Below, piece by piece: positions 1 through 64,000 of a stretch of DNA of 64,000 nucleotides (positions are counted from its first letter, which is position 1; every line of letters begins with the position of its first letter). Origin of the DNA: Chryseobacterium fluminis (lineage in GTDB: Bacteria > Bacteroidota > Bacteroidia > Flavobacteriales > Weeksellaceae). The stretch covers positions 4,216,001-4,280,000 of the forward strand of contig NZ_CP111121.1 of the NCBI RefSeq assembly GCF_026314945.1, read 5' to 3'. Both the position numbers and the translations under genes were made by a program. The notes under the pieces were generated by a model. It was not told the origin of the DNA and did not search any database. It saw only the letters and a list, made by a program, of their open reading frames with translations.

Positions 1-89
1 TCACCAGTTGGGTATTACAGCAGAATATTCAGGATGTGAAGTTTAAAGAATCACTGGAAGAAATGAAAATTAAAGGTCTTTTAAAATAA
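1..89 (+). CDS. C-terminal end of an unidentified protein (partial)
   Basis: An open frame enters from the left edge in frame 3 and encodes 28 residues ending in GLLK before TAA at 87-89. The last base of that stop is the first base of the ATG of the next gene (TAATG), so the two genes are translationally coupled and probably belong to one operon. The fragment is too short to assign a family. The neighbouring glycosyltransferase suggests a polysaccharide or cell-surface operon, which is inference only. Confidence 0.6.
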   Translation, partial: TSWVLQQNIQDVKFKESLEEMKIKGLLK

Positions 90-1126
90 TGGGTCTGAAA
101 GGTAAGAAAATACTTTTTCTGTCAGTAAGCTTTTTTAAATATGAAAGAGCGATCGCCAACAGGCTTTGTGAAATGGGGGCTGAGGTTGATTTTTATGATG
201 AAAGACCGTCTAATTCCAATTTTTCGAAAGGAATCATCCGTTTTAATAAAAAGCTGTACCATGCGAAGATCAGTTCATATTATAGAACAATTTTAAAAGA
301 AATAGAGAATAAGGAATATGATTATTTTCTGCTTATTAAAGGAGAAGCTACACCTTCTTTCTTTCTTGAAAAGATAAAACACGATCGTCCGGGAATGGAG
401 ATGATCTATTATAACTTCGATCCTCTGGGAGAATATCCTACACTGATTTCCCATTTGGAGTATTTTGATAAGAAATTTACCTTTGAGTACCACGATTCCG
501 TTGCGTATAACCTCAGCTTCCGGCCTTTGTTTTACGTTGATGAATATAAAAATCTGAATAATCATATTGATTCATTCGATTATGATATCATTTTTATAGG
601 AAGCGCACATACGGATCGGTATATTGTAGGAGAGAAGGTAAAATCTATGGCAGATAAGCTGGGGTTGAAGGCCTTCTTTTACTATTATGCGATGGGAAAA
701 ATTGCTTTCAGATTAAAAAAACTGGTAGATAACAGTCTGGAGCAGTTTGACCTTAAAAAATTAAGCTTTGAAAAACTGAACCATCAGCAGATCATTTCAT
801 TCTATCAGAAAACAAAAACGGTCCTGGATATTAATAAGCCCTTTCAGAATGGTCTGACGATACGAACCTTTGAAGTTCTGGCCGCTGGCAGAAAACTCAT
901 TACCACCAATGCCGATATCAGAAATTATCCTTTTTACAGTCCGGATAATATTTTAATTATAGATCGGGAAGACATAAAGCTGAACTCTGATTTTTTTAAA
1001 AGCGATTTTCAGGAACTCGATGATCACGTTCTGCATATGATGTCTTTGGATTCCTTTATCAGTGCTTTGTTTTCTGAGGATCAGCATTCGTACTGGACTT
1101 CCTTTAGAAAGAATGAGTTAAAATAA
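89..1126 (+). CDS. CgeB-like glycosyltransferase family protein
   Basis: This 345-residue cytoplasmic protein has no signal peptide. The N-terminal half begins with a Rossmann-like strand (KKILFLSVSFF) and the motif YYNFDPLGEYP, as in CgeB/DUF3880-type proteins. The C-terminal third carries the GT-B style acceptor/donor segment TIRTFEVLAAGRKLITTN, typical of the Glyco_trans_1_2 domain. The family transfers sugars from nucleotide-sugar donors, often in surface polysaccharide or spore-coat decoration; the substrate here is unknown. The start codon overlaps the upstream stop (TAATG). A strong hairpin follows immediately, so this is the last gene of its operon. Confidence 0.7.
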   Translation: MGLKGKKILFLSVSFFKYERAIANRLCEMGAEVDFYDERPSNSNFSKGIIRFNKKLYHAKISSYYRTILKEIENKEYDYFLLIKGEATPSFFLEKIKHDRPGMEMIYYNFDPLGEYPTLISHLEYFDKKFTFEYHDSVAYNLSFRPLFYVDEYKNLNNHIDSFDYDIIFIGSAHTDRYIVGEKVKSMADKLGLKAFFYYYAMGKIAFRLKKLVDNSLEQFDLKKLSFEKLNHQQIISFYQKTKTVLDINKPFQNGLTIRTFEVLAAGRKLITTNADIRNYPFYSPDNILIIDREDIKLNSDFFKSDFQELDDHVLHMMSLDSFISALFSEDQHSYWTSFRKNELK

Positions 1127-1130
1127 AAAA

Positions 1131-1155
1131 GCAACCCGGACAGGTTGCTTTTCTT
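1131..1155. terminator. Bidirectional intrinsic terminator
   Basis: Stem GCAACC (1131-1136) pairs with GGTTGC (1143-1148) around a 6-nt loop. It is preceded by an A-run and followed by TTTTCTT. It lies between the convergent glycosyltransferase and secG genes and can serve both. Confidence 0.8.
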
Positions 1156-1174
1156 ATATATAAATAGTTTATGC

Positions 1175-1522
1175 TTATTGAGCCGGTGTTACCGGAGCCT
1201 GAGCCGGAGTACTTGTAGAAACCGGAGCAGATGACTGTTTTGCCGGAGCTTCCTGCTTCGCCGGAAGTTTCGGGGCCGCCACTGAAGGTTTACCTGTAAT
1301 AACAACACTTATAAGAATAAGAACAATAATGACTGCACCCAGGCTCCATGTTGCTTTTTCCATAAAGTCATTGGTTCTCTGTACGCCAAACTGTGCAGAA
1401 GATGCACCTCCGAATGTACTTGAAAGACCTCCACCTTTAGGGTTTTGAGCCATAACAACGATTACCAGTAAAACGCTAGCAATCATAATAAGAACCATCA
1501 ATAATATAAATATTGTATCCAT
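1175..1522 (-). CDS. secG: Preprotein translocase subunit SecG
   Basis: SecG is the small accessory subunit of the SecYEG inner-membrane channel. The start chosen (ATG at 1522) gives 115 residues and places the first transmembrane helix at the N-terminus (MDTIFILLMVL); a longer frame to 1576 would add a charged leader atypical of SecG. The family signature between the two helices is present (AQNPKGGGLSSTFGG, then a phenylalanine/arginine loop). The second helix is around residues 60-75. The last 35 residues are an Ala/Pro/Lys-rich low-complexity tail, common in Bacteroidota SecG. It appears to be monocistronic. Confidence 0.93.
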   Translation of the reverse strand: MDTIFILLMVLIMIASVLLVIVVMAQNPKGGGLSSTFGGASSAQFGVQRTNDFMEKATWSLGAVIIVLILISVVITGKPSVAAPKLPAKQEAPAKQSSAPVSTSTPAQAPVTPAQ

Positions 1523-1600
1523 TAATTTGATATCTTTTTGAATGGGCAAATTTAATCTTTTTTTACCGAATAGCAAAGAAAGATGTCCGCAAATGTTAAT

Positions 1601-1630
1601 AAAAATAAAAACGGCAACAATGGTTGCCGT
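1601..1630 (-). terminator. Intrinsic terminator of the M16 peptidase operon
   Basis: Perfect 8-bp stem ACGGCAAC (1611-1618) and GTTGCCGT (1623-1630) with a 4-nt loop. On the minus strand it is followed by TTTTATTTTT. Both flanks are T/A-rich, so it may also act on the plus strand. Confidence 0.82.
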
Positions 1631-1654
1631 TTTTTATATGAAACAGGGCGATTC

Positions 1655-3688
1655 TTATTTGAAATCTGAATCTTTAGCCTGATTTACCAGATAGGATTTT
1701 ACAGTCAGGTTGATGTCCATCCCACCCATGTTCTGGATGATCGTGAATGGTAACTTCACTCCTGAAACCTCTTTGTAATCGGCATAGCTTGTTGGGATAG
1801 AACCACCTTCCCCGGTTTTTACTTCTCCGGTTTTCAGACCGGTTTTTACACTGTAGTAATACGTTTCTTTTGCCCCTTTTATAACGTAAGAATCTTCATT
1901 ATTATACTTTTCGATTCCTGCCAGTTTATATTCAGCAGATTTTGCAAACGTTAATTCCGGGAAAAGCTCGGTGTCTTTAGACATTTCTGCTTTCTGCTTG
2001 TCACTTAACGGTTTTTTCTGTCCCTGAGCTTCCATATATCCTTCTTTTCCGTCAAAAACGATTTTCTGAACGGTATTTCCCATCATGCTGATATTCATAG
2101 ACATTTTTCCGCCTTTTGCCTGAACCATCTTCATGCTCATATCCATTCCCTGCACCTTTGTAGTGGCGTCAGTGGCAATAGAAGTAATTTTCTGAACGGC
2201 AGCTGCCCCGCCGATGGCATTGATATATTTGTCAGCTACAGATCCGATGGTGACACTGGCGTCAACTTTCTGAGCAGTTGGCTTTGCAACCGGATTCGCG
2301 TCTTTATCATAATATTTCACAGGATATCCTAATTTTTCCAGGCCTTCAGAAATATCCGAAGCTTTACCTGCAATGAAGATTCTGCTTTGAGTAGGTAAAA
2401 TAGTCGATTTTACAGCGTTTGAAACATCTGCAGCTGTAACCTTGTCGATGGATTTTAAATAATTGGTGTAGAAATCATCCGGCAGATCCTGAACCTTCTG
2501 GTTTAATGCAAATCTGGCGATGGTTTCAGGCTTCTCCAGAGACATGATGAAAGAACCTTTTAACTTCGCTTTAGCATTGGCCAGTTCTTCAGGTTTTACC
2601 GTAGAAATAGCGTTCAGTTCATTCATGAATTCCTTAACAGCCTTGTCAGTTACTTCGTTTCTTACACTTGCTTCAGCAGAGAATGCCGGAGAATATTTAC
2701 TTGCGCTCAAGCTTGAATAGGCACCATAGGTGAAACCGTTTTTTTCACGAAGATTCATGAAAAGTCTTGCTTCACCTCCACCTCCGAGGATATAGTTCGC
2801 GATCGTGGCCGGAAAATAGTTAGGATCCTTCATCTTCAGCGTATTCAGGTTATTTAAAGAAACAACCGACTGTACTGCAGAAGGAACATCCACAACATTA
2901 ATTTCCGTTTTGGCAACATTGGAAGCCGGCTCGAGTTGAGAAGCCGGCGTATTGGCTTTCTTCCATCCGCTAAACGATTTTTCAACTAATGATTTTACTT
3001 GGTCAAATTTTACATCTCCTACGATGACCAAATAAGCATTGTCGGGAGCGTAATATTTCTTGTAAACATTCTGCACATCCGATAACTGGATTTTGCTTAC
3101 GGATTCTACGGTTTCAAATTCTCCCCTTGACGTGTTTTTTCCGTACATCAGAGCATTGGAAACTCTTGAAGCAATAGAAGAAGCATTTTTCTCATCAGAT
3201 TTCAGTCCTTCGATTGTTCTCTCCTTTGAATTCTGAATTTCCTCAGCAGAAAACTTTGGATTGATAATAGCGTCAGCCATTAAACCCAATACTTCCGGAA
3301 AATATTTTGAAAGAGAATTGGCAAAAGCACCATTAGATGAGAAGCTTAAATTAGCCCCCAGATAATCCACTTTTTTATTGAAATCATCCTTGCTCATGTT
3401 CGTTGTTCCGTTTTCGAACTGTTCGGCCATGATAGAGCTTACCCCGGAAACTGCTCCTTCATAGTATGGAGGTCTGTCCATCGAAAGGTTGGCACTTACT
3501 CTTGGTAATTTGTTGTTTTCAACCACCATTACCGTAAGCCCGTTGCTCAGCTGGAAAGTTTTTGGCTTGGCAATGTTAATGGCAGGAGTAGGCCCCGGTT
3601 TTGGCATTGCATTAAGATCTATTTTTTGGGCTGAAACCGTTCCTGCGAATAAAAACGCTGCAGCTATATATGTTAATTGCTTTTTCAT
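1655..3688 (-). CDS. M16-family metallopeptidase-like protein, catalytically inactive subunit
   Basis: This 677-residue exported protein has a signal peptide (MKKQLTYIAAAFLFAGTVSAQ). Residues about 40-450 have the paired M16 (pitrilysin/processing-peptidase-like) fold, including the YYAPDNAYLVIVGD segment. The zinc motif HxxEH is missing: the corresponding helix reads SSIMAEQFENGT. It should therefore be the non-catalytic half of a heterodimer, as in mitochondrial and bacterial M16B pairs. Residues about 480-677 form an extra domain rich in Met/Gly that resembles periplasmic lipid- or outer-membrane-associated beta domains; I do not recognise it. It is downstream of the HxxEH-containing partner in the same operon. 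Confidence 0.85.
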   Translation of the reverse strand: MKKQLTYIAAAFLFAGTVSAQKIDLNAMPKPGPTPAINIAKPKTFQLSNGLTVMVVENNKLPRVSANLSMDRPPYYEGAVSGVSSIMAEQFENGTTNMSKDDFNKKVDYLGANLSFSSNGAFANSLSKYFPEVLGLMADAIINPKFSAEEIQNSKERTIEGLKSDEKNASSIASRVSNALMYGKNTSRGEFETVESVSKIQLSDVQNVYKKYYAPDNAYLVIVGDVKFDQVKSLVEKSFSGWKKANTPASQLEPASNVAKTEINVVDVPSAVQSVVSLNNLNTLKMKDPNYFPATIANYILGGGGEARLFMNLREKNGFTYGAYSSLSASKYSPAFSAEASVRNEVTDKAVKEFMNELNAISTVKPEELANAKAKLKGSFIMSLEKPETIARFALNQKVQDLPDDFYTNYLKSIDKVTAADVSNAVKSTILPTQSRIFIAGKASDISEGLEKLGYPVKYYDKDANPVAKPTAQKVDASVTIGSVADKYINAIGGAAAVQKITSIATDATTKVQGMDMSMKMVQAKGGKMSMNISMMGNTVQKIVFDGKEGYMEAQGQKKPLSDKQKAEMSKDTELFPELTFAKSAEYKLAGIEKYNNEDSYVIKGAKETYYYSVKTGLKTGEVKTGEGGSIPTSYADYKEVSGVKLPFTIIQNMGGMDINLTVKSYLVNQAKDSDFK

Positions 3689-3761
3689 TTGTAAAAATTT
3701 AATTTTTAATAATTCCTTTTTTTAACAATGGATCATGTATATATCCTGTTTTGTTTCAGAA

Positions 3762-5075
3762 TTATTTTTTTTCAGGTACGTAATTAATGATTACTCTTTG
3801 ATTAGAATTCAGGTACTTTTTAGCAGCATTCTGAAGATCCTGTCTCGTAACCGATCTGTAAATATCGATTTCCTTGTTGATAAGATTGGTATCTCCCATC
3901 AATACGTGATTTGTCGCCAAAGAAGCCGCAATTCCCTGAATGCTTGAGTTGGCATTCACAAACTGGTTTTCATACTGGTTCTGAAGCTTCTGATAATCTT
4001 CTTCAGAAATTAATCCGGTCTGAAGTTTTTTGATCTCCGCATCGATGTCGGCCTGTAACGTTGCTTTCGTCGTCTGTCCCATCGGGATGGCAAAGAATGC
4101 GAAAATACCGTAATCCTCAAGTCCCTGATTGAAAGCAGCTACCTGCAGCGCCTTTTTCTCCTGATCAACTAATTTTTTGTATAAAACGGAAGATTTACCA
4201 TTGCTTAAATAAGAAGAAAGCATATCTAAAATATAGGCGTCCTTTTCTTTATTTCCAGGAGTTCTGTATGCGAAAACATATGCAGGAAGCTGGATGTTCG
4301 GGTCCGTAGCGGTTACTTCTTTTTCTTTGGTGATAGGCTCATCTTTCGGGAAATTTTTCGGAGCTACCGTTCCTTTTGGAATCCCTCCGTAGTATTCCTG
4401 AATCCATTTTTTGGTCTGCTCGGGTTTGATATCTCCCGCCACTACTAAAGTAGCATTATTCGGAACATAGAATTTTTTATAAAAAGCCTGGAACTCATCC
4501 AGTTTTGCTGCATTTAAATCTTCCATAGACCCGATCGTAGGCCAGTTGTATGGGTGATTGGTGAAAAGGTTTTTCTGAATCGTTGTGAAAAGATTCCCGT
4601 AAGGCTGGTTATCCATTCTCAGTCTTTTTTCTTCTTTTACAACTTCTCTCTGGGTATCTACACCTACCTGGTTGATCACCGCATGACGTAATCTTTCTGC
4701 TTCCATCCAAAGTCCGAGCTGCTCGTTATTGGAAGGGAAAGTTTCATAGTAATACGTTCTGTCGTTGGTCGTGTTGGCATTATTCTGTCCTCCGTTTGAT
4801 GAAACGATCTTGAACCAGTCGCCTCTTTTGATGTTGGGAGTTCCTTCAAATAAAAGATGCTCAAAGAAGTGAGCGAAACCAGTTCTTCCTTTTACTTCAT
4901 CTTTGGCACCTACGTGGTACATGACACCTGTAGTGACTACCGGTGCAGAATTATCCTGATGAAGGATTACATGAAGACCGTTTGGTAAGTCATATTCTTC
5001 AAATTTAATTTGTTGTGCATTTAAGGCCATTCCGAAAAACGCCGCTGCAACAACAGAAAGAAGTCGCTTTTTCAT
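3762..5075 (-). CDS. M16-family zinc metallopeptidase, catalytic subunit
   Basis: A 437-residue periplasmic protease with a signal peptide (residues 1-20, ending ALNAQ). The inverted zinc motif HFFEH is at residues 69-73, with the downstream glutamate cluster REVVKEEKR about 75 residues later, which supplies the third ligand in active M16 enzymes. A second M16 repeat begins around residue 180 (FYKKFYVPNNATLVVAGD). It precedes the inactive paralogue by about 70 bp, so the two probably form a peptide-degrading complex in the periplasm. Its ATG overlaps the stop of the preceding 69-codon frame by ATGA. Confidence 0.92.
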   Translation of the reverse strand: MKKRLLSVVAAAFFGMALNAQQIKFEEYDLPNGLHVILHQDNSAPVVTTGVMYHVGAKDEVKGRTGFAHFFEHLLFEGTPNIKRGDWFKIVSSNGGQNNANTTNDRTYYYETFPSNNEQLGLWMEAERLRHAVINQVGVDTQREVVKEEKRLRMDNQPYGNLFTTIQKNLFTNHPYNWPTIGSMEDLNAAKLDEFQAFYKKFYVPNNATLVVAGDIKPEQTKKWIQEYYGGIPKGTVAPKNFPKDEPITKEKEVTATDPNIQLPAYVFAYRTPGNKEKDAYILDMLSSYLSNGKSSVLYKKLVDQEKKALQVAAFNQGLEDYGIFAFFAIPMGQTTKATLQADIDAEIKKLQTGLISEEDYQKLQNQYENQFVNANSSIQGIAASLATNHVLMGDTNLINKEIDIYRSVTRQDLQNAAKKYLNSNQRVIINYVPEKK

Positions 5076-5281
5076 ATAGTAGAAATTGTTTTGTCAATGA
5101 GTTCCAAAAATACCTTAATTGTTACAGTTTCCGGAATATTTTTTTCTAACCTTTGTGAGATCAGCTGCAGATGGTGCAAATAGAAATATTCTATCAGTTT
5201 CCGTATGGACTGCAGAGCCTGAAAGGGCAGATGCTGTTCTGAAAAAATATTCAGGGTCAATCTAAAATTTGAATTCTCCAT
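5072..5281 (-). CDS. Small hypothetical protein coupled to the M16 operon
   Basis: This 69-residue frame (start at the second in-frame ATG, 5281) fills the space between the divergent helicase gene and the M16 peptidase gene. It ends in an ATGA overlap with the peptidase start, an arrangement typical of translational coupling. The predicted protein is helical and His/Leu/Ile-rich with no signal peptide or recognised domain. Its start lies inside the divergent helicase promoter region, which weakens the case. It may be a real small gene or only a leader frame. Confidence 0.4.
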   Translation of the reverse strand: MENSNFRLTLNIFSEQHLPFQALQSIRKLIEYFYLHHLQLISQRLEKNIPETVTIKVFLELIDKTISTI

Positions 5282-5298
5282 ATAATACACTAATTTTG
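5268..5298 (+). promoter_or_regulatory. Bacteroidota sigma-A type promoter for the helicase gene
   Basis: TTTG at 5268-5271 and TAATTTTG at 5291-5298 are separated by 19 nt. This matches the flavobacterial -33/-7 consensus TTG-N19-TAnnTTTG. The start codon of the helicase is 22 nt downstream, giving a short leader. Confidence 0.75.
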
Positions 5299-5320
5299 TG
5301 TTCCCAAAATTTTTTGCAGC

Positions 5321-7654
5321 ATGGAGGATTATCTGAAAGGACTTAATGAATCACAATTTGACGCCGTTACCACATTACAGGGACCATTAATGGTACTTGC
5401 CGGGGCTGGTTCGGGAAAAACACGTGTGTTGACAATGCGTATTGCTCATTTAATTACGAATGGAGTAGACCCCTTCAATATTCTCGCGCTAACCTTTACC
5501 AATAAAGCAGCAAAAGAAATGAAAGAACGTATTGCAAGAGTGGTGGGCCAAAGCAATGCAAGAAGTCTCTGGATGGGAACATTTCACTCGGTGTTTGCAA
5601 GAATTCTGAGAGGAGAAGCACACCTCCTTGGTTTCCCCTCCAACTTTACGATCTATGATCAGCAGGATGCGCTGAATGTGATCAAAAAAGTAATCAAAGA
5701 CATGAACATCGATGCCGATTTGTACAAGCCTAAAAAAGTTCAGTCCAGGATCTCTACCTATAAGAACAATCTGATCACAGTGAGAGCTTATTACAATAAT
5801 CCGGAACTGATGGAAGCTGATGAAAAAGCGAATATGAAATTCATAGGGAAAATCTACGAAAAATATGTCGATGCCTGTTTCAGAAACGGAGCCATGGATT
5901 TTGATGATTTGTTATTAAAGACCAATGAGCTGCTGACCCGTTTCCCCGAAGTGCTGGCAAAATACCAGGACAGGTTCAGATATATCCTTGTGGATGAGTA
6001 CCAGGATACCAACCATTCCCAGTACCTGATTGTAAAGGCACTGGCTTCAAAGTTTGAAAATATCTGTGTGGTGGGTGATGATGCTCAGTCTATCTATTCA
6101 TTCCGTGGAGCTAATATTTACAATATATTAAATTTTAAGAAAGATTATCCTGACGCTATTACGGTCTCACTGGAACAGAATTACCGTTCTACGCAGAATA
6201 TCGTGAACGCGGCAAATGTGGTGATCGCCAAAAACTTACAGCAGTTTAAGAAAAATGTATTCAGTGAAAATGAAGAAGGAGAAAAAATAAAAGTCTACCG
6301 GTCACTTTCTGATGCTGATGAGGCAAATTTCGTAGCAGGAAATATCTGGGAAACCCGGAACAGGGAACAGAGGAAATACAGTGATTTCGCGATCTTATAC
6401 CGGACCAACTCTCAGACGCGTGCTTTTGAAGATGCTCTGAGACGCAAAAATATTCCGTACAGGGTATATGGAGGTCTGTCTTTCTATCAACGGAAAGAGG
6501 TGAAGGATTTAATTGCTTATCTGCGTCTTCTGATCAATGAAAATGACTCCGAGGCATTAATGAGAATTATTAATTATCCGGTAAGAGGTATAGGGGAAAC
6601 CACGCAGAATAAAATCATTGTTTTTGCAGATGCCCATAATATTTCTGTCTCGAAAGTTTTAGACAGTCTTCCGATGTATGCTCCTCAGCTAGGACTCAAT
6701 AACGGGGTTTTAAATAAACTGAATGATTTCTGGTCAATGATCAAAGCATTTAAGGTCCTGCTTAAAACAGAAACGGCCTATGATGTTGCGATGGAAGTGG
6801 CAAAACGCAGCGGTTTAATCAAGTTTTTAAAAGACGATCAGACACCGGAAGGAATTTCGCGTGTGGAAAATATTCAGGAATTAATGAACTCGATGCAGGG
6901 ATTCATAGAAGAGCAGATGCAGATTGAAGACGGAGATCCGAGTCTGCCGAATTTTCTTGAGAATATTGCCCTTTCTGCAGATACGCAGAATAAGAATGAT
7001 GATGAGGAAATGGTTTCGCTCATGACCATTCACCTTTCAAAAGGCCTAGAATTCCCGGTAGTTCACCTGGTTGGTCTGGAGGAAAATCTCTTCCCGAGTT
7101 TTATGAGTTCGGCTACCAGAGAAGATCTGGAAGAAGAAAGAAGACTTTTTTATGTGGCTTTAACAAGAGCTGAAAAGCAGGCCTTTTTCTCATATGCGGT
7201 TTCCCGTTTCCAATGGGGCAAAATTACGGATGCGGAGCCTTCCAGATTCTTAAGCGAAATTGATGACCAGTACATTGAATTTGTGAATCCGGCCATTGAA
7301 AAACGCTTTATCAACAATTCCGGAGTGAAATCCAATATTTTTGATGAACACCCTTCCGAAATGAAAAGCTTTAAAAGAGTCGAAAAAAAGACGATTGAGA
7401 AAGCAGAGGGCTCGAAGCCTATTGCGGAACCCCGTAAGCTGAAACCTGTTGCCACCGCAAAAATTATTAACCCGAGCGGTGCTTCGTCACAGGATATTGA
7501 AGTAGGTGATAAGGTAAGACACGACCGTTTCGGGATCGGAGAAGTAACATTCCTGGACGGAACGGATCCCCAAAATATTAAGGCAAAAGTAGTTTTCATG
7601 CATGAAGGCGAAAAGAACTTAATTTTAAAATACGCTAAGCTTACAAAAATATAA
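5321..7654 (+). CDS. pcrA: UvrD/PcrA-type superfamily 1 DNA helicase
   Basis: A 3'-5' ATP-dependent DNA helicase of 777 residues, acting in nucleotide excision repair, mismatch repair and removal of RecA or stalled polymerases. SF1A motifs appear in order: Walker A GAGSGKT (residues 28-34), motif Ia (LALTFTNKAAKEM), motif II DEYQDTN near residue 225, motif III (GDDAQSIYSFRGA), motif IV (QNYRST), motif V (TIHLSKGLEFPVV) and motif VI (VALTRA). The C-terminal segment VGDKVRHDRFGIGEV is the Tudor-like RNA-polymerase-binding element of PcrA. No frameshift is visible and the length is usual. It has its own promoter. Confidence 0.95.
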   Translation: MEDYLKGLNESQFDAVTTLQGPLMVLAGAGSGKTRVLTMRIAHLITNGVDPFNILALTFTNKAAKEMKERIARVVGQSNARSLWMGTFHSVFARILRGEAHLLGFPSNFTIYDQQDALNVIKKVIKDMNIDADLYKPKKVQSRISTYKNNLITVRAYYNNPELMEADEKANMKFIGKIYEKYVDACFRNGAMDFDDLLLKTNELLTRFPEVLAKYQDRFRYILVDEYQDTNHSQYLIVKALASKFENICVVGDDAQSIYSFRGANIYNILNFKKDYPDAITVSLEQNYRSTQNIVNAANVVIAKNLQQFKKNVFSENEEGEKIKVYRSLSDADEANFVAGNIWETRNREQRKYSDFAILYRTNSQTRAFEDALRRKNIPYRVYGGLSFYQRKEVKDLIAYLRLLINENDSEALMRIINYPVRGIGETTQNKIIVFADAHNISVSKVLDSLPMYAPQLGLNNGVLNKLNDFWSMIKAFKVLLKTETAYDVAMEVAKRSGLIKFLKDDQTPEGISRVENIQELMNSMQGFIEEQMQIEDGDPSLPNFLENIALSADTQNKNDDEEMVSLMTIHLSKGLEFPVVHLVGLEENLFPSFMSSATREDLEEERRLFYVALTRAEKQAFFSYAVSRFQWGKITDAEPSRFLSEIDDQYIEFVNPAIEKRFINNSGVKSNIFDEHPSEMKSFKRVEKKTIEKAEGSKPIAEPRKLKPVATAKIINPSGASSQDIEVGDKVRHDRFGIGEVTFLDGTDPQNIKAKVVFMHEGEKNLILKYAKLTKI

Positions 7655-7740
7655 TTTAAAATCTAAGCATTAGTTCCATTACCCAATGGTTTGATCTTGA
7701 TTATCATAAATAAATCTCAGAATGAACCTGAGAAAGACAG

Positions 7741-7776
7741 AAAGTCCGCTTCATTTACTGTGAGGCGGACTTTTAT
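7741..7776 (+). terminator. Intrinsic terminator after the helicase gene
   Basis: Stem AAGTCCGC (7742-7749) with GCGGACTT (7765-7772), 15-nt loop, followed by TTATT. It lies 87 nt downstream of the helicase stop. Confidence 0.8.
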
Positions 7777-7898
7777 TGATATTCCGGAATTCAAGTGAGC
7801 ACGGTTTCCTGTTCCAATTAAGAATTTCGTTTAATATTAGGATTCTGTTGAATAAAAATAGATTTGATCGATGACGAATTTCTGTTATTTTAATCTAC

Positions 7899-7906
7899 TA
7901 ATTTTG
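7899..7906 (+). promoter_or_regulatory. Possible -7 element for the TonB receptor
   Basis: TAATTTTG matches TAnnTTTG. No good TTG occurs 18-21 nt upstream (TTTCTG at 7879-7884 is the nearest), so the promoter would be weak or activator-dependent. The remaining sequence from 7777 to 7898 shows nothing else I recognise. Confidence 0.4.
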
Positions 7907-7964
7907 TAGACTAATAAATATGAATTACTTTTGCCCCTCATATAAACAAATTAACATAGAAGGT

Positions 7965-10664
7965 ATGGCAAATAAAAAGACAATTTTTTCAGCTTCAGTT
8001 TTATTTTTTCTGGGAGCTTATGCCTTTGGACAGGAGAAAACCGATACGGTGAAAACATCAGATCTGGAGGAAGTGGTTATTTTAGGTTCAAGAAGCGGAG
8101 CAAGATCAAAAACAGACAGTCCGGTTCCCGTAGATGTTTTTAATATAAAAGAATCTTCCATCGTTTTACCTCAGACCAATATTTCACAGATTTTAAATGC
8201 AGTGGCCCCTTCGTTTACATCAACCATTCAAACCAATGCAGATGGGACCGATCATTTGGATCCGGCTCAGTTGAGAGGTTTGGGTCCGGATCAGGTACTG
8301 GTTCTGATCAATGGTAAAAGAAGACATACTTCTGCTTTGGTCAATGTCAACGGAAGTCCCGGAAGAGGAACCGTAGGTACGGATTTAAATGCAGTTCCTT
8401 CTTTCGCCATCAACAGAATAGAAGTTTTAAGAGACGGCGCTTCCGCACAGTATGGTTCTGACGCGATTGCAGGAGTTATCAATCTAGGATTGAAAAGAGA
8501 TACCGGAAAACTGACCGGTCAACTGACTTACGGTGGAAACCTGACCTCCGCGGCAAATGACCATACCGGTGATTTTGACGGGCAAAATATTCAGGTGGAT
8601 CTCAACTATGGTAACAAGATTGGCAGGAAAGGAGGCTTTTATAACATTACCTGGACTTCACAGTTCCGAAATCCGACCTACAGAGCCGGAACGGAAAGCG
8701 GAACGATTTTTAATGCGTACAATGCCATTGAAAAAAGAGCCCTGAACGACGGGGTTAATCTTTCTTCACTGTTTACCAATATCAACTCAACCCCTGATTC
8801 TCAGCAGTTGATTAATTATATACATCAATATGCTCAGGGAGTAAATTATTTTTCACAGGCCTTTCAAAATCAGATTCAGGGAGCCAATACCATTGCTGCG
8901 TTGCAGGGGATTTTGAATCAGGATGTAACCAATCAGGAACTGGACTACAGAGGCCTTTCCAGAAAAGATTACAATATGCAGGTCGGGCAGTCCAAACTGA
9001 ACAACCAACAGCTTTTTGCGAATGTGGAAGTTCCGATAAACGATCACTGGAAAGTGTACACTTTTGGAGGATACAGCTATAGAAGCGGTACTTCGGGAGG
9101 GTTTTACAGAAAACCGAACCAGAGCCGGACATTTACAGGCCTGTATATCGACGGCTACCTGCCCCAGATCGGGACAGATATTCAGGACCTTTCACTTTCT
9201 GCCGGAATCAAAGGAATTTGGGAAGGCTGGAACGTAGATTTCAGCAATACTTTCGGACAGAACGCTTTCGATTATACTATTCAGAATACGGGAAATACAT
9301 CTCTGAGGTTTGTATCTCCAAGAGAATTCCGCGCGGGAGGATTGCGTTTTTCCCAGAATACCATTAATCTGGATATTGCTAAAAAATATGATGTGTGGAG
9401 CGGTATTAATGTTGCTTTCGGAGCAGAACACCGGTACGAAAATTTCAAAATCACAGCAGGAGAGGAAGCTTCTTATGCCACGTATGATGTGAACGGAAAT
9501 GTCTGGAATAATACCACTCAGCGTCCCACAGATTTCTTTGGAAATGCCCTTGCCGGCGGTTCCCAGGTTTTTGCAGGGTTCCGACCGGAAAATGCCGTAG
9601 ATAAAAACAGGCAGTCCGTAGCGGGATATGCCGATGTAGAACTGAATTTTACCGATTGGCTCCTGGTAGATGCTGCTGCGAGATATGAAAATTATTCTGA
9701 TTTTGGTTCTACCTTTAATTATAAATTAGCATCAAGAGTCAGATTGGCTCCCAATTTGAATTTCAGATTTGCCGGTTCTACGGGATTCAGAGCGCCGTCC
9801 ATTCACCAGATTTATTATAATGTAACGTCTACCTTATTCACAGACGGGCAATTAAGGGAAGTAGGAACCTTCAGCAATGATTCTCAAATCGCTGAAGATT
9901 TTGGAATTCCGAAATTGAAACAGGAGACGTCAAAATCTGCAAGTATAGGTTTTACATACAAAATTCCGGATTTCAATCTGAGCTTTACGGCTGATGGATA
10001 TTTCACAAGAATTGATAACAGAATTGTGTTAACGGATCAGTTTACAGGTCCTTTGGTGAATACTTTAGGGGTAAACGGTGCACAGTTTTTTGCCAATTCT
10101 ATCGATACGGAAACAAAAGGGCTCGATATTGTTGTTACTCAGCAGGCACGGTTCTCGGATTTTAAGCTGGACAGTAATTTTGCGCTTAATTTAAACCATA
10201 CCCGCAAGGTCGGAGACACCCACACTTCTTCTAAACTGGAAAGCCTGGGACTGGAAAATACTTTTTTTTCAGAAAAATCAAGGGTTTATCTTGAAGAAGC
10301 GGTGCCGCAGGTGAAAGCCAGTTTATCACATAGTTTAGCCTGGAGAAATGCCAGTGTTTATTTAAGAAATACGTATTTCGGAAAAGTGACAGGGGCCGAC
10401 ATTATCGACGCTAATGGAGACGGAGTTATCGGTTTCAATGAGCATCAGAAAATTGCAGCTAAAATCATTACAGACATTTCTCTGGCCTATCAATTTACAA
10501 AAAACGTAGGGCTCACCCTGGGCGTAAACAATCTTTTTGATATTTATCCTACCGAAAACCTTCCGGCATCTACCAATAATGATCAGTTCATCTATTCACG
10601 GTCTACCTCACAGTTTGGCCAGAACGGGAGATATGTGTTTTCAAGGCTCAACATTAATTTTTAA
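7965..10664 (+). CDS. TonB-dependent outer-membrane receptor
   Basis: The ATG at 7965 (899 residues) is preferred over the one at 7920, because it directly starts the signal peptide (MANKKTIFSASVLFFLGAYAFGQ). A TonB-box-like segment (TSDLEEVVILGSR) follows. The plug domain is at residues about 50-180 (RGLGPDQVLVLINGKRRH, then RIEVLRDGASAQYGSDAIAG). The 22-strand barrel fills the rest, with the canonical NLFDIYPTE segment and a C-terminal aromatic strand (FSRLNINF). The family imports siderophores, metals, vitamins or glycans; the substrate cannot be named. There is no SusD partner next to it, and no CarboxypepD_reg N-terminal domain is visible. It is flanked by its own terminator. Confidence 0.9.
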   Translation: MANKKTIFSASVLFFLGAYAFGQEKTDTVKTSDLEEVVILGSRSGARSKTDSPVPVDVFNIKESSIVLPQTNISQILNAVAPSFTSTIQTNADGTDHLDPAQLRGLGPDQVLVLINGKRRHTSALVNVNGSPGRGTVGTDLNAVPSFAINRIEVLRDGASAQYGSDAIAGVINLGLKRDTGKLTGQLTYGGNLTSAANDHTGDFDGQNIQVDLNYGNKIGRKGGFYNITWTSQFRNPTYRAGTESGTIFNAYNAIEKRALNDGVNLSSLFTNINSTPDSQQLINYIHQYAQGVNYFSQAFQNQIQGANTIAALQGILNQDVTNQELDYRGLSRKDYNMQVGQSKLNNQQLFANVEVPINDHWKVYTFGGYSYRSGTSGGFYRKPNQSRTFTGLYIDGYLPQIGTDIQDLSLSAGIKGIWEGWNVDFSNTFGQNAFDYTIQNTGNTSLRFVSPREFRAGGLRFSQNTINLDIAKKYDVWSGINVAFGAEHRYENFKITAGEEASYATYDVNGNVWNNTTQRPTDFFGNALAGGSQVFAGFRPENAVDKNRQSVAGYADVELNFTDWLLVDAAARYENYSDFGSTFNYKLASRVRLAPNLNFRFAGSTGFRAPSIHQIYYNVTSTLFTDGQLREVGTFSNDSQIAEDFGIPKLKQETSKSASIGFTYKIPDFNLSFTADGYFTRIDNRIVLTDQFTGPLVNTLGVNGAQFFANSIDTETKGLDIVVTQQARFSDFKLDSNFALNLNHTRKVGDTHTSSKLESLGLENTFFSEKSRVYLEEAVPQVKASLSHSLAWRNASVYLRNTYFGKVTGADIIDANGDGVIGFNEHQKIAAKIITDISLAYQFTKNVGLTLGVNNLFDIYPTENLPASTNNDQFIYSRSTSQFGQNGRYVFSRLNINF

Positions 10665-10684
10665 ATAATCAAAAATCTCTACGG

Positions 10685-10722
10685 AACGGATTCAATATTT
10701 TTTTGAGTCCGTTTTGTTTTTT
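10685..10722 (+). terminator. Intrinsic terminator after the TonB receptor
   Basis: An 11-bp stem with one G:T wobble (10685-10695 with 10703-10713) encloses a 7-nt loop and is followed by TTGTTTTTTT. Confidence 0.83.
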
Positions 10723-10788
10723 TAAAGATCGCAGTTTTAAGCTTATTTTACGTCTGACTGGAGTAAATTTGTATATTTAAAGCTTAAA

Positions 10789-11616
10789 ATGATTATGATG
10801 CCTAAGATTATCACTTGTTTAGTACTGACCTTAATTTCTCTTAACGTATTTTCACAGAAAGATCATACTTTCAGTAATATTCATTACTACGATGAAAAAA
10901 TAAACAAATCAGATGTTTATATCAACGAAAGGTGTATTCTGGATCTGTACGTTCCTGAGAATGCTAAAAATTTTTCCACCATACTTTGGTTTCACGGTGG
11001 GGGCCTGACAGGAGGACAGAAAGAAATACCTGAAGCTTTAAAAAATAAAGGTGTTGCCATCATCGGGGTTAATTACAGGCTTTCTCCTAAGGTTAATGCT
11101 CCGGAATATATTAAAGATGCAGCAGCTGCTACGGCCTGGGCTTTTAAAAATATAAAAAAATACGGAGGCCGTGAAGACCTGATCTTTATTTCGGGACATT
11201 CCGCAGGCGGTTATCTTGCCGCGATGGTAGGCCTCAACAAATCTTATCTTGATACGTATGGAATTGACGCCAATAAACTGGCCGGAATTATTCCTTTCAG
11301 CGGACAGATGATTTCTCATTTTACGGCCAGAAAAGAAAAAGGGATTGATGAGCTGGACGCAAGAATTGATGACTTTGCACCCCTTCATTTTATCCGTGCC
11401 GATGCACCTCCTCTGTTGCTGATCACCGGTGACCGCGAAAAAGAATTATTGGGAAGATATGAGGAAAACGCCTACATGGCGAGAATTATGAAATTAAAGG
11501 GACATAAGGAAACGACTTTATACGAGCTGGACGGTTTTGATCATGGAGGAATGGCCCAGCCCGCATTTCCGTTACTTCTGAATGAAGTAAAAAGAGTGGA
11601 GAAACTGAAAAAATAA
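10789..11616 (+). CDS. Exported alpha/beta-hydrolase, HSL/esterase-lipase type
   Basis: This 275-residue protein has an N-terminal signal peptide (hydrophobic run TCLVLTLISLNVFS, then Q). The oxyanion-hole motif HGGG is near residue 70. The nucleophile elbow is GHSAGG near residue 142. The acid and base of the triad fall in the C-terminal segments LLITGDRE and GFDHGG. The fold and motifs fit the hormone-sensitive-lipase/BD-FAE esterase group that hydrolyses carboxyl esters; the substrate is unknown. Three closely spaced in-frame ATGs (10789, 10795, 10798) make the exact start uncertain. TAAATTTG at 10764-10771 is a plausible -7 element. Confidence 0.85.
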   Translation: MIMMPKIITCLVLTLISLNVFSQKDHTFSNIHYYDEKINKSDVYINERCILDLYVPENAKNFSTILWFHGGGLTGGQKEIPEALKNKGVAIIGVNYRLSPKVNAPEYIKDAAAATAWAFKNIKKYGGREDLIFISGHSAGGYLAAMVGLNKSYLDTYGIDANKLAGIIPFSGQMISHFTARKEKGIDELDARIDDFAPLHFIRADAPPLLLITGDREKELLGRYEENAYMARIMKLKGHKETTLYELDGFDHGGMAQPAFPLLLNEVKRVEKLKK

Positions 11617-11645
11617 AAAGACTTTCAGTTATTGGTAAAACAGGA

Positions 11646-11674
11646 TTGATTATCGCTTTGCAGGATTACTTTTG
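11646..11674 (+). promoter_or_regulatory. Promoter of the PLD-like gene
   Basis: TTG (11646-11648), 18-nt spacer, TACTTTTG (11667-11674). Matches TTG-N18-TAnnTTTG. The leader to the ATG is 48 nt. Confidence 0.6.
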
Positions 11675-11722
11675 CACAGCTTTTATTTTTAAACTTTGAT
11701 GAAATTAAATTGAGTCCGGACA

Positions 11723-12490
11723 ATGGGAATATTTTATAACAATGCGCTCTGTGATATTTACATAGGGAAGAGTGCAGGAGCAAAGCTGATGCAGGATATA
11801 CGAAATGCAAAGAGCAACGTGAAAATTGTTTCTCCCTATCTTTCGCCTTTTCTGATCAAAGAATTAATTGATCTGCACTCACGGGGAATCCGGATCAGGC
11901 TTATTACAAGCGATGAGATAGAGGATTTTTACGGTTATGACAAGAATATTCACAAGCTGATTATTCAGCATAAGCATGTCGATGAAAAAGCAAAAGAAAA
12001 ACGTGATAGCCTTGTTACGTTATCCGGAACCCTGCTTTTTGCCATGATCGGTCTGGGAGTGGTTCTGCTTCCTTTAATGTATCTTTTAAACAATTTTAAA
12101 CCGGCCTATGGTTTTATTCTCGTTGTCCTGATGTTCTTTGTGAGAGATTCTGTTGTTAAAAAGATCAAAAGAACAAAAGTTTATCATTACACCTATAAAC
12201 AGCTTTTTCCCTTTAAAGTATTTGTCTCTCCGAATAGTGGAAATTCTTTCAATAAAACATTCATTCACAGCAAAATTTATATCATCGATGATGAGGTTGC
12301 CTATATGGGCTCCCTGAATTTTACCGGAAGCGGGGTCCGGGACAATCATGAAACCCGAATCAGAACTTCGGATCCCAATGCTGTTGCCAAGATCACAGAA
12401 GAGGTGAAAGAGATTTTTTACCACTCTAACCTGGTAGAAAGAGACATTCAGTTCTGGGGAAGTCAGTTGTACGAGGAACCGGATAATTAA
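11723..12490 (+). CDS. Membrane-anchored phospholipase D-like protein with one HKD motif
   Basis: A 255-residue protein of the PLDc_2 fold. The first half (IVSPYLSPFLIKELIDLHSRG) has the PLD strand-helix pattern but no HxK. Two adjacent hydrophobic segments (about residues 99-145) interrupt the fold. The second half holds a complete HKD motif, HSKIYIIDD followed by GSLNFTGSG. Enzymes of this superfamily (nucleases, phospholipases, transferases) need two HKD motifs, so this protein would have to dimerise. The 3' end overlaps the convergent hydrolase gene by 4 bp. Function is unknown; a membrane-localised nuclease or lipid-modifying role are both possible. Confidence 0.75.
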   Translation: MGIFYNNALCDIYIGKSAGAKLMQDIRNAKSNVKIVSPYLSPFLIKELIDLHSRGIRIRLITSDEIEDFYGYDKNIHKLIIQHKHVDEKAKEKRDSLVTLSGTLLFAMIGLGVVLLPLMYLLNNFKPAYGFILVVLMFFVRDSVVKKIKRTKVYHYTYKQLFPFKVFVSPNSGNSFNKTFIHSKIYIIDDEVAYMGSLNFTGSGVRDNHETRIRTSDPNAVAKITEEVKEIFYHSNLVERDIQFWGSQLYEEPDN

Positions 12491-13509
12491 TTAATTTTCT
12501 GCGCAACGATAAAATCCACCATTTCATCGGCGAGCCGGTTCAGATCATCTTTATCCGTTGTTCTGAAACCATGATTTCCCTCTTCGACGATGGTTAAAGA
12601 ACTTTTTATATTTGCTTTCTGAAGGGCTTTCTGAAGTTGTTTTGATTGCTTTAAAGGGACAATCTTATCTTTATTCCCCTGTAAAATAAGCGTTGGAACC
12701 GCATGGTCCGCATAGGTAATGGGAGATATCGTTTTAAAATAATCGACAACTTTTCTTTTATCGCTTTTAATTTCGTAACCTGATATTCCGCGGATCAGAT
12801 TTTCTCTCAGGGTGACGATCTCTTTAGAAAACAGTCCGACAACAGATGCCGGAAATCTTCCGATCCTGGTCAGTAAAAGTTTATTTAAATCGGCAGGTCC
12901 GAAATTATTAACCACATAGCTTACCTTTGCCGAATATCCGGATAGTTCCGGAGCTCCCACGAATTCATTATCCTGAGTATACGCTGCGAGCATTGACAGA
13001 TGTGAACCGGCAGAGGCTCCGAACAGACCGATATTATTCGTATCGAAATGATAGGTTCCCGCATTCTTTCTTACCCATCGTACCGCATCCTTAGTGTCAT
13101 TTACCGGAGCGGGAAAATGGACATCTTTACTGACCAGCGTATAATCTATGCTGATAACGGCAAACTTTTTCTCAACCAGTTTCAGAATGGTATTTTCGAT
13201 ATAGTTGTCTGCATGGATGATCTTATCACCGCCGACCCAGCCGCCTCCATGAACGTAGATTACCACCGGGAAATTTTCGGCAGGCGTATTTTTCGGTCTG
13301 TAAATATCCAAATGTAAAGAATTTCCTTTTTCGTCCGTTTTATAAACCACATTTTCTGAAAAATCGGTTTTTTCCGGCAGAAGTGTGCTTTTCGGAGTTT
13401 TCGGCTCCATTGGATTTTGAGAAAAGCTTAGCGAACATAAGCCCAGGAAAAATAAAAAAAACAGGTTTATAGAAAACCTGTACATGATATTGTGATTCAT
13501 TGATTTCAT
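12487..13509 (-). CDS. Exported alpha/beta-hydrolase (BD-FAE-like esterase)
   Basis: A 340-residue exported hydrolase; the signal sequence spans roughly residues 9-30 (FSINLFFLFFLGLCSLSFS). Motifs are HGGGWVGGDK (oxyanion hole, near residue 88), GASAGSH (nucleophile elbow, near 165), LQGNKDKIV (acid) and GNHGF (base). This pattern is that of bifunctional feruloyl/acetyl-xylan-esterase-like carboxylesterases. In-frame ATGs at 13509, 13500 and 13485 leave the start ambiguous. It is the third such hydrolase within 5 kb, but the three are not close copies. Confidence 0.85.
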   Translation of the reverse strand: MKSMNHNIMYRFSINLFFLFFLGLCSLSFSQNPMEPKTPKSTLLPEKTDFSENVVYKTDEKGNSLHLDIYRPKNTPAENFPVVIYVHGGGWVGGDKIIHADNYIENTILKLVEKKFAVISIDYTLVSKDVHFPAPVNDTKDAVRWVRKNAGTYHFDTNNIGLFGASAGSHLSMLAAYTQDNEFVGAPELSGYSAKVSYVVNNFGPADLNKLLLTRIGRFPASVVGLFSKEIVTLRENLIRGISGYEIKSDKRKVVDYFKTISPITYADHAVPTLILQGNKDKIVPLKQSKQLQKALQKANIKSSLTIVEEGNHGFRTTDKDDLNRLADEMVDFIVAQKIN

Positions 13510-13529
13510 AGAATATTTTTGAAGTATTG

Positions 13530-13913
13530 TTATTTTACTAACTCCTCAAAAAGTTTACCAAAAGTAGTTTCCAGATCTTTGGATTTTCCGGGATGGGGTC
13601 TTGAAGTCTGAACGACAGAACTCCTGACGGCCGTCAGCCAACGGAAACGTTCAGGAATATCAAACTGAGCAATCGGTCCTCCGTCTTTGTTTCCTTCCGC
13701 TATTTTTTTGAAGCTTTCCAGATTCCTGGTGACGTCATCATAATCAAGCTTACTGTGCATTAATCTGAATTTATCCGGACATAGATAAAACTCTACCCTG
13801 ATAAATTTTTCTCTTTTAGAAAACATCACCAGCCCTATATTGAAAAATTCTTCCCTCTCAACTTTCGGAACCAAGCGTATGACAGCATATTCGTATATTT
13901 TATCCTCTTGCAT
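13530..13913 (-). CDS. DUF3037 domain protein, partner of the HipA-like kinase
   Basis: A 127-residue cytoplasmic protein matching the DUF3037 pattern (YAVIRLVPKVEREEFFNIGLVMF, then a short charged helix and an arginine-rich end). DUF3037 proteins typically lie directly beside a compact HipA-like kinase, as here. Its first 14 bases overlap the end of the kinase gene, so the two are cotranscribed and translationally coupled. Biochemical function is unknown; it may be a substrate or modulator of the kinase. Confidence 0.75.
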   Translation of the reverse strand: MQEDKIYEYAVIRLVPKVEREEFFNIGLVMFSKREKFIRVEFYLCPDKFRLMHSKLDYDDVTRNLESFKKIAEGNKDGGPIAQFDIPERFRWLTAVRSSVVQTSRPHPGKSKDLETTFGKLFEELVK

Positions 13914-14673
13914 TTTTAGCTTCGTTTAAAAAGATTTCAGAATTTTCTAACCTTGTTTTCAGGAATTTGAAATAAACATCACGGATTTCATCAGGTGTTT
14001 CATCAGCATCGTTCCAGTGCAGCCAGTCTTCAGGAATGGTATTGACGATCTCTCTGAAGAGATTTTCATTCAGAATTTCCTTTGCAAATTGGTCCGCTTC
14101 ATTCAGCATGGTCGCCTGGGGAAGCAACACATGGTCTTTTACATACTTGAACGGTGTTTTGGCCGCGGTGTCAAAACTTTGCCACGAATGATGGAAATAA
14201 AAAGAGGCTCCATTATCTATAATCCATAATTCTTTATTCCACATCAGCATGTTCGTGTTTTTAAAAGTACGGTCTATATTGGTGATAAATGCATCCAGCC
14301 AGACGATCTTTGAAGCCAGGAGCGGATCTGTGTTGATGCCGGGATCATACGTTATGGAGCCTGAAAGATAGTGCAGACCCAAATTGAGACCCTCAGAGTT
14401 TTTCAGCAAATCCTGAATTTCTTCATCAGCTTCTGCTCTTCCAAAATCTACATCAAGGTTGATAAAAACCAGTTCAGGTATTCTCAACCCTAGTGCTTCG
14501 GTGATTTTTCCTCCTAATAATTCGGAAATCAGCATCTTAACGCCGTGGCCTGCACCACGGAATTTCAAGACATATTTAAAATCATCATCAGCCTCTGCCA
14601 AAGCGGGAAGCGAACCTCCTTCGCGGAGAGGCAGAATGTAACGCGTGACGGTTACTGTTCTTAAATCCAACAT
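13900..14673 (-). CDS. HipA-like protein kinase
   Basis: This 257-residue protein is much shorter than the 440-residue HipA toxin. It has the kinase core: an N-terminal nucleotide-binding part (YVLKFRGAGHG with the conserved lysine), a catalytic loop (FITNIDRTFKNTN, equivalent to the HipA N-D-R-N-N segment) and a metal-binding motif WIIDNGASF (DNG in place of DFG). The HipA N-terminal domain is missing. No HipB-like HTH antitoxin lies next to it; the partner is DUF3037. Classical HipA phosphorylates GltX; the target here is unknown. Confidence 0.75.
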   Translation of the reverse strand: MLDLRTVTVTRYILPLREGGSLPALAEADDDFKYVLKFRGAGHGVKMLISELLGGKITEALGLRIPELVFINLDVDFGRAEADEEIQDLLKNSEGLNLGLHYLSGSITYDPGINTDPLLASKIVWLDAFITNIDRTFKNTNMLMWNKELWIIDNGASFYFHHSWQSFDTAAKTPFKYVKDHVLLPQATMLNEADQFAKEILNENLFREIVNTIPEDWLHWNDADETPDEIRDVYFKFLKTRLENSEIFLNEAKNARG

Positions 14674-14840
14674 ATGGCAAAAATAAGATTTTACTTTGTG
14701 TTTACGGGTATTTTTAATATTTTTAAGTGCAGAACAGATTTCGAATGAATGTTAGCGGTAAAATTTCCTGCTTTGATGATCAGATTACAGGATTTATCAT
14801 GTAGCGCAACATTCTGGAAATAAAAATACCAGGATAAAAT

Positions 14841-15689
14841 ATGAAGATCACGAAAAAGCAAAATATTATTATTTCAAATCCGGAAACCAGAGATTTTTTA
14901 GCAGATGCATTTTACCCCGAAACAGGACAAAAGCTGCCGCTGGTCATTTTTGTTCACGGTTACAAAGGGTATAAAGACTGGGGCGCCTGGAACCTGATGG
15001 CAGAAAAGTTTGCACAAGCGGGGTTCTTCTTCGTTAAGTTTAATTTTTCCCACAACGGAACTACTCTGGAGGATCCTCACAATTTTGCTGACCTGGAAGC
15101 TTTCGGAAATAATAATTACTCAAAAGAACTTTCTGATTTACGGGCAGTGATCGATTATTTTATTAAAGATGCTGAGGTTGATGCTGAGAAAATCATTTTA
15201 ATCGGTCACAGCAGGGGAGGAGGGATCTCGATTATTAATACTTATGAAGACGAACGCATCAACGGACTGATTACGCTGGCAAGTGTAGATTCTCTCGAAC
15301 GTTTTCCTAAAAATGAAGCTTTTGAAAGCTGGCAGAAAGCCGGTGTTTATTATGTTGTTAATGGAAGAACAAAACAGGAAATGCCCCATTATTACCAGTT
15401 CTTTGAAGATTTCAAAAAAGATGAGCATCGGTTTGATGTGGAAAGGGCAACCGAAATGGCAAAGGCCCATGTTCTCATCATCCATGGAACAAATGATGAA
15501 AGCGTAGCGGTTAAAAATGCTGAACATCTGCATATTTTAAATCCAAATTCGGAATTGTACCTCATCGAAAATGCCAACCATACGTTTGGCGCAAAGGAAC
15601 CCTGGCACGATGAAAATTTACCGGCTGAGTTGAAAACGGTTGTTGAAAAATGTATAGAATTTATCAATGAGAAGATTGTAAATGAATAG
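14841..15689 (+). CDS. Cytoplasmic alpha/beta-hydrolase (dienelactone-hydrolase-like)
   Basis: A 282-residue protein without a signal peptide. HGYKGYKDWG near residue 39 gives the oxyanion region, GHSRGGG near residue 119 the nucleophile elbow, HGTNDESV the acid and ANHTF the base. It resembles the S9/dienelactone-hydrolase group of small acyl hydrolases. The substrate cannot be told. It stands alone between a divergent kinase gene and a convergent flavin reductase gene and is closed by a strong hairpin. Confidence 0.8.
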   Translation: MKITKKQNIIISNPETRDFLADAFYPETGQKLPLVIFVHGYKGYKDWGAWNLMAEKFAQAGFFFVKFNFSHNGTTLEDPHNFADLEAFGNNNYSKELSDLRAVIDYFIKDAEVDAEKIILIGHSRGGGISIINTYEDERINGLITLASVDSLERFPKNEAFESWQKAGVYYVVNGRTKQEMPHYYQFFEDFKKDEHRFDVERATEMAKAHVLIIHGTNDESVAVKNAEHLHILNPNSELYLIENANHTFGAKEPWHDENLPAELKTVVEKCIEFINEKIVNE

Positions 15690-15690
15690 A

Positions 15691-15719
15691 AAAAGGAGTG
15701 ATATTATCACTCCCTTTTA
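15691..15719. terminator. Intrinsic terminator between convergent genes
   Basis: GGAGTGAT (15695-15702) pairs perfectly with ATCACTCC (15706-15713), 3-nt loop, A-run before and CTTTTATTTTT after. Confidence 0.85.
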
Positions 15720-15777
15720 TTTTTAGTGAATTACCATTAGTATTATTAAATGATAATTTTCTCCTAATATTTAAAAA

Positions 15778-16599
15778 TCATTTAATAAGAATTTTCCAGG
15801 CCTCGTCGATTTTATTTTCCAGTAATAATTTCTGAGCCTCCTGATGGATATTTTCGTCATCATAGCAATTTTCAGAAGGTAATACCTCGACATTAGCAAG
15901 CATTCCCAAATCATTTCCGGTAAACACCTGACTGTATTTAATGGAGTCCGGCAGAAGATCGAAGCCGATTCCTTTCGTTACCAATGGTTTGGGAACTTCA
16001 AAAAGATTATCTTCATTGATTCTGGAATACCAGTTTCCTCCCAGGCGCGCTACCATATCCAGTTTTTTCTGGTCGATATCACCTGTTTCATTTAGATATT
16101 CTTCCCTGATATGGATTTTCTGAACTTCACAAATCACCAGGTTTCCTGCTCCTCCCTGATCTCCCAGAGGTTTTACTTCCAATACCTTACACTCAAAGTT
16201 AACCGGGCATTCTTCAATAAGTTTAGGGGTGACCAGGTCTGCATCTTTCATGGTGAGTCCCGACTTTATAAATTCATTCACACCATTTTCATATTCCGTT
16301 GATGCTAATGAGATTTGCTGGACAATCGGAAAATTGACCGTTCCTATCACCACTTCAGGGATTTCCAGAATATTTTCCAGCGTATGCTTCGTTGTATTGT
16401 CACGAACTCTCCTGGATGGTGAAAAAATCAAAATCGGAGGAACCGTACTGAACATATTAAAAAAACTGAAGGGAGATAAATTGATAGTACCATTTTTGTC
16501 GACCGTCGAAGCCAGCGCTATCGGGCGTGGTGAAACGGCCGTCTGCATTACAGTTTGTAATTGTACCGGAGTTAATTCGGATGGAGTTACTGTTTTCAT
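15778..16599 (-). CDS. Flavin reductase family protein
   Basis: A flavin-reductase-like (FMN-binding split barrel) protein. The ATG at 16599 gives 273 residues; an upstream in-frame ATG (16614) adds five residues but sits in a palindromic region, so I prefer 16599. Motifs are TAVSPRPIALAST (the P-R-P flavin loop near residue 25), NLSPFSFFN and SPSRRVRDNTTKHTLEN. Such proteins bind FMN and reduce flavin for oxygenases or act directly as oxidoreductases. It lies downstream of fumarylacetoacetase in the same direction, so a link to aromatic catabolism is plausible; the 501-bp repeat-bounded unit now separates the two. Confidence 0.85.
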   Translation of the reverse strand: MKTVTPSELTPVQLQTVMQTAVSPRPIALASTVDKNGTINLSPFSFFNMFSTVPPILIFSPSRRVRDNTTKHTLENILEIPEVVIGTVNFPIVQQISLASTEYENGVNEFIKSGLTMKDADLVTPKLIEECPVNFECKVLEVKPLGDQGGAGNLVICEVQKIHIREEYLNETGDIDQKKLDMVARLGGNWYSRINEDNLFEVPKPLVTKGIGFDLLPDSIKYSQVFTGNDLGMLANVEVLPSENCYDDENIHQEAQKLLLENKIDEAWKILIK

Positions 16600-16648
16600 C
16601 TTTACATTTAACACTTAAGTTAAATTAGTTTTAAATTTTTGCTTTATA

Positions 16649-16688
16649 TAAGTTCACTTTAGTTTTCTAAAAATCTAAGATTTTTATT
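16649..16688 (+). repeat. Left 40-bp inverted repeat of the GxxExxY cassette
   Basis: Begins TAAGTTCACTTTAG and ends GATTTTTATT. It contains its own small palindrome (AAAAATC, 3-nt gap, GATTTTT), so the inner end can fold as a hairpin. It differs from the right copy only at position 16678. Confidence 0.85.
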
Positions 16689-17099
16689 CCTTTGGAAGTG
16701 TTTTGAAAATTTTTGAGGCAAAGGATTCACAGCCTTCATAATAAACATTGATGACATTAAAATTGATAAGAAGTGACCTTGGTAATTTTAAAAGATTCAT
16801 GTAATTAATTGTTGGGCTCTATGAATCTGATGAATTTCAGAAACAGATTTCACTTCTAAAATCACCAAATCTTCGATCAGAAAATCACATTTTAATTTAC
16901 AATCTATAAGTTTTCCCTTGTATGCAAAAGGAATTTCAAGTTCACTTTTGTAGTTTAACCCCAACAGTTCAAATTCAGTTTTCAAACATTGATGATAGAC
17001 ACTTTCATATAATCCAGGACCAGCCTGTTTATGAACTTCAATACAGGCTCCAATAATTTTATATGAAAGATCATTTATAAATTTTTGAGTTATCATCAA
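16684..17099 (-). pseudogene. GxxExxY family protein, frameshifted
   Basis: The first frame (17099 down to 16797) encodes 100 residues: a GxxExxY motif (GLYESVY, residues 29-35), then a PD-(D/E)XK-like core (KCDFLIEDLVILEVKSV with D and E-x-K). It breaks off at AQQLIT followed by TGA. The family normally continues LITYxKL and then an INFNV strand. Exactly that continuation (MNLLKLPRSLLINFNV) follows in another frame from 16800 to the stop at 16684. The pattern fits loss of about 4 nt (TATA-like) at 16798. Total coding length would be about 138 residues, the usual size. Only the truncated 100-residue form can be made now. Confidence 0.8.
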
Positions 17100-17109
17100 T
17101 TAAAAGAAA

Positions 17110-17149
17110 AATAAAAATCGTAGATTTTTAGAAAACTAAAGTGAACTTA
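17110..17149 (-). repeat. Right 40-bp inverted repeat of the GxxExxY cassette
   Basis: Reverse complement of the left repeat with one mismatch (17120 opposite 16678). Carries the same internal AAAAATC/GATTTTT palindrome. It lies directly upstream of the GxxExxY start and so also forms that gene's promoter region. Confidence 0.85.
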
Positions 17150-17189
17150 AATTATAATTATATCAACTTAAAAATGCTTAAGTGTTTGA

Positions 17190-18437
17190 TTATTTTGTCG
17201 GAATAATTTTTCCACTCACTTCACCGAAACCTACTCTCACGCCATCTTTCTCAGCCCATGCTTTCATGGTTACCGTATCATGGTCATTGATGAATTTTCT
17301 TTCCTCTCCGTTGCTGAGCTGAATCGGGTTCTGACCTCTCCAGGTAAGCTCAAGCATGGATCCGAATGATTTTGGATCACTTCCTGAAATCGTACCGCTT
17401 GCATACATATCTCCAACTTCCAGATTACAGCCGTTTACCGTATGATGAGCGAGCTGCTGCGTCATATTCCAGTACATGTGTTTGTAGTTGCTTTCTGAAA
17501 TCAGGTTTTGCTCTCCGTTTTCAGGCTGTAAATAGACTTCAAGGTTGATGTCATAATTTTTATCACCCTCAAATTTAAGATAATCCAAAACTTCAGGATC
17601 CTGTTTAGGAGAAGCTGTTCTGAATGGTTCCAGTGCTTCCAGAGTGACCACCCATGGCGAAACAGATGAACCGAAATTTTTCGCAAGGAAAGGTCCTAGC
17701 GGAACATATTCCCAGGACTGAATATCTCTGGCAGACCAGTCATTAAAAACAACCATCCCGAAGATGGCATCTTCAGCCTCCTGGGTAGAAATACTTTCAC
17801 CCATCTCTGTATTTTTATTGATGATAAAAGCCATTTCCAATTCAAAATCCAGTTGCTGACAAGGTCCGAAGATCGGTTTTTCCGCATCTGCAGGCTTCAT
17901 CTGGCCTTTCGGACGGTTAATCTCTGTACCCGACACTACAATAGATGAGGCTCTCCCATGATATCCTACAGGTAAATGTTTCCAGTTGGGTAACAAGGCA
18001 TTTGCCGGATCCCGGAACATTTTTCCGACATTGGTGGCGTGTTCGATGCTGCTGTAAAAATCTGTATAGTTCGGAATGTGCACCGGCATCATCATTTTTA
18101 CCTGATCTAAATCGTAGAATGCATCTTCGATTGTTTTTTCATCTTTTGACAATATTGAACCTTCCTGTAATAATTCCTGAATTTTTAAACGGACTGCATT
18201 CGTTACAGGTTTTCCCAGCTCAATGAATTCGTTCAGGGTGTAGGCTTCAAAAATATTGTCCTCAAGCCCATCGATGTCTTCAAAATACGCAAGATCGTAC
18301 AGTGTGGCAAGATCAATGATCTGATCCCCGACTCTTGTGCAACATGCGATATATTCTTTGTTGAAAACCGCTACTCCAAATGGGATATTGTGTATTGAAA
18401 AATCCGAATTGGAGGAATACTCTACAAATGACTTCAT
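17190..18437 (-). CDS. fahA: Fumarylacetoacetase
   Basis: A 415-residue enzyme that hydrolyses fumarylacetoacetate to fumarate and acetoacetate, the last step of tyrosine/homogentisate breakdown. Hallmarks include the N-terminal SH3-like domain, PNYTDFYSSIEHATNVG (metal Asp and catalytic His), LPVGYHGRASS, the metal ligands in FELEMAFII and VFNDWSARDIQSWEYVPLG, and FLAKNFGSSVSPW. Length is as expected and no active-site residue is missing. It shares its orientation with HPPD and homogentisate dioxygenase upstream, giving a complete 4-hydroxyphenylpyruvate-to-fumarate route except for a maleylacetoacetate isomerase, which is not in the window. Confidence 0.95.
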   Translation of the reverse strand: MKSFVEYSSNSDFSIHNIPFGVAVFNKEYIACCTRVGDQIIDLATLYDLAYFEDIDGLEDNIFEAYTLNEFIELGKPVTNAVRLKIQELLQEGSILSKDEKTIEDAFYDLDQVKMMMPVHIPNYTDFYSSIEHATNVGKMFRDPANALLPNWKHLPVGYHGRASSIVVSGTEINRPKGQMKPADAEKPIFGPCQQLDFELEMAFIINKNTEMGESISTQEAEDAIFGMVVFNDWSARDIQSWEYVPLGPFLAKNFGSSVSPWVVTLEALEPFRTASPKQDPEVLDYLKFEGDKNYDINLEVYLQPENGEQNLISESNYKHMYWNMTQQLAHHTVNGCNLEVGDMYASGTISGSDPKSFGSMLELTWRGQNPIQLSNGEERKFINDHDTVTMKAWAEKDGVRVGFGEVSGKIIPTK

Positions 18438-18624
18438 AAGCTTAGAATTTAATTTGAATTAAATAATACGTTAAATTTATTTTCAAATATCCGGGATTTC
18501 AAAGCACAGCTATTCATAGTTTCTACATATAGTCGGATTGCCAATTATATATTGGTAATCTGAAATGAAAAATATTGAATATTATGACGATGAGATGCCT
18601 TATTGCGTGGCATACCCGAAATGT

Positions 18625-19095
18625 TTATTTATTTTTCACCTTAGAATAAGAGGCTTCGTCGATCCATCTGGCTCTGGTGTTGATATCAATAAGATATAAA
18701 ATATCATCCTGCCTGGTCAGTAATAAAGTTTTGGTAACCGGGACAGGAACCTTTTTATTTTCAAGCATATCTGCCCGTAAAGAGAATATATTTCTTTTAT
18801 TTCTTATAATATCACCCGTAAAGACATTGGAACTTGTTTCTCCGGTAGCTTTATCATCAAAAACTTCCACATAAGTAACCGTGTTTCCTTTTATGATAAT
18901 AAAATCTCTTTCAGTGTGATCTGCTTCCTCTTTTATATAAACAAACTTCTTGTTATCGATGTTTACATTTTCGAGATTCTGATTGACTCCCTTTCTTTCC
19001 TCAAGCCTGGTAAGAATATCATTTAATGAGCCGTATTGCGCTTTAATACCCAATGTCGCTGCGAAAAATGAAATTCCGATCATAAATTTTTTCAT
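18625..19095 (-). CDS. Exported hypothetical protein
   Basis: 156 residues from the ATG at 19095, which begins a clean signal peptide (MKKFMIGISFFAATLGIKAQ); a frame from 19137 would only add a charged leader. The mature part is beta-rich and charged (KKFVYIKEEADHTERDFIIIKGN, TGDIIRNKRNIFSLRADM) with no domain I recognise. It lies between HPPD and fumarylacetoacetase but is separated from HPPD by a strong terminator, so it has its own transcription and need not belong to the pathway. Probably a periplasmic protein of unknown role. Confidence 0.65.
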   Translation of the reverse strand: MKKFMIGISFFAATLGIKAQYGSLNDILTRLEERKGVNQNLENVNIDNKKFVYIKEEADHTERDFIIIKGNTVTYVEVFDDKATGETSSNVFTGDIIRNKRNIFSLRADMLENKKVPVPVTKTLLLTRQDDILYLIDINTRARWIDEASYSKVKNK

Positions 19096-19110
19096 AATAA
19101 TGTGTCTCAT

Positions 19111-19150
19111 AAAAAAAGTTTTGTCAAGACTTTTCATCCTGACAAAACTT
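19111..19150 (-). terminator. Intrinsic terminator of HPPD
   Basis: Perfect 11-bp stem (19116-19126 with 19140-19150), 13-nt loop, followed on the minus strand by a run of seven T (19111-19117, partly within the stem). Lies 17 nt after the HPPD stop. Confidence 0.8.
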
Positions 19151-19166
19151 GATATTGTTGTTGAAA

Positions 19167-20297
19167 TTAAAGATTTCCTCTTCTTTCCTGTTCTCTTTCC
19201 AATGCTTCGAATAACGCTTTGAAATTACCGGCACCGAAACTCTGTGCGCCGTGTCTTTCAATAATTTCGAAGAACAGGGTAGGACGGTCTTCTACAGGCT
19301 TTGTAAAGATCTGTAATAAATACCCTTCCTCATCATGATCAATAAGTATACCTAAGTCCTGTAATTTCTTAAGATCTTCGTCAATATGACCCACTCTTTG
19401 CGGAACCATGTCATAATATGCCTCTGGTGGAGCGGAAAGGAATTCTACACCGCGCTTTTTAAGTTCAGTCACCGTGTGGATAATATCTTTTGTAGCCACA
19501 GCGATGTGCTGTACACCTTCTCCTTCATAGAAGTCAAGGTATTCTTCCACCTGGGATTTCTTTTTGCCTTCTGCAGGTTCATTGATCGGGAATTTTGCAA
19601 ATCCGTTTCCGTTGGACATCACTTTGGACATCAATGCAGAGTATTCTGTATTGATCTGTTTGTCATCAAAAGAGAGGATATTAACAAATCCCATTACTTT
19701 TTCGTACCATTCTACCGTTGGAATCATTCTGTCCCAATCTACATTTCCCACACAGTGATCTACATATAATAATCCCGCCTCTTCCGGTTGATAAGTGCTT
19801 TCCCACTTTTCGTAACCAGGCATAAACGGTCCTGTGTAATTTTTTCTTTCTACAAACATATGTACCGTTTCTCCGTAGGTGTAAATTCCGGACATTCTTA
19901 CTTCCCCATGTTCATCAGTAAGTGTTACAGGCTCCAGATAAGGTTTTCCGCCTCTTTTGGTAGTTTCTTCAAACGCTTTATAAGCATCATCTACCCATAG
20001 GGCAAGGATTTTCACTCCATCACCATGTTTTTTTACGTGCTCGTTAATAGGTGAATCGGATTTAAGACCCGTGGTTAAAATTAATCTTATTTTTCCCTGT
20101 TGAAGAACATACGATGCACGGTCTCTCACACCGGTTTCAGGACCTGCATAAGCTACAGACTGAAAGCCAAAGGCCGTTTTGTAATAATGGGCAGCCTGTT
20201 TTGCATTGCCCACATAAAACTCAATATAATCCGTACCGTTAATTGGCAAAAAATTCTCTGCCTGAGCAATTTTTTCGGCAAATGTAAGTGTTGACAT
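19167..20297 (-). CDS. hpd: 4-hydroxyphenylpyruvate dioxygenase
   Basis: A non-haem Fe(II) enzyme of 376 residues that converts 4-hydroxyphenylpyruvate to homogentisate. The start at 20297 (MSTLTFAEK) is preferred over 20330, which would add an atypical leader. It has two vicinal-oxygen-chelate domains. The metal ligands of the C-terminal domain are all present: His in YVDHCVGN, His in GVQHIAVAT and Glu in LFFEIIER. The C-terminal gating helix (SFGAGNFKALFEALEREQ) is intact. It is terminated separately from the downstream genes. Confidence 0.95.
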   Translation of the reverse strand: MSTLTFAEKIAQAENFLPINGTDYIEFYVGNAKQAAHYYKTAFGFQSVAYAGPETGVRDRASYVLQQGKIRLILTTGLKSDSPINEHVKKHGDGVKILALWVDDAYKAFEETTKRGGKPYLEPVTLTDEHGEVRMSGIYTYGETVHMFVERKNYTGPFMPGYEKWESTYQPEEAGLLYVDHCVGNVDWDRMIPTVEWYEKVMGFVNILSFDDKQINTEYSALMSKVMSNGNGFAKFPINEPAEGKKKSQVEEYLDFYEGEGVQHIAVATKDIIHTVTELKKRGVEFLSAPPEAYYDMVPQRVGHIDEDLKKLQDLGILIDHDEEGYLLQIFTKPVEDRPTLFFEIIERHGAQSFGAGNFKALFEALEREQERRGNL

Positions 20298-20484
20298 ATT
20301 TTCTATTTTTACTTTTATTCTGGGATGCAAATTACGAATTTCTCATCAATACGGAAATTATAAATAAACTATTCACCAGCTATCGATAACCGGAGATGAA
20401 AAGTTCATTTAAGTACGCTTAAGTTTATGATTCAGTGTTTATTTATCTCTACCTTTGTATCGAAGACAAATGAGAAAAAAGTAT

Positions 20485-20520
20485 TTTTGAAAGAAAAGCC
20501 GTAGAATATTCTACGGCTTT
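20485..20520 (-). terminator. Intrinsic terminator after the 259-residue hypothetical gene
   Basis: A near-perfect palindrome (20495-20520, arms AAAGCCGTAGAA/TTCTACGGCTTT) is followed on the minus strand by TTTTCTTTCAAAAATA. It shares the core TAGAATATTCTA with the terminator at 54122-54153. Confidence 0.75.
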
Positions 20521-20530
20521 CTTGCAAATG

Positions 20531-21310
20531 TTACTCTCTTTTATTTAATATTCCGGCATAAGGATTATAATTATCCCAAATTTTCCAGACATTGTCGATT
20601 TTCCGGAGAAAATAAATCTGAGTGCTTAGCCGATTGACAAAATGCTGTTCACCGGAACTTCCTACTTCAAATAAAAGGTTCCAGAATTCCTGAGCCTCCA
20701 GTATTTTTTTTTCGGGCTCATCCGTAACCAAATGAACATCGAAAACTTCGTAGTTAGAACGGTTATTTTTTGTAACTAAATGAAAGTCTCTTTCACAAAG
20801 CTCTTTACTGAATTGTGATACTCTTGCTAAAAAAGGCGAATCTTCAAATAAGAGATCTTTCAGCAAGTCTGTATTGTGGTTAGGAAATTGTTTACAGAAT
20901 TCGAAGGCCACAGCACAGTAATCATAAACCATCTGCAGAAAAAACTGATGTTCACTTTCTTCGGACCTTGCCATTTTCTCCTTTACAAACTGGATATAAG
21001 CATTTAAATCTTTATAGCCTAAAAAAATACAGATTTTATCCAGTGTTTTCAAGAATCTCAGGTCATTATGCGTTTTGTCCTGGTAATCATTTTCAAAAAA
21101 GCGTTGTAAGGTGACATGTGAAATGGTATTTCCGATTTCAAATTTTTTTCCGCCTTTTAATTCCTCGGCTTCAGATAATTCATATTTTATAATGTCGGAA
21201 AGAATTATATAATGGCTTCTTTTCCATTCTTTAACATTCCCCAGAACAGAATTTTTCACTTTAGAATGTTTTACAACCTCCTCTCTTATGGAATTATATA
21301 TGGTCTTCAA
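20531..21310 (-). CDS. Hypothetical cytoplasmic protein
   Basis: 259 residues, no signal peptide. The N-terminal third includes a segment (ISHVTLQRFFENDY) followed by HNDLRFLKTLDKICIFLGY that resembles a helix-turn-helix plus short helical hairpin, so a DNA-binding role is possible but unproven. The C-terminal part is mixed alpha/beta and ends with a WKIWDNYNPYAG segment similar in style to SnoaL/NTF2-like ends. I do not recognise the family. It is monocistronic, with a strong terminator directly downstream. Confidence 0.6.
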   Translation of the reverse strand: MKTIYNSIREEVVKHSKVKNSVLGNVKEWKRSHYIILSDIIKYELSEAEELKGGKKFEIGNTISHVTLQRFFENDYQDKTHNDLRFLKTLDKICIFLGYKDLNAYIQFVKEKMARSEESEHQFFLQMVYDYCAVAFEFCKQFPNHNTDLLKDLLFEDSPFLARVSQFSKELCERDFHLVTKNNRSNYEVFDVHLVTDEPEKKILEAQEFWNLLFEVGSSGEQHFVNRLSTQIYFLRKIDNVWKIWDNYNPYAGILNKRE

Positions 21311-21419
21311 TTTTCAATATTTAACACGATTTATCAAAAATATTGCCAAAATCTTAAGCTCTATTCGCGATTTTTATGATTAGTTAAATGTACGCTATTT
21401 TTTATTACGAACAAAACAC

Positions 21420-22694
21420 CTAGTGTTTGAATCTTTCATAAGCTGCTTTTTCAAGCATTTCCCGGTCATCAGGATGGGCGATACTGATCAGCTCCTGAGC
21501 TCTCTGGCGAAGGTTTTTACCGTATAAATAGGCCGTTCCGTATTCTGTGACCACATAATGAATGTGTCCTCTTGTTGTGACCACTCCGGCACCCTGTTTA
21601 AGGAAAGGGACGATTCTGGAAACGCCTTTTTTTGTCCGGGATGTTATTGCAATAATTGGCTTGCCGTCTTCACTGAGTGCTGCTCCTCTCATAAAGTCCA
21701 TCTGTCCGCCGATACCGCTGTATTGTACTGTTCCTATAGAATCTGCGCATACCTGTCCTGTCAGATCAATTTCAATGGCAGAATTAATGGCTACCATTTT
21801 TTTATTTCTCATGATATTGATAGGAAAGTTGACAGCGCTTACATCATTAAAGGCAAACACGGTATTATCATCTACATAATCATAAAGTTTTCTTGTCCCG
21901 AAGCAGAAACTGGTTACGGTTTTGTTGTTGTGATATCCCTTATATTTATTGTTTATGACATCGTTCTGAATCAAATCCACGACTCCATCGCTTAACATCT
22001 CGGTATGCACGCCAAGATCTTTATGGTTTCCCAGGCATTTTAAAACGGCATCAGGAATAGTTCCGATTCCCATCTGAAGTGTTGATCGGTCTTCAATGAG
22101 TTCCGCTACATTTTTTCCGACTTCCATTTCTTCCGGACCCACTTTAGCTCCGTAATCAACCGTAGGAAGCTCTTCTTCATGCCATACAAGTTTATGGATT
22201 TTACTGATGTGGATCATTCCGTCTCCATGGGTTCTCGGCATCAGGGGATTTACAATAGCTACGATAATCTTTGCGGTGTCCACTGCAGCTCTTGCGACAT
22301 CTACAGAGGTACCCAATGTGCAGAAACCATGTTGGTCCGGTGGAGAAACGGTAATCAATGCAACATCCAGGGGTAAAATATTTTTTCTGAACAGAATTGG
22401 AATCTCACTTAAAAAAACAGGAACAAAATCTCCTCTTTCGGAATTTACCGCATCGCGTACCGGCGTTGATACAAAAAGAGAATTAACGAAAAAGTTGTTT
22501 TTATACTGAGGTTTGGCGATCTCTACATTTCCCTGTTGGGTAATGGAGACCATCTCTACATTTTCAAGTCTGTGAGATTGTCTCGCAAGCTCGTCTATTA
22601 AAAAATTAGGAGTACATGCACTTCCATGAAAAAATACGCGGTTTCCACTTTTGATGGTATAAATGGCTTCTTCTGCGCTGATATAATTATGCAT
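21420..22694 (-). CDS. Acetyl-CoA hydrolase/CoA-transferase family protein (4-hydroxybutyrate CoA-transferase-like)
   Basis: 424 residues with the two-domain class I CoA-transferase fold. Motifs are the N-terminal FFHGSACTPN, VSPPDQHGFCTLG, the glycine loop QMGIGTIPDAVL, the catalytic-glutamate region HTEMLSDG, and the C-terminal IGGQMDFMRGA and TEYGTAYLYG. Members move CoA between acetyl-CoA and short-chain acids (4-hydroxybutyrate, butyrate, succinate). It lies between two genes of tyrosine breakdown, whose products are acetoacetate and fumarate, so a role in acetate or acetoacetate activation is plausible but inferred from position only. Confidence 0.88.
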   Translation of the reverse strand: MHNYISAEEAIYTIKSGNRVFFHGSACTPNFLIDELARQSHRLENVEMVSITQQGNVEIAKPQYKNNFFVNSLFVSTPVRDAVNSERGDFVPVFLSEIPILFRKNILPLDVALITVSPPDQHGFCTLGTSVDVARAAVDTAKIIVAIVNPLMPRTHGDGMIHISKIHKLVWHEEELPTVDYGAKVGPEEMEVGKNVAELIEDRSTLQMGIGTIPDAVLKCLGNHKDLGVHTEMLSDGVVDLIQNDVINNKYKGYHNNKTVTSFCFGTRKLYDYVDDNTVFAFNDVSAVNFPINIMRNKKMVAINSAIEIDLTGQVCADSIGTVQYSGIGGQMDFMRGAALSEDGKPIIAITSRTKKGVSRIVPFLKQGAGVVTTRGHIHYVVTEYGTAYLYGKNLRQRAQELISIAHPDDREMLEKAAYERFKH

Positions 22695-22800
22695 AGTAAT
22701 ATTTTAGTTTTAATCTCTTAAAGATACTTCATATTGCGTTGATCTGTCTTAAAAATGACCTGTTTTTTTTAAAACATTTGTCATATTTTAGTGCTTTCTG

Positions 22801-22836
22801 CAAAATAAAAGGACTGAGCATATACCCGGTCCTTCT
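22801..22836 (-). terminator. Intrinsic terminator after homogentisate dioxygenase
   Basis: AAGGAC (22809-22814) pairs with GTCCTT (22829-22834); on the minus strand a TTTTATTTTG tract follows. The loop is long (14 nt), so strength is moderate. Confidence 0.6.
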
Positions 22837-22878
22837 TTAGATTTATCAATAATATGAGTGTATTATTTTGTTCATTAT

Positions 22879-24030
22879 TCATCCAGCCATGAAGTTTTGT
22901 AGGAAGGATCTTTCTACCTTTAAAGCTTCCTCCGTAATTTTTAAGGGACGGAAAGGATCTACCATTACGGCATACTCTTCTGTAAATTTTTTGCCGATGC
23001 TTCTTTCCATCGCTCCGGGATGCGGCCCGTGAACAATCCCTCCTGGGTGAAGAGTAAAATCCATCAGATCGATGTGGTTACGGCTCATAAAATCCCCTTC
23101 TGTATAGAATAGAACCTCATCAGAATCAATATTAGAGTGATTATAGGGGGCAGGAATAGCCATAGGATGGTAATCGTACATCCTCGCACAGAATGAGCAG
23201 ACCACAAAATTGTGCGCTTCAAAAGTCTGGTGCACCGGTGGTGGCTGGTGGATTCTCCCCGTAATCGGCTCGAAGTTCTTAATGTTAAATTTATAAGGAT
23301 AAAAATAACCGTCCCAACCCACCACATCGAATGGATGGGTGGCATAGATAAAATCGGTGATCTGGTTTTCCTTTTTTACCTTAATTAAAAAATCTCCTTT
23401 TTCATCCTTTGGTTCAACAAAAGTTGGAGTGATAATATCTCTTTCGCAGAAGGGCGAATGTTCCAGTAGCTGTCCGAACTCGTTTCTGTATCTCTTCGGG
23501 GTATAGATCGGGGAGTGGCTTTCTACTACAAAAAATACGGTATCATCTGAATTCAGTTCAACCTGATAGATGGTTCCTCTGGGGATAATAAGGTAATCAC
23601 CAACGGAAAATTCTAAATTTCCGACAAAGGTCTTTAGTATTCCGCTTCCTTGGTGCACGTATAAAAGTTCATCACATTCCGCATTTTTGTAAAAATACGC
23701 CATAGATTTTCTGGGCTTCGACAATCCCATTTTGAGATCATTGTTGACCATTAAAAATTTCCGGCTGTCCATAAAATCATCCTCAGGAGTGACATTCATT
23801 CCTTTAAACATTCTTGGCGTCACGTTCTTATCGATCACGATCTTCGGGCTTACATCTTTTGCCTCACCAATAGATTTGATCTGAGTAGGACGGTGGATAT
23901 GGTACAGCAAAGAAGAAATCCCGTGAAAACCTTCTGTTCCGAAAAGCTGTTCGTAGTAAAATTTATCTTCAGGCGATTTGAAAATCGTATGCCTTTTTTG
24001 TGGGATATTTCCCGAATGATGATATCTCAT
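22879..24030 (-). CDS. hmgA: Homogentisate 1,2-dioxygenase
   Basis: A 383-residue cupin-fold Fe(II) dioxygenase that opens the ring of homogentisate to maleylacetoacetate. Features include the N-terminal MRYHHSGNIPQKRHT, the central cupin (ELLYVHQGSG, GDYLIIPRGT), and the metal-site segments DSDEVLFYTEGDF and HPGGIVHGPHPGAMERS. It lacks some of the N-terminal length of the roughly 430-residue proteobacterial enzyme, as is usual in Bacteroidota. It is the most upstream gene of the aromatic set in this window and is divergent from the TonB receptor at 24155. Confidence 0.92.
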   Translation of the reverse strand: MRYHHSGNIPQKRHTIFKSPEDKFYYEQLFGTEGFHGISSLLYHIHRPTQIKSIGEAKDVSPKIVIDKNVTPRMFKGMNVTPEDDFMDSRKFLMVNNDLKMGLSKPRKSMAYFYKNAECDELLYVHQGSGILKTFVGNLEFSVGDYLIIPRGTIYQVELNSDDTVFFVVESHSPIYTPKRYRNEFGQLLEHSPFCERDIITPTFVEPKDEKGDFLIKVKKENQITDFIYATHPFDVVGWDGYFYPYKFNIKNFEPITGRIHQPPPVHQTFEAHNFVVCSFCARMYDYHPMAIPAPYNHSNIDSDEVLFYTEGDFMSRNHIDLMDFTLHPGGIVHGPHPGAMERSIGKKFTEEYAVMVDPFRPLKITEEALKVERSFLQNFMAG

Positions 24031-24106
24031 ATGACTTGTGCATTTACTTCCTCAAATGTAATATTTTTTCCCGAATTCACACGACAACATTTTTTTTATT
24101 GAATTT

Positions 24107-24136
24107 TTGGTATTCCCAAAATAATTGTTAGCTTTG
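24107..24136 (+). promoter_or_regulatory. Promoter of the TonB receptor-thioredoxin operon
   Basis: TTG at 24107-24109, 19-nt spacer, TAGCTTTG at 24129-24136: an exact TTG-N19-TAnnTTTG match. It rules out the upstream in-frame ATG at 24125 as the start, because that codon lies inside the promoter. Confidence 0.75.
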
Positions 24137-24146
24137 TCTAACAATT
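24123..24146. promoter_or_regulatory. Palindromic operator candidate overlapping the -7 element
   Basis: Perfect 9-bp inverted repeat: AATTGTTAG (24123-24131), 6-nt spacer, CTAACAATT (24138-24146). It covers the -7 hexamer and the expected transcription start, so a bound dimer would block initiation. The regulator is unknown. Confidence 0.55.
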
Positions 24147-24154
24147 TTAATTAC

Positions 24155-26224
24155 ATGAAACGAATGTTATTCTCGGCTGTTTTATTTTCAGGATATTGCT
24201 TTTCACAGGAAGCTGATAGTCTCCGTTTGGATCAAACCGGAAAAAAAGATTCGGTAGGGATCTCGAACAATAACATAAGCACAAAAGATATTGATGACGT
24301 AGTCATTACCGGTACTCTAAAACCGGTAAGCAGATCAGAAAGCCCGGTCGCCGTGGAGATCTACAATCAGAAATTTTTCCGGAAAAACCCTACACCGAGC
24401 ATCTTTGAGGCCATTGCGATGGTCAACGGTATTAAGCCGCAACTGAACTGCTCGGTCTGTAATACCGGAGACATTCACATCAATGGACTTGAGGGACCTT
24501 ACACCATGATTCTGATTGACGGAATGCCGATCGTGAGTTCACTGTCCACCGTCTACGGTTTGAGTGGAATTCCCAACAGCCTGGTCGACAGAATTGAAGT
24601 CGTGAAAGGGCCGGCTTCATCCATTTACGGCTCTGAAGCCATGGGCGGTGTCATCAATATCATTACCAAAAATGCGCTCACTGCACCAAAACTGAGTGTG
24701 GATGTGATGACCACCACATGGAGCGAAAATAATGTGGATCTATCAACGAAATTTAATTTTGGGAAAAATGTGGCTTCATTATTAAGCCTTAATTATTTTA
24801 ATTACAATCAAAGAACAGATCAGAATAAAGACAATTTTACAGATGCTGCTTTACAAAACAGAATTTCAGTGTTTAATAAATGGAACTTTCAGAGGAAAGA
24901 AAACCGGCTGGCAGGTTTTGCACTGAGGTATCTTTACGAAGACCGTTTCGGAGGTGAAATGCAGTGGAATAAATCTTACCGGGGAAGTAGTGAAGTATAC
25001 GGCGAAAGTATTTACACCAACAGAGCTGAGGCTTTCGGGGTCTATCAGTGGCCGCTGAACGAAAATGTCATCACTCAGTTTTCTTATAATTTTCATGATC
25101 AGAATTCATTCTATGGAACCAGTCCTTATACGGCAACTCAGAAAGTGGCTTTTGCCCAGACGTATTGGGATAAGAAATTGGGGAACCATGATCTGATGCT
25201 GGGGATTACTTTTAAAAGAACGTTTTATGATGATAATACTCCCGGGACATTATCAGGCGACGGACTTACCAATGAGCCGATGAAATCACCGATTTTAGGG
25301 GTGTTTATCCAGGACCAGTGGAAAATTAACAAAAAAAATACGTTGCTGTTAGGCTACCGACTGGATTATGATAAAATACATCATGACATACATTCCCCCC
25401 GTTTTGCATGGAAGTTTTCTCCGAATCCTTTTCATACGCTGAGGTTCAATTTCGGAACAGGTTTCAGAGTGGTTAACTTGTTCACGGAAGACCATGCCGC
25501 TTTAACGGGATCACGGGAGGTAGTGATTAAATCAGAACTGAAACCTGAGAGATCCGCCAACGGAAATTTAAATTATATCTGGAAAATTCCTGTCAGTGAC
25601 CAATTGATTAATCTTGATGCGTCTCTATTTTATACCTATTTCAGCAATAAAATTGTGGGTGATTTCGATACGGATCCACAGAAAATCATCTATGATAATC
25701 TTCAGGGTTACGGCATTTCACAAGGAGCTTCTCTGAATGTAGACTATACTTTCAATTTTCCGCTGAGTATAAATTTGGGAGTTACCTATCTGGATGTCTA
25801 CCAGAAATTTGATGGTGATAAGGGAAAAGTTCAGCAGCTGCATGCTCCAAAATGGAGCGGAACATACAGTCTGTCGTATAAATTTCAGAATAATATGACC
25901 ATCGATTTTACAGGCCAGTTTTACGGGCCGATGCGATTGCCCGTTCTGCCGAACGATTACCGACCCGAATATTCACCATGGTATACACTGGCCAATATTC
26001 AGGTTTCTAAAAGTTTCAGATCAGGACTGGAGATTTATGGAGGAATTAAAAATCTTCTCAATTTCACACCGAAAAATCCTTTGATGAGACCGTTTGATCC
26101 TTTTGATAAAAATGTGGATGACCCGGTTATTAATCCCTATCGCTATACTTTTGATACCACCTACGGATATGCTCCGATGCAGGGGATCCGGGGATTTTTG
26201 GGACTAAAGTATACTATTAAATGA
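24155..26224 (+). CDS. TonB-dependent receptor with a cysteine pair in the plug
   Basis: The start at 24155 (689 residues) begins the signal peptide (MKRMLFSAVLFSGYCFSQ). A TonB-box-like stretch (DIDDVVITGTLKP) and the plug domain (residues about 55-170) follow. The plug carries NCSVCNTGDIHINGLEG and then DGMPIV and VKGPASSIYGSEAMGG. The barrel ends in a segment YGYAPMQGIRGFLGLKYTIK. The two plug cysteines (C-x-x-C) are notable in an exported protein and recur in some Bacteroidota receptors of the FepA/CirA/BtuB type. The downstream gene, overlapping by ATGA, is a thioredoxin-like protein, which could act on these cysteines. Substrate unknown; a metal or vitamin complex is likely. Confidence 0.88.
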   Translation: MKRMLFSAVLFSGYCFSQEADSLRLDQTGKKDSVGISNNNISTKDIDDVVITGTLKPVSRSESPVAVEIYNQKFFRKNPTPSIFEAIAMVNGIKPQLNCSVCNTGDIHINGLEGPYTMILIDGMPIVSSLSTVYGLSGIPNSLVDRIEVVKGPASSIYGSEAMGGVINIITKNALTAPKLSVDVMTTTWSENNVDLSTKFNFGKNVASLLSLNYFNYNQRTDQNKDNFTDAALQNRISVFNKWNFQRKENRLAGFALRYLYEDRFGGEMQWNKSYRGSSEVYGESIYTNRAEAFGVYQWPLNENVITQFSYNFHDQNSFYGTSPYTATQKVAFAQTYWDKKLGNHDLMLGITFKRTFYDDNTPGTLSGDGLTNEPMKSPILGVFIQDQWKINKKNTLLLGYRLDYDKIHHDIHSPRFAWKFSPNPFHTLRFNFGTGFRVVNLFTEDHAALTGSREVVIKSELKPERSANGNLNYIWKIPVSDQLINLDASLFYTYFSNKIVGDFDTDPQKIIYDNLQGYGISQGASLNVDYTFNFPLSINLGVTYLDVYQKFDGDKGKVQQLHAPKWSGTYSLSYKFQNNMTIDFTGQFYGPMRLPVLPNDYRPEYSPWYTLANIQVSKSFRSGLEIYGGIKNLLNFTPKNPLMRPFDPFDKNVDDPVINPYRYTFDTTYGYAPMQGIRGFLGLKYTIK

Positions 26225-26691
26225 AAAAACTTATACTATTTTTAATGTTTGTGCCTTGTTTTTATCTTTCACAGATAAAGACAGGCACTTTTTCTGATCT
26301 TGAGATGAAACATCAGGAAAATTCCAGACCTGTTATTATCCATATATACACCGATTGGTGTTCGGTATGTAAAATTGAATCCTATCAGTTAAATAGGAAC
26401 AAAGATTTGGTTTCATTAATAAATGACAAATTTTATTACATTGATTTTGAAGCAGAAAAAACAAAAGATAAAATCAGTTTTCAGGGAAAGGAGTTCGCGT
26501 ACCGTGTGAACGGAAATTCCGGGATTCACGAACTGGCGCTGGCACTTTCTAAAAATAAAAGACAATCTGTTTATCCTTTATGGATTATTTTAGACCGGAA
26601 CCTGCAATTAGTGGATTATCATGAAGGTCAGTTTAAACCAAAAGAGCTGAAACAGAAGCTTGAAGAAATTTTGAGTTTGTCATTTCTGTAA
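26221..26691 (+). CDS. Exported thioredoxin-family protein
   Basis: 156 residues with a signal peptide (MKKLILFLMFVPCFYLSQ) and a thioredoxin fold. The active-site motif is WCSVCK near residue 47, preceded by IHIYTDW, and the cis-proline region is probably SVYPLW. The length and DUF255-like tail (LVDYHEGQFKPKEL) fit periplasmic thiol-disulfide reductases of Bacteroidota. It overlaps the TonB receptor stop by 4 bp and must be cotranslated with it. The dipeptide between its cysteines is Ser-Val, the same as in the receptor plug (C-S-V-C in both). Confidence 0.85.
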   Translation: MKKLILFLMFVPCFYLSQIKTGTFSDLEMKHQENSRPVIIHIYTDWCSVCKIESYQLNRNKDLVSLINDKFYYIDFEAEKTKDKISFQGKEFAYRVNGNSGIHELALALSKNKRQSVYPLWIILDRNLQLVDYHEGQFKPKELKQKLEEILSLSFL

Positions 26692-26754
26692 ATTTTACGG
26701 ATATCATGGCTTCTTTGACCTTCATCATGACCAGATATTCTGTTTATTATAAAA

Positions 26755-27606
26755 TTAATTATGCTCAAGCCATAGTTTTACAAGTTCAGGATGATTTTTC
26801 ACCCATTTTTTGGCGGTGGCCTGTTTATCTTTGCTGTCTTCCATTTTTGTTAAAAGATCGGTCATATCGGCGTCATCAAAATGCATTTTAGAAAAGAATT
26901 TTGCCAGTTCCGGATGGTCTTTACCAAAGCTTTTTCTGCTGTAGGTTTTAATCTGCTCTGCTTCACCGAATGTCTTTTTAGGATCATCCAGAAATTTAAG
27001 TTTCATCTTTCCGAACATCCAGTGGGGTTGCCAGCCCGCCACCACGATCCATTCTTTACGCTTAATGGCGTTCTGCAGTTCGGTGATCATAGCAATCGTA
27101 GATGAATTGACCTGTCTATAATTCAGTGCATAATCTGTGATGGCTTTATCCGTACCAGCGGTTAATCCGGCTCCTTTTTCTATTCCAATGATTCTGTGAC
27201 TGAACTGATCAGTATGCTTATTAAGTTGTTCAATGGAAGTAACGGGGACATAATCAGGGACTACCAGCCCGATCCGGCCATTGTCATAATTGTTTCCAAG
27301 GTTTATCAGTTCCGGAAACCTTGCGACTTTTACGGCGTGCGTGTAGGGCAGCCAGACTCCCATAAAAAGGTCGGTATCTTCATTATTCATTGATGCTAAG
27401 ATCATATCGGTGGATGCCTTCTGGATAATGACATGATAGCCCTGCTCATCCAGAATGGCTTTGACAACATGGGTCATGGCAACATCCTCCGCCCAGCCGT
27501 CGACCATTCCGATGGTGATATATCTTGAGTTCTTTTTTTCGCATGAATTAAATATCCCGAAAGAGGCAATTAAAACAGCAAGTATAACATATTTTATATT
27601 CTTCAT
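26755..27606 (-). CDS. proX: Glycine betaine/proline-type ABC transporter substrate-binding lipoprotein
   Basis: A 283-residue OpuAC-family lipoprotein: hydrophobic leader with lipobox FNSC (Cys22). The periplasmic ligand-binding fold shows IGMVDGWAEDVAMTHVV (N-lobe, with a cage tryptophan), DLFMGVWLPYTH and VVAGWQPHWMFGK (further Trp/His aromatic-cage candidates that hold quaternary ammonium groups). It is the last gene of a three-gene uptake operon. Substrate is probably glycine betaine or a related osmolyte or choline; carnitine cannot be excluded. Confidence 0.88.
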   Translation of the reverse strand: MKNIKYVILAVLIASFGIFNSCEKKNSRYITIGMVDGWAEDVAMTHVVKAILDEQGYHVIIQKASTDMILASMNNEDTDLFMGVWLPYTHAVKVARFPELINLGNNYDNGRIGLVVPDYVPVTSIEQLNKHTDQFSHRIIGIEKGAGLTAGTDKAITDYALNYRQVNSSTIAMITELQNAIKRKEWIVVAGWQPHWMFGKMKLKFLDDPKKTFGEAEQIKTYSRKSFGKDHPELAKFFSKMHFDDADMTDLLTKMEDSKDKQATAKKWVKNHPELVKLWLEHN

Positions 27607-27607
27607 T

Positions 27608-28435
27608 TTATTGTTTTTTCTTTACAAACCCCTGCGTAATACGGTCAAGTATAATGGCCAGAATCACAACGGATAATCCACTTTCGAATCCCAGTCCGAT
27701 ATCAAGGTTATTAATTCCTTCCAGTACTTTTTCTCCCAGGCCTCCTGCGGCAATCATTCCTGCAATAACAACCATGGAAAGTGATAACAATATCGTCTGG
27801 TTTACTCCGGCCAGAATGGTCTGCGTGGCCAGAGGAAGCTCTACCTTAAACAGGATCTGGCGGTTGGTTGCTCCGAAAGCCCGGGCAGCTTCCACAATAT
27901 CTTTCGGAACAGCCTCGATTCCCAAGGTGGTTAACCGTACTGCCGGGGGCATGGCAAAAATAATGGTGGCAAATGCTCCGGGAACTTTACCGATACTGAA
28001 AAATAAGACGGCAGGAATCAGATATACAAAGGCCGGCATCGTCTGCATCAGATCCAGCATCGGACGGATCATTTTTGCAGCGAATTTATTTTTAGCAGCC
28101 CATATTCCCAACGGGACCGACAGCATTAGTGCTGTAAGCGTGGATACAAAAATAAGTGCCAGCGTTTCCATGGTTTCTGTCCAGAATCCCATTAAAAATA
28201 TAATGCTCAGTCCCGCTAAAGTCATCACTGCCGTACCTTTTCCGGCTTTCCACCATGCTAAGGCTGTAAACAGGAGAATGATCACATAAAAAGGAGTATG
28301 TACCAGAACCCATTCGAGTCCCATGATCGAAGAGTTACCTGCATGTTTAATAATATCGAAAAAAGGTTTTCCGTGTTCGGTGAGCCAATTGATCGCTGTT
28401 TCCACATATTGGCCTATATCTATAATTTTATTCAT
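27608..28435 (-). CDS. proW: Glycine betaine/proline-type ABC transporter permease
   Basis: 275 residues with about six transmembrane helices. The binding-protein-dependent transport motif is EAARAFGATNRQILFKVELP near residue 190, which contacts the ATPase. The N-terminal 60 residues are a soluble or amphipathic extension, as in ProW. It lies one base after the end of the ATPase gene and one base before the binding-protein gene, so translation is tightly coupled. Acts in the inner membrane as a homodimer. Confidence 0.92.
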   Translation of the reverse strand: MNKIIDIGQYVETAINWLTEHGKPFFDIIKHAGNSSIMGLEWVLVHTPFYVIILLFTALAWWKAGKGTAVMTLAGLSIIFLMGFWTETMETLALIFVSTLTALMLSVPLGIWAAKNKFAAKMIRPMLDLMQTMPAFVYLIPAVLFFSIGKVPGAFATIIFAMPPAVRLTTLGIEAVPKDIVEAARAFGATNRQILFKVELPLATQTILAGVNQTILLSLSMVVIAGMIAAGGLGEKVLEGINNLDIGLGFESGLSVVILAIILDRITQGFVKKKQ

Positions 28436-28436
28436 C

Positions 28437-29687
28437 TTACTGGTTGTTTGCGATTTCTTTTAGTTCTATAATTTCTTCTTCGTTAAATTTTGTCGCTTCT
28501 ATCACCAGGGATAACTGGCTGATCAGTCCCAAAAACTTATTATTTTCGTCTACAACAGCGATAGAAGACTTACTTCCGGAAATAAGCGGTAACATTTCTT
28601 CTACCGTAGCTTCGGGGAAAACAGAAGGAACATTGGTATTGATGACCGATTCTACGGTAGGCTCTTTACGTCTGGCGATCATCATAATATCACTGAGAGT
28701 GACAAATCCCAAAAATGTATTCTGAAAATCCACTACGGGTAAGTTTTCAAGGCCGGTAGCCCGCATCTTCCTGAGAGCACCTTCCGGACCGTCTTTTCTG
28801 AAACGCACGACAGTAGGTTTATCAAACATCAGAGATCTGGCCGTAATGATGGTTTTACGGTCTACTTTTTCTACGAAAGCTTTTACATAATCGCTTGCCG
28901 GATTGGTTAAAATATCTTCCGCAGTTCCTATCTGCTCGATCACCCCGTCCTTCATAATCACAATCCGGTCTCCGATCTTAATGGCCTCATCCAAATCGTG
29001 GGTTATAAAAACAATTGTTTTTTGGAGGGTATTCTGAAGTTCCAGCAGCTGATCCTGCATTTCAGATTTTATCAGCGGATCGAGTGCGGAGAATGCCTCA
29101 TCCATTAATAAAACTTCCGGATCATTGGCCAGTGCTCTGGCTAATCCCACTCTTTGCTGCATTCCGCCGGAAAGTTGGGAAGGAAACTGATTTTCAAAAC
29201 CGTTTAACCCCACAATGTCTAATGCTTTCTGCGCCTTATTTTCACGGGATGCTTTGTCTTCACCCCGTATTTCCAGACCAAAAGCAGCGTTGCTCAGAAC
29301 GGTGTGATGGGGAAGGAGCCCGAATTTCTGAAAGACCATGCTCATTTCTGTCCGTCTTACTTCCAGGAGGTCTTTATTATTCTTATCGGTAATATTATCA
29401 TCGTTGATATACACTTTTCCGGATGTGGGTTCATTCAGCCTGTTAAGACAGCGCAGCAGCGTTGATTTTCCGCTTCCTGATAATCCCATTATGACAAAGA
29501 ATTCACCTTCGTAAATTTCAAAACTGGCTTTATTGATTCCAACAGTACAGCCTGTTTTTTCAAGAATTTCTTTTTTTGAAAAGCCTTTCCCGAGAAGTTC
29601 CTGTGCCTTTTCTTTTTGCTTTCCGAAAATAATCGTAAGGTCCTCTACTTTTAGTTTTACTTTTCTGCCGTTTTCAATATGATCCAT
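28437..29687 (-). CDS. proV: Glycine betaine/proline-type ABC transporter ATPase with CBS domains
   Basis: 416 residues. Walker A GLSGSGKST near residue 70, Q-loop VFQKFGLLPH, signature LSGGMQQRVGLARAL, Walker B VLLMDEAFSALDP and H-loop FITHDLDEA. Residues about 280-410 hold two CBS domains, which in OpuA-type transporters sense ionic strength and gate activity under osmotic stress. It is the first gene of the operon. Upstream, AGATTA (29733-29738) and TAATCT (29745-29750) form a short inverted repeat that might be an operator. Confidence 0.93.
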   Translation of the reverse strand: MDHIENGRKVKLKVEDLTIIFGKQKEKAQELLGKGFSKKEILEKTGCTVGINKASFEIYEGEFFVIMGLSGSGKSTLLRCLNRLNEPTSGKVYINDDNITDKNNKDLLEVRRTEMSMVFQKFGLLPHHTVLSNAAFGLEIRGEDKASRENKAQKALDIVGLNGFENQFPSQLSGGMQQRVGLARALANDPEVLLMDEAFSALDPLIKSEMQDQLLELQNTLQKTIVFITHDLDEAIKIGDRIVIMKDGVIEQIGTAEDILTNPASDYVKAFVEKVDRKTIITARSLMFDKPTVVRFRKDGPEGALRKMRATGLENLPVVDFQNTFLGFVTLSDIMMIARRKEPTVESVINTNVPSVFPEATVEEMLPLISGSKSSIAVVDENNKFLGLISQLSLVIEATKFNEEEIIELKEIANNQ

Positions 29688-30228
29688 ATTCAGTATTTTG
29701 TGGTTATATAAAATTATTGTTCATTAGAGTACAGATTAAACGTATAATCTATTTATTTTCTGGATGGACATAATACGGATCTATTCAGGATTCAAAAGAA
29801 TCATGTATGAAAAACGAAAACATGCAAAAGACGTAAAGTCTGATGCTATATTTTAAATATTTCTATAGATGGTACTCAAAAGTGAGCGTATCATGAAAAA
29901 AGAAATTAATCTTTCAATAGATTTCAAAATAATTACCGCCCGGATAATTAACAGATATTTGTACTGAACAACTTGAATTTCTACATTTTATCAAAATGCA
30001 GGCCAATAAAAAAAGCAATGCTTTATTTCTTATCGGTTATGCAAATTTACGAATTTAATATTAAATGGATTTTAACGCATGTAACGCGTTGAATATCAAT
30101 AGTTAATATAAATGGGGTGTAAAGTTAATTTCATTTAAAATAAAAGAAGCTTTCACAATACATCATGAAATTATAAGTTCCGGTACTGTAAGAATTTGTG
30201 TTTATAATAAGCGTGGCAAGCTATGTTA
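29688..30228. other. 541-bp non-coding gap
   Basis: No open frame with coding character on either strand. It holds the short inverted repeat at 29733-29750 and a weak hairpin AAAGC-AAT-GCTTT at 30012-30024 with an A-run on its left (a possible minus-strand terminator for the DUF1304 gene, with only a 5-bp stem). I see no tRNA or riboswitch-like fold. Confidence 0.5.
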
Positions 30229-30594
30229 TTATTTCAGTAATACAGCTATCATTGCCAGGATAGCAGGAAGTGCCTGAACGAAAAATATTTTTTTTGTAGC
30301 TGAAATGGCGCCATAAATTCCTGCAACAGCCACACATCCCAGAAAGAATAAGGCGATATTGGTCTGCCATTTGGGGTCTTCTATCAGGAAAGACCAAAAT
30401 AACCCTGCAGCGAGAAATCCGTTGTAAAGTCCCTGGTTGGCTGCCAGTCCTTTGGTCGGTCTAAACATTTCAGCCGGCAATGCTGCTTTGAAAACTTCTT
30501 TTCCTTTGGTTTCCCATGCGAACATTTCCATCCATAGAATGTAAAGATGTTCGATCGCTACGATGGCAATTAAAATTTTGGCTACGACTTCCAT
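30229..30594 (-). CDS. DUF1304 family membrane protein
   Basis: 121 residues with four predicted transmembrane helices. The DUF1304 signature is clear: an N-terminal helix with EHLYILWMEMF, then F-A-A-L-P-A-E and the loop KGLAANQGLYNGFLAAGLFW. Function is not established for the family; it is common as a stand-alone small inner-membrane protein. It is divergent from a Crp/Fnr-like regulator whose promoter lies within 50 bp, so the regulator may control it. Confidence 0.85.
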   Translation of the reverse strand: MEVVAKILIAIVAIEHLYILWMEMFAWETKGKEVFKAALPAEMFRPTKGLAANQGLYNGFLAAGLFWSFLIEDPKWQTNIALFFLGCVAVAGIYGAISATKKIFFVQALPAILAMIAVLLK

Positions 30595-30610
30595 GATTTA
30601 ATGTTTTGTC

Positions 30611-30642
30611 ATTGTAAAACTAAAAAAATAAAGTTAAGTTTG
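30611..30642 (+). promoter_or_regulatory. Promoter of the Crp/Fnr-like regulator gene
   Basis: TTG at 30612-30614, 20-nt spacer, TAAGTTTG at 30635-30642. Good match to the Bacteroidota consensus; the leader to the ATG is only 17 nt. Confidence 0.65.
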
Positions 30643-30659
30643 GATACAGAATTTCAACA

Positions 30660-31232
30660 ATGGAAACTTTTAAGGCACATTTAGATAAATTTATTTCAAT
30701 AGACGATCAGGAATTTGCTTCTGTTATTTCATATTTCCAGATCATAAATACCGGAAAAAAAGAAAATCTGATGCTTGAAGGTGAAATTTGTAAATTTAAA
30801 TATTTTGTACTGGAAGGATGCCTCAGGAAGTTCTTCATTAACGAAAAAGGAATCGAGCAGACTACGGAATTTGCCATCGAAAACTGGTGGATTTCCGATA
30901 CATTTGCTTTTGAGAAACAGATGAAATCCGACTTTAATATCCAGGCGGTAGAAAAGTCCAGGATTTTAATGATCGACTATTCTTCGCAGGAGCACCTGCT
31001 GGAAAAACACCCGGTTATGGAACGCTATTTCAGGATGGTCTACCAGACGGCTTATGCTGCGGCTGAAAAAAGATTGCGCTATCTGTATGAAATGACCAAG
31101 GAAGAGTATTATATTCACTTCAGTACTCTGTATCCCTGGTTTATCCAGAGAATTCCACAATACCTGGTTGCCTCTTTTTTAGGTTTTACCCCGGAATATT
31201 TAAGTGAAATAAGAGCGAAATTACGTTCTTAA
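30660..31232 (+). CDS. Crp/Fnr family transcriptional regulator
   Basis: 190 residues. The N-terminal cNMP-binding-like barrel includes LMLEGEICKFKYFVLEGCLRK, but the phosphate-binding cassette residues of true cAMP receptors are not evident. The C-terminal helix-turn-helix is IPQYLVASFLGFTPEYLSEIR, with the typical Bacteroidota spacing. No Fe-S cysteine cluster as in FNR. This class usually controls small stress or detoxification operons. The adjacent downstream genes (DoxX-like, AhpD-like) are candidates for its regulon. Confidence 0.85.
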   Translation: METFKAHLDKFISIDDQEFASVISYFQIINTGKKENLMLEGEICKFKYFVLEGCLRKFFINEKGIEQTTEFAIENWWISDTFAFEKQMKSDFNIQAVEKSRILMIDYSSQEHLLEKHPVMERYFRMVYQTAYAAAEKRLRYLYEMTKEEYYIHFSTLYPWFIQRIPQYLVASFLGFTPEYLSEIRAKLRS

Positions 31233-31295
31233 ACCAGTTTAAGATTTTTTAGGCGCAGAAATCACAACTTTGTCCTGTTCAGAAAAACAAATATA

Positions 31296-31730
31296 ATGAC
31301 AGGCAAAAATTCTTGGTTTTCGCAGCTATTCTTAAGACTGGCTATTTCTGTGACGATGCTTTCAGCGGTCGCTGACCGGTTGGGTTTCTGGGGTGAAAAT
31401 TCTGCATGGGGAAACTGGGAGAATTTTGAAAAATATACCCGTAAGCTCACTTTTTTTCTTCCTGAAAACCTGAGTGTATTTTCTGCTTATATGGCGACAT
31501 TTCTGGAAATCATTTTTCCTTTGATGCTGATTTTCGGTTTTAGAACTAAAACCGGAGCATACGGTGCCGGATTTCTGTTACTCACTTTTGCTCTATCGAT
31601 GACCGTGGTACTGGGAATTAAAATGCCTCTGGATTATTCTGTCCGGATAGCAGGTACAGCTGCATTTTTATTGGCAGGACAGGAAAAATACTCATTTACA
31701 TTGGCTATAACGACAGATGACAGGAAGTAA
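31296..31730 (+). CDS. DoxX family membrane protein
   Basis: 144 residues with four predicted helices. DoxX-type features include SQLFLRLAISVTMLSAVADRLG at the N-terminus and the helix ATFLEIIFPLMLIFGFRTK. Some DoxX proteins work with redox partners in thiosulfate or oxidative-stress metabolism; no specific role is shown here. It precedes the AhpD-like gene by 25 bp and follows the Crp/Fnr-like regulator, suggesting a three-gene unit. Confidence 0.8.
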   Translation: MTGKNSWFSQLFLRLAISVTMLSAVADRLGFWGENSAWGNWENFEKYTRKLTFFLPENLSVFSAYMATFLEIIFPLMLIFGFRTKTGAYGAGFLLLTFALSMTVVLGIKMPLDYSVRIAGTAAFLLAGQEKYSFTLAITTDDRK

Positions 31731-31755
31731 ATTATTAACTTAAAATATATATAAT

Positions 31756-32199
31756 ATGAGCGCAAGAATTAACATGGCGACCGCAGATGCCGCCGCTTAC
31801 AAGGCGATGATGGGACTTGAAGGGTATCTTCAGACGATTTCTTTAAATCAAATTCAAAAAGAATTAATAAAAATCAGAGCTTCGCAGATTAACGGATGTG
31901 CCTTCTGTCTGGATATGCACACGAAAGATGCCGTGAAATACGGTGAAACTCCACAGAGAATTTATCTTTTGAATGCGTGGAGAGAGGCGAAGGAATTGTT
32001 TACTGAAGAAGAACAGGTATTGCTTGAAATGACAGAGGAAATTACCTTGATCAGCCGGAAAGGATTGACTGACGAAACGTATGGTAAAGCACGACAGATT
32101 TTTAATGAACATCAGATCGCACAAATCATTATGGCCATTATCACCATTAATGCATGGAACAGAATTGCGATCAGCACCCACATGCCGGTTGCCAAATAA
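31756..32199 (+). CDS. Carboxymuconolactone decarboxylase / AhpD-like protein
   Basis: 147 residues, all-helical CMD fold. The alkylhydroperoxidase signature is NGCAFCLDMHTKDA, with the redox CxxC pair (C-A-F-C) and the following histidine. Such proteins act as peroxidases or as electron donors to peroxiredoxins. It is cotranscribed with the DoxX-like gene and closed by a strong terminator. Confidence 0.87.
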   Translation: MSARINMATADAAAYKAMMGLEGYLQTISLNQIQKELIKIRASQINGCAFCLDMHTKDAVKYGETPQRIYLLNAWREAKELFTEEEQVLLEMTEEITLISRKGLTDETYGKARQIFNEHQIAQIIMAIITINAWNRIAISTHMPVAK

Positions 32200-32219
32200 T
32201 CCGGAATTTATCACCTTCG

Positions 32220-32258
32220 AAAAGAGCTTCTCTTATTTTTGAGAAGCTCTTTTATTTG
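32220..32258. terminator. Intrinsic terminator between convergent genes
   Basis: Perfect 12-bp stem AAAGAGCTTCTC (32221-32232) with GAGAAGCTCTTT (32241-32252), 8-nt loop; T-rich on the plus side. Confidence 0.87.
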
Positions 32259-32298
32259 TCTATTTATCATAACGTTTACAACGTCTCTGATTGAAAGG

Positions 32299-32808
32299 CT
32301 ATTGACTGCAGTTGATCTGCAAAACATTCGCATTTAGCGGCTGCTCGATTTTCCTTTCCAGTTTCTCATCATTCACAGCTACGTAAATTTCCATAGATCC
32401 TGTTCCGACACGAAGGGATAAAATATGTCCACCAACAGCCTTGAACTGATCATCTGTTGCGATGCCGTGAACGTGGATGGAAGGACCTTTTTCATTCCAG
32501 GCGACTGAACCTGTTAAACTGCCCATTTCCACTTTCTTAAAAGTTTCAGGATTAAATTTCTTCGCCTTGAAATCATAAAATCCGAAAGTGACCTCCGAGG
32601 CAAAGCCTATGCCTGTAAAACTGGCTGACGGAATATTTTCTGTTTTGGCCAGATTTTCAACGTGAGCCAGAACATCGTCATCCTGTCGAAGGACCATCAG
32701 GTATCCCGTCGGAGTTTTAGTATATCGGCAGGTTTCCTTCTGCTGGGCAGAAAATAAGTTCATCGCAAAAAATAGACATCCTGTGACGGTTGTTTTCAAT
32801 ACATTCAT
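32299..32808 (-). CDS. Exported PPC/DUF296 domain protein
   Basis: 169 residues. The signal peptide (ending NLFSAQ) is unusual, because most PPC (plants-and-prokaryotes-conserved, DUF296) proteins are cytoplasmic. The domain is complete: GYLMVLRQDDDV, PSASFTGIGFASEVTFGFYD, and the metal-site-like segment HVHGIATDDQF with GGHILSL. The family includes DNA-binding AT-hook proteins in plants; bacterial stand-alone versions are of unknown function. It is monocistronic, with a 155-bp gap to the next gene upstream. Confidence 0.8.
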   Translation of the reverse strand: MNVLKTTVTGCLFFAMNLFSAQQKETCRYTKTPTGYLMVLRQDDDVLAHVENLAKTENIPSASFTGIGFASEVTFGFYDFKAKKFNPETFKKVEMGSLTGSVAWNEKGPSIHVHGIATDDQFKAVGGHILSLRVGTGSMEIYVAVNDEKLERKIEQPLNANVLQINCSQ

Positions 32809-32962
32809 AACCGGTTTTATTTTTATATGGTATAATGAAATTTTTACACCAAATCAATAATAATTAAATTCATTCAGGTCAGAATTGTCAGCATCAATTA
32901 TTCTCAGGATCAGGCAAACATCAGGGCTGCTTTTTCAGTCACCTGAGAGCATGAATAAGATA

Positions 32963-33715
32963 TTACCTGTTTAATTCTTTTACAATGGCCTCACCGACAC
33001 TTTTTGCAGATTGAGGGTTTTGGCCGGTGATTACTCTCCGGTCTGTCACTACATGGTTCTGCCAGGGTCCTGATTTCTCAAATTTTGCACCTCTTTCTTT
33101 CAGCTTATCTTCCAGCAGAAAGGGAACCACATGGGTTAATTTTACTTCAGCTTCTTCTTCGTTGGTGAAAGCATTTATTTTTTTACCCTCCACTAAATAC
33201 TTACCGGTATCCAGTTTAATATTCACCAGGCCGGCGGGACCGTGGCAGACAGCCGCCACAATCCCTCCGTTCGTGTAGATTTTCGAAGCGATAGCGGCCA
33301 GTTCCGTATCATCTGCAAAATCCCACATCGCACCGTGACCGCCTGCATAAAAAATGGTTGAATAATCTGAAGGATTTACCTGTGAAGGAGTAAAAGAATG
33401 CTCTATCTTATTTCTGTATTCTTCATTTTCCCAAAATGCTTTGTTTACCGGATCCTTTAGATCGAATCCGTCAACGGGCGGTGTACCTCCTTCCGGACTT
33501 ACAAAATCAATTTCATATCCGGCATTGCGAAGAACTTCCCAGGGGTGAGAAACCTCTCCAAGATAGTACCCGGTGTTTTCACCCGTATTTCCTTTTTTGT
33601 CATGACTGGTTACGACAAATAAAATTTTCTTTTTCATCTTTTCAGATTTTTTCGTTTGAGACTGGACGAATCCTATAGTGAACAGAGTAATCACTAAAAA
33701 GGCTAATTTTTTCAT
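32963..33715 (-). CDS. DJ-1/PfpI superfamily protein (Hsp31-like glyoxalase III/deglycase type), exported
   Basis: 250 residues with a signal-peptide-like N-terminus (LAFLVITLFTIGFVQS, then Q), possibly a lipid-free periplasmic form. The catalytic nucleophile elbow is AAVCHGPAGL (Cys) and the acidic partner is in FVSPEGG. The fold and the YAGGHGAMWDF motif match the type 1 glutamine amidotransferase-like Hsp31 group. Known members remove methylglyoxal adducts or act as chaperones. It is the last gene of an operon with an ABM monooxygenase and a quinone reductase, a typical electrophile-response set. Confidence 0.87.
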   Translation of the reverse strand: MKKLAFLVITLFTIGFVQSQTKKSEKMKKKILFVVTSHDKKGNTGENTGYYLGEVSHPWEVLRNAGYEIDFVSPEGGTPPVDGFDLKDPVNKAFWENEEYRNKIEHSFTPSQVNPSDYSTIFYAGGHGAMWDFADDTELAAIASKIYTNGGIVAAVCHGPAGLVNIKLDTGKYLVEGKKINAFTNEEEAEVKLTHVVPFLLEDKLKERGAKFEKSGPWQNHVVTDRRVITGQNPQSAKSVGEAIVKELNR

Positions 33716-33728
33716 GAAAGGTTGTATT

Positions 33729-34016
33729 TTAAATGATAGTGGTCAGAAAAATCTGTGGCTTTTCCTGCAGTTTTTCATCCACTAAAGCTCCAAAGGTTTC
33801 AATATAGGACTGCTGATTATGCAGGGCTAATCCTTCTTTATTTTTCCAGATTTCGTAGAACACAAATTGATTTTTATCTTCGATTCCCTGGTGCAGGATG
33901 TACGATTCGTTGGCTTCCTCTTTCCGGGTTTCTTTAACCATATTCTGAAGAACTTCCATGACTTCCGTCCTGTATTCTTCTTTTGATTGTATTATTGCAG
34001 TAAGATAAATTTTCAT
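33729..34016 (-). CDS. Antibiotic biosynthesis monooxygenase (ABM) domain protein
   Basis: 95 residues, ferredoxin-like ABM fold: AIIQSKEEYRTEVMEVLQNMV at the start, then ESYILHQGIEDKNQFVFYEIW and a helix ending in HNQQSYIETF. YgiN-like members oxidise quinols and pair with MdaB-type quinone reductases. Exactly such a partner is encoded just upstream, overlapping by ATGA. A quinone redox cycle is therefore a reasonable role. Confidence 0.85.
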   Translation of the reverse strand: MKIYLTAIIQSKEEYRTEVMEVLQNMVKETRKEEANESYILHQGIEDKNQFVFYEIWKNKEGLALHNQQSYIETFGALVDEKLQEKPQIFLTTII

Positions 34017-34630
34017 GACACTAAGTTGGGTTTTAATTCTTTTTCAAAAACTTTGGTAATATGTTCTCTGTAAAGCTTCATATCGCGGTCGATATCGGCA
34101 TTTTTTTCGACATCGTGGAAGTGGAAACTTTCCAGTTTTTCTAATGAAACAAAGGCATTCATCCGATGGAATCCGAATAGTGGCCCATCATCCACACTGG
34201 TTTCGCTGAAAAATTCTCCCGGCAGGGTAAATGCAGTTTCCGGCGCATTCCAGCTTGTGGTTACCATATACTTTCTTCCACCCAGCATTCCTCCTGTTCC
34301 ATAGTTGATTTCAGGATTTTCAGAGGTTCTTCCGTCATTCATGTAAATTCCTTTCGCGTGTCCCGCAGTGAACACTTCATCGATATATTTTTTTAAACCG
34401 TTCGGGAGCTGAAACCACCAGATCGGAGTGTGATAAATGATATAATCGGCCCACACAAACTTTTCTACTTCTTCATTTTTCTCGTAACCTTCTCCTACGT
34501 TGGTGATTCTCACTTCGATATCTTGAAATTTCTTAAGAGTTTCCACTGTGTTGTCAGCAATGGTTTGGTTATATTTCCCTCCGGAATGTCCGAAATTCTG
34601 ACCACCATTGATAATTAATACTTTTTTCAT
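34013..34630 (-). CDS. NAD(P)H-dependent quinone reductase / flavodoxin-like oxidoreductase (MdaB-like)
   Basis: 205 residues, flavodoxin fold. The FMN/FAD site is seen at the N-terminus (LIINGGQNFGHSGGKYNQT), and the family motif TPIWWFQLPNGLKKYIDEVF and LGGRKYMVTTSWNAPETAF match MdaB. It transfers hydride to quinones in a two-electron step, avoiding semiquinones. It is the first gene of the operon quinone reductase-ABM-DJ-1 and is divergent from a LysR-type regulator. Confidence 0.88.
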   Translation of the reverse strand: MKKVLIINGGQNFGHSGGKYNQTIADNTVETLKKFQDIEVRITNVGEGYEKNEEVEKFVWADYIIYHTPIWWFQLPNGLKKYIDEVFTAGHAKGIYMNDGRTSENPEINYGTGGMLGGRKYMVTTSWNAPETAFTLPGEFFSETSVDDGPLFGFHRMNAFVSLEKLESFHFHDVEKNADIDRDMKLYREHITKVFEKELKPNLVS

Positions 34631-34710
34631 TATTGTATGATTGTTTAAATTTTGTAGTACAAAGTTATGTTGGATGGATGTATAATAAAAATAATGTAAA
34701 TTATAGTTAA

Positions 34711-34728
34711 GTATTATAAAAATAATAC
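34711..34728. promoter_or_regulatory. Inverted repeat in the LysR/quinone-reductase intergenic region
   Basis: GTATTAT (34711-34717), AAAA, ATAATAC (34722-34728): a perfect 7-bp inverted repeat between the divergent genes. It fits the general form of a LysR-type binding site. A -7 element TAAATTTG (34845-34852) lies 25 nt before the LysR start codon. Confidence 0.4.
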
Positions 34729-34877
34729 ATGAATTAAGAATGCAGAATATTAAATTCTGATCGTATCAGATAATCGACAAGTATTAGCTTAGAAAATATA
34801 GAGAAATATTAGTGCTTAAAATCATCAGTTATCTGATTATTTTATAAATTTGTATCAGAATATTAATACCTGGAATT

Positions 34878-35795
34878 ATGGTTAATCTTGAATGGTACCG
34901 AACTTTCAAAGCAATTTATAAGACCGGAACCCTAACCGGAGCTGCAGATGCTCTGTTTATTTCGCAGCCCGGTGTCAGCCTTCATCTTGGTTCCCTTGAA
35001 GCATATGTGGGATATAAGTTATTTGACAGAACCGGAAGGAAAATGATTCCGACAGAAAGAGGAAAAGTATTATTTAATGCGATTTCCGAACCCTTGACCA
35101 AACTGGAGGAAGTGGAGAAAAATTTCCAGAAGTCAACAGAAAAACATACCCCGACCATCAGTGTGGGAATGTGTTTTGAAACTTTTCAGACTACACTAGA
35201 ACAGTATGTTTCGACCTTGCCCTTTAATCTGATTATCAGTTTTGGGGAATATCCCGAAATGCTGGATCAGCTGGATAAAGGAATTTTAGATTTAATTATT
35301 ACCCCAAAAAAAGGGACATCTCCTAACATCTTACATGAAGCATTTTCTTCTGAACAGATTATTTTAGTAGGTGGAAAAGATGTGGATACAGAAGATTTTA
35401 ATAAGATAGCAGCCACACAGGGGACAGAGTATATCGAAGCTTGGTTGAAAAAAGAAAAATGGTACGGAACTACCGGAGATATGGAGCACCTATTTCAGTT
35501 CTGGATTTTAAACTTTGGACATAAACCTGATTTCCGTCCCAACTACATTGTACCGAATTTAAACTCCATTATCCGTTGTCTGAAAGGAGGAACCGGACTG
35601 GCCGTCGTTCCGGATTTTCTGTGTAAAAATGAGATCGAAAACGGAGAGGTCAAACTGATCTGGGAAGGTGAAAAAAAACTGGAAAATACATTATATTTCG
35701 GATGCCGGAAAAAAACGATGTACCAGGAGGAAATAGATCACATCAAAGGTTTATTCAGAAAGATGATGAGTAAGGATGAGCCGTTGGTTGTTTAA
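34878..35795 (+). CDS. LysR-type transcriptional regulator
   Basis: 305 residues. N-terminal winged helix-turn-helix (YRTFKAIYKTGTLTGAADALFISQPGVS) and a C-terminal periplasmic-binding-like effector domain from about residue 90 (ISVGMCFETF). Usual length. It is divergent from the quinone reductase-ABM-DJ-1 operon, the standard arrangement of a LysR regulator and its target, so it probably senses quinones or electrophiles. The effector is not known. Confidence 0.9.
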   Translation: MVNLEWYRTFKAIYKTGTLTGAADALFISQPGVSLHLGSLEAYVGYKLFDRTGRKMIPTERGKVLFNAISEPLTKLEEVEKNFQKSTEKHTPTISVGMCFETFQTTLEQYVSTLPFNLIISFGEYPEMLDQLDKGILDLIITPKKGTSPNILHEAFSSEQIILVGGKDVDTEDFNKIAATQGTEYIEAWLKKEKWYGTTGDMEHLFQFWILNFGHKPDFRPNYIVPNLNSIIRCLKGGTGLAVVPDFLCKNEIENGEVKLIWEGEKKLENTLYFGCRKKTMYQEEIDHIKGLFRKMMSKDEPLVV

Positions 35796-35816
35796 TATTT
35801 CCTCCCTAGGTGTCGA

Positions 35817-36251
35817 TTACAAACTCATATGAATAACCGGATATTCTTTCCCTGAGCCGTCTTTTTCAGATCTTCCGGTTTTTCTGAATCCTAACTTTTC
35901 GTAAAATCCGATAGCCTGCGGATTTTGTTCGTTAACATCTACCTTTGTAAAAGGGGTTTGTTCCTGCATCATCTGGTAAAGCTTTTTACCCAATCCTTTT
36001 CCCCGCACCTCATTATGAATGAAAAGCATTTCCAAATTTCCTTCTGCCACTGCGGCAAAACCTTTGGCCTCCTCATTTTCAGTAACCAGATGTATCTCAA
36101 GAACCGGCAGGTATTCCAGGGGAATAATCCTTTTATAATATTCAAAATCTTCTTCAGTGAGAAAATGGTGCGTCGCTTTCACGGCAGATTCCCAGATTTC
36201 CATGATTCTGAAATAATCTTCCGGTTCTGCAGGTCTGAATTGAAGTGGCAT
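35817..36251 (-). CDS. GNAT family N-acetyltransferase
   Basis: 144 residues. The acetyl-CoA pyrophosphate-binding motif A is VRGKGLGKKL, preceded by the strand LEMLFIHNE. Motif B is AIGFYEKLGFRKTGR. The overall sequence is closest in style to the YjaB-type GNATs, which may acetylate small amines or themselves. Substrate unknown. It converges with the LysR gene, leaving 21 bp. Confidence 0.88.
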   Translation of the reverse strand: MPLQFRPAEPEDYFRIMEIWESAVKATHHFLTEEDFEYYKRIIPLEYLPVLEIHLVTENEEAKGFAAVAEGNLEMLFIHNEVRGKGLGKKLYQMMQEQTPFTKVDVNEQNPQAIGFYEKLGFRKTGRSEKDGSGKEYPVIHMSL

Positions 36252-36442
36252 AACTTTAATTTTTACAAAACTAAAAAATTAAGTTTTAATATTGAGAAAT
36301 TCTTCATAAAACGGGATCATTCGCCGATCTTCTTTAACGGAGGAGAAAAGGTGTGGCGTTATATAATAAGTAAAATTGGTAACCGGAAATTCCATAATTT
36401 TATCGGAAATTTGTTTGACTTTACATCAAAAATAAAAACAGT

Positions 36443-37318
36443 ATGGAGCAGAAAACATATACAGGGCAACCTGTCATTACCTTAAATAACGGAGTAAACA
36501 TTCCTGCGCTGGGTTTCGGAGTCTGGCAGATGGAAGATCTGAATGAATGTGAAAATGCTGTCCTGACAGCCATTGAAACAGGATATCGGATGATTGATAC
36601 GGCTTCCATTTATCAAAATGAAACAGCGGTTGGAAAAGCGATCAGAAACAGTGGAATAGACCGCGATGATTTATTTGTGACTTCAAAATTATGGGTGCAG
36701 GATACGACCTATGAAAAGACAAAGGCGGCTTTCCAGAGAACACTGGACAGATTGGCGCTTGACTATCTGGATATGTATCTGATTCACTGGCCGTATTCAG
36801 ATTTCAACGGAGCATGGAAGGCGATGGAAGAATTGTATCAGGAAGGGAAGATTAAGGCAATTGGAGTCTGTAATTTTACTATTAAAAAAATGGATGAGCT
36901 GAAAGCAAATGCTAGCGTTCCTCCGGTTATCAACCAGATCGAACTGCATCCGCTTTTCCAACAGAAAGAACTTCAGGAATACAACAGAGAAAATAATATC
37001 ATTACGCAGCCGTGGAGTCCGCTTGGCAACGGGAATGCAGGACTTCTGGATAATGAGGAGCTGAAAAAGATCGCTTCAGCCTACCATAAGACAGTGGCAC
37101 AGGTGATCCTGAGATGGCATTTGCAGGAAGGTTTCTGTGTCATTCCAAAATCTGTAACACCTTCCAGGATTGCAGAGAACTTCAATGTCTTTGATTTTGA
37201 GTTAACGGAAGCTGACATGAATACCGTCCGTTCTTTAGACACCGGGAAAAGATTATTTTTTGATCCTGAAGACCCTGCATGGGAAGAAAAAATGCTGAAT
37301 GCAGTAGCCGATATCTAA
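36443..37318 (+). CDS. Aldo/keto reductase
   Basis: 291 residues, NADPH-dependent TIM barrel. The catalytic tetrad is visible: Asp and Tyr in GYRMIDTASIYQNE, Lys in FVTSKLW and His in YLIHWPY. The cofactor-binding end is present (VIPKSVTPSRIAENF). The length and sequence fit the 2,5-diketo-gluconate-reductase-like group (AKR5), which reduces short aldehydes such as methylglyoxal. It is a stand-alone gene with its own terminator. Confidence 0.92.
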   Translation: MEQKTYTGQPVITLNNGVNIPALGFGVWQMEDLNECENAVLTAIETGYRMIDTASIYQNETAVGKAIRNSGIDRDDLFVTSKLWVQDTTYEKTKAAFQRTLDRLALDYLDMYLIHWPYSDFNGAWKAMEELYQEGKIKAIGVCNFTIKKMDELKANASVPPVINQIELHPLFQQKELQEYNRENNIITQPWSPLGNGNAGLLDNEELKKIASAYHKTVAQVILRWHLQEGFCVIPKSVTPSRIAENFNVFDFELTEADMNTVRSLDTGKRLFFDPEDPAWEEKMLNAVADI

Positions 37319-37338
37319 TCAGAATTTTTATAAATTTT

Positions 37339-37372
37339 AAAGGAAGCAGTCATTATCGCTTCCTTTTTTTTA
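37339..37372 (+). terminator. Intrinsic terminator after the aldo/keto reductase
   Basis: AAGGAAGC (37340-37347) with GCTTCCTT (37358-37365), 10-nt loop, followed by a run of T. Confidence 0.85.
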
Positions 37373-37436
37373 TTAATTTTTGTAAAAAGTTAAAAAATAA
37401 ACTTATCTTTAAATATAATCACAAAAAATTTAAGTT

Positions 37437-37655
37437 ATGATTTCTAAGAACCAGTCAGAAATTACCGACCCCATTGCGCAGCCCGATGAGGGCGCCAAAG
37501 AAGAAACTTCCGCGGAAACTTTAGAAAGTATTTATCAGAATATAGTTCATTCTGTTGATCCGTCAGAAGAAAGTGGTGAGGATCGTAAGGCAACTGACGA
37601 TACAGAAGAAAATAAAGGCACCATCCGTAATGATGGTGAAGATTTTAAGGATTAA
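37437..37655 (+). CDS. Small acidic hypothetical protein
   Basis: 72 residues, very acidic and hydrophilic (many Glu/Asp, with Ser and Thr; no hydrophobic core), probably disordered. No signal peptide or known domain. A promoter-like pair (TTTTTG ending 37382, 21 nt, TATCTTTA 37404-37411) and a terminator at 37674-37708 frame it as a separate gene, which supports expression. Function unknown. Confidence 0.6.
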   Translation: MISKNQSEITDPIAQPDEGAKEETSAETLESIYQNIVHSVDPSEESGEDRKATDDTEENKGTIRNDGEDFKD

Positions 37656-37673
37656 TCAATAGCCCAGGCTATA

Positions 37674-37708
37674 AAAAAGATCTGTATTCAGTGAGTACAG
37701 ATCTTTTT
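37674..37708. terminator. Bidirectional terminator between the acidic protein and mpl
   Basis: 13-bp stem AAAAAGATCTGTA (37674-37686) with TACAGATCTTTTT (37696-37708), 9-nt loop; U-tracts on both sides. Confidence 0.88.
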
Positions 37709-37726
37709 CAGATATCAATTATTATT

Positions 37727-39064
37727 TTATTTCGTCAAATCGAGACCTCCGAAATTACCTGAGCTCATCATCAGGAAAACTCCCTGGGTTTTATCCAGAA
37801 GATCCCAATAGGCGTGGAGCTCTTCGGCATCAGTAAAAACTTTTAAGTTTTCATTTTTAAATTTTTCTCTGATCAGTTCCGGAGAGATCGGGTCCATTCT
37901 TTTGATCTTCAAGGCATCTTCAGAATAAAAAACGACTGCTTCATCCAGGTCATCCATCGCATTGTCATACTGCTCCAGAAAGGCAGGATTCAGGCTTGAA
38001 TAGGTATGAAGTTCCAGGAAACCGTATTTTTTATCTTTTTTAAACTGCTCATTAAAGGCTTTCACGGCAGCTTTAACTTTACTGGGAGCATGGGCAAAAT
38101 CTTTATAAAGTGTTCCGTGATCTTCTCTTTCCACTTTTTCAAGTCGTTTGGAAGCACCTTTAAAGCTCATAATCGCTTCGTAGAAATCTTCATCCATCAC
38201 GCCCAGATGATGGCAGATGTGTCTTGCACCTTCAAGGTTCAGAAGATTGTGAGCACCAAAAACGGAAAGCGGGATATCTCCCATTTCAGTTTTTAGATGA
38301 ACTTTTCCACTTATGATCTCATAATCCGGCGTATGGTAAGGGATTTTTCTGAAATAATTCTCAGCCGCCTCCACTACTTTCACGACCTCAGGATCTTCCT
38401 CATTGTAGACCAGAATTCCTCCCGGCGTAATGCTGGCCACGAATTTTCTGAACTGTTCTGTATAATCGTCAAACGTTTTGAAAACATTGATATGATCCCA
38501 TGCGATTCCGCTTAACAAAGCAATATTCGGCTGATACAACAAAAATTTTGAACGCAGATCGATAGGAGAGGACAGGTATTCATCGCCTTCCAATACCATA
38601 AAATCATTGTCCGGGGTAAGTTTTACCATACAGTCGAAGCCTTCCAGCTGGGCGCCTACCATGAAATCAACATCTTTCTGATGAAAGTTCAGAACATGAA
38701 GGATCATCGAAGTAATCGTAGTTTTTCCATGAGAACCGGCGATCACCACTCTTGTTTTATTTTTAGACTGCTCGTAAAGGAATTCAGGATAAGAATAAAT
38801 TTTTAAACCCAGTTCTTTTGCTTTTGCCAATTCAGGATTGTCCTGATGGGCATGCATTCCGAGAATAACAGCATCAATATCAGAAGAGATTTTTTCGGGA
38901 AACCAGCCTAACTCCTCGGGTAAAATTCCCTTCTCCGCCAACCTGGATTTTGAAGGCTCAAAAATAGCATCATCTGAACCTGTTACCTGATATCCTTTGT
39001 CTTTTAATGCAATGGCAAGATTATGCATGGCACTCCCGCCGATAGCGATAAAATGGGTCTTCAA
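37727..39064 (-). CDS. mpl: UDP-N-acetylmuramate:L-alanyl-gamma-D-glutamyl-meso-diaminopimelate ligase
   Basis: 445 residues of the Mur ligase family. N-terminal nucleotide-binding start HFIAIGGSAMHNLAIAL, P-loop GSHGKTT near residue 111, and the central ATPase segment LEGDEYLSS. The C-terminal FAHAPSKVKAAV motif is the Mpl-type version of the substrate lysine/arginine region. Mpl reattaches recycled murein tripeptide to UDP-MurNAc in the cytoplasm. Usual length; the gene ends two bases before the neighbour below in the same operon. Confidence 0.93.
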   Translation of the reverse strand: MKTHFIAIGGSAMHNLAIALKDKGYQVTGSDDAIFEPSKSRLAEKGILPEELGWFPEKISSDIDAVILGMHAHQDNPELAKAKELGLKIYSYPEFLYEQSKNKTRVVIAGSHGKTTITSMILHVLNFHQKDVDFMVGAQLEGFDCMVKLTPDNDFMVLEGDEYLSSPIDLRSKFLLYQPNIALLSGIAWDHINVFKTFDDYTEQFRKFVASITPGGILVYNEEDPEVVKVVEAAENYFRKIPYHTPDYEIISGKVHLKTEMGDIPLSVFGAHNLLNLEGARHICHHLGVMDEDFYEAIMSFKGASKRLEKVEREDHGTLYKDFAHAPSKVKAAVKAFNEQFKKDKKYGFLELHTYSSLNPAFLEQYDNAMDDLDEAVVFYSEDALKIKRMDPISPELIREKFKNENLKVFTDAEELHAYWDLLDKTQGVFLMMSSGNFGGLDLTK

Positions 39065-39065
39065 C

Positions 39066-39506
39066 TTATTTACTGTTTTTTACATTATTATTAATGATCT
39101 CCTGAAACACAGTGATGATGTTTTCCCAGTTGGTTTTATAATTGGGCATGATCGAACTGGCATCGGTTTTACTGCCTTCATTAGGACTTTTCTTTACATT
39201 GATGGTCGTCGCTACGATATCATAAATCTTCTTATGATCTTCCTGTATTCTTCTGAAGTTATTTTGAGAAAGGGTAGCCGTTATTTTTTTTAAATCTTCG
39301 TCAGAAATTTTAAAATCCTGCTTGTGCTTTTTTCCCTGCCCTTCAAAAGAATAGTGGGCACTGTTATCCTTGATCAGTAAGTTTTCATAAACGGGAGCAA
39401 GTCCCCCGCTTCTGGAATAGCTGATATCAAAATCTGAATATACCTTCTGGCTATTACATGAAACTAATACTATGAGTGCGAATAAGATTTCTATTATTCT
39501 TTTCAT
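39066..39506 (-). CDS. Small lipoprotein, hypothetical
   Basis: 146 residues with a lipobox LVSC at residues 14-17, so it is probably anchored by a lipidated cysteine. The mature region is charged and beta-rich (DFDISYSRSGGLAPVYENLLI) with a C-terminal helix. No recognised domain. It sits between the acyltransferase and mpl and is tightly packed in the same direction, so it may be part of an envelope operon. Function unknown. Confidence 0.7.
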   Translation of the reverse strand: MKRIIEILFALIVLVSCNSQKVYSDFDISYSRSGGLAPVYENLLIKDNSAHYSFEGQGKKHKQDFKISDEDLKKITATLSQNNFRRIQEDHKKIYDIVATTINVKKSPNEGSKTDASSIMPNYKTNWENIITVFQEIINNNVKNSK

Positions 39507-39516
39507 CTGTTTTACT

Positions 39517-40323
39517 TTAATTATCTGATTCCTTTTGTTCTGATTTTTTAGCTTTCAGTTCTTCATCATACTGGTGCAGCAGGTTAAAATCTTCTGTCTG
39601 CTCTATGGCAGTCATGATTTTTAACAGGATTTCATGAGCATTTTCTTTATCGTAATCGATATCCAGAGGCGCTTTAAACTCCATGGTAGGTTTTACACCC
39701 GTTACTTTCACACGAAGACCTTTTTTATCGAATGCTCTCCGGAATCCATTAATTTTAATGGGGATCACAATCGGCCGCTGGTTTTTTACCAGTTTTGCAG
39801 TTCCTTTTCTTCCCTGGGCAAAAGCAGAAGTGGTACCCTGAGGGAAAGTGGCTACCCAGCCGTTATCCAGAGCTTTCATAATATTATCTACCTCCGTGAG
39901 GTCTACCAGTCTGTTGACATTTTTACCCTCAGCTCTCCAGGTTCTCTTTACCGTTACTGCGCCTGCAATTTTAAAAATTTTAGGAAGAATACCTTTATTC
40001 ATGGTTTCTTCAGCTGCTACATAATAAAAATCGATCTTTGGATTGAGCAGGTAAATCGGGTTTTTGATCGTATTCAGGTATCCGTTATTCACAGCACAGA
40101 ATGCATGATACATGGCCGCAACATCAGCAAAGTAGGTCTGGTGGTTGGATACAAATAACACATTGGAATCCGGAAGATCCACGAGGTGCTCAGTACCTGT
40201 TATTTTCAATTTATTAAAGCCGTTGAATCTTCTGTAAGACACAAATCCTAAAATAAAAATAATTACCCTCTTAAAAAAATAGGGTGTACCGAATGCATCA
40301 GTGAAAATATTTTTCTTCGCCAT
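39517..40323 (-). CDS. plsC: 1-acyl-sn-glycerol-3-phosphate acyltransferase (PlsC-like)
   Basis: 268 residues with an N-terminal hydrophobic segment. The acyltransferase catalytic motif is NHQTYFAD (H-x4-D form), and the substrate-binding motif is FPQGTTSAF in place of the usual FPEGTRS, so the Glu is replaced by Gln. The family makes phosphatidic acid in the inner membrane. The Q substitution is worth noting and may mark a different acyl acceptor. It is cotranscribed with the small lipoprotein and mpl. Confidence 0.82.
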   Translation of the reverse strand: MAKKNIFTDAFGTPYFFKRVIIFILGFVSYRRFNGFNKLKITGTEHLVDLPDSNVLFVSNHQTYFADVAAMYHAFCAVNNGYLNTIKNPIYLLNPKIDFYYVAAEETMNKGILPKIFKIAGAVTVKRTWRAEGKNVNRLVDLTEVDNIMKALDNGWVATFPQGTTSAFAQGRKGTAKLVKNQRPIVIPIKINGFRRAFDKKGLRVKVTGVKPTMEFKAPLDIDYDKENAHEILLKIMTAIEQTEDFNLLHQYDEELKAKKSEQKESDN

Positions 40324-40350
40324 CTCTCAATTAAACACGATAGTGCAAAG

Positions 40351-40977
40351 TTACATTTTTTTCAGCAACTGGCTGAATTCGCTTAAAATCATTGCTGTGG
40401 CACCCCAGATGATGTATCCGTTGAAATTAATAACCGGTACCTCATGGCCTGCAGCGCTCGGAAGCGCCATCATTTCAGGCTGATCCGGAAGATTTAGGAA
40501 AGAGGTAACTGGAAATTCGATTACTTCTACCGCTTCGCTTTGCTGTAAAATGAATTCGGGATTTTTTTTAGTGTACGAAATGTAGGGGTACACATAAAAA
40601 TTACTCGGAGGAATATAGATCGGTGACAATTCCCTGATCATTCTCACATAATGTTTTTCTATACCGATTTCTTCTGAAGTTTCACGGACCGCAGTTTCTG
40701 CAAAATCCTGATCCAGTTCTTCGCGTTTTCCGCCAGGTAAAGAGATCTGGCCACTGTGTCTGTCGTGTTCGTTAATCGTTCTCTGGATCAGCGGAAAATG
40801 CCACTCGTCATTTTTCAGATACAAAACTATATTCACGGCAGCAAATTTTGGATTCTTCTTCAAAACCTCATCATAGGTGAAGACGGGACGCGAGGGTGGT
40901 GAAAATACTCCATGAGCATTTATCCCGGGCAATTCCGTGGTTTTTATTTTTCGTAATAAATCTTTTCCAAAACTCAT
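40351..40977 (-). CDS. NUDIX hydrolase, CoA pyrophosphatase type
   Basis: 208 residues. The NUDIX box is complete: a glycine-rich start (GGKREELDQDFAETA), then RETSEEIG. The upstream sequence PLIQRTINEHDRHSGQISLPGG is the UPF0035/CoAse signature, indicating hydrolysis of the CoA pyrophosphate bond. It would produce 3',5'-ADP and phosphopantetheine. It runs into the acyltransferase gene after 28 bp and probably starts that operon. Confidence 0.9.
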   Translation of the reverse strand: MSFGKDLLRKIKTTELPGINAHGVFSPPSRPVFTYDEVLKKNPKFAAVNIVLYLKNDEWHFPLIQRTINEHDRHSGQISLPGGKREELDQDFAETAVRETSEEIGIEKHYVRMIRELSPIYIPPSNFYVYPYISYTKKNPEFILQQSEAVEVIEFPVTSFLNLPDQPEMMALPSAAGHEVPVINFNGYIIWGATAMILSEFSQLLKKM

Positions 40978-41335
40978 ACCTCAAATTTAAGAATATATCC
41001 CGAAGAAAAGAAGCGCGCAAAATGTTAATTAATCATAATTCACTATATGTAAATCTAGATTCATCATTGTTTTGCTGCTTTTGTTAATTAGAAATTTTAA
41101 TGGTTTTAGTCGATAATAAAGTTATTTTTTTATTAAATCCGTACTGCTGAATGATCAGGATAGATTGGTAAGTAATTTATAAGGTCTGTAATACGGATAC
41201 AGTATGTCTCTCTGTATTTTCTATTATCTTTTTGATAAGAATAGATTTGCAGATACTATTCACAGAAGAGGCAGAAGAAAAATGTATAAAAAAGGCCGTT
41301 TTCACTGGTTGTGAAAACGGCCTCCTAATTTTGTC
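40978..41335. other. 358-bp gap between NUDIX and RNase G genes
   Basis: AT-rich, no plausible gene. It contains the promoter region of the NUDIX gene on the minus strand and the RNase G terminator at 41281-41323. Nothing else recognised. Confidence 0.5.
41281..41323 (-). terminator. Intrinsic terminator of RNase G
   Basis: Perfect 13-bp stem AGGCCGTTTTCAC (41293-41305) with GTGAAAACGGCCT (41311-41323), 5-nt loop; the minus strand continues TTTTTTATA. Confidence 0.9.
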
Positions 41336-42895
41336 TTAATTAGAATATCCAATCAGCTCTTCTTTGTTGGCATTATAAATTCTATATTCTAAATATTTAA
41401 AAGAATCCCTGGGAATGATGGTTACCCATTTTTTGTATTTAACAAACCATTTCATCTGGATGCTGTTGATCCCTTTGGTCAGGAATGCTTCCACGAAAGG
41501 ATGAACATGCAGGTACAGTTTTCCTTTCTCCTTCTGCATAATTGTTCTGAGGGTTTCTCCCATTCTTTCCACAATAACGATCGGAGCAACGATTTCTCCG
41601 TCTTTATTAGGGTTTTCTTCTTTGGTTTCGATCTGTTTTTCCGGACGGTTTCTCTGTCTGGTAATTTGTATCAATCCGAACTTGCTTGGCGGAAGAATCT
41701 TGTGACGTGCTTTATCACGTTTCATTTCTTCTTTAAGATGTTCGAACAGATCTCTTCGGTGTTCAGGATTGGGCATGTCGATAAAATCGATCACGATAAT
41801 CCCTCCCATATCACGGAGACGCAGCTGTCTGGCGATCTCTGTGGATGCCATTTTGTTCACATGTAATGCATGCTCTTTATTGGCGGTATTTCCGGCTGTA
41901 ATGTTGTTGCCGGAGTTGACGTCTACGACGTGAAGGGCTTCTGTGTGTTCTATGACCAGATAAGCACCTTTGGAACTTGGAATATTAACGTGTTTTCCAA
42001 AGCTTTGTTTAAGCTGTTTTTCAACGTTGTAATATTCGAGTAGAGGAATGTGGGAATTATAAAAATGGACAATATTTTTTCTTTCCGGAGCAATAACTTC
42101 CACATAATTTTTCATTTCTTCCACCATTTGCTCATCATCGCATGTAATGCTGACGAAATCCTGGTTGAAATTGTCTCGTAAAATAGCTGAAGCTTTGTCT
42201 TCTTCGCTTAAAACCCGGGCCGGAACTTTATTCTTCTGAATGTTTTTAAAAGTAGTTTCCCATTTCTGGATCAGCTGATTCATGTCATTATGAAGATCGG
42301 CTACTTTTTTACCTTCGGCTACGGTTCTGATGATGACTCCGAACCCTTCAGGCTTAATACTTTCAATAAGTGTTCTCAGTCTTTCTTTTTCTTCGAAACT
42401 TTTAACTTTTTTAGAAATTGAAACTTTGTTATCGAAAGGTATCAGTACCAAAAAACGGCCTGTTAAAGAAACCTGAGTAGAAATTCGGGGTCCCTTTGTA
42501 GAAATAGGTTCTTTGGTAATTTGCAGCAAAACAAGATCATCTTTAGCGACTACTTTGTCTACTGTTCCATTTTTGTCTATTTCGGGTTGTATTTCGAAAT
42601 TTTTTAAGCTTGAGGAGCTTTGTTTTTTAGAAATCGTATCTTTCAGAAATTTACGGTAAGTAAGGTATTGTGGTCCCAGATCCTGATAATGCAGGAATGC
42701 ATCCTTCTCATATCCTATATTTACGAATGCGGCATTAAGGTTAGGGGCCAGTTTTTTTACTTTTCCAACAAACAAATCTCCAACTATAAATTCGCTTTTG
42801 TCCTCTTGCTCATGAAGTTCACATAGTCTTCCGTCTTCCAGCAATACAATCTTTGTAAGATCATCCTCATGCGAAACTATTAGTTCTTTCTTCAT
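41336..42895 (-). CDS. rng: Ribonuclease E/G family protein
   Basis: 519 residues, RNase G size without the long C-terminal scaffold of RNase E. An S1 RNA-binding domain is at residues about 37-120 (VGDLFVGKVKKLAPNLNAAFVNIG). The catalytic core follows with the acidic motif VVDVNSGNN, the GGIIVIDFIDM segment carrying the second catalytic Asp, and a thioredoxin-like zinc-link region replaced as usual in the group. It cleaves AU-rich single-stranded RNA, acting in rRNA processing and mRNA turnover. The basic 29-residue gene and HU lie just upstream. Confidence 0.92.
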   Translation of the reverse strand: MKKELIVSHEDDLTKIVLLEDGRLCELHEQEDKSEFIVGDLFVGKVKKLAPNLNAAFVNIGYEKDAFLHYQDLGPQYLTYRKFLKDTISKKQSSSSLKNFEIQPEIDKNGTVDKVVAKDDLVLLQITKEPISTKGPRISTQVSLTGRFLVLIPFDNKVSISKKVKSFEEKERLRTLIESIKPEGFGVIIRTVAEGKKVADLHNDMNQLIQKWETTFKNIQKNKVPARVLSEEDKASAILRDNFNQDFVSITCDDEQMVEEMKNYVEVIAPERKNIVHFYNSHIPLLEYYNVEKQLKQSFGKHVNIPSSKGAYLVIEHTEALHVVDVNSGNNITAGNTANKEHALHVNKMASTEIARQLRLRDMGGIIVIDFIDMPNPEHRRDLFEHLKEEMKRDKARHKILPPSKFGLIQITRQRNRPEKQIETKEENPNKDGEIVAPIVIVERMGETLRTIMQKEKGKLYLHVHPFVEAFLTKGINSIQMKWFVKYKKWVTIIPRDSFKYLEYRIYNANKEELIGYSN

Positions 42896-43132
42896 TTTGT
42901 TATAAGGTAATTGTTAAGATTAAAGGAAATAAGCATTGTTTTTTTATTATTGAATGAATCTTAAAATTAAGAATTAAATTAAAACATTCATGATTTCTTA
43001 AAAAAAAATCTTTAAAAAACGCTTTATATCCACGGAATCCTATAGTTGCAAAACAAAAATATAGCCGGTGAGCTTTTAAAATTTTAAAATCACCAACTAT
43101 ATTATTATATTGTAAATCTCGAGAAAAAGAGA

Positions 43133-43222
43133 TTATTTTTTCTTATGTCTGTTCGCTCTTCTTCTTTTCTTTCTCTTGTGTGTTGCAACCTTGTGTCTTT
43201 TTCTTTTCTTTCCGCTTGGCAT
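43133..43222 (-). CDS. Very basic 29-residue protein (ribosome-associated candidate)
   Basis: A tiny gene: ATG at 43222, stop at 43133. The product starts MPSGKKRKRHKVATHKRKK and is over half Lys/Arg/His with no acidic residue. Such a composition is only seen in nucleic-acid-binding proteins, mainly small ribosomal ones. It lies between HU and RNase G, both RNA/DNA-binding functions. A conserved short basic protein at this place is a plausible Bacteroidota ribosomal protein, but I cannot confirm which; this should not be read as a firm name. Confidence 0.7.
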   Translation of the reverse strand: MPSGKKRKRHKVATHKRKKRRRANRHKKK

Positions 43223-43262
43223 AATTTTAATTTTTAGTAACTAGTTAATATTCAGTTAATTT

Positions 43263-43553
43263 TTATTTTACTGCAACTTTTGTTTTTACTTTCTCAACAA
43301 AAGATTTTGAAGGTTTGAAAGCAGGAATGTTATGAGCAGGAATCTCAATCGCAGTGTTCTTAGAAATATTTCTTCCCGTTTTAGCAGCTCTCGTTTTAAT
43401 GATAAAAGAACCAAAACCTCTTAAATAAACGTTATCCCCATTATACATAGAAGTCCTGATCTCCTGCATAAAAGCTTCTACAACTTTCTGTGTTTCATTC
43501 TTTTCTGTTCCCAACTTATTTGAGATGGTGTTTACCAATTCTGCCTTTGTCAT
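43263..43553 (-). CDS. HU family DNA-binding protein
   Basis: 96 residues. Typical HU/IHF fold: N-terminal helix pair (TKAELVNTISNKLG), then the beta-arm region VYLRGFGSFIIKTRAAKTGRNI with the signature GFGSF-x-RxRAxRxGRNP-like segment (AAKTGRNI), and the C-terminal IPAHNIPAFKPSKSFVEKV. Homodimeric nucleoid protein that bends DNA. It has a good promoter upstream. Confidence 0.93.
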   Translation of the reverse strand: MTKAELVNTISNKLGTEKNETQKVVEAFMQEIRTSMYNGDNVYLRGFGSFIIKTRAAKTGRNISKNTAIEIPAHNIPAFKPSKSFVEKVKTKVAVK

Positions 43554-43583
43554 TTCCTTTTTTAATTTTAAATTTTAGGTGTG

Positions 43584-43616
43584 CAAATTTAGTTAAAAAA
43601 ATTGAATACTAGCAAA
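43584..43616 (-). promoter_or_regulatory. Promoter of the HU gene
   Basis: On the minus strand, TTTG (43616-43613), 21-nt spacer, TAAATTTG (43591-43584). Matches the Bacteroidota consensus; the leader is about 30 nt. Confidence 0.65.
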
Positions 43617-43691
43617 TTAGTGGCAAATTATTTTTATTTAAAATGTTGAGATATTAGTGTTTAATCTTTGTTCATCTAATATTAAATCACT

Positions 43692-44363
43692 TTACATGCT
43701 GGAATTGTAATATCCATTCTCTACGCAGAAGCGGATGAGATGCAGTTTTGTTTTCAGTCCGAGCTTTTCGGTAAGCCTGTTGATATAGGTATCTATCGTC
43801 CTGGTACTCAGGTTCAGTTTTTCTCCGATTTCTTTATTGCTGAAGCCTTCGTAACAGAATTTCATAAGCTGGATTTCAGTAGAAGACAGCTCTTCCTGGC
43901 TTTTTTTCTGCCTTTCCATATAATCCTGTACAGCCAGCGGCTGTTGTTCCCATTCTTTAGTATAAGCTGTATAATCGAAGGTGTCGGATGCAATTTTTCC
44001 CTTAATAATATCTTTGATAATATTACTTTTTTTCTGACAGTAATAAATATTGGGCAGTTTAGAAAGAATTTCCGCCATATCTTCCTGGTAGGTGCTTGAA
44101 TAAGTGATGACAGGAGTTTCAGGATTGTTTTTTCTGATGTATTTAATAGCTTCGATTCCGCTGAGGACAGGCATGAAAAGTTCAATGATGAAAACATCTT
44201 CCTGCCTTCTGTAATTTCGGCTGATAAGCTCGTGACCGTTATTACAGTCATTTAAAAGCATGAAGAACGGATTTTCAGTAAGTGTCCGGATCATTATTTT
44301 TTTAAAATAAAAATCACTGTCAGCAATAGAAAATCTCACAGTATTAGTTAATGATTTACTCAT
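43692..44363 (-). CDS. Orphan LuxR/NarL-type response regulator with Glu in place of the phospho-Asp
   Basis: 223 residues: receiver domain (about 8-125), linker and a C-terminal LuxR-type HTH (ELSSTEIQLMKFCYEGFSNKEIGEKLNL). The acidic pocket is present (ADSD, Asp15 and Asp17). The strand that should end in the phospho-accepting Asp reads VFIIELFMP: residue 61 is Glu (codon GAA). A Glu there often mimics the phosphorylated state, so the protein may be constitutively active or sense something else. No histidine kinase is next to it. It is divergent from the T6SSiii genes and may regulate them. Confidence 0.85.
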   Translation of the reverse strand: MSKSLTNTVRFSIADSDFYFKKIMIRTLTENPFFMLLNDCNNGHELISRNYRRQEDVFIIELFMPVLSGIEAIKYIRKNNPETPVITYSSTYQEDMAEILSKLPNIYYCQKKSNIIKDIIKGKIASDTFDYTAYTKEWEQQPLAVQDYMERQKKSQEELSSTEIQLMKFCYEGFSNKEIGEKLNLSTRTIDTYINRLTEKLGLKTKLHLIRFCVENGYYNSSM

Positions 44364-44544
44364 TTTTAATATCGATTTGGCGTGTGATATTTAAAATTTT
44401 TAGAGTCCTAAGGTATGAAAATCTGGTGATATTAAAAATTAATCATAAATTAATTAACATTGTAGTGCCAATTGATTTAAAAAGTTAAATTTTGTGAATA
44501 AGTTATTTTTTTATAATTTCACAGGCCAAACAAATCACAATCGT

Positions 44545-45081
44545 ATGTCTTCGAACAGGGAGAAAAAATTAAATAAATCGGACGTCAGGATAGGCATTTG
44601 GAAATTTGTTCTATCATTTATCGTTTTATCGGCAGTTTCTTTTTGCTGCGTTTTCTTTTTCTTTAAGAGTTATGATACTCAGAGAGAGGGAATTAAGAAG
44701 GAAGCGGATGCTTATAGAGAGTTGCTCACCCGGGGCGATCTTCTCAGAACCCATGTAGACAGTATTTTCTACAGGATGGATCAGCTGGACATCGGCAAGG
44801 TCAATAATGATATTATTCTCAAAAATTATATTCTCGATAATGTTCAGGATGCCAAAAACATCATGGGTAAAGACAGCGTGGATAATTTTAAGCATTACTC
44901 TATTTTAATGAAACATATAGAGCCAATGCTGGCCCTGAAAAACCAGATCGTAGGCGTATCGTACAAAGAGCAGATTGCTTTAAGAGATGTCAGCGAATGC
45001 CGGGGGAAAATCGGAATTGCCAATAGTGAACTGAAGGTAGACCCTACCAGAAAATTTACCGGAAGCAGAAGAAGAAAATAA
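44545..45081 (+). CDS. tssO: T6SSiii inner-membrane protein TssO-like (first copy)
   Basis: 178 residues from the ATG at 44545, chosen because it is followed by a basic cytoplasmic stretch (MSSNREKKLNKSDVRIG) and one transmembrane helix (FVLSFIVLSAVSFCCVFFFF). The periplasmic part is helical and ends in a basic tail GSRRRK. It resembles TssO, a component of the Bacteroidota-only TssNQOPR trans-envelope complex, which replaces TssJLM in subtype iii. It leads a four-gene operon ending with TssR. Assignment to TssO rests on architecture and position. Confidence 0.65.
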   Translation: MSSNREKKLNKSDVRIGIWKFVLSFIVLSAVSFCCVFFFFKSYDTQREGIKKEADAYRELLTRGDLLRTHVDSIFYRMDQLDIGKVNNDIILKNYILDNVQDAKNIMGKDSVDNFKHYSILMKHIEPMLALKNQIVGVSYKEQIALRDVSECRGKIGIANSELKVDPTRKFTGSRRRK

Positions 45082-45093
45082 AAAACACAAGTT

Positions 45094-45618
45094 ATGCAGG
45101 GACACATTTCGTTATCAAAAAAAGAAAAGCATTACCAGTTTATTTATTTAATATTAATGCTTGCCGCCGCCATTGTTTTTTTAAGTGTAATCTTTTTAAA
45201 AGGATTTGAATCACCATTTTCTGACGAAGATGTAATTTCTATCCGGAATCTTGAGGAAAAATCAAAATTTGATCAGCAGCAGAAATTTACCTATAAATTA
45301 TTAGACAGTACGTTCTCACAGATCAGGAGGCTTACCGATGAGCCCCCTTCTCCTTTTGAAGAAGACCGGATTATGAACGGAATTAATGATGTAGCCAATT
45401 ATTATGCAAATAATAATACACTGGACATCAGAAAGGAAGCTTATCCTCAGATTGCCAATTTTTATAAAATGTACTTCGATGATAAGAAGATCATTTCAAG
45501 TAAAACAGAGAATATCAAGAAACTCGAAAAACAGTTTGAAGATTGCTCGATAGGTTTTAAAGAAAAGAAAAGCCAGCTGTTCCAGCGTGAGAATGCTCTG
45601 AAAGCCAGAAGCCAATAA
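45094..45618 (+). CDS. T6SSiii inner-membrane protein, TssO-like (second copy or TssP)
   Basis: 174 residues with the same layout as its neighbour: short basic N-terminus (MQGHISLSKKEKHYQ), one transmembrane helix (IYLILMLAAAIVFLSVIFL), helical periplasmic domain, and a Cys near the end of a coiled-coil (KKLEKQFEDCSIGFKEKK). It starts 12 bp after the first copy. The two share the pattern of a helix, then a K-L-x(3)-D heptad helix, and a C-terminal Cys helix, so they look like distant paralogues. It could be a TssO paralogue or TssP. Confidence 0.6.
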   Translation: MQGHISLSKKEKHYQFIYLILMLAAAIVFLSVIFLKGFESPFSDEDVISIRNLEEKSKFDQQQKFTYKLLDSTFSQIRRLTDEPPSPFEEDRIMNGINDVANYYANNNTLDIRKEAYPQIANFYKMYFDDKKIISSKTENIKKLEKQFEDCSIGFKEKKSQLFQRENALKARSQ

Positions 45619-45667
45619 TCAGATTAAGAGAATTAAAGAAATAAAACACATCACACAATCATTAACT

Positions 45668-46576
45668 ATGAATTACTTTCAAAAGAACAGGAAAAACATT
45701 ATTATCGGTGTCATTGCGACGCTGCTCATTGCAGCTTTGGTCGTATTGTGGCTGCAGAAGAAAGTCATCCACTCAGCCGATGATATTGTAGGAGTTGTCT
45801 ATCCGTCTTCGGTGGCTGTGGGAGATACCCTTTTATTCGAAGACAAAACACAATTTGCAAAAACCAAAAGATGGAACTTCGGGGATGGTACCACATCAGA
45901 CAAAAGCAGCGGAATTCATTTTTACAATAAACCGGGATATTATCAGGTAACCTTAATTGTGGACAGCAAGTATTCTAAATCATTTCCCGTAATGGTTTCT
46001 GCAAGAAGTCTTCCGAAGCCGAAGGATACGATGAAAATCAAAACCACGATTGATGGTCCTTCCCAGGCTATGCAGTTCATTAATGTGCAGTTTCGTGCGA
46101 TTTCTGAGGCTAAACAGTTTACATGGAAGTTTGGGGAAACAGGAAATATAGATTCCAAAGACAAGATGGCCATTTATTCATATAAAAAACCGGGCGATTA
46201 TGTGGTAACCTTGTTTACGGATGAGGGAAAAGAACCTATACTGCACCATATCAAAATTCTTCCGGCCTATGACGCCATGGAAGAAGAAGTAAGTGTGGAA
46301 GATGCCTACGCGAAAATTGATAACGATTTTAAATATCACCTGCAGCAGATTGCCAACGGGAACAGTTTCAATACCCATTACAATTATTTACTGAGAACGT
46401 ATCTGTGTAACAATGAAAACACAGTAGTCAAAGTTAATGACAGCAAAGCCAACAACTTCTATATGTATTGTGCAGGGCTTCAGTTTGATAAAAATAATGT
46501 CATTCAGACCGTAAAAGTAAATTTTGACGATGCACAGAACTGTGTCACCAAAGTAGATATCAATCAAAGTAAATAA
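45668..46576 (+). CDS. PKD-domain T6SSiii envelope protein (TssP-like)
   Basis: 302 residues: one N-terminal transmembrane helix (IIIGVIATLLIAALVVLWL, residues 11-29), then two PKD-like beta domains. PKD1 has WNFGDGTTSDKSSG and YNKPGYYQVTL (about residues 40-110); PKD2 has TWKFGETGN and YKKPGDYVVTLF (about 120-195). The C-terminal 100 residues are helical with cysteines. It is an inner-membrane protein with periplasmic interaction domains, as expected for the envelope complex of T6SSiii. The exact Tss letter is uncertain; TssP and TssQ are the alternatives. Confidence 0.6.
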   Translation: MNYFQKNRKNIIIGVIATLLIAALVVLWLQKKVIHSADDIVGVVYPSSVAVGDTLLFEDKTQFAKTKRWNFGDGTTSDKSSGIHFYNKPGYYQVTLIVDSKYSKSFPVMVSARSLPKPKDTMKIKTTIDGPSQAMQFINVQFRAISEAKQFTWKFGETGNIDSKDKMAIYSYKKPGDYVVTLFTDEGKEPILHHIKILPAYDAMEEEVSVEDAYAKIDNDFKYHLQQIANGNSFNTHYNYLLRTYLCNNENTVVKVNDSKANNFYMYCAGLQFDKNNVIQTVKVNFDDAQNCVTKVDINQSK

Positions 46577-46621
46577 TCTGTCGGCTCATTTTCGGGCACA
46601 CCAATCATAAAAGAAATAAGG

Positions 46622-49021
46622 ATGAAAAATAAATTTCCTCTAGCAGCATATTACATAGGAGTTTCGGTACTGTTAACGGGTTGCCAGGTCAGGCTGCCTT
46701 CCAAGAAAACGCCTGAGCCGTCACAGTATGGCCAGGTTGATAATTCACCTGTTGTCAACGGCTTTCCGAAAAAATCGGTTCCATGGATTGCGATATCAGA
46801 CCGGTCCAGAAATACGGCTTATCTCGATAAAAGTGATGAAAAATCATATAAGGAAGTTAAATTTTTAGAACCGCTGATGGTTTTGAAACACAGGGACGGG
46901 ATGGTGAAAGTAGCAGAATATGTTCCTGATGCTTTAATGAAAAAAGTTTCTTCAAAATCAATTAAAACCTACGGCTGGATTCCGGAATCCGACCTGCTGC
47001 TTTGGAGTAATTCCTTAAAAAGCGAAAAGACAGGCTTCCCTGTAAGGGTCGCAGTACTTCCGAATAACAGTGAAGTGATCAGAAGTTCTGAGAGATATTA
47101 CAAAAATGATTCGATCATGGTGTTCAATTCTCCAAGTCTGATCGAGCAGGCAGACGTAAAGATTCCTAACGGACAGATGGTGTATGTATATAAACAGGCA
47201 GAAAATAACAAAAGATTTCTGGTCGGGAAGAAACCTTCTGTTGATATCGACAGCATCAGTACAAGTCTGTACGGATGGGTGAGTTCCAACGTTATTTCAG
47301 CCTGGGGCGAACGTTCTGCGGTTAAAATGAAAAATACCACAGGAATTTCAGAATCAGCATTAGGAATTCATGAAGGGCATCCGGGAGGGAATAATACGGA
47401 CAACAGGACGGCTGTTCTTCTGACCGATGTGAATAAAAGATCTCCTCTTGAAAATATTTATCCGATAAGTTTACCCCTGAATGAAGCACCCACTCCTGAT
47501 TCTAAGACAAAATATTTCACGAATGTTTTAGATTACAGTAAAAATTATGTTTTCAATGTACTGGGAGAACCTATTTATTTTGACCGTTACAGAGAAATTA
47601 CCGATAGAAATAAAAAAATAAATATTGTTTTTGCTCTGGATATCAGTGCTCAGAATGCACCATATGCTCCTATTGTAAAGTCGTTGCTTCAGGATCTTCA
47701 GCTGAAATTTGAGAAACCTTCTTATTTTAATACCGTAAAATACGGAGTGGTCTTATATAAAAATAATTCGTGTGGAGACAATGTTGCAGTATCTGACTTA
47801 AGCACAGATTACAGTAAAATCACAACGTTCATTGACCAGAAGACCAATGAAATGAACTGTCCCAGCAATATCGGAAACCAGCCGGTAAATGAAGGGCTGA
47901 TGGCTGCCGGGAATCTCCTTTCCAACGTTCCGGATGAAACCAATATTGTGGTTACGGTAGGAACATCTTCCAGCCAGAGCGGGAATATGTACGGTGTGAT
48001 CAATTCACTGACACAGGCCCAGGCAAGAATCATTATGTTTCAGACCAATGCGAGATCGTCTGATACCTATAATGATTTTGTATTGCTTTCTGAAAATGTA
48101 GTCACCAATACAGCAAAAAATATTGCAGAACTGAAGAAGCAGAAAATTATCGATCAGAATGATGTGCTGACCAAAAATAACTTCAGTCTTATTGAAGGTG
48201 ATGCCGGATTCTTCTCATTAGATTATCCTAAACAGAGCATGTCTCAGGGCTTTGTGATCTTTCCTAAAAAAGGAGATATCGGAACTCCGGGATATCTTAA
48301 AAAATCTGTTGACAGTTTAATTGCACAGGTGACGCTGGATAATGAAACACTGGATAAATCCCTGAACAAATCTTTCCACTCTTCGGTAGGAGCGGGAAGA
48401 ACAGATGTAGATGTGAAATACAAATATCTGTATCCGGGACTTACCAATCCTGTTCCGGCAGGCATTGCGGCCCAGCTGATCAATTATGGAAACCCATTTC
48501 TGGCAAAAGGATATATTCCGCAGGAACTGAAAGATTTCAAACCGGGATTGGAAAAAGGAATCTTAATTTCTGAAACAGAATATGATAATTTAAAAGCCTT
48601 CTACACCGAAGTATACATGAAAACAGGTGCTGAAAGAGCAGACTTCAGCCAGTCCAGAGCCGTGAGAGAATATGTAAATCTTCTTAAGAAATACAATCCC
48701 ACCATTAAATTCCTGGATAAAAGTGATCTGTATGAGCAGCCGATGTCTTATTCGGTAGGAGTAAGTACAGGATTTGATAATTCCGAAGAGGAGCTGATGT
48801 CCAAATACAAACTGAAAGGCTGGAAAAAATCTAAGATTGTAACCAATGAAACCGTAAGGACCTATTTCCGAAATTATAAAAATCTTTCAGAGAGAATGTT
48901 GAACCACAGAAATGATCCGGCGGTGAAAATTCAGCAGAACGGGCAGACCTTTTACTGGCTTAACGAGTACTTCATGCCTACAATGCTACCCGTTGAAGAA
49001 CCCCAGTATACCAAACATTAA
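46622..49021 (+). CDS. tssR: T6SSiii protein TssR (lipoprotein)
   Basis: 799 residues, lipoprotein signal with lipobox LTGC (Cys21), so it is probably attached to the outer membrane. Two SH3-like repeats at the N-terminus (VPWIAISDRSRNTAYLD, then VYVYKQAENNKRFLVG) and a von Willebrand A-like domain around residue 340 (INIVFALDISAQNAPYAPIV). The MIDAS DxSxS is degenerate (DISAQ), so metal binding is doubtful. This matches TssR, a core part of the Bacteroidota trans-envelope complex. It is followed by a strong terminator that closes the operon. Confidence 0.8.
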   Translation: MKNKFPLAAYYIGVSVLLTGCQVRLPSKKTPEPSQYGQVDNSPVVNGFPKKSVPWIAISDRSRNTAYLDKSDEKSYKEVKFLEPLMVLKHRDGMVKVAEYVPDALMKKVSSKSIKTYGWIPESDLLLWSNSLKSEKTGFPVRVAVLPNNSEVIRSSERYYKNDSIMVFNSPSLIEQADVKIPNGQMVYVYKQAENNKRFLVGKKPSVDIDSISTSLYGWVSSNVISAWGERSAVKMKNTTGISESALGIHEGHPGGNNTDNRTAVLLTDVNKRSPLENIYPISLPLNEAPTPDSKTKYFTNVLDYSKNYVFNVLGEPIYFDRYREITDRNKKINIVFALDISAQNAPYAPIVKSLLQDLQLKFEKPSYFNTVKYGVVLYKNNSCGDNVAVSDLSTDYSKITTFIDQKTNEMNCPSNIGNQPVNEGLMAAGNLLSNVPDETNIVVTVGTSSSQSGNMYGVINSLTQAQARIIMFQTNARSSDTYNDFVLLSENVVTNTAKNIAELKKQKIIDQNDVLTKNNFSLIEGDAGFFSLDYPKQSMSQGFVIFPKKGDIGTPGYLKKSVDSLIAQVTLDNETLDKSLNKSFHSSVGAGRTDVDVKYKYLYPGLTNPVPAGIAAQLINYGNPFLAKGYIPQELKDFKPGLEKGILISETEYDNLKAFYTEVYMKTGAERADFSQSRAVREYVNLLKKYNPTIKFLDKSDLYEQPMSYSVGVSTGFDNSEEELMSKYKLKGWKKSKIVTNETVRTYFRNYKNLSERMLNHRNDPAVKIQQNGQTFYWLNEYFMPTMLPVEEPQYTKH

Positions 49022-49036
49022 TCATCTATAATATTG

Positions 49037-49071
49037 AAAAGCAGAAATTTATTTCTGCTTTTTTTATTTTT
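49037..49071 (+). terminator. Intrinsic terminator after tssR
   Basis: 12-bp stem AAAAGCAGAAAT (49037-49048) with ATTTCTGCTTTT (49051-49062), 2-nt apparent loop, then a T-rich tract. Confidence 0.85.
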
Positions 49072-49112
49072 TAATGTAATTTTTTTATCTTTATGATACC
49101 AAATTGTAAAGT

Positions 49113-49616
49113 ATGTCTACCCAATCATCTCCTCACGACGGAAAGCATTTTGTCGTTCAGAAAGGCAAAGCCCAGTGCAATCAGGGTGATCAGTTGCCAC
49201 AGCATAAAGTGACCTCCCATCAGCATCATTACTGGAATGATTCCGATGGTAAAGCAGATTTCCTGGCCGTAACGGAAGATGATCTGCAGTTTAATCCTCC
49301 CGGGCCCAGTTTTGGTTTGTGCAAACTGAAGCCCACTCCCGGCGGATATTTACCCTGTACTTACGCACCGGCAGGAAAATGGCAGAAAACGTATAATAAA
49401 GTTAATATTTTAGGAAAGAGTATCGTTACTGAGATCTCAGAACTGCAATGCTGTATTGGCGGTCTGATCACCATTAATGATCATGGACAGCGCGGACAAC
49501 TGAGCAAACAGAATGTGAAAGCAGCAGACAATAAAACCGTACAGCACATCAGCCCGCTGGTAAAAATGCAGGACTTTAAAGAGCTTGTGGAAGAAAGTGA
49601 AATAGATGCTTATTAA
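49113..49616 (+). CDS. DUF4280 PAAR-like tip protein
   Basis: 167 residues, no signal peptide. Features of DUF4280 PAAR-like proteins: N-terminal HFVVQKGKAQCNQGD, GPSFGLCKLKPTPGG, and the C-terminal CCIGGLITINDHGQRG, with cysteines and glycine-rich strands expected to form the metal-stabilised cone that caps VgrG. It sits directly before the large GH19-M23 effector (18-bp gap), so it is the probable adaptor that loads that effector onto the spike. A TATCTTTA sequence at 49086-49093 may be its -7 element. Confidence 0.8.
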   Translation: MSTQSSPHDGKHFVVQKGKAQCNQGDQLPQHKVTSHQHHYWNDSDGKADFLAVTEDDLQFNPPGPSFGLCKLKPTPGGYLPCTYAPAGKWQKTYNKVNILGKSIVTEISELQCCIGGLITINDHGQRGQLSKQNVKAADNKTVQHISPLVKMQDFKELVEESEIDAY

Positions 49617-49634
49617 CCTTTAATCATTTTCTCT

Positions 49635-52600
49635 ATGTCAAAACAGGGCGTTTCAAGAATTACCGGAAATCCTCATCCGAAAGTGGGTGAGCAGACATCC
49701 TATACTATTGAGGAATGGTATCCGGCAACTCCCCAAACTAAAAAAAATCCGGCTATGGTAACCTGGGAACTGTTTAAAAGACGTTTCAACGGAAGCTATA
49801 CCACCACTAATATCAAGAAAGTAGGAAGCGGAGATTTTACATTCGGAGAAGTAGCTTCAAAGCATACCTATCGCCTGGAGGCCTATCTTCATTCTTCGGA
49901 AGGCCAGGGCCCTTCCACGATCGATATTAACCCCGTACCGGCAGGTGTTCCGAAAATCAATAAAGTAGAACTGCTTTATAGCGACGATTCCGTAGGAACA
50001 GTGTTCAGTTATCATGAAAAATTAATTGCTAAAGCTCAATGTGTTAACCTCAGAGGTGAAAAATTATTATTTACACTTTGGGAAGACAGTGCAGCAGGCA
50101 ATGGTCATAATACAGGAAATTTATTTGTGGACAGTAAACAGGCCGTTGTTGAAAGTAACGGGACTGCCACAGCCGAATTTATACTGACAAAAGCACTGAT
50201 GCAAAAAGCAGTGAACGGGGAAAGAGAGCCTCAGAAACTGGAGTTTTATGTCACCGTAGAATATTATGAAAACAGAAAGCATGCAACGAACAATATAGAC
50301 GTTCAGAATCCGGAATACAGAGGACCCGCCCGGCCTGGAACAGCAGAACCGGCACAGCATCCCGCACCTTCCCCGGATAATAACCCGACTGTACAACCGG
50401 AAGAATCAGCTACCGAAAAACCTGCTTCTAAAAAAGAAGAAAACGGAATCGGAGATCCCGCTGCTGAAAAACCGGTTGACTATCAGGAAGCAAAGGGAAC
50501 GGTAGAACCTGAGCAAACCCCTACTCAGCAGGCTCCTGAAGGAAAAAGTACCAGTGTGGTGGAAGAACTGAAAACGGAAAGCCTTCTTGATGCTTATTTT
50601 GCCAAAGAAGAGTTTACCGTACAAACGGACGAGCCCGACGGGCAGCATACGTATACTTTTCAAGGCAATAACAATAATATCAACAAAGACAGTGTAGCCA
50701 ATATCATTAAAACGAAGGTAGATGCTTCAGTGAAAAAAGATAAAAAATATGCTAAACTTGAAACAATAAAAGCAGCATTTACCAAAACATCCTACGCGAA
50801 AGGAGAATCTGTCTCTTTTGCCCTCCATAAACTCGGGCCGGCTTATGTAAGAATCAACAATGCTCCACTGGAAGATGAGGTTTATATAGTAGCCACCACG
50901 ATGTTGCTGGACGGTAAGGAAGTAAACATTAACATACGCGAAAAAGAGCCTATTCTCGTAGAGAAAGATGCAAACCTTCCGGTATTGGAAGCAAAAGAAA
51001 ACGGAAATGAGCTCACAACATTAAAGGCCACTGCCCAGAACGGTATTGCAAAAGTGAAGATTAAACTTCGTCCGAAATCTGACGACACTTTGAAAGCCTG
51101 GCAGGATAAACTGAGTGGGATCAAAGACGGAACACATACTTACACCTTTGGAGGTAACGGAAATAATACGGGAACCGAAGCACAGAAAAAGAGGATTGCC
51201 GGGATTATTTTAAATAAAATCAAAGCCGAACTGACTGAGCAGAAAAAGTTTGCGAAGGTAGAAACCATTGAGGCTGCTTTAACGAAACAGGTTTACAATA
51301 AAGACGAGCAGGTAACCTTTGATGTTTATAAAAGTGTCACCGAATTTCTGTGGCTTAAAGCAGACTGTCAGGGAAACCTTAAAAAACATGAGGGCGAATT
51401 CCTCAAAAAGGAAGGTGCCTATTTTGAAATCGGAAAAAAATGCCCGAGGTGTAAAGAGAAAATCACGCTGGAACAGATTGAGTCTTTATTTGGCGTACTT
51501 CCGAACCACAAGGCTTTCAGACAGGAAATCGTCGATAATCTGAACAAATACATTTTCGATTCCGGAAAAGATATTCATATTGATACCTGCTTGCGGAAAG
51601 CCCATTTCTTCGCTCAGGTAGGCGCTGAAACATCAGGAATAAATCCCGACTGGATGGTGGAAACCGATGCCGTTCCCTATGGTGCCTCCAATATTACGGC
51701 AAGTTTATTTGGGGAAAGAGCGACGAAACTGAGCAGTCAGGGGAAGATCAATGAATATTGTGCAGAAAGACCTCAGAAAAAATTACTTAGCTTTTTATAT
51801 GCCGCGGAAAATGGTTTTGGAAACGGAAACGGGAATGAAGCGAGTGGCGACGGATATACTTTCAGAGGGCGCGGCCTGAAGCAGTTAACCGGTCGTGGAA
51901 ATTATAAACAGGCGTCCACCTATTTAAAGGAGATTTTCCCTGACGAATATATTGATCTTGAAGCCAATCCCGACAAAGTAAAAGAAGCCAAGTATGCGGT
52001 GCTCTCTGCCATTGCTTACTGGGAAAGCGTGGAAGTCTGGAAAACTGCAGATACCATAAAAGTGTCTACCGATGATAACATCAAAAAAATAAGAAGAACC
52101 GTCAATGGAGGAACAGCTGGCTGGAAAAAAGCCAAAGAATATTTCGAAAAAGGAATTGATGTATTTAAAGTAAATTCCTGTTCTCCCGTAGAAAGCGACT
52201 CTACATGGCATGATCCTATCGATAATCCCCAGAGGACTTATTATAACTCATCAGGAGCACATAAGGAGCAGAATGGTGCTTTCGGACCGGTAAGAACTAA
52301 AATAGAAAATGGAGTAGCCGTTCCGAAAAACCATCAGGGACTAGATATTTTTGCAGATGTGGACACGCCGTGTAAAGCCTGTCTTGACGGGACTATTGTA
52401 AGTTACAGCAACGAAGGAGCCAACGGATACGGCAATGTACTGGTTCTGGAAGTTAGCGGGGAAGATCTGCGGAATGCAAAAAGGGCCTATACTCATGAAT
52501 TTACCGCTGAAGTGGAAAGTGGAACCGGATTTGATATCAATGCAGAAAAATTTTACCTCCGGTATGCCCACTTAAAATCGGCGGAAAAAACCAGCGGGAC

Positions 52601-52805
52601 GGTAACGGCAGGAGAACTGATCGCCCATTCAGGAGATTCGGGAAATGCCAGCGGAGTGCCGAATCCGCATCTTCATTTTGAAGTAGCCATGAAAGCTACA
52701 GGAAACGGAACAGGTCTTCAAAACCGATATAATCCGGCTTATTTTGTGAGATTGACGGCGATAGACCAGCCGGCTCAGGAAACCGTGAAAAATGCAAGAT
52801 CATAG
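49635..52805 (+). CDS. T6SS effector with GH19-type glycoside hydrolase and M23 endopeptidase domains
   Basis: 1056 residues, no signal peptide, as in T6SS cargo. An N-terminal Ig-like domain of about 220 residues is followed by a Pro/Glu-rich linker (about 236-330). Two 80-residue repeats share HTYTF (about 335-415 and 498-580). A Cys segment with CPRC precedes a GH19 chitinase/lysozyme-like domain (about 618-855) with acidic Glu665 in AETSG and RGLKQLTGRGNY. A LytM/M23 domain closes the protein (about 870-1045), with zinc ligands His900 and Asp904 in HQGLD and His1012/His1014 in HLHFE. It should cut both glycan and peptide parts of peptidoglycan. Confidence 0.85.
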   Translation: MSKQGVSRITGNPHPKVGEQTSYTIEEWYPATPQTKKNPAMVTWELFKRRFNGSYTTTNIKKVGSGDFTFGEVASKHTYRLEAYLHSSEGQGPSTIDINPVPAGVPKINKVELLYSDDSVGTVFSYHEKLIAKAQCVNLRGEKLLFTLWEDSAAGNGHNTGNLFVDSKQAVVESNGTATAEFILTKALMQKAVNGEREPQKLEFYVTVEYYENRKHATNNIDVQNPEYRGPARPGTAEPAQHPAPSPDNNPTVQPEESATEKPASKKEENGIGDPAAEKPVDYQEAKGTVEPEQTPTQQAPEGKSTSVVEELKTESLLDAYFAKEEFTVQTDEPDGQHTYTFQGNNNNINKDSVANIIKTKVDASVKKDKKYAKLETIKAAFTKTSYAKGESVSFALHKLGPAYVRINNAPLEDEVYIVATTMLLDGKEVNINIREKEPILVEKDANLPVLEAKENGNELTTLKATAQNGIAKVKIKLRPKSDDTLKAWQDKLSGIKDGTHTYTFGGNGNNTGTEAQKKRIAGIILNKIKAELTEQKKFAKVETIEAALTKQVYNKDEQVTFDVYKSVTEFLWLKADCQGNLKKHEGEFLKKEGAYFEIGKKCPRCKEKITLEQIESLFGVLPNHKAFRQEIVDNLNKYIFDSGKDIHIDTCLRKAHFFAQVGAETSGINPDWMVETDAVPYGASNITASLFGERATKLSSQGKINEYCAERPQKKLLSFLYAAENGFGNGNGNEASGDGYTFRGRGLKQLTGRGNYKQASTYLKEIFPDEYIDLEANPDKVKEAKYAVLSAIAYWESVEVWKTADTIKVSTDDNIKKIRRTVNGGTAGWKKAKEYFEKGIDVFKVNSCSPVESDSTWHDPIDNPQRTYYNSSGAHKEQNGAFGPVRTKIENGVAVPKNHQGLDIFADVDTPCKACLDGTIVSYSNEGANGYGNVLVLEVSGEDLRNAKRAYTHEFTAEVESGTGFDINAEKFYLRYAHLKSAEKTSGTVTAGELIAHSGDSGNASGVPNPHLHFEVAMKATGNGTGLQNRYNPAYFVRLTAIDQPAQETVKNARS

Positions 52806-52862
52806 GTGAAAACAGAAATAATCAGGTCAACAGAATAAATAGTGAACAGTAGATAAGATATC

Positions 52863-53471
52863 ATGCACAGGTTTTTAAAAGTATTTTTTTTATTTGGATT
52901 ATTCCTTTGGAGCTTATTGTACAACAGTCAGCTGTCTGAGGTGAAATTTTCTGAACGTTCAGGCGGAAGTTCGTATGGAAATAAATTAAAGGAAATTTCT
53001 TTCGATGCCATAGGTGCCTTTACCTTTAATCATAAAGAAAACTCTTTCGTACACAAAACAACCAGACTTACAGATACGAAAGATGGTGGTTTTGATATCT
53101 TTAAAAGAAATAAGAAAATAACCCATATCGATTTTTCGGATTTTGAAGGACCGGGATTTTCGGTGTACTCGTATCAGTCCAGTAAGGATAAAGCAACAGA
53201 AATTATCATGATCGAAGGACAGGCTGATATAGGAACCGCATGGTATTACGCCGTAGTAGTCAAAAATGAGAAGCTGCTTGATCAGTTTTATATCAATGAA
53301 CCCAGAAGTAATTCTGAAACCACGGACATCAAAGATTTTATCAGCATTTCCCTGATGGATAAAAAGCTGATCTTTAAATTTAATAAAGATAAGATCGCTC
53401 CCTATTCAGTAGCTTCTGAGAGTTTGAAAACGGATAACCGGTACCTTTATCTGGAAAAAGAAATACAGTAA
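52863..53471 (+). CDS. Exported hypothetical protein, candidate immunity factor
   Basis: 202 residues with a signal peptide (FFLFGLFLWSLLYNS, then Q). The mature domain is beta-rich (FSERSGGSSYGNKL, ITHIDFSDFEGPGFSVY, FISISLMDKKLIFKFN). No family recognised. It begins 57 bp after the wall-degrading effector in the same direction. Because the effector acts in the periplasm, its immunity protein must be exported, so this gene is the first candidate. The match is by position only. Confidence 0.6.
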   Translation: MHRFLKVFFLFGLFLWSLLYNSQLSEVKFSERSGGSSYGNKLKEISFDAIGAFTFNHKENSFVHKTTRLTDTKDGGFDIFKRNKKITHIDFSDFEGPGFSVYSYQSSKDKATEIIMIEGQADIGTAWYYAVVVKNEKLLDQFYINEPRSNSETTDIKDFISISLMDKKLIFKFNKDKIAPYSVASESLKTDNRYLYLEKEIQ

Positions 53472-53486
53472 CAGAAACAGATTCCT

Positions 53487-54098
53487 ATGAACAATATAAA
53501 AAATATCAAAAGTTTTTGCCTTTATATACTACTTCTGTCACTTTTATTGCTGTCGGGATGTAAAAAAAGCGCAGACCCTGAAATAAAGAACGATGCCGGG
53601 AAGACAAAATTTTCTTCGGTTAATGCAAGCGTATCAGTTGGTGAGAAAATGACCGCTCCGGTACCGGAATATAAGAAGGATAATAATAAAGAAGGGTCGT
53701 ATGTCGCCGATTTAAAAGGCAGCTGGGCCGTCAACTGTGACAACGGACTGACCGAACTTTCTATTGATAAAAATGAAGGATTTATGACGTTGTATTCGGA
53801 TAATGCCATTTACATTAATGTGACGGTTAAAAAATCACCGGATACTCCTGATTTCCTGATTTACTTTAAAAGCACCGATTCGCAGAAAAGATTTTATAAA
53901 GACAAACCGAATGTCAACGATTCGGAAATTTCTAAAGACAAACCTATCGGAAAATTATCTTCAGATAAAAATAATCTTAGACTAGAATGGTTTGGTTTAT
54001 ACAACAACAGAATTCAGAAATTTGAATTTAAAGACAATTTTATCATGATCCGGGAAAACGGAGGAAAAAATCCGGTCACATTATCTAAATGCACATAA
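53487..54098 (+). CDS. Lipoprotein, candidate immunity factor
   Basis: 203 residues, lipobox LSGC (Cys25). The mature region is a Lys-rich stretch followed by a beta domain (GSWAVNCDNGLTELSIDKNEGF), with the C-terminal strand VTLSKCT. It starts 15 bp after the previous gene and ends the unit at a terminator. It shares the pattern W-A/x-N-C-D/E-x-G with the lipoprotein at 54231 (CEDGRF), so the two may be related immunity proteins. Unrecognised family. Confidence 0.6.
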   Translation: MNNIKNIKSFCLYILLLSLLLLSGCKKSADPEIKNDAGKTKFSSVNASVSVGEKMTAPVPEYKKDNNKEGSYVADLKGSWAVNCDNGLTELSIDKNEGFMTLYSDNAIYINVTVKKSPDTPDFLIYFKSTDSQKRFYKDKPNVNDSEISKDKPIGKLSSDKNNLRLEWFGLYNNRIQKFEFKDNFIMIRENGGKNPVTLSKCT

Positions 54099-54121
54099 AA
54101 TAATTTTATCTGAAACATAGT

Positions 54122-54153
54122 CAGGTTGTAGAATATTCTATAACCTGTTTTTT
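54122..54153 (+). terminator. Terminator after the candidate immunity genes
   Basis: CAGGTT (54122-54127) with AACCTG (54142-54147), further paired through GTAGAATATTCTAT, then TTTTTTAT. Same core TAGAATATTCTA as the terminator at 20485-20520. Confidence 0.8.
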
Positions 54154-54230
54154 ATGAAAATAATAAGAATATTGATCATATGATTTTTGGCACTGCAATT
54201 GCTTCAGGAGCGTTAAACAAATGTTAAATT

Positions 54231-54725
54231 ATGATTGAAAAAAAAATTATAGGCCTGGGTCTCCTGTTCTGTCTGGCATTCTCTGCCTGCAAAGAGACTG
54301 AAAAAATAGTAAACCGGACCGATAGTGATTCCGTTTCGGCTGAAAAGGCACGTGCCATTAAACCTACAGTTCCGAAAGCAACAGTTCCAGCGGAAAAAAA
54401 AGCAGATTCTCTCACCGCCGCTGAAATGGCTATGATTGAAGGCAAATTTACGGCTAAAACCTGCGAAGACGGAAGATTTTCCATCATGCTTGAAAGTAAA
54501 GGCAATAGAATTGGTTATAAAATTTTTGATAAGAAGAAAGTATTTGCATCCGGAAAAGCCAATATTTATAAAACAGATAAAAGCAACGAATTTAATCTGT
54601 CCATCGGAGCGATGGGCGGAATTCTGAAGGGAGATACGCTCACCATACAGAATTACGGAAATTCAATGAACCAGTTTGATCATTTTGGTCAGTGTGCTGA
54701 TAAATATCTCAATTTTGTAAAGTAA
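54231..54725 (+). CDS. Small lipoprotein, candidate immunity factor
   Basis: 164 residues, lipobox FSAC (Cys20). Linker rich in Thr/Pro/Lys (AIKPTVPKATVPAEKK), then a compact beta-domain (KTCEDGRFSIMLESKGNRIGYKIFDKKKVFASG) ending FGQCADKYLNFVK. The two mature cysteines may form a disulfide. It stands alone between two terminators but in the same direction as the effector and immunity genes. Immunity function is inferred from location, export and size. Confidence 0.55.
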   Translation: MIEKKIIGLGLLFCLAFSACKETEKIVNRTDSDSVSAEKARAIKPTVPKATVPAEKKADSLTAAEMAMIEGKFTAKTCEDGRFSIMLESKGNRIGYKIFDKKKVFASGKANIYKTDKSNEFNLSIGAMGGILKGDTLTIQNYGNSMNQFDHFGQCADKYLNFVK

Positions 54726-54742
54726 ACTTCTGATATAAAGAT

Positions 54743-54778
54743 AAAAGCAACGGAATATTTTTCGTTGCTTTTTCTTTT
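54743..54778 (+). terminator. Intrinsic terminator
   Basis: 10-bp stem AAAAGCAACG (54743-54752) with CGTTGCTTTT (54763-54772), then CTTTT. Closes the third small lipoprotein gene. Confidence 0.87.
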
Positions 54779-54876
54779 AGACCTCACCATATATGATTTA
54801 ATAAAAATAGTAAAGGAGAATATTTGTAAAATAAATATTTTGGATTAAATTGTATTCTGCCAAAAAAAGAAATGAT

Positions 54877-55842
54877 ATGATGGTTCATTTTATTCTTTCC
54901 GGGGAAACACTGGAAAGTATATCTGAAGAAATACGACTGGAAAATCCAAAATACCTCAAAGAATACCATAACCAGCGGTGTGCGAGAGTAGACTATATAC
55001 ATGACCGGCTGGTTCCGGGCAAAAGGCTGCTGATTCCCGGTATTAAAGAGATTATAGAATATAACAGCAGGAACGATGCTCCTTTCAAAGCAGTCCGGCT
55101 GAATCCTGAATTAATCTTTAACCCTGAGGGCCTTGATGATAAATATTTTGTTGAAATTATAGAATCTGCTGAGAGAGACGGGGAAAATATCGGGCGTAAT
55201 TTTCTTACCTATGCCGCCCGTGTAAAGTGGATCAGGCAAATAAATAATCAGCATCTGTTTGAACTGTCCAAAACTGACTTTTTCAATATGGATGGCAGCA
55301 AAATGGCGGATCTCGCAAGAGAATGTATGAACTTTATTTATCCGATGAAAATCTATACAAATCTGCAGGGAGAGGTGATGAGAATAGAGTTGTGGGATGA
55401 AATTATCAAGGGTTTCAAACACAATAAAGAAAAACTGTTCGATCTCTTCCCGGATAAATATGCCGCGATTTATATTGAAGAATTTGAGTTTATTGTTCTT
55501 GATAGAGAACTTTTTGACCGGCGAATGAAGGAGGACAGTTTTATTAAAACCTATTTTGCGGCTATAAGAAATAAATTTATTAACGGGACCTCTCACTTTG
55601 ACCAGACCATCGGAGAAGAAAATCTACCTATACAGGTTCAGCAAAAAGTTTTAGATGAGCAGTATTCAGATGAAATTGTACTCTCACAAAGCCTGATTTC
55701 TCTGCAGAAAGATATCATGTATTCGGGTACTTATTCCCTGTATACCGAAAATTCTGTAATCAGTAAAGCGGAAATTGATTATTTTATTTCGCGATACAAT
55801 GTTCAGAATAAAACTAAAATAATTATTAAACATTTACCTTAA
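54877..55842 (+). CDS. LysM-like protein of the T6SSiii locus
   Basis: 321 residues from the ATG at 54877 (MMVHFILSGETLESI); a frame from 54850 adds nine residues. The N-terminal 50 residues look like a LysM fold (VHFILSGETLESISEEI and LVPGKRLLIPG). The remaining 260 residues are mainly helical with no known domain. No signal peptide, so it is probably cytoplasmic or a T6SS passenger. It lies between the effector block and hcp. A chaperone or adaptor for a baseplate or effector is possible; I cannot assign it. Confidence 0.6.
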   Translation: MMVHFILSGETLESISEEIRLENPKYLKEYHNQRCARVDYIHDRLVPGKRLLIPGIKEIIEYNSRNDAPFKAVRLNPELIFNPEGLDDKYFVEIIESAERDGENIGRNFLTYAARVKWIRQINNQHLFELSKTDFFNMDGSKMADLARECMNFIYPMKIYTNLQGEVMRIELWDEIIKGFKHNKEKLFDLFPDKYAAIYIEEFEFIVLDRELFDRRMKEDSFIKTYFAAIRNKFINGTSHFDQTIGEENLPIQVQQKVLDEQYSDEIVLSQSLISLQKDIMYSGTYSLYTENSVISKAEIDYFISRYNVQNKTKIIIKHLP

Positions 55843-55883
55843 ATCTCTGTTATAAGAAGCTAAGAGTGTTCTTTAATTCAAAA

Positions 55884-55920
55884 GTCGTAGAATTACGACA
55901 TCAAATCGTAGAATTACGAC
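55884..55920. promoter_or_regulatory. Two tandem copies of a palindromic 15-mer upstream of hcp
   Basis: TCGTAGAATTACGAC occurs at 55885-55899 and 55906-55920, exactly 21 bp apart. Each is an inverted repeat (TCGTA/TACGA around GAAT). Two helical turns place both sites on the same face of the DNA. They end about 50 bp before the -7 element of hcp, a typical activator position. Confidence 0.7.
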
Positions 55921-55946
55921 AAAATTAAAGATTTAAATAAAATTAC

Positions 55947-55977
55947 TTTCAAAAAAACAATAACGGTTTTATCTTTG
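55947..55977 (+). promoter_or_regulatory. Promoter of hcp with a weak -33 element
   Basis: TATCTTTG at 55970-55977 matches TAnnTTTG; 19 nt upstream is TTTC (55947-55950) where TTTG is expected. The degenerate -33 suggests activation through the two upstream palindromes. The leader is about 45 nt. Confidence 0.6.
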
Positions 55978-56027
55978 TTTAACAATCACTGAGTAACAAC
56001 ATTATTAACGATTAAAATTTACAAATC

Positions 56028-56432
56028 ATGGCAGCAAATTCAAGAGGAATTTTAAAATTCAACGGAGGTGAAGGACAAAAGCTATTAAAGCTGAACTACG
56101 GAGTATCAAGATCTACAGATGTATCCGGCAGAGTAGCTTCAGACCCTTCCAACGCACTTATTAAAGTAACAGTAGAGGCTACTGAAAAATCAGACATCCT
56201 TGAAAGCTTATTGAACGGAAAATATAAGCCAACGACAGGAGAAATCACATTCAACAAATCTCACGAAGAAGGTACATTAATTACTTTAAGCTGGGAAAAC
56301 GGATATGTTATCCAGCATGAAGTGGACTTCGATGCAGTAGATGAAAACAGCATGTTGATCAGCTTTATCGTAAGCGCTGAAACCATCAGCTACGGTAATT
56401 CTGAATATAAAGGGTTATGGCCTGGAGTATAA
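56028..56432 (+). CDS. tssD: T6SSiii tube protein TssD (Hcp)
   Basis: 134 residues, no signal peptide. The sequence fits the Bacteroidota TssD family: N-terminal SRGILKFNGGEGQKLLKLNYG, LNGKYKPTTGEITFNKSHEEGT, and the C-terminal EYKGLWPGV. It forms the hexameric rings of the inner tube. Own promoter, own terminator, so it can be expressed far above the rest of the locus. Confidence 0.92.
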   Translation: MAANSRGILKFNGGEGQKLLKLNYGVSRSTDVSGRVASDPSNALIKVTVEATEKSDILESLLNGKYKPTTGEITFNKSHEEGTLITLSWENGYVIQHEVDFDAVDENSMLISFIVSAETISYGNSEYKGLWPGV

Positions 56433-56457
56433 TCAGCATTTAACTAACATTCATAAT

Positions 56458-56488
56458 AAAAGACTGTCCCTTCAAGACGGTCTTTTTT
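56458..56488 (+). terminator. Intrinsic terminator of hcp
   Basis: AGACTGTC (56461-56468) with GACGGTCT (56476-56483), one G:T wobble, then a T-run of six. Confidence 0.85.
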
Positions 56489-56706
56489 ACCATTACAGAA
56501 CAGATCTGTCTTATATTGCTATGCATTGAATAATATGGATAGGTTATTTCTCAAGACCTATTTTTACAATATAAAAAAAACTAATATCTTAGTAAAGAAT
56601 TAAAACTGTTAATGATTATGGTTTAATCCTTATAGAACATTACAGAAAACCAAATCAAAGACATCACATCACACCGGATAAATATTAATTTGAGAAAAAT
56701 TGTAAA

Positions 56707-59202
56707 ATGGGAGTACTAGTAACCAACGAAACAGTAAAACAACTCTTTCATATCGCACAGTCCATTGCCAGGGAAAATTATAATGCGTCCTACGGCGGTC
56801 CGCACATCCTTCAGGCTCTGATGCATAAAGATATCGGATTAAACGAATTTTTAAAAAGTATCGATAAAGATCCCGGATATTTCTATGAATGGGCCGATGT
56901 GCGCATAGAGGATTATCCGAAGACCACCCATCTTCCCAACGAAGTAGGAGAAGATGAATTTGTTGATAATATCGTTGAAGAAGCTGATGATATCCGTCTG
57001 AAATTAGGCCTGGACGAAATTACCCCGATCTGTATTCTGACAGCTATTGTGAAGCCCCAGGTTGCTTTTACCCTACAGCAGCTGAAATCATTGCCGCTCA
57101 GAGAGCACGAAATTTTTAATTTATACAGAAAAGATACTCCTTACGAAACTGCAGACAGCGGAGAATTCTCATCCATTTTTTCCAATGGCTCAGATTACAG
57201 CGATACTTCTTTCCCGTCCCTTAAAAGCTATTGCATCGACAGAACGGCGCAGGCCCGGAAAGGAGAACTGGAGAATATCATCGGAAGAGATAAAGAATTA
57301 AGGATGCTTGTTGAAATCCTTTGCAGAAGAAGTAAACCCAATGTGATTATCATCGGTGAGCCGGGAGTGGGTAAAACAGCTTTGGTGGAAGGATTTGCCA
57401 CAGAAATTATCAAAGGGAACGTTCCTGAAATGCTGAAAAACGGTACTTTACTGGAACTGGATACCGGAGCTCTGCTGGCCGGAACTTCTTATAAAGGGGA
57501 AATTGAAGACCGTCTCAAGAAAGTCATCAACGAATGTAAAAAAATAGAAAAAGCCATCCTTTTTATCGATGAAATTCACACTCTTTTAGATCCGAAAGGA
57601 AGTATCGGAAACGTAGCCAATCTTCTGAAACCTGAACTGGCAAGAGGGGAAATTACGGTAATCGGTGCGACGACCCAGGAGGAGTACAGAAAAATTATAG
57701 AGCCGGAACAGGCTTTTAACCGCCGGTTTGAAGTGCTGACGGTAAATGAACCTGATGAAAAAACATGTGTCAAAATGATTGATGTTTTACTGGAAGGTTA
57801 TAAAAAGCACCATGGCATTGAAGTTGAAAAAACCGCACTTCCTGAATGTGTGCGTCTGGCAAAAAGATATGCAAAAGGCAAAAAGCTGCCGGATGCTGCC
57901 ATCGATTTGCTGGACAGAACCATGGCCGCAATAAAAATGCTGGATGAGCTTTCTGAAAAAGAGCTTGAAAGCTGGAAAGCAAGATATGACGAAATTCTGC
58001 AGGAAGAATTTTTTGACGATAAAGATAAAGCAGATGAACTCATCTGGACCTATAATCTGTTACGGGATAAAATAAGTCCGATTTTGTGGGGTTCGCTGAG
58101 TGAGCAGCCACAAATCGACAATTCGATGCCGGTAGAGGCTATTCAGAAAATTATTGAAGATACCTACACCGAACTTCTGCAGCATGCAGCGGTAAAAAGA
58201 GAAAAGGTAGACCGTCTGGAACTGGCAGCAGTAATGGCCGCGAAAACCAATATCCCGATCGGGAAAATTCAGGCGCAGGAAAAAGAAAAGCTACTGAATA
58301 TGGAAGGCCTTCTCATGAACAGGGTTGTAGGGCAGGATCATGCTTTAAAAATTCTTTCCGATGCCATCGTCGAAAACCGGAGCGGATTGAATAAACCCGG
58401 CCAGCCTATCGGTTCATTCTTCCTTTTAGGACCTACAGGAACCGGAAAAACAGAGCTGGCAAAATCAATGGCAGAATTGCTTTTCAATGATGAAAAAGCC
58501 ATGGTGCGTTTTGATATGTCAGAATTTAAAGAAGAGCACTCAGCAGCACTTCTCTACGGTGCCCCTCCGGGATATGTAGGCTATGAGGAAGGAGGAATGC
58601 TGGTGAATAAAATCAGGCAGCAGCCTTACACCGTCGTATTATTTGATGAGATAGAAAAAGCCCATCATTCTGTTTTCGATGTGTTTCTGCAGATCATGGA
58701 CGAAGGAAAGGTGCATGATAAGCTTGGAAAGGAAGGGGATTTCAGCAATGCCCTGATCTTATTTACATCAAATATCGGAAGTGAAGAAATTGTAAGACAG
58801 TTTGAAGAAGGAAAAATACCGGAATCTTCATCATTAATGCAGATTATGTCGAATTCAGGACGGTTCAGGCCGGAATTTCTGGCGAGAATTACGGAAATTA
58901 TTCCTTTTGCACCGATTACCGAATCTATTGCAGAAAGAATATTTAATATTCAGCTGAAATCACTGCACACTTCATTAACGCGACTGGGAATGAGCCTCAG
59001 AATAAGTGATGAAGCGGTGAAACATCTTGCTCTTGGCGGATTCAGCAGTAAATACGGAGCCCGACAGATCTCCGGAGTTATCAGGTCCCAACTGGCGAGA
59101 CCCATTTCAAAAATGATCGTACGGGAAGAAGTGAAATCCGGACAGACCATTCATGTTGACTGGAATACGGAGGAAGAAAAACTAACCTGGAAAGTAGAAT
59201 AA
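56707..59202 (+). CDS. tssH: T6SS ATPase TssH (ClpV)
   Basis: 831 residues, class I Clp/Hsp100 ATPase. Clp-N repeats at the N-terminus (about 1-150), then AAA1 with Walker A GEPGVGKT (residues 217-224) and Walker B AILFIDEIH. A short middle domain follows, then AAA2 with GPTGTGKT (575-582), VVLFDEIEKAH and TSNIGSEEI, and a C-terminal D2-small domain. It disassembles the contracted TssB/C sheath for re-use. It starts 275 bp after hcp. The sheath proteins TssB and TssC are not in this window. Confidence 0.92.
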   Translation: MGVLVTNETVKQLFHIAQSIARENYNASYGGPHILQALMHKDIGLNEFLKSIDKDPGYFYEWADVRIEDYPKTTHLPNEVGEDEFVDNIVEEADDIRLKLGLDEITPICILTAIVKPQVAFTLQQLKSLPLREHEIFNLYRKDTPYETADSGEFSSIFSNGSDYSDTSFPSLKSYCIDRTAQARKGELENIIGRDKELRMLVEILCRRSKPNVIIIGEPGVGKTALVEGFATEIIKGNVPEMLKNGTLLELDTGALLAGTSYKGEIEDRLKKVINECKKIEKAILFIDEIHTLLDPKGSIGNVANLLKPELARGEITVIGATTQEEYRKIIEPEQAFNRRFEVLTVNEPDEKTCVKMIDVLLEGYKKHHGIEVEKTALPECVRLAKRYAKGKKLPDAAIDLLDRTMAAIKMLDELSEKELESWKARYDEILQEEFFDDKDKADELIWTYNLLRDKISPILWGSLSEQPQIDNSMPVEAIQKIIEDTYTELLQHAAVKREKVDRLELAAVMAAKTNIPIGKIQAQEKEKLLNMEGLLMNRVVGQDHALKILSDAIVENRSGLNKPGQPIGSFFLLGPTGTGKTELAKSMAELLFNDEKAMVRFDMSEFKEEHSAALLYGAPPGYVGYEEGGMLVNKIRQQPYTVVLFDEIEKAHHSVFDVFLQIMDEGKVHDKLGKEGDFSNALILFTSNIGSEEIVRQFEEGKIPESSSLMQIMSNSGRFRPEFLARITEIIPFAPITESIAERIFNIQLKSLHTSLTRLGMSLRISDEAVKHLALGGFSSKYGARQISGVIRSQLARPISKMIVREEVKSGQTIHVDWNTEEEKLTWKVE

Positions 59203-59240
59203 ACTAATATATGCATTAGCCTTATTCAAAAAATAAAACA

Positions 59241-60095
59241 ATGAAACCAAATCTCAGAAATATCTTACCTATTCTTATCATACTGACTTCACAGCTGGTA
59301 CGCGGGCAGTTTCTTTCTGCATCCGACACCTCAGAAAGCAGTGTGAGAAGATATAAATCCATTATCAGTTCTAACAGGGAAATCGTTCAGTTTATTGAAT
59401 ATTCGCTTTCTGAAAAAGGTCTGCCGAGACACCTCAGAAATTTAGCATTAATTGAATCACATTTCAACAGAAACATTACCTCCGGGGCCGGAGCCGTTGG
59501 CGTATGGCAGTTTATGACTTCCCATGCCAACCAGTATGGCCTTACAGAGCAAGATCGGAATGATTTGTATAAAAGTACCAAAACAGCAGCCGTATCCCTT
59601 TCCAGTCTTTATAAAAAGTACAATAACTGGGTAACGGTGGTTGCCGCCTACAACTGCGGAGAAGGAAATGTTGCCAAGGCAATGCAGGCAGCAGGATCTT
59701 CCCAATATCATATTTTTTACAAATACCTTCCTGCTGAAACCATAAACCACGTTAAAAAATACCTCAATGCCTGCTATGCAACAGGAGAATTACAGAGTGT
59801 GTTAAGCAATTATAATTCATCGAGAATGAATACTGTTTTCTTTGGTAATGGCGGGAGTAAAATCAACAACGGTGACCTGTCACAAACAGAGATTAATGCA
59901 GGTTTTAATTTAAAAATAATAGCCGACGAACTGAAAGTAGAGGAAGAAAAACTGCTTTCCTGGAATCCCGGGATTGATCAGGAACTTCAGAATAAAGGAG
60001 TAGGTACACTCTACCTGCCGACAGATTTAATGCCGGATTTTTTACTGCGAAAGACAAAGATTCTTTCCCGGTCGATCAAAGAAGGCGTAAAATAA
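59241..60095 (+). CDS. Lytic transglycosylase (MltD-like SLT) of the T6SS locus
   Basis: 284 residues with a signal peptide (ILPILIILTSQLVRGQ). SLT/GEWL domain: catalytic Glu72 in ALIESHF, then GAGAVGVWQFM, VAAYNCGEGNVAKAM and HVKKYLNACYA. The C-terminal segment (FNLKIIADELKVEEEKLLSWNPGI) is LysM-like. MltD and MltE cut the glycan strands; a T6SS-associated enzyme of this type can open the cell wall so that the envelope complex can be built. It lies between clpV and vgrG. Confidence 0.85.
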   Translation: MKPNLRNILPILIILTSQLVRGQFLSASDTSESSVRRYKSIISSNREIVQFIEYSLSEKGLPRHLRNLALIESHFNRNITSGAGAVGVWQFMTSHANQYGLTEQDRNDLYKSTKTAAVSLSSLYKKYNNWVTVVAAYNCGEGNVAKAMQAAGSSQYHIFYKYLPAETINHVKKYLNACYATGELQSVLSNYNSSRMNTVFFGNGGSKINNGDLSQTEINAGFNLKIIADELKVEEEKLLSWNPGIDQELQNKGVGTLYLPTDLMPDFLLRKTKILSRSIKEGVK

Positions 60096-60153
60096 TCACC
60101 AAATAATATGAACACTGAGCGATAATGTTTAACCGTTCCAAATACAAGGTAAT

Positions 60154-62091
60154 ATGAAAACAGAATCACAAAATATACTAAAAAGCCCGTCATTCCGTCC
60201 ATCACAAAATGCAGACGGCGTATCGGAAAATCATCATGCAGGAATCAACAGGCTGGTCAAGCTATCGGTGGTCATCGAAGGTAAGGTGATCAGATATTAC
60301 AAACATTTTAAGCTAAAGCAAAGCGCAAAACGTCATCACGAATTTACGCTTACCCTGGCCCACGATGCGCTGGGTGACCGCCAGACCCATACCCTGGAGG
60401 AAGCTAATAAATTTCTCGGAAAACGCCTGACAGCAGTAATCTCCTATAAAGACATCGAAGACAGTCCGGAGAGAACTTTCGTAGGGGTCATCACCGGAGT
60501 GGGTTTCAGCCAGGAAAAAATGAGCCTGGGCAATATTGTTCTTTCAGGATACAGTCCGACGATTTTATTGGACGGTGCGCCCCACATCCAGAGTTTTGGA
60601 GGCGGACAACCTGTCAATATGGGAATTATCGCGGAAGAAGTAATTAAACAGGGAATCGACAAGAGCCGCTTTGATGTACGGATTGACACCAATGATTATT
60701 CTCAGATCATCTACAGCAGTCAGTACGATGAAACCCATTATAATTATCTGGCCAGGATGGCTGAAGCCTATGGCGAACAGTTTTATTATGATGGTGAAGT
60801 TCTGCATTTTGGAAAGCTTCCTGCACAGAACAAACCCATTACCCTTACTTACGGAAGCAGTGCCAATGATATTAAAGTTGAATTAAAGGCTGTACATACC
60901 AAGCCGCAGTTCTATGGATATAACAGCAATAAAAACGAAAAGCTGACTTCCGGGGAAACACCCGTTCAGCATGTGAGCGATTTGGCAAAAACGGCCTATT
61001 CCCTTAATGATAAAATCTATAAAACCCCTGCTTTGCAGGTAGCCCCCATTAAAGCAACAACCCATCTTGATATTGAATATTCTCAGAAAAGTGCGTCCGG
61101 AAGTGAAGCGGTGAATGTTTTTTCGGTATCAGGAAACACCACGGTTCCTTTTTTACATCCGGGATGCATCGTCGATATCCAGATGAGAAAAATAGATACC
61201 AATGAAAGTGATTATTTCACTAAAATTATGATCACGGAATCCACCCATGAAATAGATACCATAGGTCATTATTCCGGAAGTTTTGAAGGGATAGCTTCTG
61301 ATACGGGATTTTTACCGAAACCTGAGTTTAAAATTCCAAAAGCAGAGCCTCAGATCGCTACGGTTATTTCCAATGCAGATCCGGCAGGCCAGGGAAGAGT
61401 TCAGGTGAGGTTCGACTGGCAGAATAGTGACACCACCCATTTTATCAGAATGATGAGCCCCGATGCCGGAGGAACAGACCAGATCAGCCAGAACAGAGGA
61501 TATGTCGCCATTCCGGAAGTAGGGGATCAGGTGATGGTGAATTTTGTTCACAGCCATCCCGACAGACCTTTTGTAATGGGAGGAATGTTCCACGGTGGAG
61601 TAGGTCTTGGAGGCGGAGCCAACAACAGGGTAAAATCAATCCAGACCAGAAGTGGGCACAGAGTAGTTTTTACAGAAGATGAAAGCATTATTATTACCGA
61701 TAAATCAGGAAACGAAATTCACTTAGATACCACAGGCAGCAACATTACTATTACAGCACCCGAAACCATGACGCTGAACTGTAAAAATATGAATATCAAT
61801 GTCGGAATGAATATGACCACCAATGTGGGAATGAATAAATCCGATACCATCGTTGCGAATCATACCGAAAGCGTAGGATCTATGAAATATCTGACTACCG
61901 GTGCCGATTTTATGACCAATGTGGTCGGAAAAATGAGTCACTACGTAAAAGGAGATATGGAAGTGTACGGTGAAAAAGAACATAAATTAACAAGCCTGAA
62001 AGGCGTTGAGGTAAACAGTCAGGGGAAAGTTGAACATCACGCAGAAAAAGAAGTTCAGAATAACAGTGGTGAGAAATCTAAAAATCACTAA
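60154..62091 (+). CDS. tssI: T6SS spike protein VgrG (TssI)
   Basis: 645 residues. Gp27-like part in the N-terminal two thirds (VIEGKVIRYYKHFKLKQS, YDETHYNYLARMAEAYGEQFYYDGE); Gp5-like OB domain near residue 410 (GQGRVQVRFDWQ, then GYVAIPEVGDQVMVNFVHSHPDRPFVMGG); a repeated beta-helix C-terminus (GSNITITAPETMTLNCKNMNI). Standard length for a non-evolved VgrG; the tail ends in basic residues (GEKSKNH) with no effector domain. The next gene, 2 bp downstream, is the lipase effector, which is probably carried by this spike. Confidence 0.93.
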   Translation: MKTESQNILKSPSFRPSQNADGVSENHHAGINRLVKLSVVIEGKVIRYYKHFKLKQSAKRHHEFTLTLAHDALGDRQTHTLEEANKFLGKRLTAVISYKDIEDSPERTFVGVITGVGFSQEKMSLGNIVLSGYSPTILLDGAPHIQSFGGGQPVNMGIIAEEVIKQGIDKSRFDVRIDTNDYSQIIYSSQYDETHYNYLARMAEAYGEQFYYDGEVLHFGKLPAQNKPITLTYGSSANDIKVELKAVHTKPQFYGYNSNKNEKLTSGETPVQHVSDLAKTAYSLNDKIYKTPALQVAPIKATTHLDIEYSQKSASGSEAVNVFSVSGNTTVPFLHPGCIVDIQMRKIDTNESDYFTKIMITESTHEIDTIGHYSGSFEGIASDTGFLPKPEFKIPKAEPQIATVISNADPAGQGRVQVRFDWQNSDTTHFIRMMSPDAGGTDQISQNRGYVAIPEVGDQVMVNFVHSHPDRPFVMGGMFHGGVGLGGGANNRVKSIQTRSGHRVVFTEDESIIITDKSGNEIHLDTTGSNITITAPETMTLNCKNMNINVGMNMTTNVGMNKSDTIVANHTESVGSMKYLTTGADFMTNVVGKMSHYVKGDMEVYGEKEHKLTSLKGVEVNSQGKVEHHAEKEVQNNSGEKSKNH

Positions 62092-62093
62092 AA

Positions 62094-63764
62094 ATGAGCA
62101 TTGAATACTTTGTAGAAGGTAAAACCACCACTCAGACTGGTGGCAATTACAGAACCTATGCTAAAGAAGGTATTGACCATAATAGCGGAGTAGCGGTAGA
62201 GCAAAAGGGAAAGAGCAATGGCGTAAGCTATAATAAAGCAGAAAAGGTAAATCCTAATGATAAACCGGTAAATACTATTGATGTAAACCTTAACCTGTTC
62301 TTTGACGGAACACAAAATAATAAGACGAATACAGGTCTTGGCGGAAAAAACCCCACTTCCAACGGAAACGACAGTTATGCAAATGATTTCAGCAACGTGG
62401 CACGAGGATATGATGCTATAAATACAAGTGCTCCAAAACAGGTTACCGTCTATATCGAAGGGATAGGTACGGTAGATGGCAGCAGGGACACCATGAAATG
62501 GATGAATGACTATCCAAATAATGTAGGTTCTCCTTTAGGAAAGGGAGAAAGGGGTGTTGAAGCTAAAGCAACCAAAGGATGCAAAACCGGTGCCGAAGCC
62601 ATCGCCAAAAAATTTAAGGGAAAAGAAATTGATACCTTAACAATCAATGTCTACGGATTCAGTCGTGGGGCTGCGGCAGCCAGACATTTTGTACATGTTG
62701 CGACAACATCGTCGAGAGCAGTTTGGAATGAAGATAAAAATAAATATTATGTCTATGCCCACCGCTGGTTCGAACAGTCGAAACAGGAAGAGGATGCCGG
62801 ATCGCATAATGAACAAAATATCGAAATCAGCGCGGAAGATAAAGAGCATATATATCTGCAGACTTTCGGGTACTTTGGAGCATGTCTTCTGAAAAATAAA
62901 ATTAAGATTAAACGTGTGCTCTTTAATTTTATAGGACTTTACGATACGGTGGCATCATTTGGAATGAACCACCGAGGAGTGAAAGTGGGTCCGTTCAGTG
63001 TTATCGATAATGATTCTGAAGAATTGGGATTAAATGCAGTGAGACAGGCGAGATTTGTACTTCAGATTGCTTCAGACAATGAATACAGGGATAATTTCAG
63101 CCTTACTGATATCGGAAGTACGGGCATTAACGGGCTGGAATTTACACTGCCAGGAGTACACTCTGATATTGGAGGCTCTTATCCGGATAATGAAAAGGAA
63201 AATTCAAACCTTTTTAAAGGAAGCAGATCAGAATGTGAAGAGATGAAAAAGATTCTGGAAGAGGAAGGTTGGTTTACAACCGGAGAACTGACGATCCATG
63301 AAATAGAAAAAACATTTCTCGGGTACAATTACAGTACGGTGTATGAATTGAGAGGCGTAAGATTCTTATCTAATCATTATGATAAAATACCTTTGAAACA
63401 GATGTTTCATTACTCAAAATCATTTGAAGTGGAATATGTGGATAATTTGGTAAAAGATCATGAGATTATCGATCCCATTATTATGAATGCCTTTAATAAG
63501 TTGGTTGCTTATATGAACCAGTGTAATCAGATCAGAAACGGATATGTCGCTAAAAGCAACAGGGGGGAAAAGGTTTCGGTTTCACAATATATTAAAGAAG
63601 TAAAAGAACAATCTTACCTTTCTTATATCGATGAAGAATTATTAAAAAAATTAAGGAACGGTTTTTTCCACTGGTCAGTTAATCTTGGCTCTACAGGAAT
63701 GGGGCCGAACATTGCCAGTGTCGCGACTGCGGATAAAAGGAAAAGATACATCATTCCCGGATAG
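62094..63764 (+). CDS. DUF2235 alpha/beta-hydrolase, probable T6SS lipase effector (Tle1-like)
   Basis: 556 residues, no signal peptide. N-terminal linker, then the DUF2235 core: LFFDGTQNNKTNTG, the nucleophile motif YGFSRGAAAARHF (GxSxG, Ser near residue 188), GLYDTVASFG (acid region) and PGVHSDIGGSY (His). This is the Tle1-type phospholipase signature. The gene begins 2 bp after VgrG in the same operon, the standard place for a VgrG-linked effector. The C-terminal 150 residues are helical and of unknown function, possibly a membrane-binding or loading domain. It would hydrolyse phospholipids in target membranes. Confidence 0.85.
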   Translation: MSIEYFVEGKTTTQTGGNYRTYAKEGIDHNSGVAVEQKGKSNGVSYNKAEKVNPNDKPVNTIDVNLNLFFDGTQNNKTNTGLGGKNPTSNGNDSYANDFSNVARGYDAINTSAPKQVTVYIEGIGTVDGSRDTMKWMNDYPNNVGSPLGKGERGVEAKATKGCKTGAEAIAKKFKGKEIDTLTINVYGFSRGAAAARHFVHVATTSSRAVWNEDKNKYYVYAHRWFEQSKQEEDAGSHNEQNIEISAEDKEHIYLQTFGYFGACLLKNKIKIKRVLFNFIGLYDTVASFGMNHRGVKVGPFSVIDNDSEELGLNAVRQARFVLQIASDNEYRDNFSLTDIGSTGINGLEFTLPGVHSDIGGSYPDNEKENSNLFKGSRSECEEMKKILEEEGWFTTGELTIHEIEKTFLGYNYSTVYELRGVRFLSNHYDKIPLKQMFHYSKSFEVEYVDNLVKDHEIIDPIIMNAFNKLVAYMNQCNQIRNGYVAKSNRGEKVSVSQYIKEVKEQSYLSYIDEELLKKLRNGFFHWSVNLGSTGMGPNIASVATADKRKRYIIPG

Positions 63765-63769
63765 AAAAT

Positions 63770-64000
63770 ATGAATTTAAAAACTAAAATAATAACGTGCC
63801 TGCTGGGATTATCACAGCTCATCAGTTGTCAGCAAACAAAAAAAGAATCTATGTCTAAGAAAGAATCTGTACCCGTTTACAATGTAGAAATATCACATCC
63901 GGACAATTCTTATTTAATAACTCCTGTTGAGGATAAAATTATTACATTTGAAGGAAACGACTCCAGTCTGCCTTATGGAAGTTCATCAGGAAGCTGGGGA
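63770..64000 (+). CDS. Lipoprotein, candidate Tle immunity protein (partial, cut by the window edge)
   Basis: Starts at ATG 63770, 5 bp after the lipase effector; 77 codons are visible and the frame runs off the right edge. Lipobox LISC (Cys20) in ITCLLGLSQLISCQ. The mature part is hydrophilic (SKKESVPVYNVEISHPDNS). Immunity proteins of Tle effectors are usually exported or lipidated proteins encoded next to the effector, so this is the natural candidate. Full length and fold cannot be judged. Confidence 0.7.
   Translation, partial: MNLKTKIITCLLGLSQLISCQQTKKESMSKKESVPVYNVEISHPDNSYLITPVEDKIITFEGNDSSLPYGSSSGSWG

Follow-up and report, generated by a model that had tools for sequence, protein, structure and literature searches.

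In the REPtron, a RAYT (TnpA-REP) gene is flanked by two inverted REP units. According to two reports, RAYT orthologs hold their position while the flanking repeats diverge, the REP repeats are dispersed intergenically, in pairs and in tandem modules, and the presence of a RAYT, a gene that is rare on plasmids, correlates with repeat abundance (PMC2817692, PMC8266576).

A GxxExxY gene in the window (the whole 64,000-nucleotide stretch of DNA that was analysed) resembles this arrangement in several respects. Specifically, the gene lies between two inverted repeat units, gene-less copies of such units are dispersed outside genes, GxxExxY orthologs stay put while the repeats that flank them change, the abundance of the repeats correlates with the gene (although some families do not follow), and GxxExxY is rare on plasmids. 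The enzyme differs, being a PD-(D/E)XK protein (PF13366) where that of the REPtron is an HUH tyrosine transposase (PF01797); indeed, the gene of the element matches PF13366 only, not an HUH/Y1 tyrosine transposase. Likewise, the repeats are arrays of 40–90 bp with words at a 9–10 bp pitch, there is no GTAG or CGTC head in the consensus of 21 ends, and GxxExxY is found in many phyla, with several paralogs to a genome that each have ends of their own. Because the enzyme and the GTAG head are unmatched, we would not call the GxxExxY system a REPtron, although by analogy it appears to work like one.

It is also worth considering other relatives by architecture or by fold. As with miniature elements (MITEs) of insertion sequences (IS), there are gene-less copies whose inverted ends resemble those of the gene-bearing element; however, here there is no DDE transposase, no target duplication was found and the gene-bearing copies hardly move. 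The enzyme looks like a Cas4/RecB-like PD-(D/E)XK protein, but GxxExxY differs from that family in being a stand-alone protein of 123–137 aa with flanking repeats of its own and no CRISPR genes noted. There is no sequence-level match for it in the PDB, Foldseek gave no PDB match at E<=0.001, and PADLOC gave no match. Rpn (recombination-promoting nuclease) proteins are likewise PD-(D/E)XK proteins and are often annotated as transposases, but they belong to another Pfam family than GxxExxY, and we know of no association of Rpn with repeat ends. A literature search, mostly without subscription journals and preprints, found no tie of GxxExxY, PF13366 or TIGR04256 to repeats.

We read the window element as a decayed member of a widespread nuclease-plus-repeat system, and give this reading a probability of roughly 0.6. 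In such a system, a small PD-(D/E)XK protein (GxxExxY) is encoded between two inverted ends of about 80 bp; each end consists of short words arrayed at intervals of roughly one helical turn, and certain types add a hairpin beside the gene. Most likely, the GxxExxY protein binds the word array of its own ends and nicks or cuts the DNA at that array, after which repair or replication would copy the ends elsewhere, whether onto the other end (conversion), into tandem arrays or as new intergenic palindromes that carry no gene; the nuclease would then be the cause of the dispersal. The features of the window element and its neighbours are as follows.

15778–16614, minus strand: flavin reductase-like flanking gene (PF01613); relatives begin at the same MKTV
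16607–16687, plus strand: downstream end, about 80 bp, outer edge to gene, with outer word AACACTTAAG (16610–16619), inner word CACTTTAG and hairpin; model R1, 47.4 bits, E 3.9e-13 in 240 kb (alignment A4)
16646–16688, plus strand: left inner 43-nt inverted arm, as first noted; closer to the upstream than to the downstream ends of 5/5 relatives
16668–16686, no strand: left hairpin TAAAAATC-TAA-GATTTTTA, containing the stop TAA (16684–16686, minus strand) of the shifted C-terminal frame
16687–17099, minus strand: GxxExxY gene (PF13366/TIGR04256), frameshifted; open frame 17099–16797, remainder of the C-terminus in a different frame that runs to 16687; L384 and L385 are intact orthologs
17110–17152, minus strand: right inner 43-nt inverted arm
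17112–17130, no strand: right hairpin TAAAAATC-GTA-GATTTTTA
17110–17188, minus strand: upstream end, about 80 bp, with outer word AACACTTAAG (17177–17186, minus strand); model R1, 48.1 bits, E 2.3e-13 in 240 kb
17190–18437, minus strand: fumarylacetoacetase flanking gene (PF01557, PF09298), found in 59/59 same-genus genomes

The preliminary description of this locus reported near-perfect terminal inverted repeats of 40 bp, each with its own hairpin, and both observations are real. The two inner arms (43 nt, 95% complementary) are the longest inverted pair within 15600–18500, and AAAAATC-NNN-GATTTTT is present in each of them, although the hairpins are weak on their own (each folds as DNA at −3.7 kcal/mol, with z of −1.5 and −2.2). 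The extent of the repeats was underestimated, as an 83-position end model matches about 80 bp on each side, AT-rich (GC 0.16–0.19), with AACACTTAAG outside and CACTTTAG and the hairpin inside. The test by which the preliminary description was to be refuted comes out divided: the 40-mer itself occurs in this genome only here (26 nt with up to three mismatches gives two matches, both in the element), whereas the full 80-bp end, whose inner half is the 40-mer, has many matches in the genome, and relatives without the gene at this site exist.

That the arms enclose one GxxExxY gene, on the minus strand, is borne out by matches of the ORF between them to PF13366 (E 1.3e-27, 96.9 bits against a curated cut-off of 22) and to TIGR04256 (E 1.2e-28, 99.8 bits against a cut-off of 35). 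Its start codon lies inward of the right arm by 10 bp if it is the TTG and by 13 bp if it is the ATG, not by the 11 bp first given. The preliminary description placed the original stop codon of the gene in the left repeat; a TAA does lie there, but the open frame stops after 100 aa and covers positions 2–89 of the 117 in the model, and only the other frame, in which the C-terminus of the family continues (read by eye against the two intact orthologs), reaches that codon. The window copy is therefore frameshifted and its protein incomplete. The adjacent flavin reductase-like gene probably begins in reality at the ATG at 16599, which would place its start outside the element. PF13366 matches at five places in this genome, namely the window, L003 and three fragments, one of which (L007) has a ACATTAAG-type inverted pair (24 nt, 92%). 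L003 (G000:C2:644118-644444) is a second GxxExxY gene of the genome, with an open frame of 136 aa and CACAGAT-type inverted ends.

Comparison across the genus speaks to the age of the insertion, which the preliminary description took for a recent minimal mobile unit dropped between its neighbours. PF13366 matches in at least 54 of the 59 same-genus genomes, and 114 loci (5 in the genome itself, 30 collected automatically and 79 hand-picked among the matches listed) fall, by their flanks, into 13 sites with one protein clade per site. At the window site, between the fumarylacetoacetase and flavin reductase genes, 42 of the 59 Chryseobacterium genomes were read (G007 was unreadable); the gene is present in 30 (21 from the site cluster, seven more by tblastn and two more), always in the same orientation. 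The empty alleles that were to be looked for do exist, in that 12 of these relatives are gene-less at the site, yet the majority share the gene, and a recent transposition into the site was rejected on these counts. Also rejected was an inversion of the cassette through its arms, as the flanks are never swapped among the 114 loci; 13 matches between upstream and downstream sequences were seen, 12 of them within one site cluster that also matches upstream to upstream and one between sites. The ends at the window site differ from species to species, and at least four copies are broken: that of the window and those of G004, G031 and G041, the last two being matched in two frames. Two gene-less alleles (G018 and G048) consist of both ends joined head to head and nothing else, and six of the 12 hold another palindrome family. 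At L132, L134, L140, L143, L145 and L149, palindromes of the form GATGCTTCGACTTCGCTCAGCATGACA ... TGTCATGCTGAGC..GAAGCATC are found at the window site where GxxExxY is missing. The window copy is an old and damaged one, inherited vertically at its site.

It is informative to examine the near-identity of the two arms in this light. The outer words of the orthologous ends are the pair CCACAAAAG-T-CACAAAAG in many genomes, AACACATAAGTCACA in others and AACACTTAAG in the window, followed by about 35 bp and then, in some orthologs, by an inner word and a hairpin GAAAATC-NNN-GATTTTC beside the gene. In the five relatives with the end type of the window, the upstream and downstream inner parts differ from each other, and in all five comparisons the downstream arm of the window scores higher against the upstream ends (24.0–28.5) than against the downstream ends (13.5–20.5); these five are the relatives of the same word type, the more distant ones, with other word types, lying at background and giving no direction. 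The outer parts of the two ends of the window remain different (score 10). Because the downstream arm resembles upstream ends in 5/5 relatives while the outer parts still differ, the most economical explanation is that the downstream end received a copy of the inner part of the upstream end; this would account for the near-identity of the inner 43 nt. Such end-to-end conversion explains the 39/40 identity better than the fresh terminal repeat that it had been taken to indicate, and on the same signature we rejected near-identity of the 40-mer as a general mark of recent insertion.

Ends of this kind are also found apart from any GxxExxY gene. The pattern ACTTWAG N0-30 AAAATC NNN GATTTT occurs 15 times in the genome itself and 240 times in 40 of the 59 genus genomes, against three occurrences of the reversed pattern. 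Among the seven ACTTWAG-type sites that were read, one (L378, G000:C2:557700-559300) consists of 6.4 tandem units, each 165 bp long; a second array has 2.2 units of 166 bp. Each unit holds both window-type ends, facing, and the entire upstream end of the window aligns to the array copies (best E 2e-11). An end model made from 21 ends (19 from seven of the sites matched and two from the window) has at least 96 matches at 38 sites of the genome at E <= 0.01, counted among the best 150 of 9,950 candidates and with some matches overlapping on opposite strands; 30 of the sites were new to the model. The 30 best matches all lie in no ATG ORF of at least 100 aa, and their loci hold no trace of GxxExxY. 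Run on 42 other sources, the model has no match at this threshold, the best E being 0.14. How many ACTTWAG-family copies a genome holds does not depend in a simple way on an ACTTWAG-type gene at the window site: G046, which has the most (32), has a gene with CCACAAAAG ends, and the solo units read in that genome also carry CCACAAAAGTCACAAAAG, the outer word of its own gene. A search with a paired-word pattern gave counts barely above control (11 against 7 in 10 genomes, and 1 against 3 in the genome of the window).

The same design is shared across phyla. A scan of named genomes gave at least 80 GxxExxY loci, many on MAG contigs, in Bacteroidota, Chlorobi/Ignavibacteria, Planctomycetota, Verrucomicrobiota, Acidobacteria, Chloroflexi, Proteobacteria, Cyanobacteria, Treponema and a Methanothrix bin, with no significant ends at the Methanothrix and cyanobacterial loci. 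Inverted ends beat all 100 shuffles in 57 of the 78 testable loci, including some in high-GC phyla; similarity of the flanks in direct orientation also exceeds the shuffles in 24 of the 78, because whole palindromes often flank the gene. Across other Bacteroidota and other phyla, 68 of 106 loci have an own-end score of at least 15, compared with 2 of 116 neighbour ORFs (the 106 include 30 further Bacteroidota loci). The loci L310–L329 were picked since 16 of those 20 had facing words. End words of the form C-R-C-R-R-A-G have a density of 2.45 per 160 bp in the direction of the gene, against 0.78 on the opposite strand and 0.10 in shuffled sequence, and words such as CACAGAG are usually spaced 9 or 10 bp apart. 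Within the genus of the window, the same score is reached by 57 of 114 loci but by only 2 of 240 pairings with an end of another GxxExxY gene of the same genome; ends match in cis and not between paralogs. At about 46 of the 114 loci inverted ends are slight or absent, notably at most of the 26 loci of one site, site 0, where the mean own-end score is 7.8, equal to background. The loci of this site (e.g., L011) are the best-scoring GxxExxY orthologs of the genus, without matching ends; they are possibly a domesticated lineage, and their genes may have lost matching ends or never had any.

The words and the gene also occur together. Among 247 Bacteroidota genomes, the pattern ACCRCRRAGNNCRCRRAG is present in 80 of the 122 with the gene and 23 of the 125 without it (731 matches against 35, with 6 against 22 for the reversed pattern). 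The association persists when genomes are compared family by family (63/95 against 17/95; CMH p 1.6e-4), although f17, f24 and f28 run the opposite way on small numbers; in f17 the words are found in 0 of 4 genomes with the gene and 9 of 50 without. ACCRCRRAGNNCRCRRAG is absent from all four same-genus genomes in the sample despite the presence of the gene, because their words differ. Ends far outnumber genes in several genomes (37 with 1, 55 with 9 and 42 with 5), and the gene-less examples are palindromes of 70–150 bp, one of which folds at z −6.8. A clean empty site for one gene-less palindrome was not found among the 121 genomes of another genus in which it was followed. The gene-plus-ends unit proposed in the preliminary description nonetheless holds up as a general thing, with own inverted ends in many phyla, dispersed gene-less copies and one contrast between an occupied and an empty site (L110).

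This contrast, the lone gene between inverted ends and the MITE-like gene-less palindromes are what one would expect of an ordinary small IS with GxxExxY as its transposase and the ends as its terminal inverted repeats, which would move together with the gene by cut-and-paste or by copying. L110, in G054, is one unique insertion. It lies at the 3′ end of a gene that now takes its stop codon from the TTAA of the element, and the flanks of the insertion adjoin in all 29 other genomes read. We nevertheless consider this explanation unlikely. Terminal inverted repeats surround the gene as in a classical IS, but gene copies were rarely found at changing sites or on plasmids, and not on phages: the 114 genus loci occupy only 13 sites, each with its own clade, and there is that single unique insertion. 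None of the 41 elements with both ends anchored (15 same-genus loci, several of them orthologous, and no strain-level empty site) has a target-site duplication of 6 bp or more, and, with one query protein, the family was found in 8 of 72,556 plasmid records and in none of 50,697 phage records. Furthermore, paralogs in the same genome are at most 70% identical in six of the eight genomes examined, the other two having adjacent tandem copies. These comparisons suggest that the gene seldom relocates and for the most part passes down at a fixed site, and they weigh, with the frameshift, against the recent mobile unit that was first proposed. No more probable is the idea that another enzyme (e.g., a RAYT) or replication slippage at palindromes spreads the repeats and that GxxExxY genes are passengers caught between them. 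It would fit the persistence and abundance of ends in genomes whose gene is broken or belongs to a different word type (the window and G046) and the other palindrome families in half of the gene-less alleles at the window site, but not the co-occurrence of words and gene across and within families, the matching in cis rather than between paralogs, or the solo units of G046 that bear the outer word of that genome's own gene.

Less probable still, and quite improbable in our view, is that the ends act on expression only, with operators arrayed ahead of the gene and a matching structure behind it (autoregulation, pairing of mRNA ends or termination). The ends do abut the gene, one immediately ahead of its start codon and the other immediately past its stop codon, and words at helical pitch would suit a DNA-binding protein; however, this leaves unexplained the dozens of gene-less copies, the head-to-head and tandem units and the double-end remnants at gene-less alleles, and the flanks of the element (left T, right A) are the opposite of those of a terminator. 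That the ends are a product of chance, or merely an AT-rich inverted repeat in low-GC intergenic DNA, can be practically dismissed: the base composition and the weakness of the hairpins alone would allow it, but the control pairings and neighbour ORFs, the end-model matches in genome and window and the recurrence in high-GC phyla refute it.

We return to the preferred reading, a nuclease with its own repeats. The GxxExxY genes and the scattered gene-less ends suggest an overlooked repeat-spreading system, in which each GxxExxY gene brings its own candidate binding site on both sides. A bolder form of the reading, to which we give even odds, is that GxxExxY is a second, independently evolved system of the REPtron type in many prokaryotic phyla, whose Cas4/RecB-like nuclease would cut helically phased word arrays, convert them and disperse them, giving rise to palindromes of the CACAGAG, CGCAAAG and CACAAAG types. 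If this is true, a nameless protein family belongs together with a class of intergenic palindromes as the two components of a single system, the way of life of REP and RAYT arose at least twice with unrelated enzymes, a source of intergenic repeats in Bacteroidota and other phyla is explained, and end-to-end conversion by a stand-alone nuclease joins the mechanisms of bacterial genome evolution.

Two further observations concern the palindromes themselves. L186 (G149) and L187 (G255) are tandem gene-plus-palindrome duplications, with units of 740 and 541 bp and proteins 99% and 97% identical. At one intergenic site in another genus (L330–L346), some species have CGCAAAG-type palindromes and others have the ACCATTAAG type, and both of these word types also flank GxxExxY genes.
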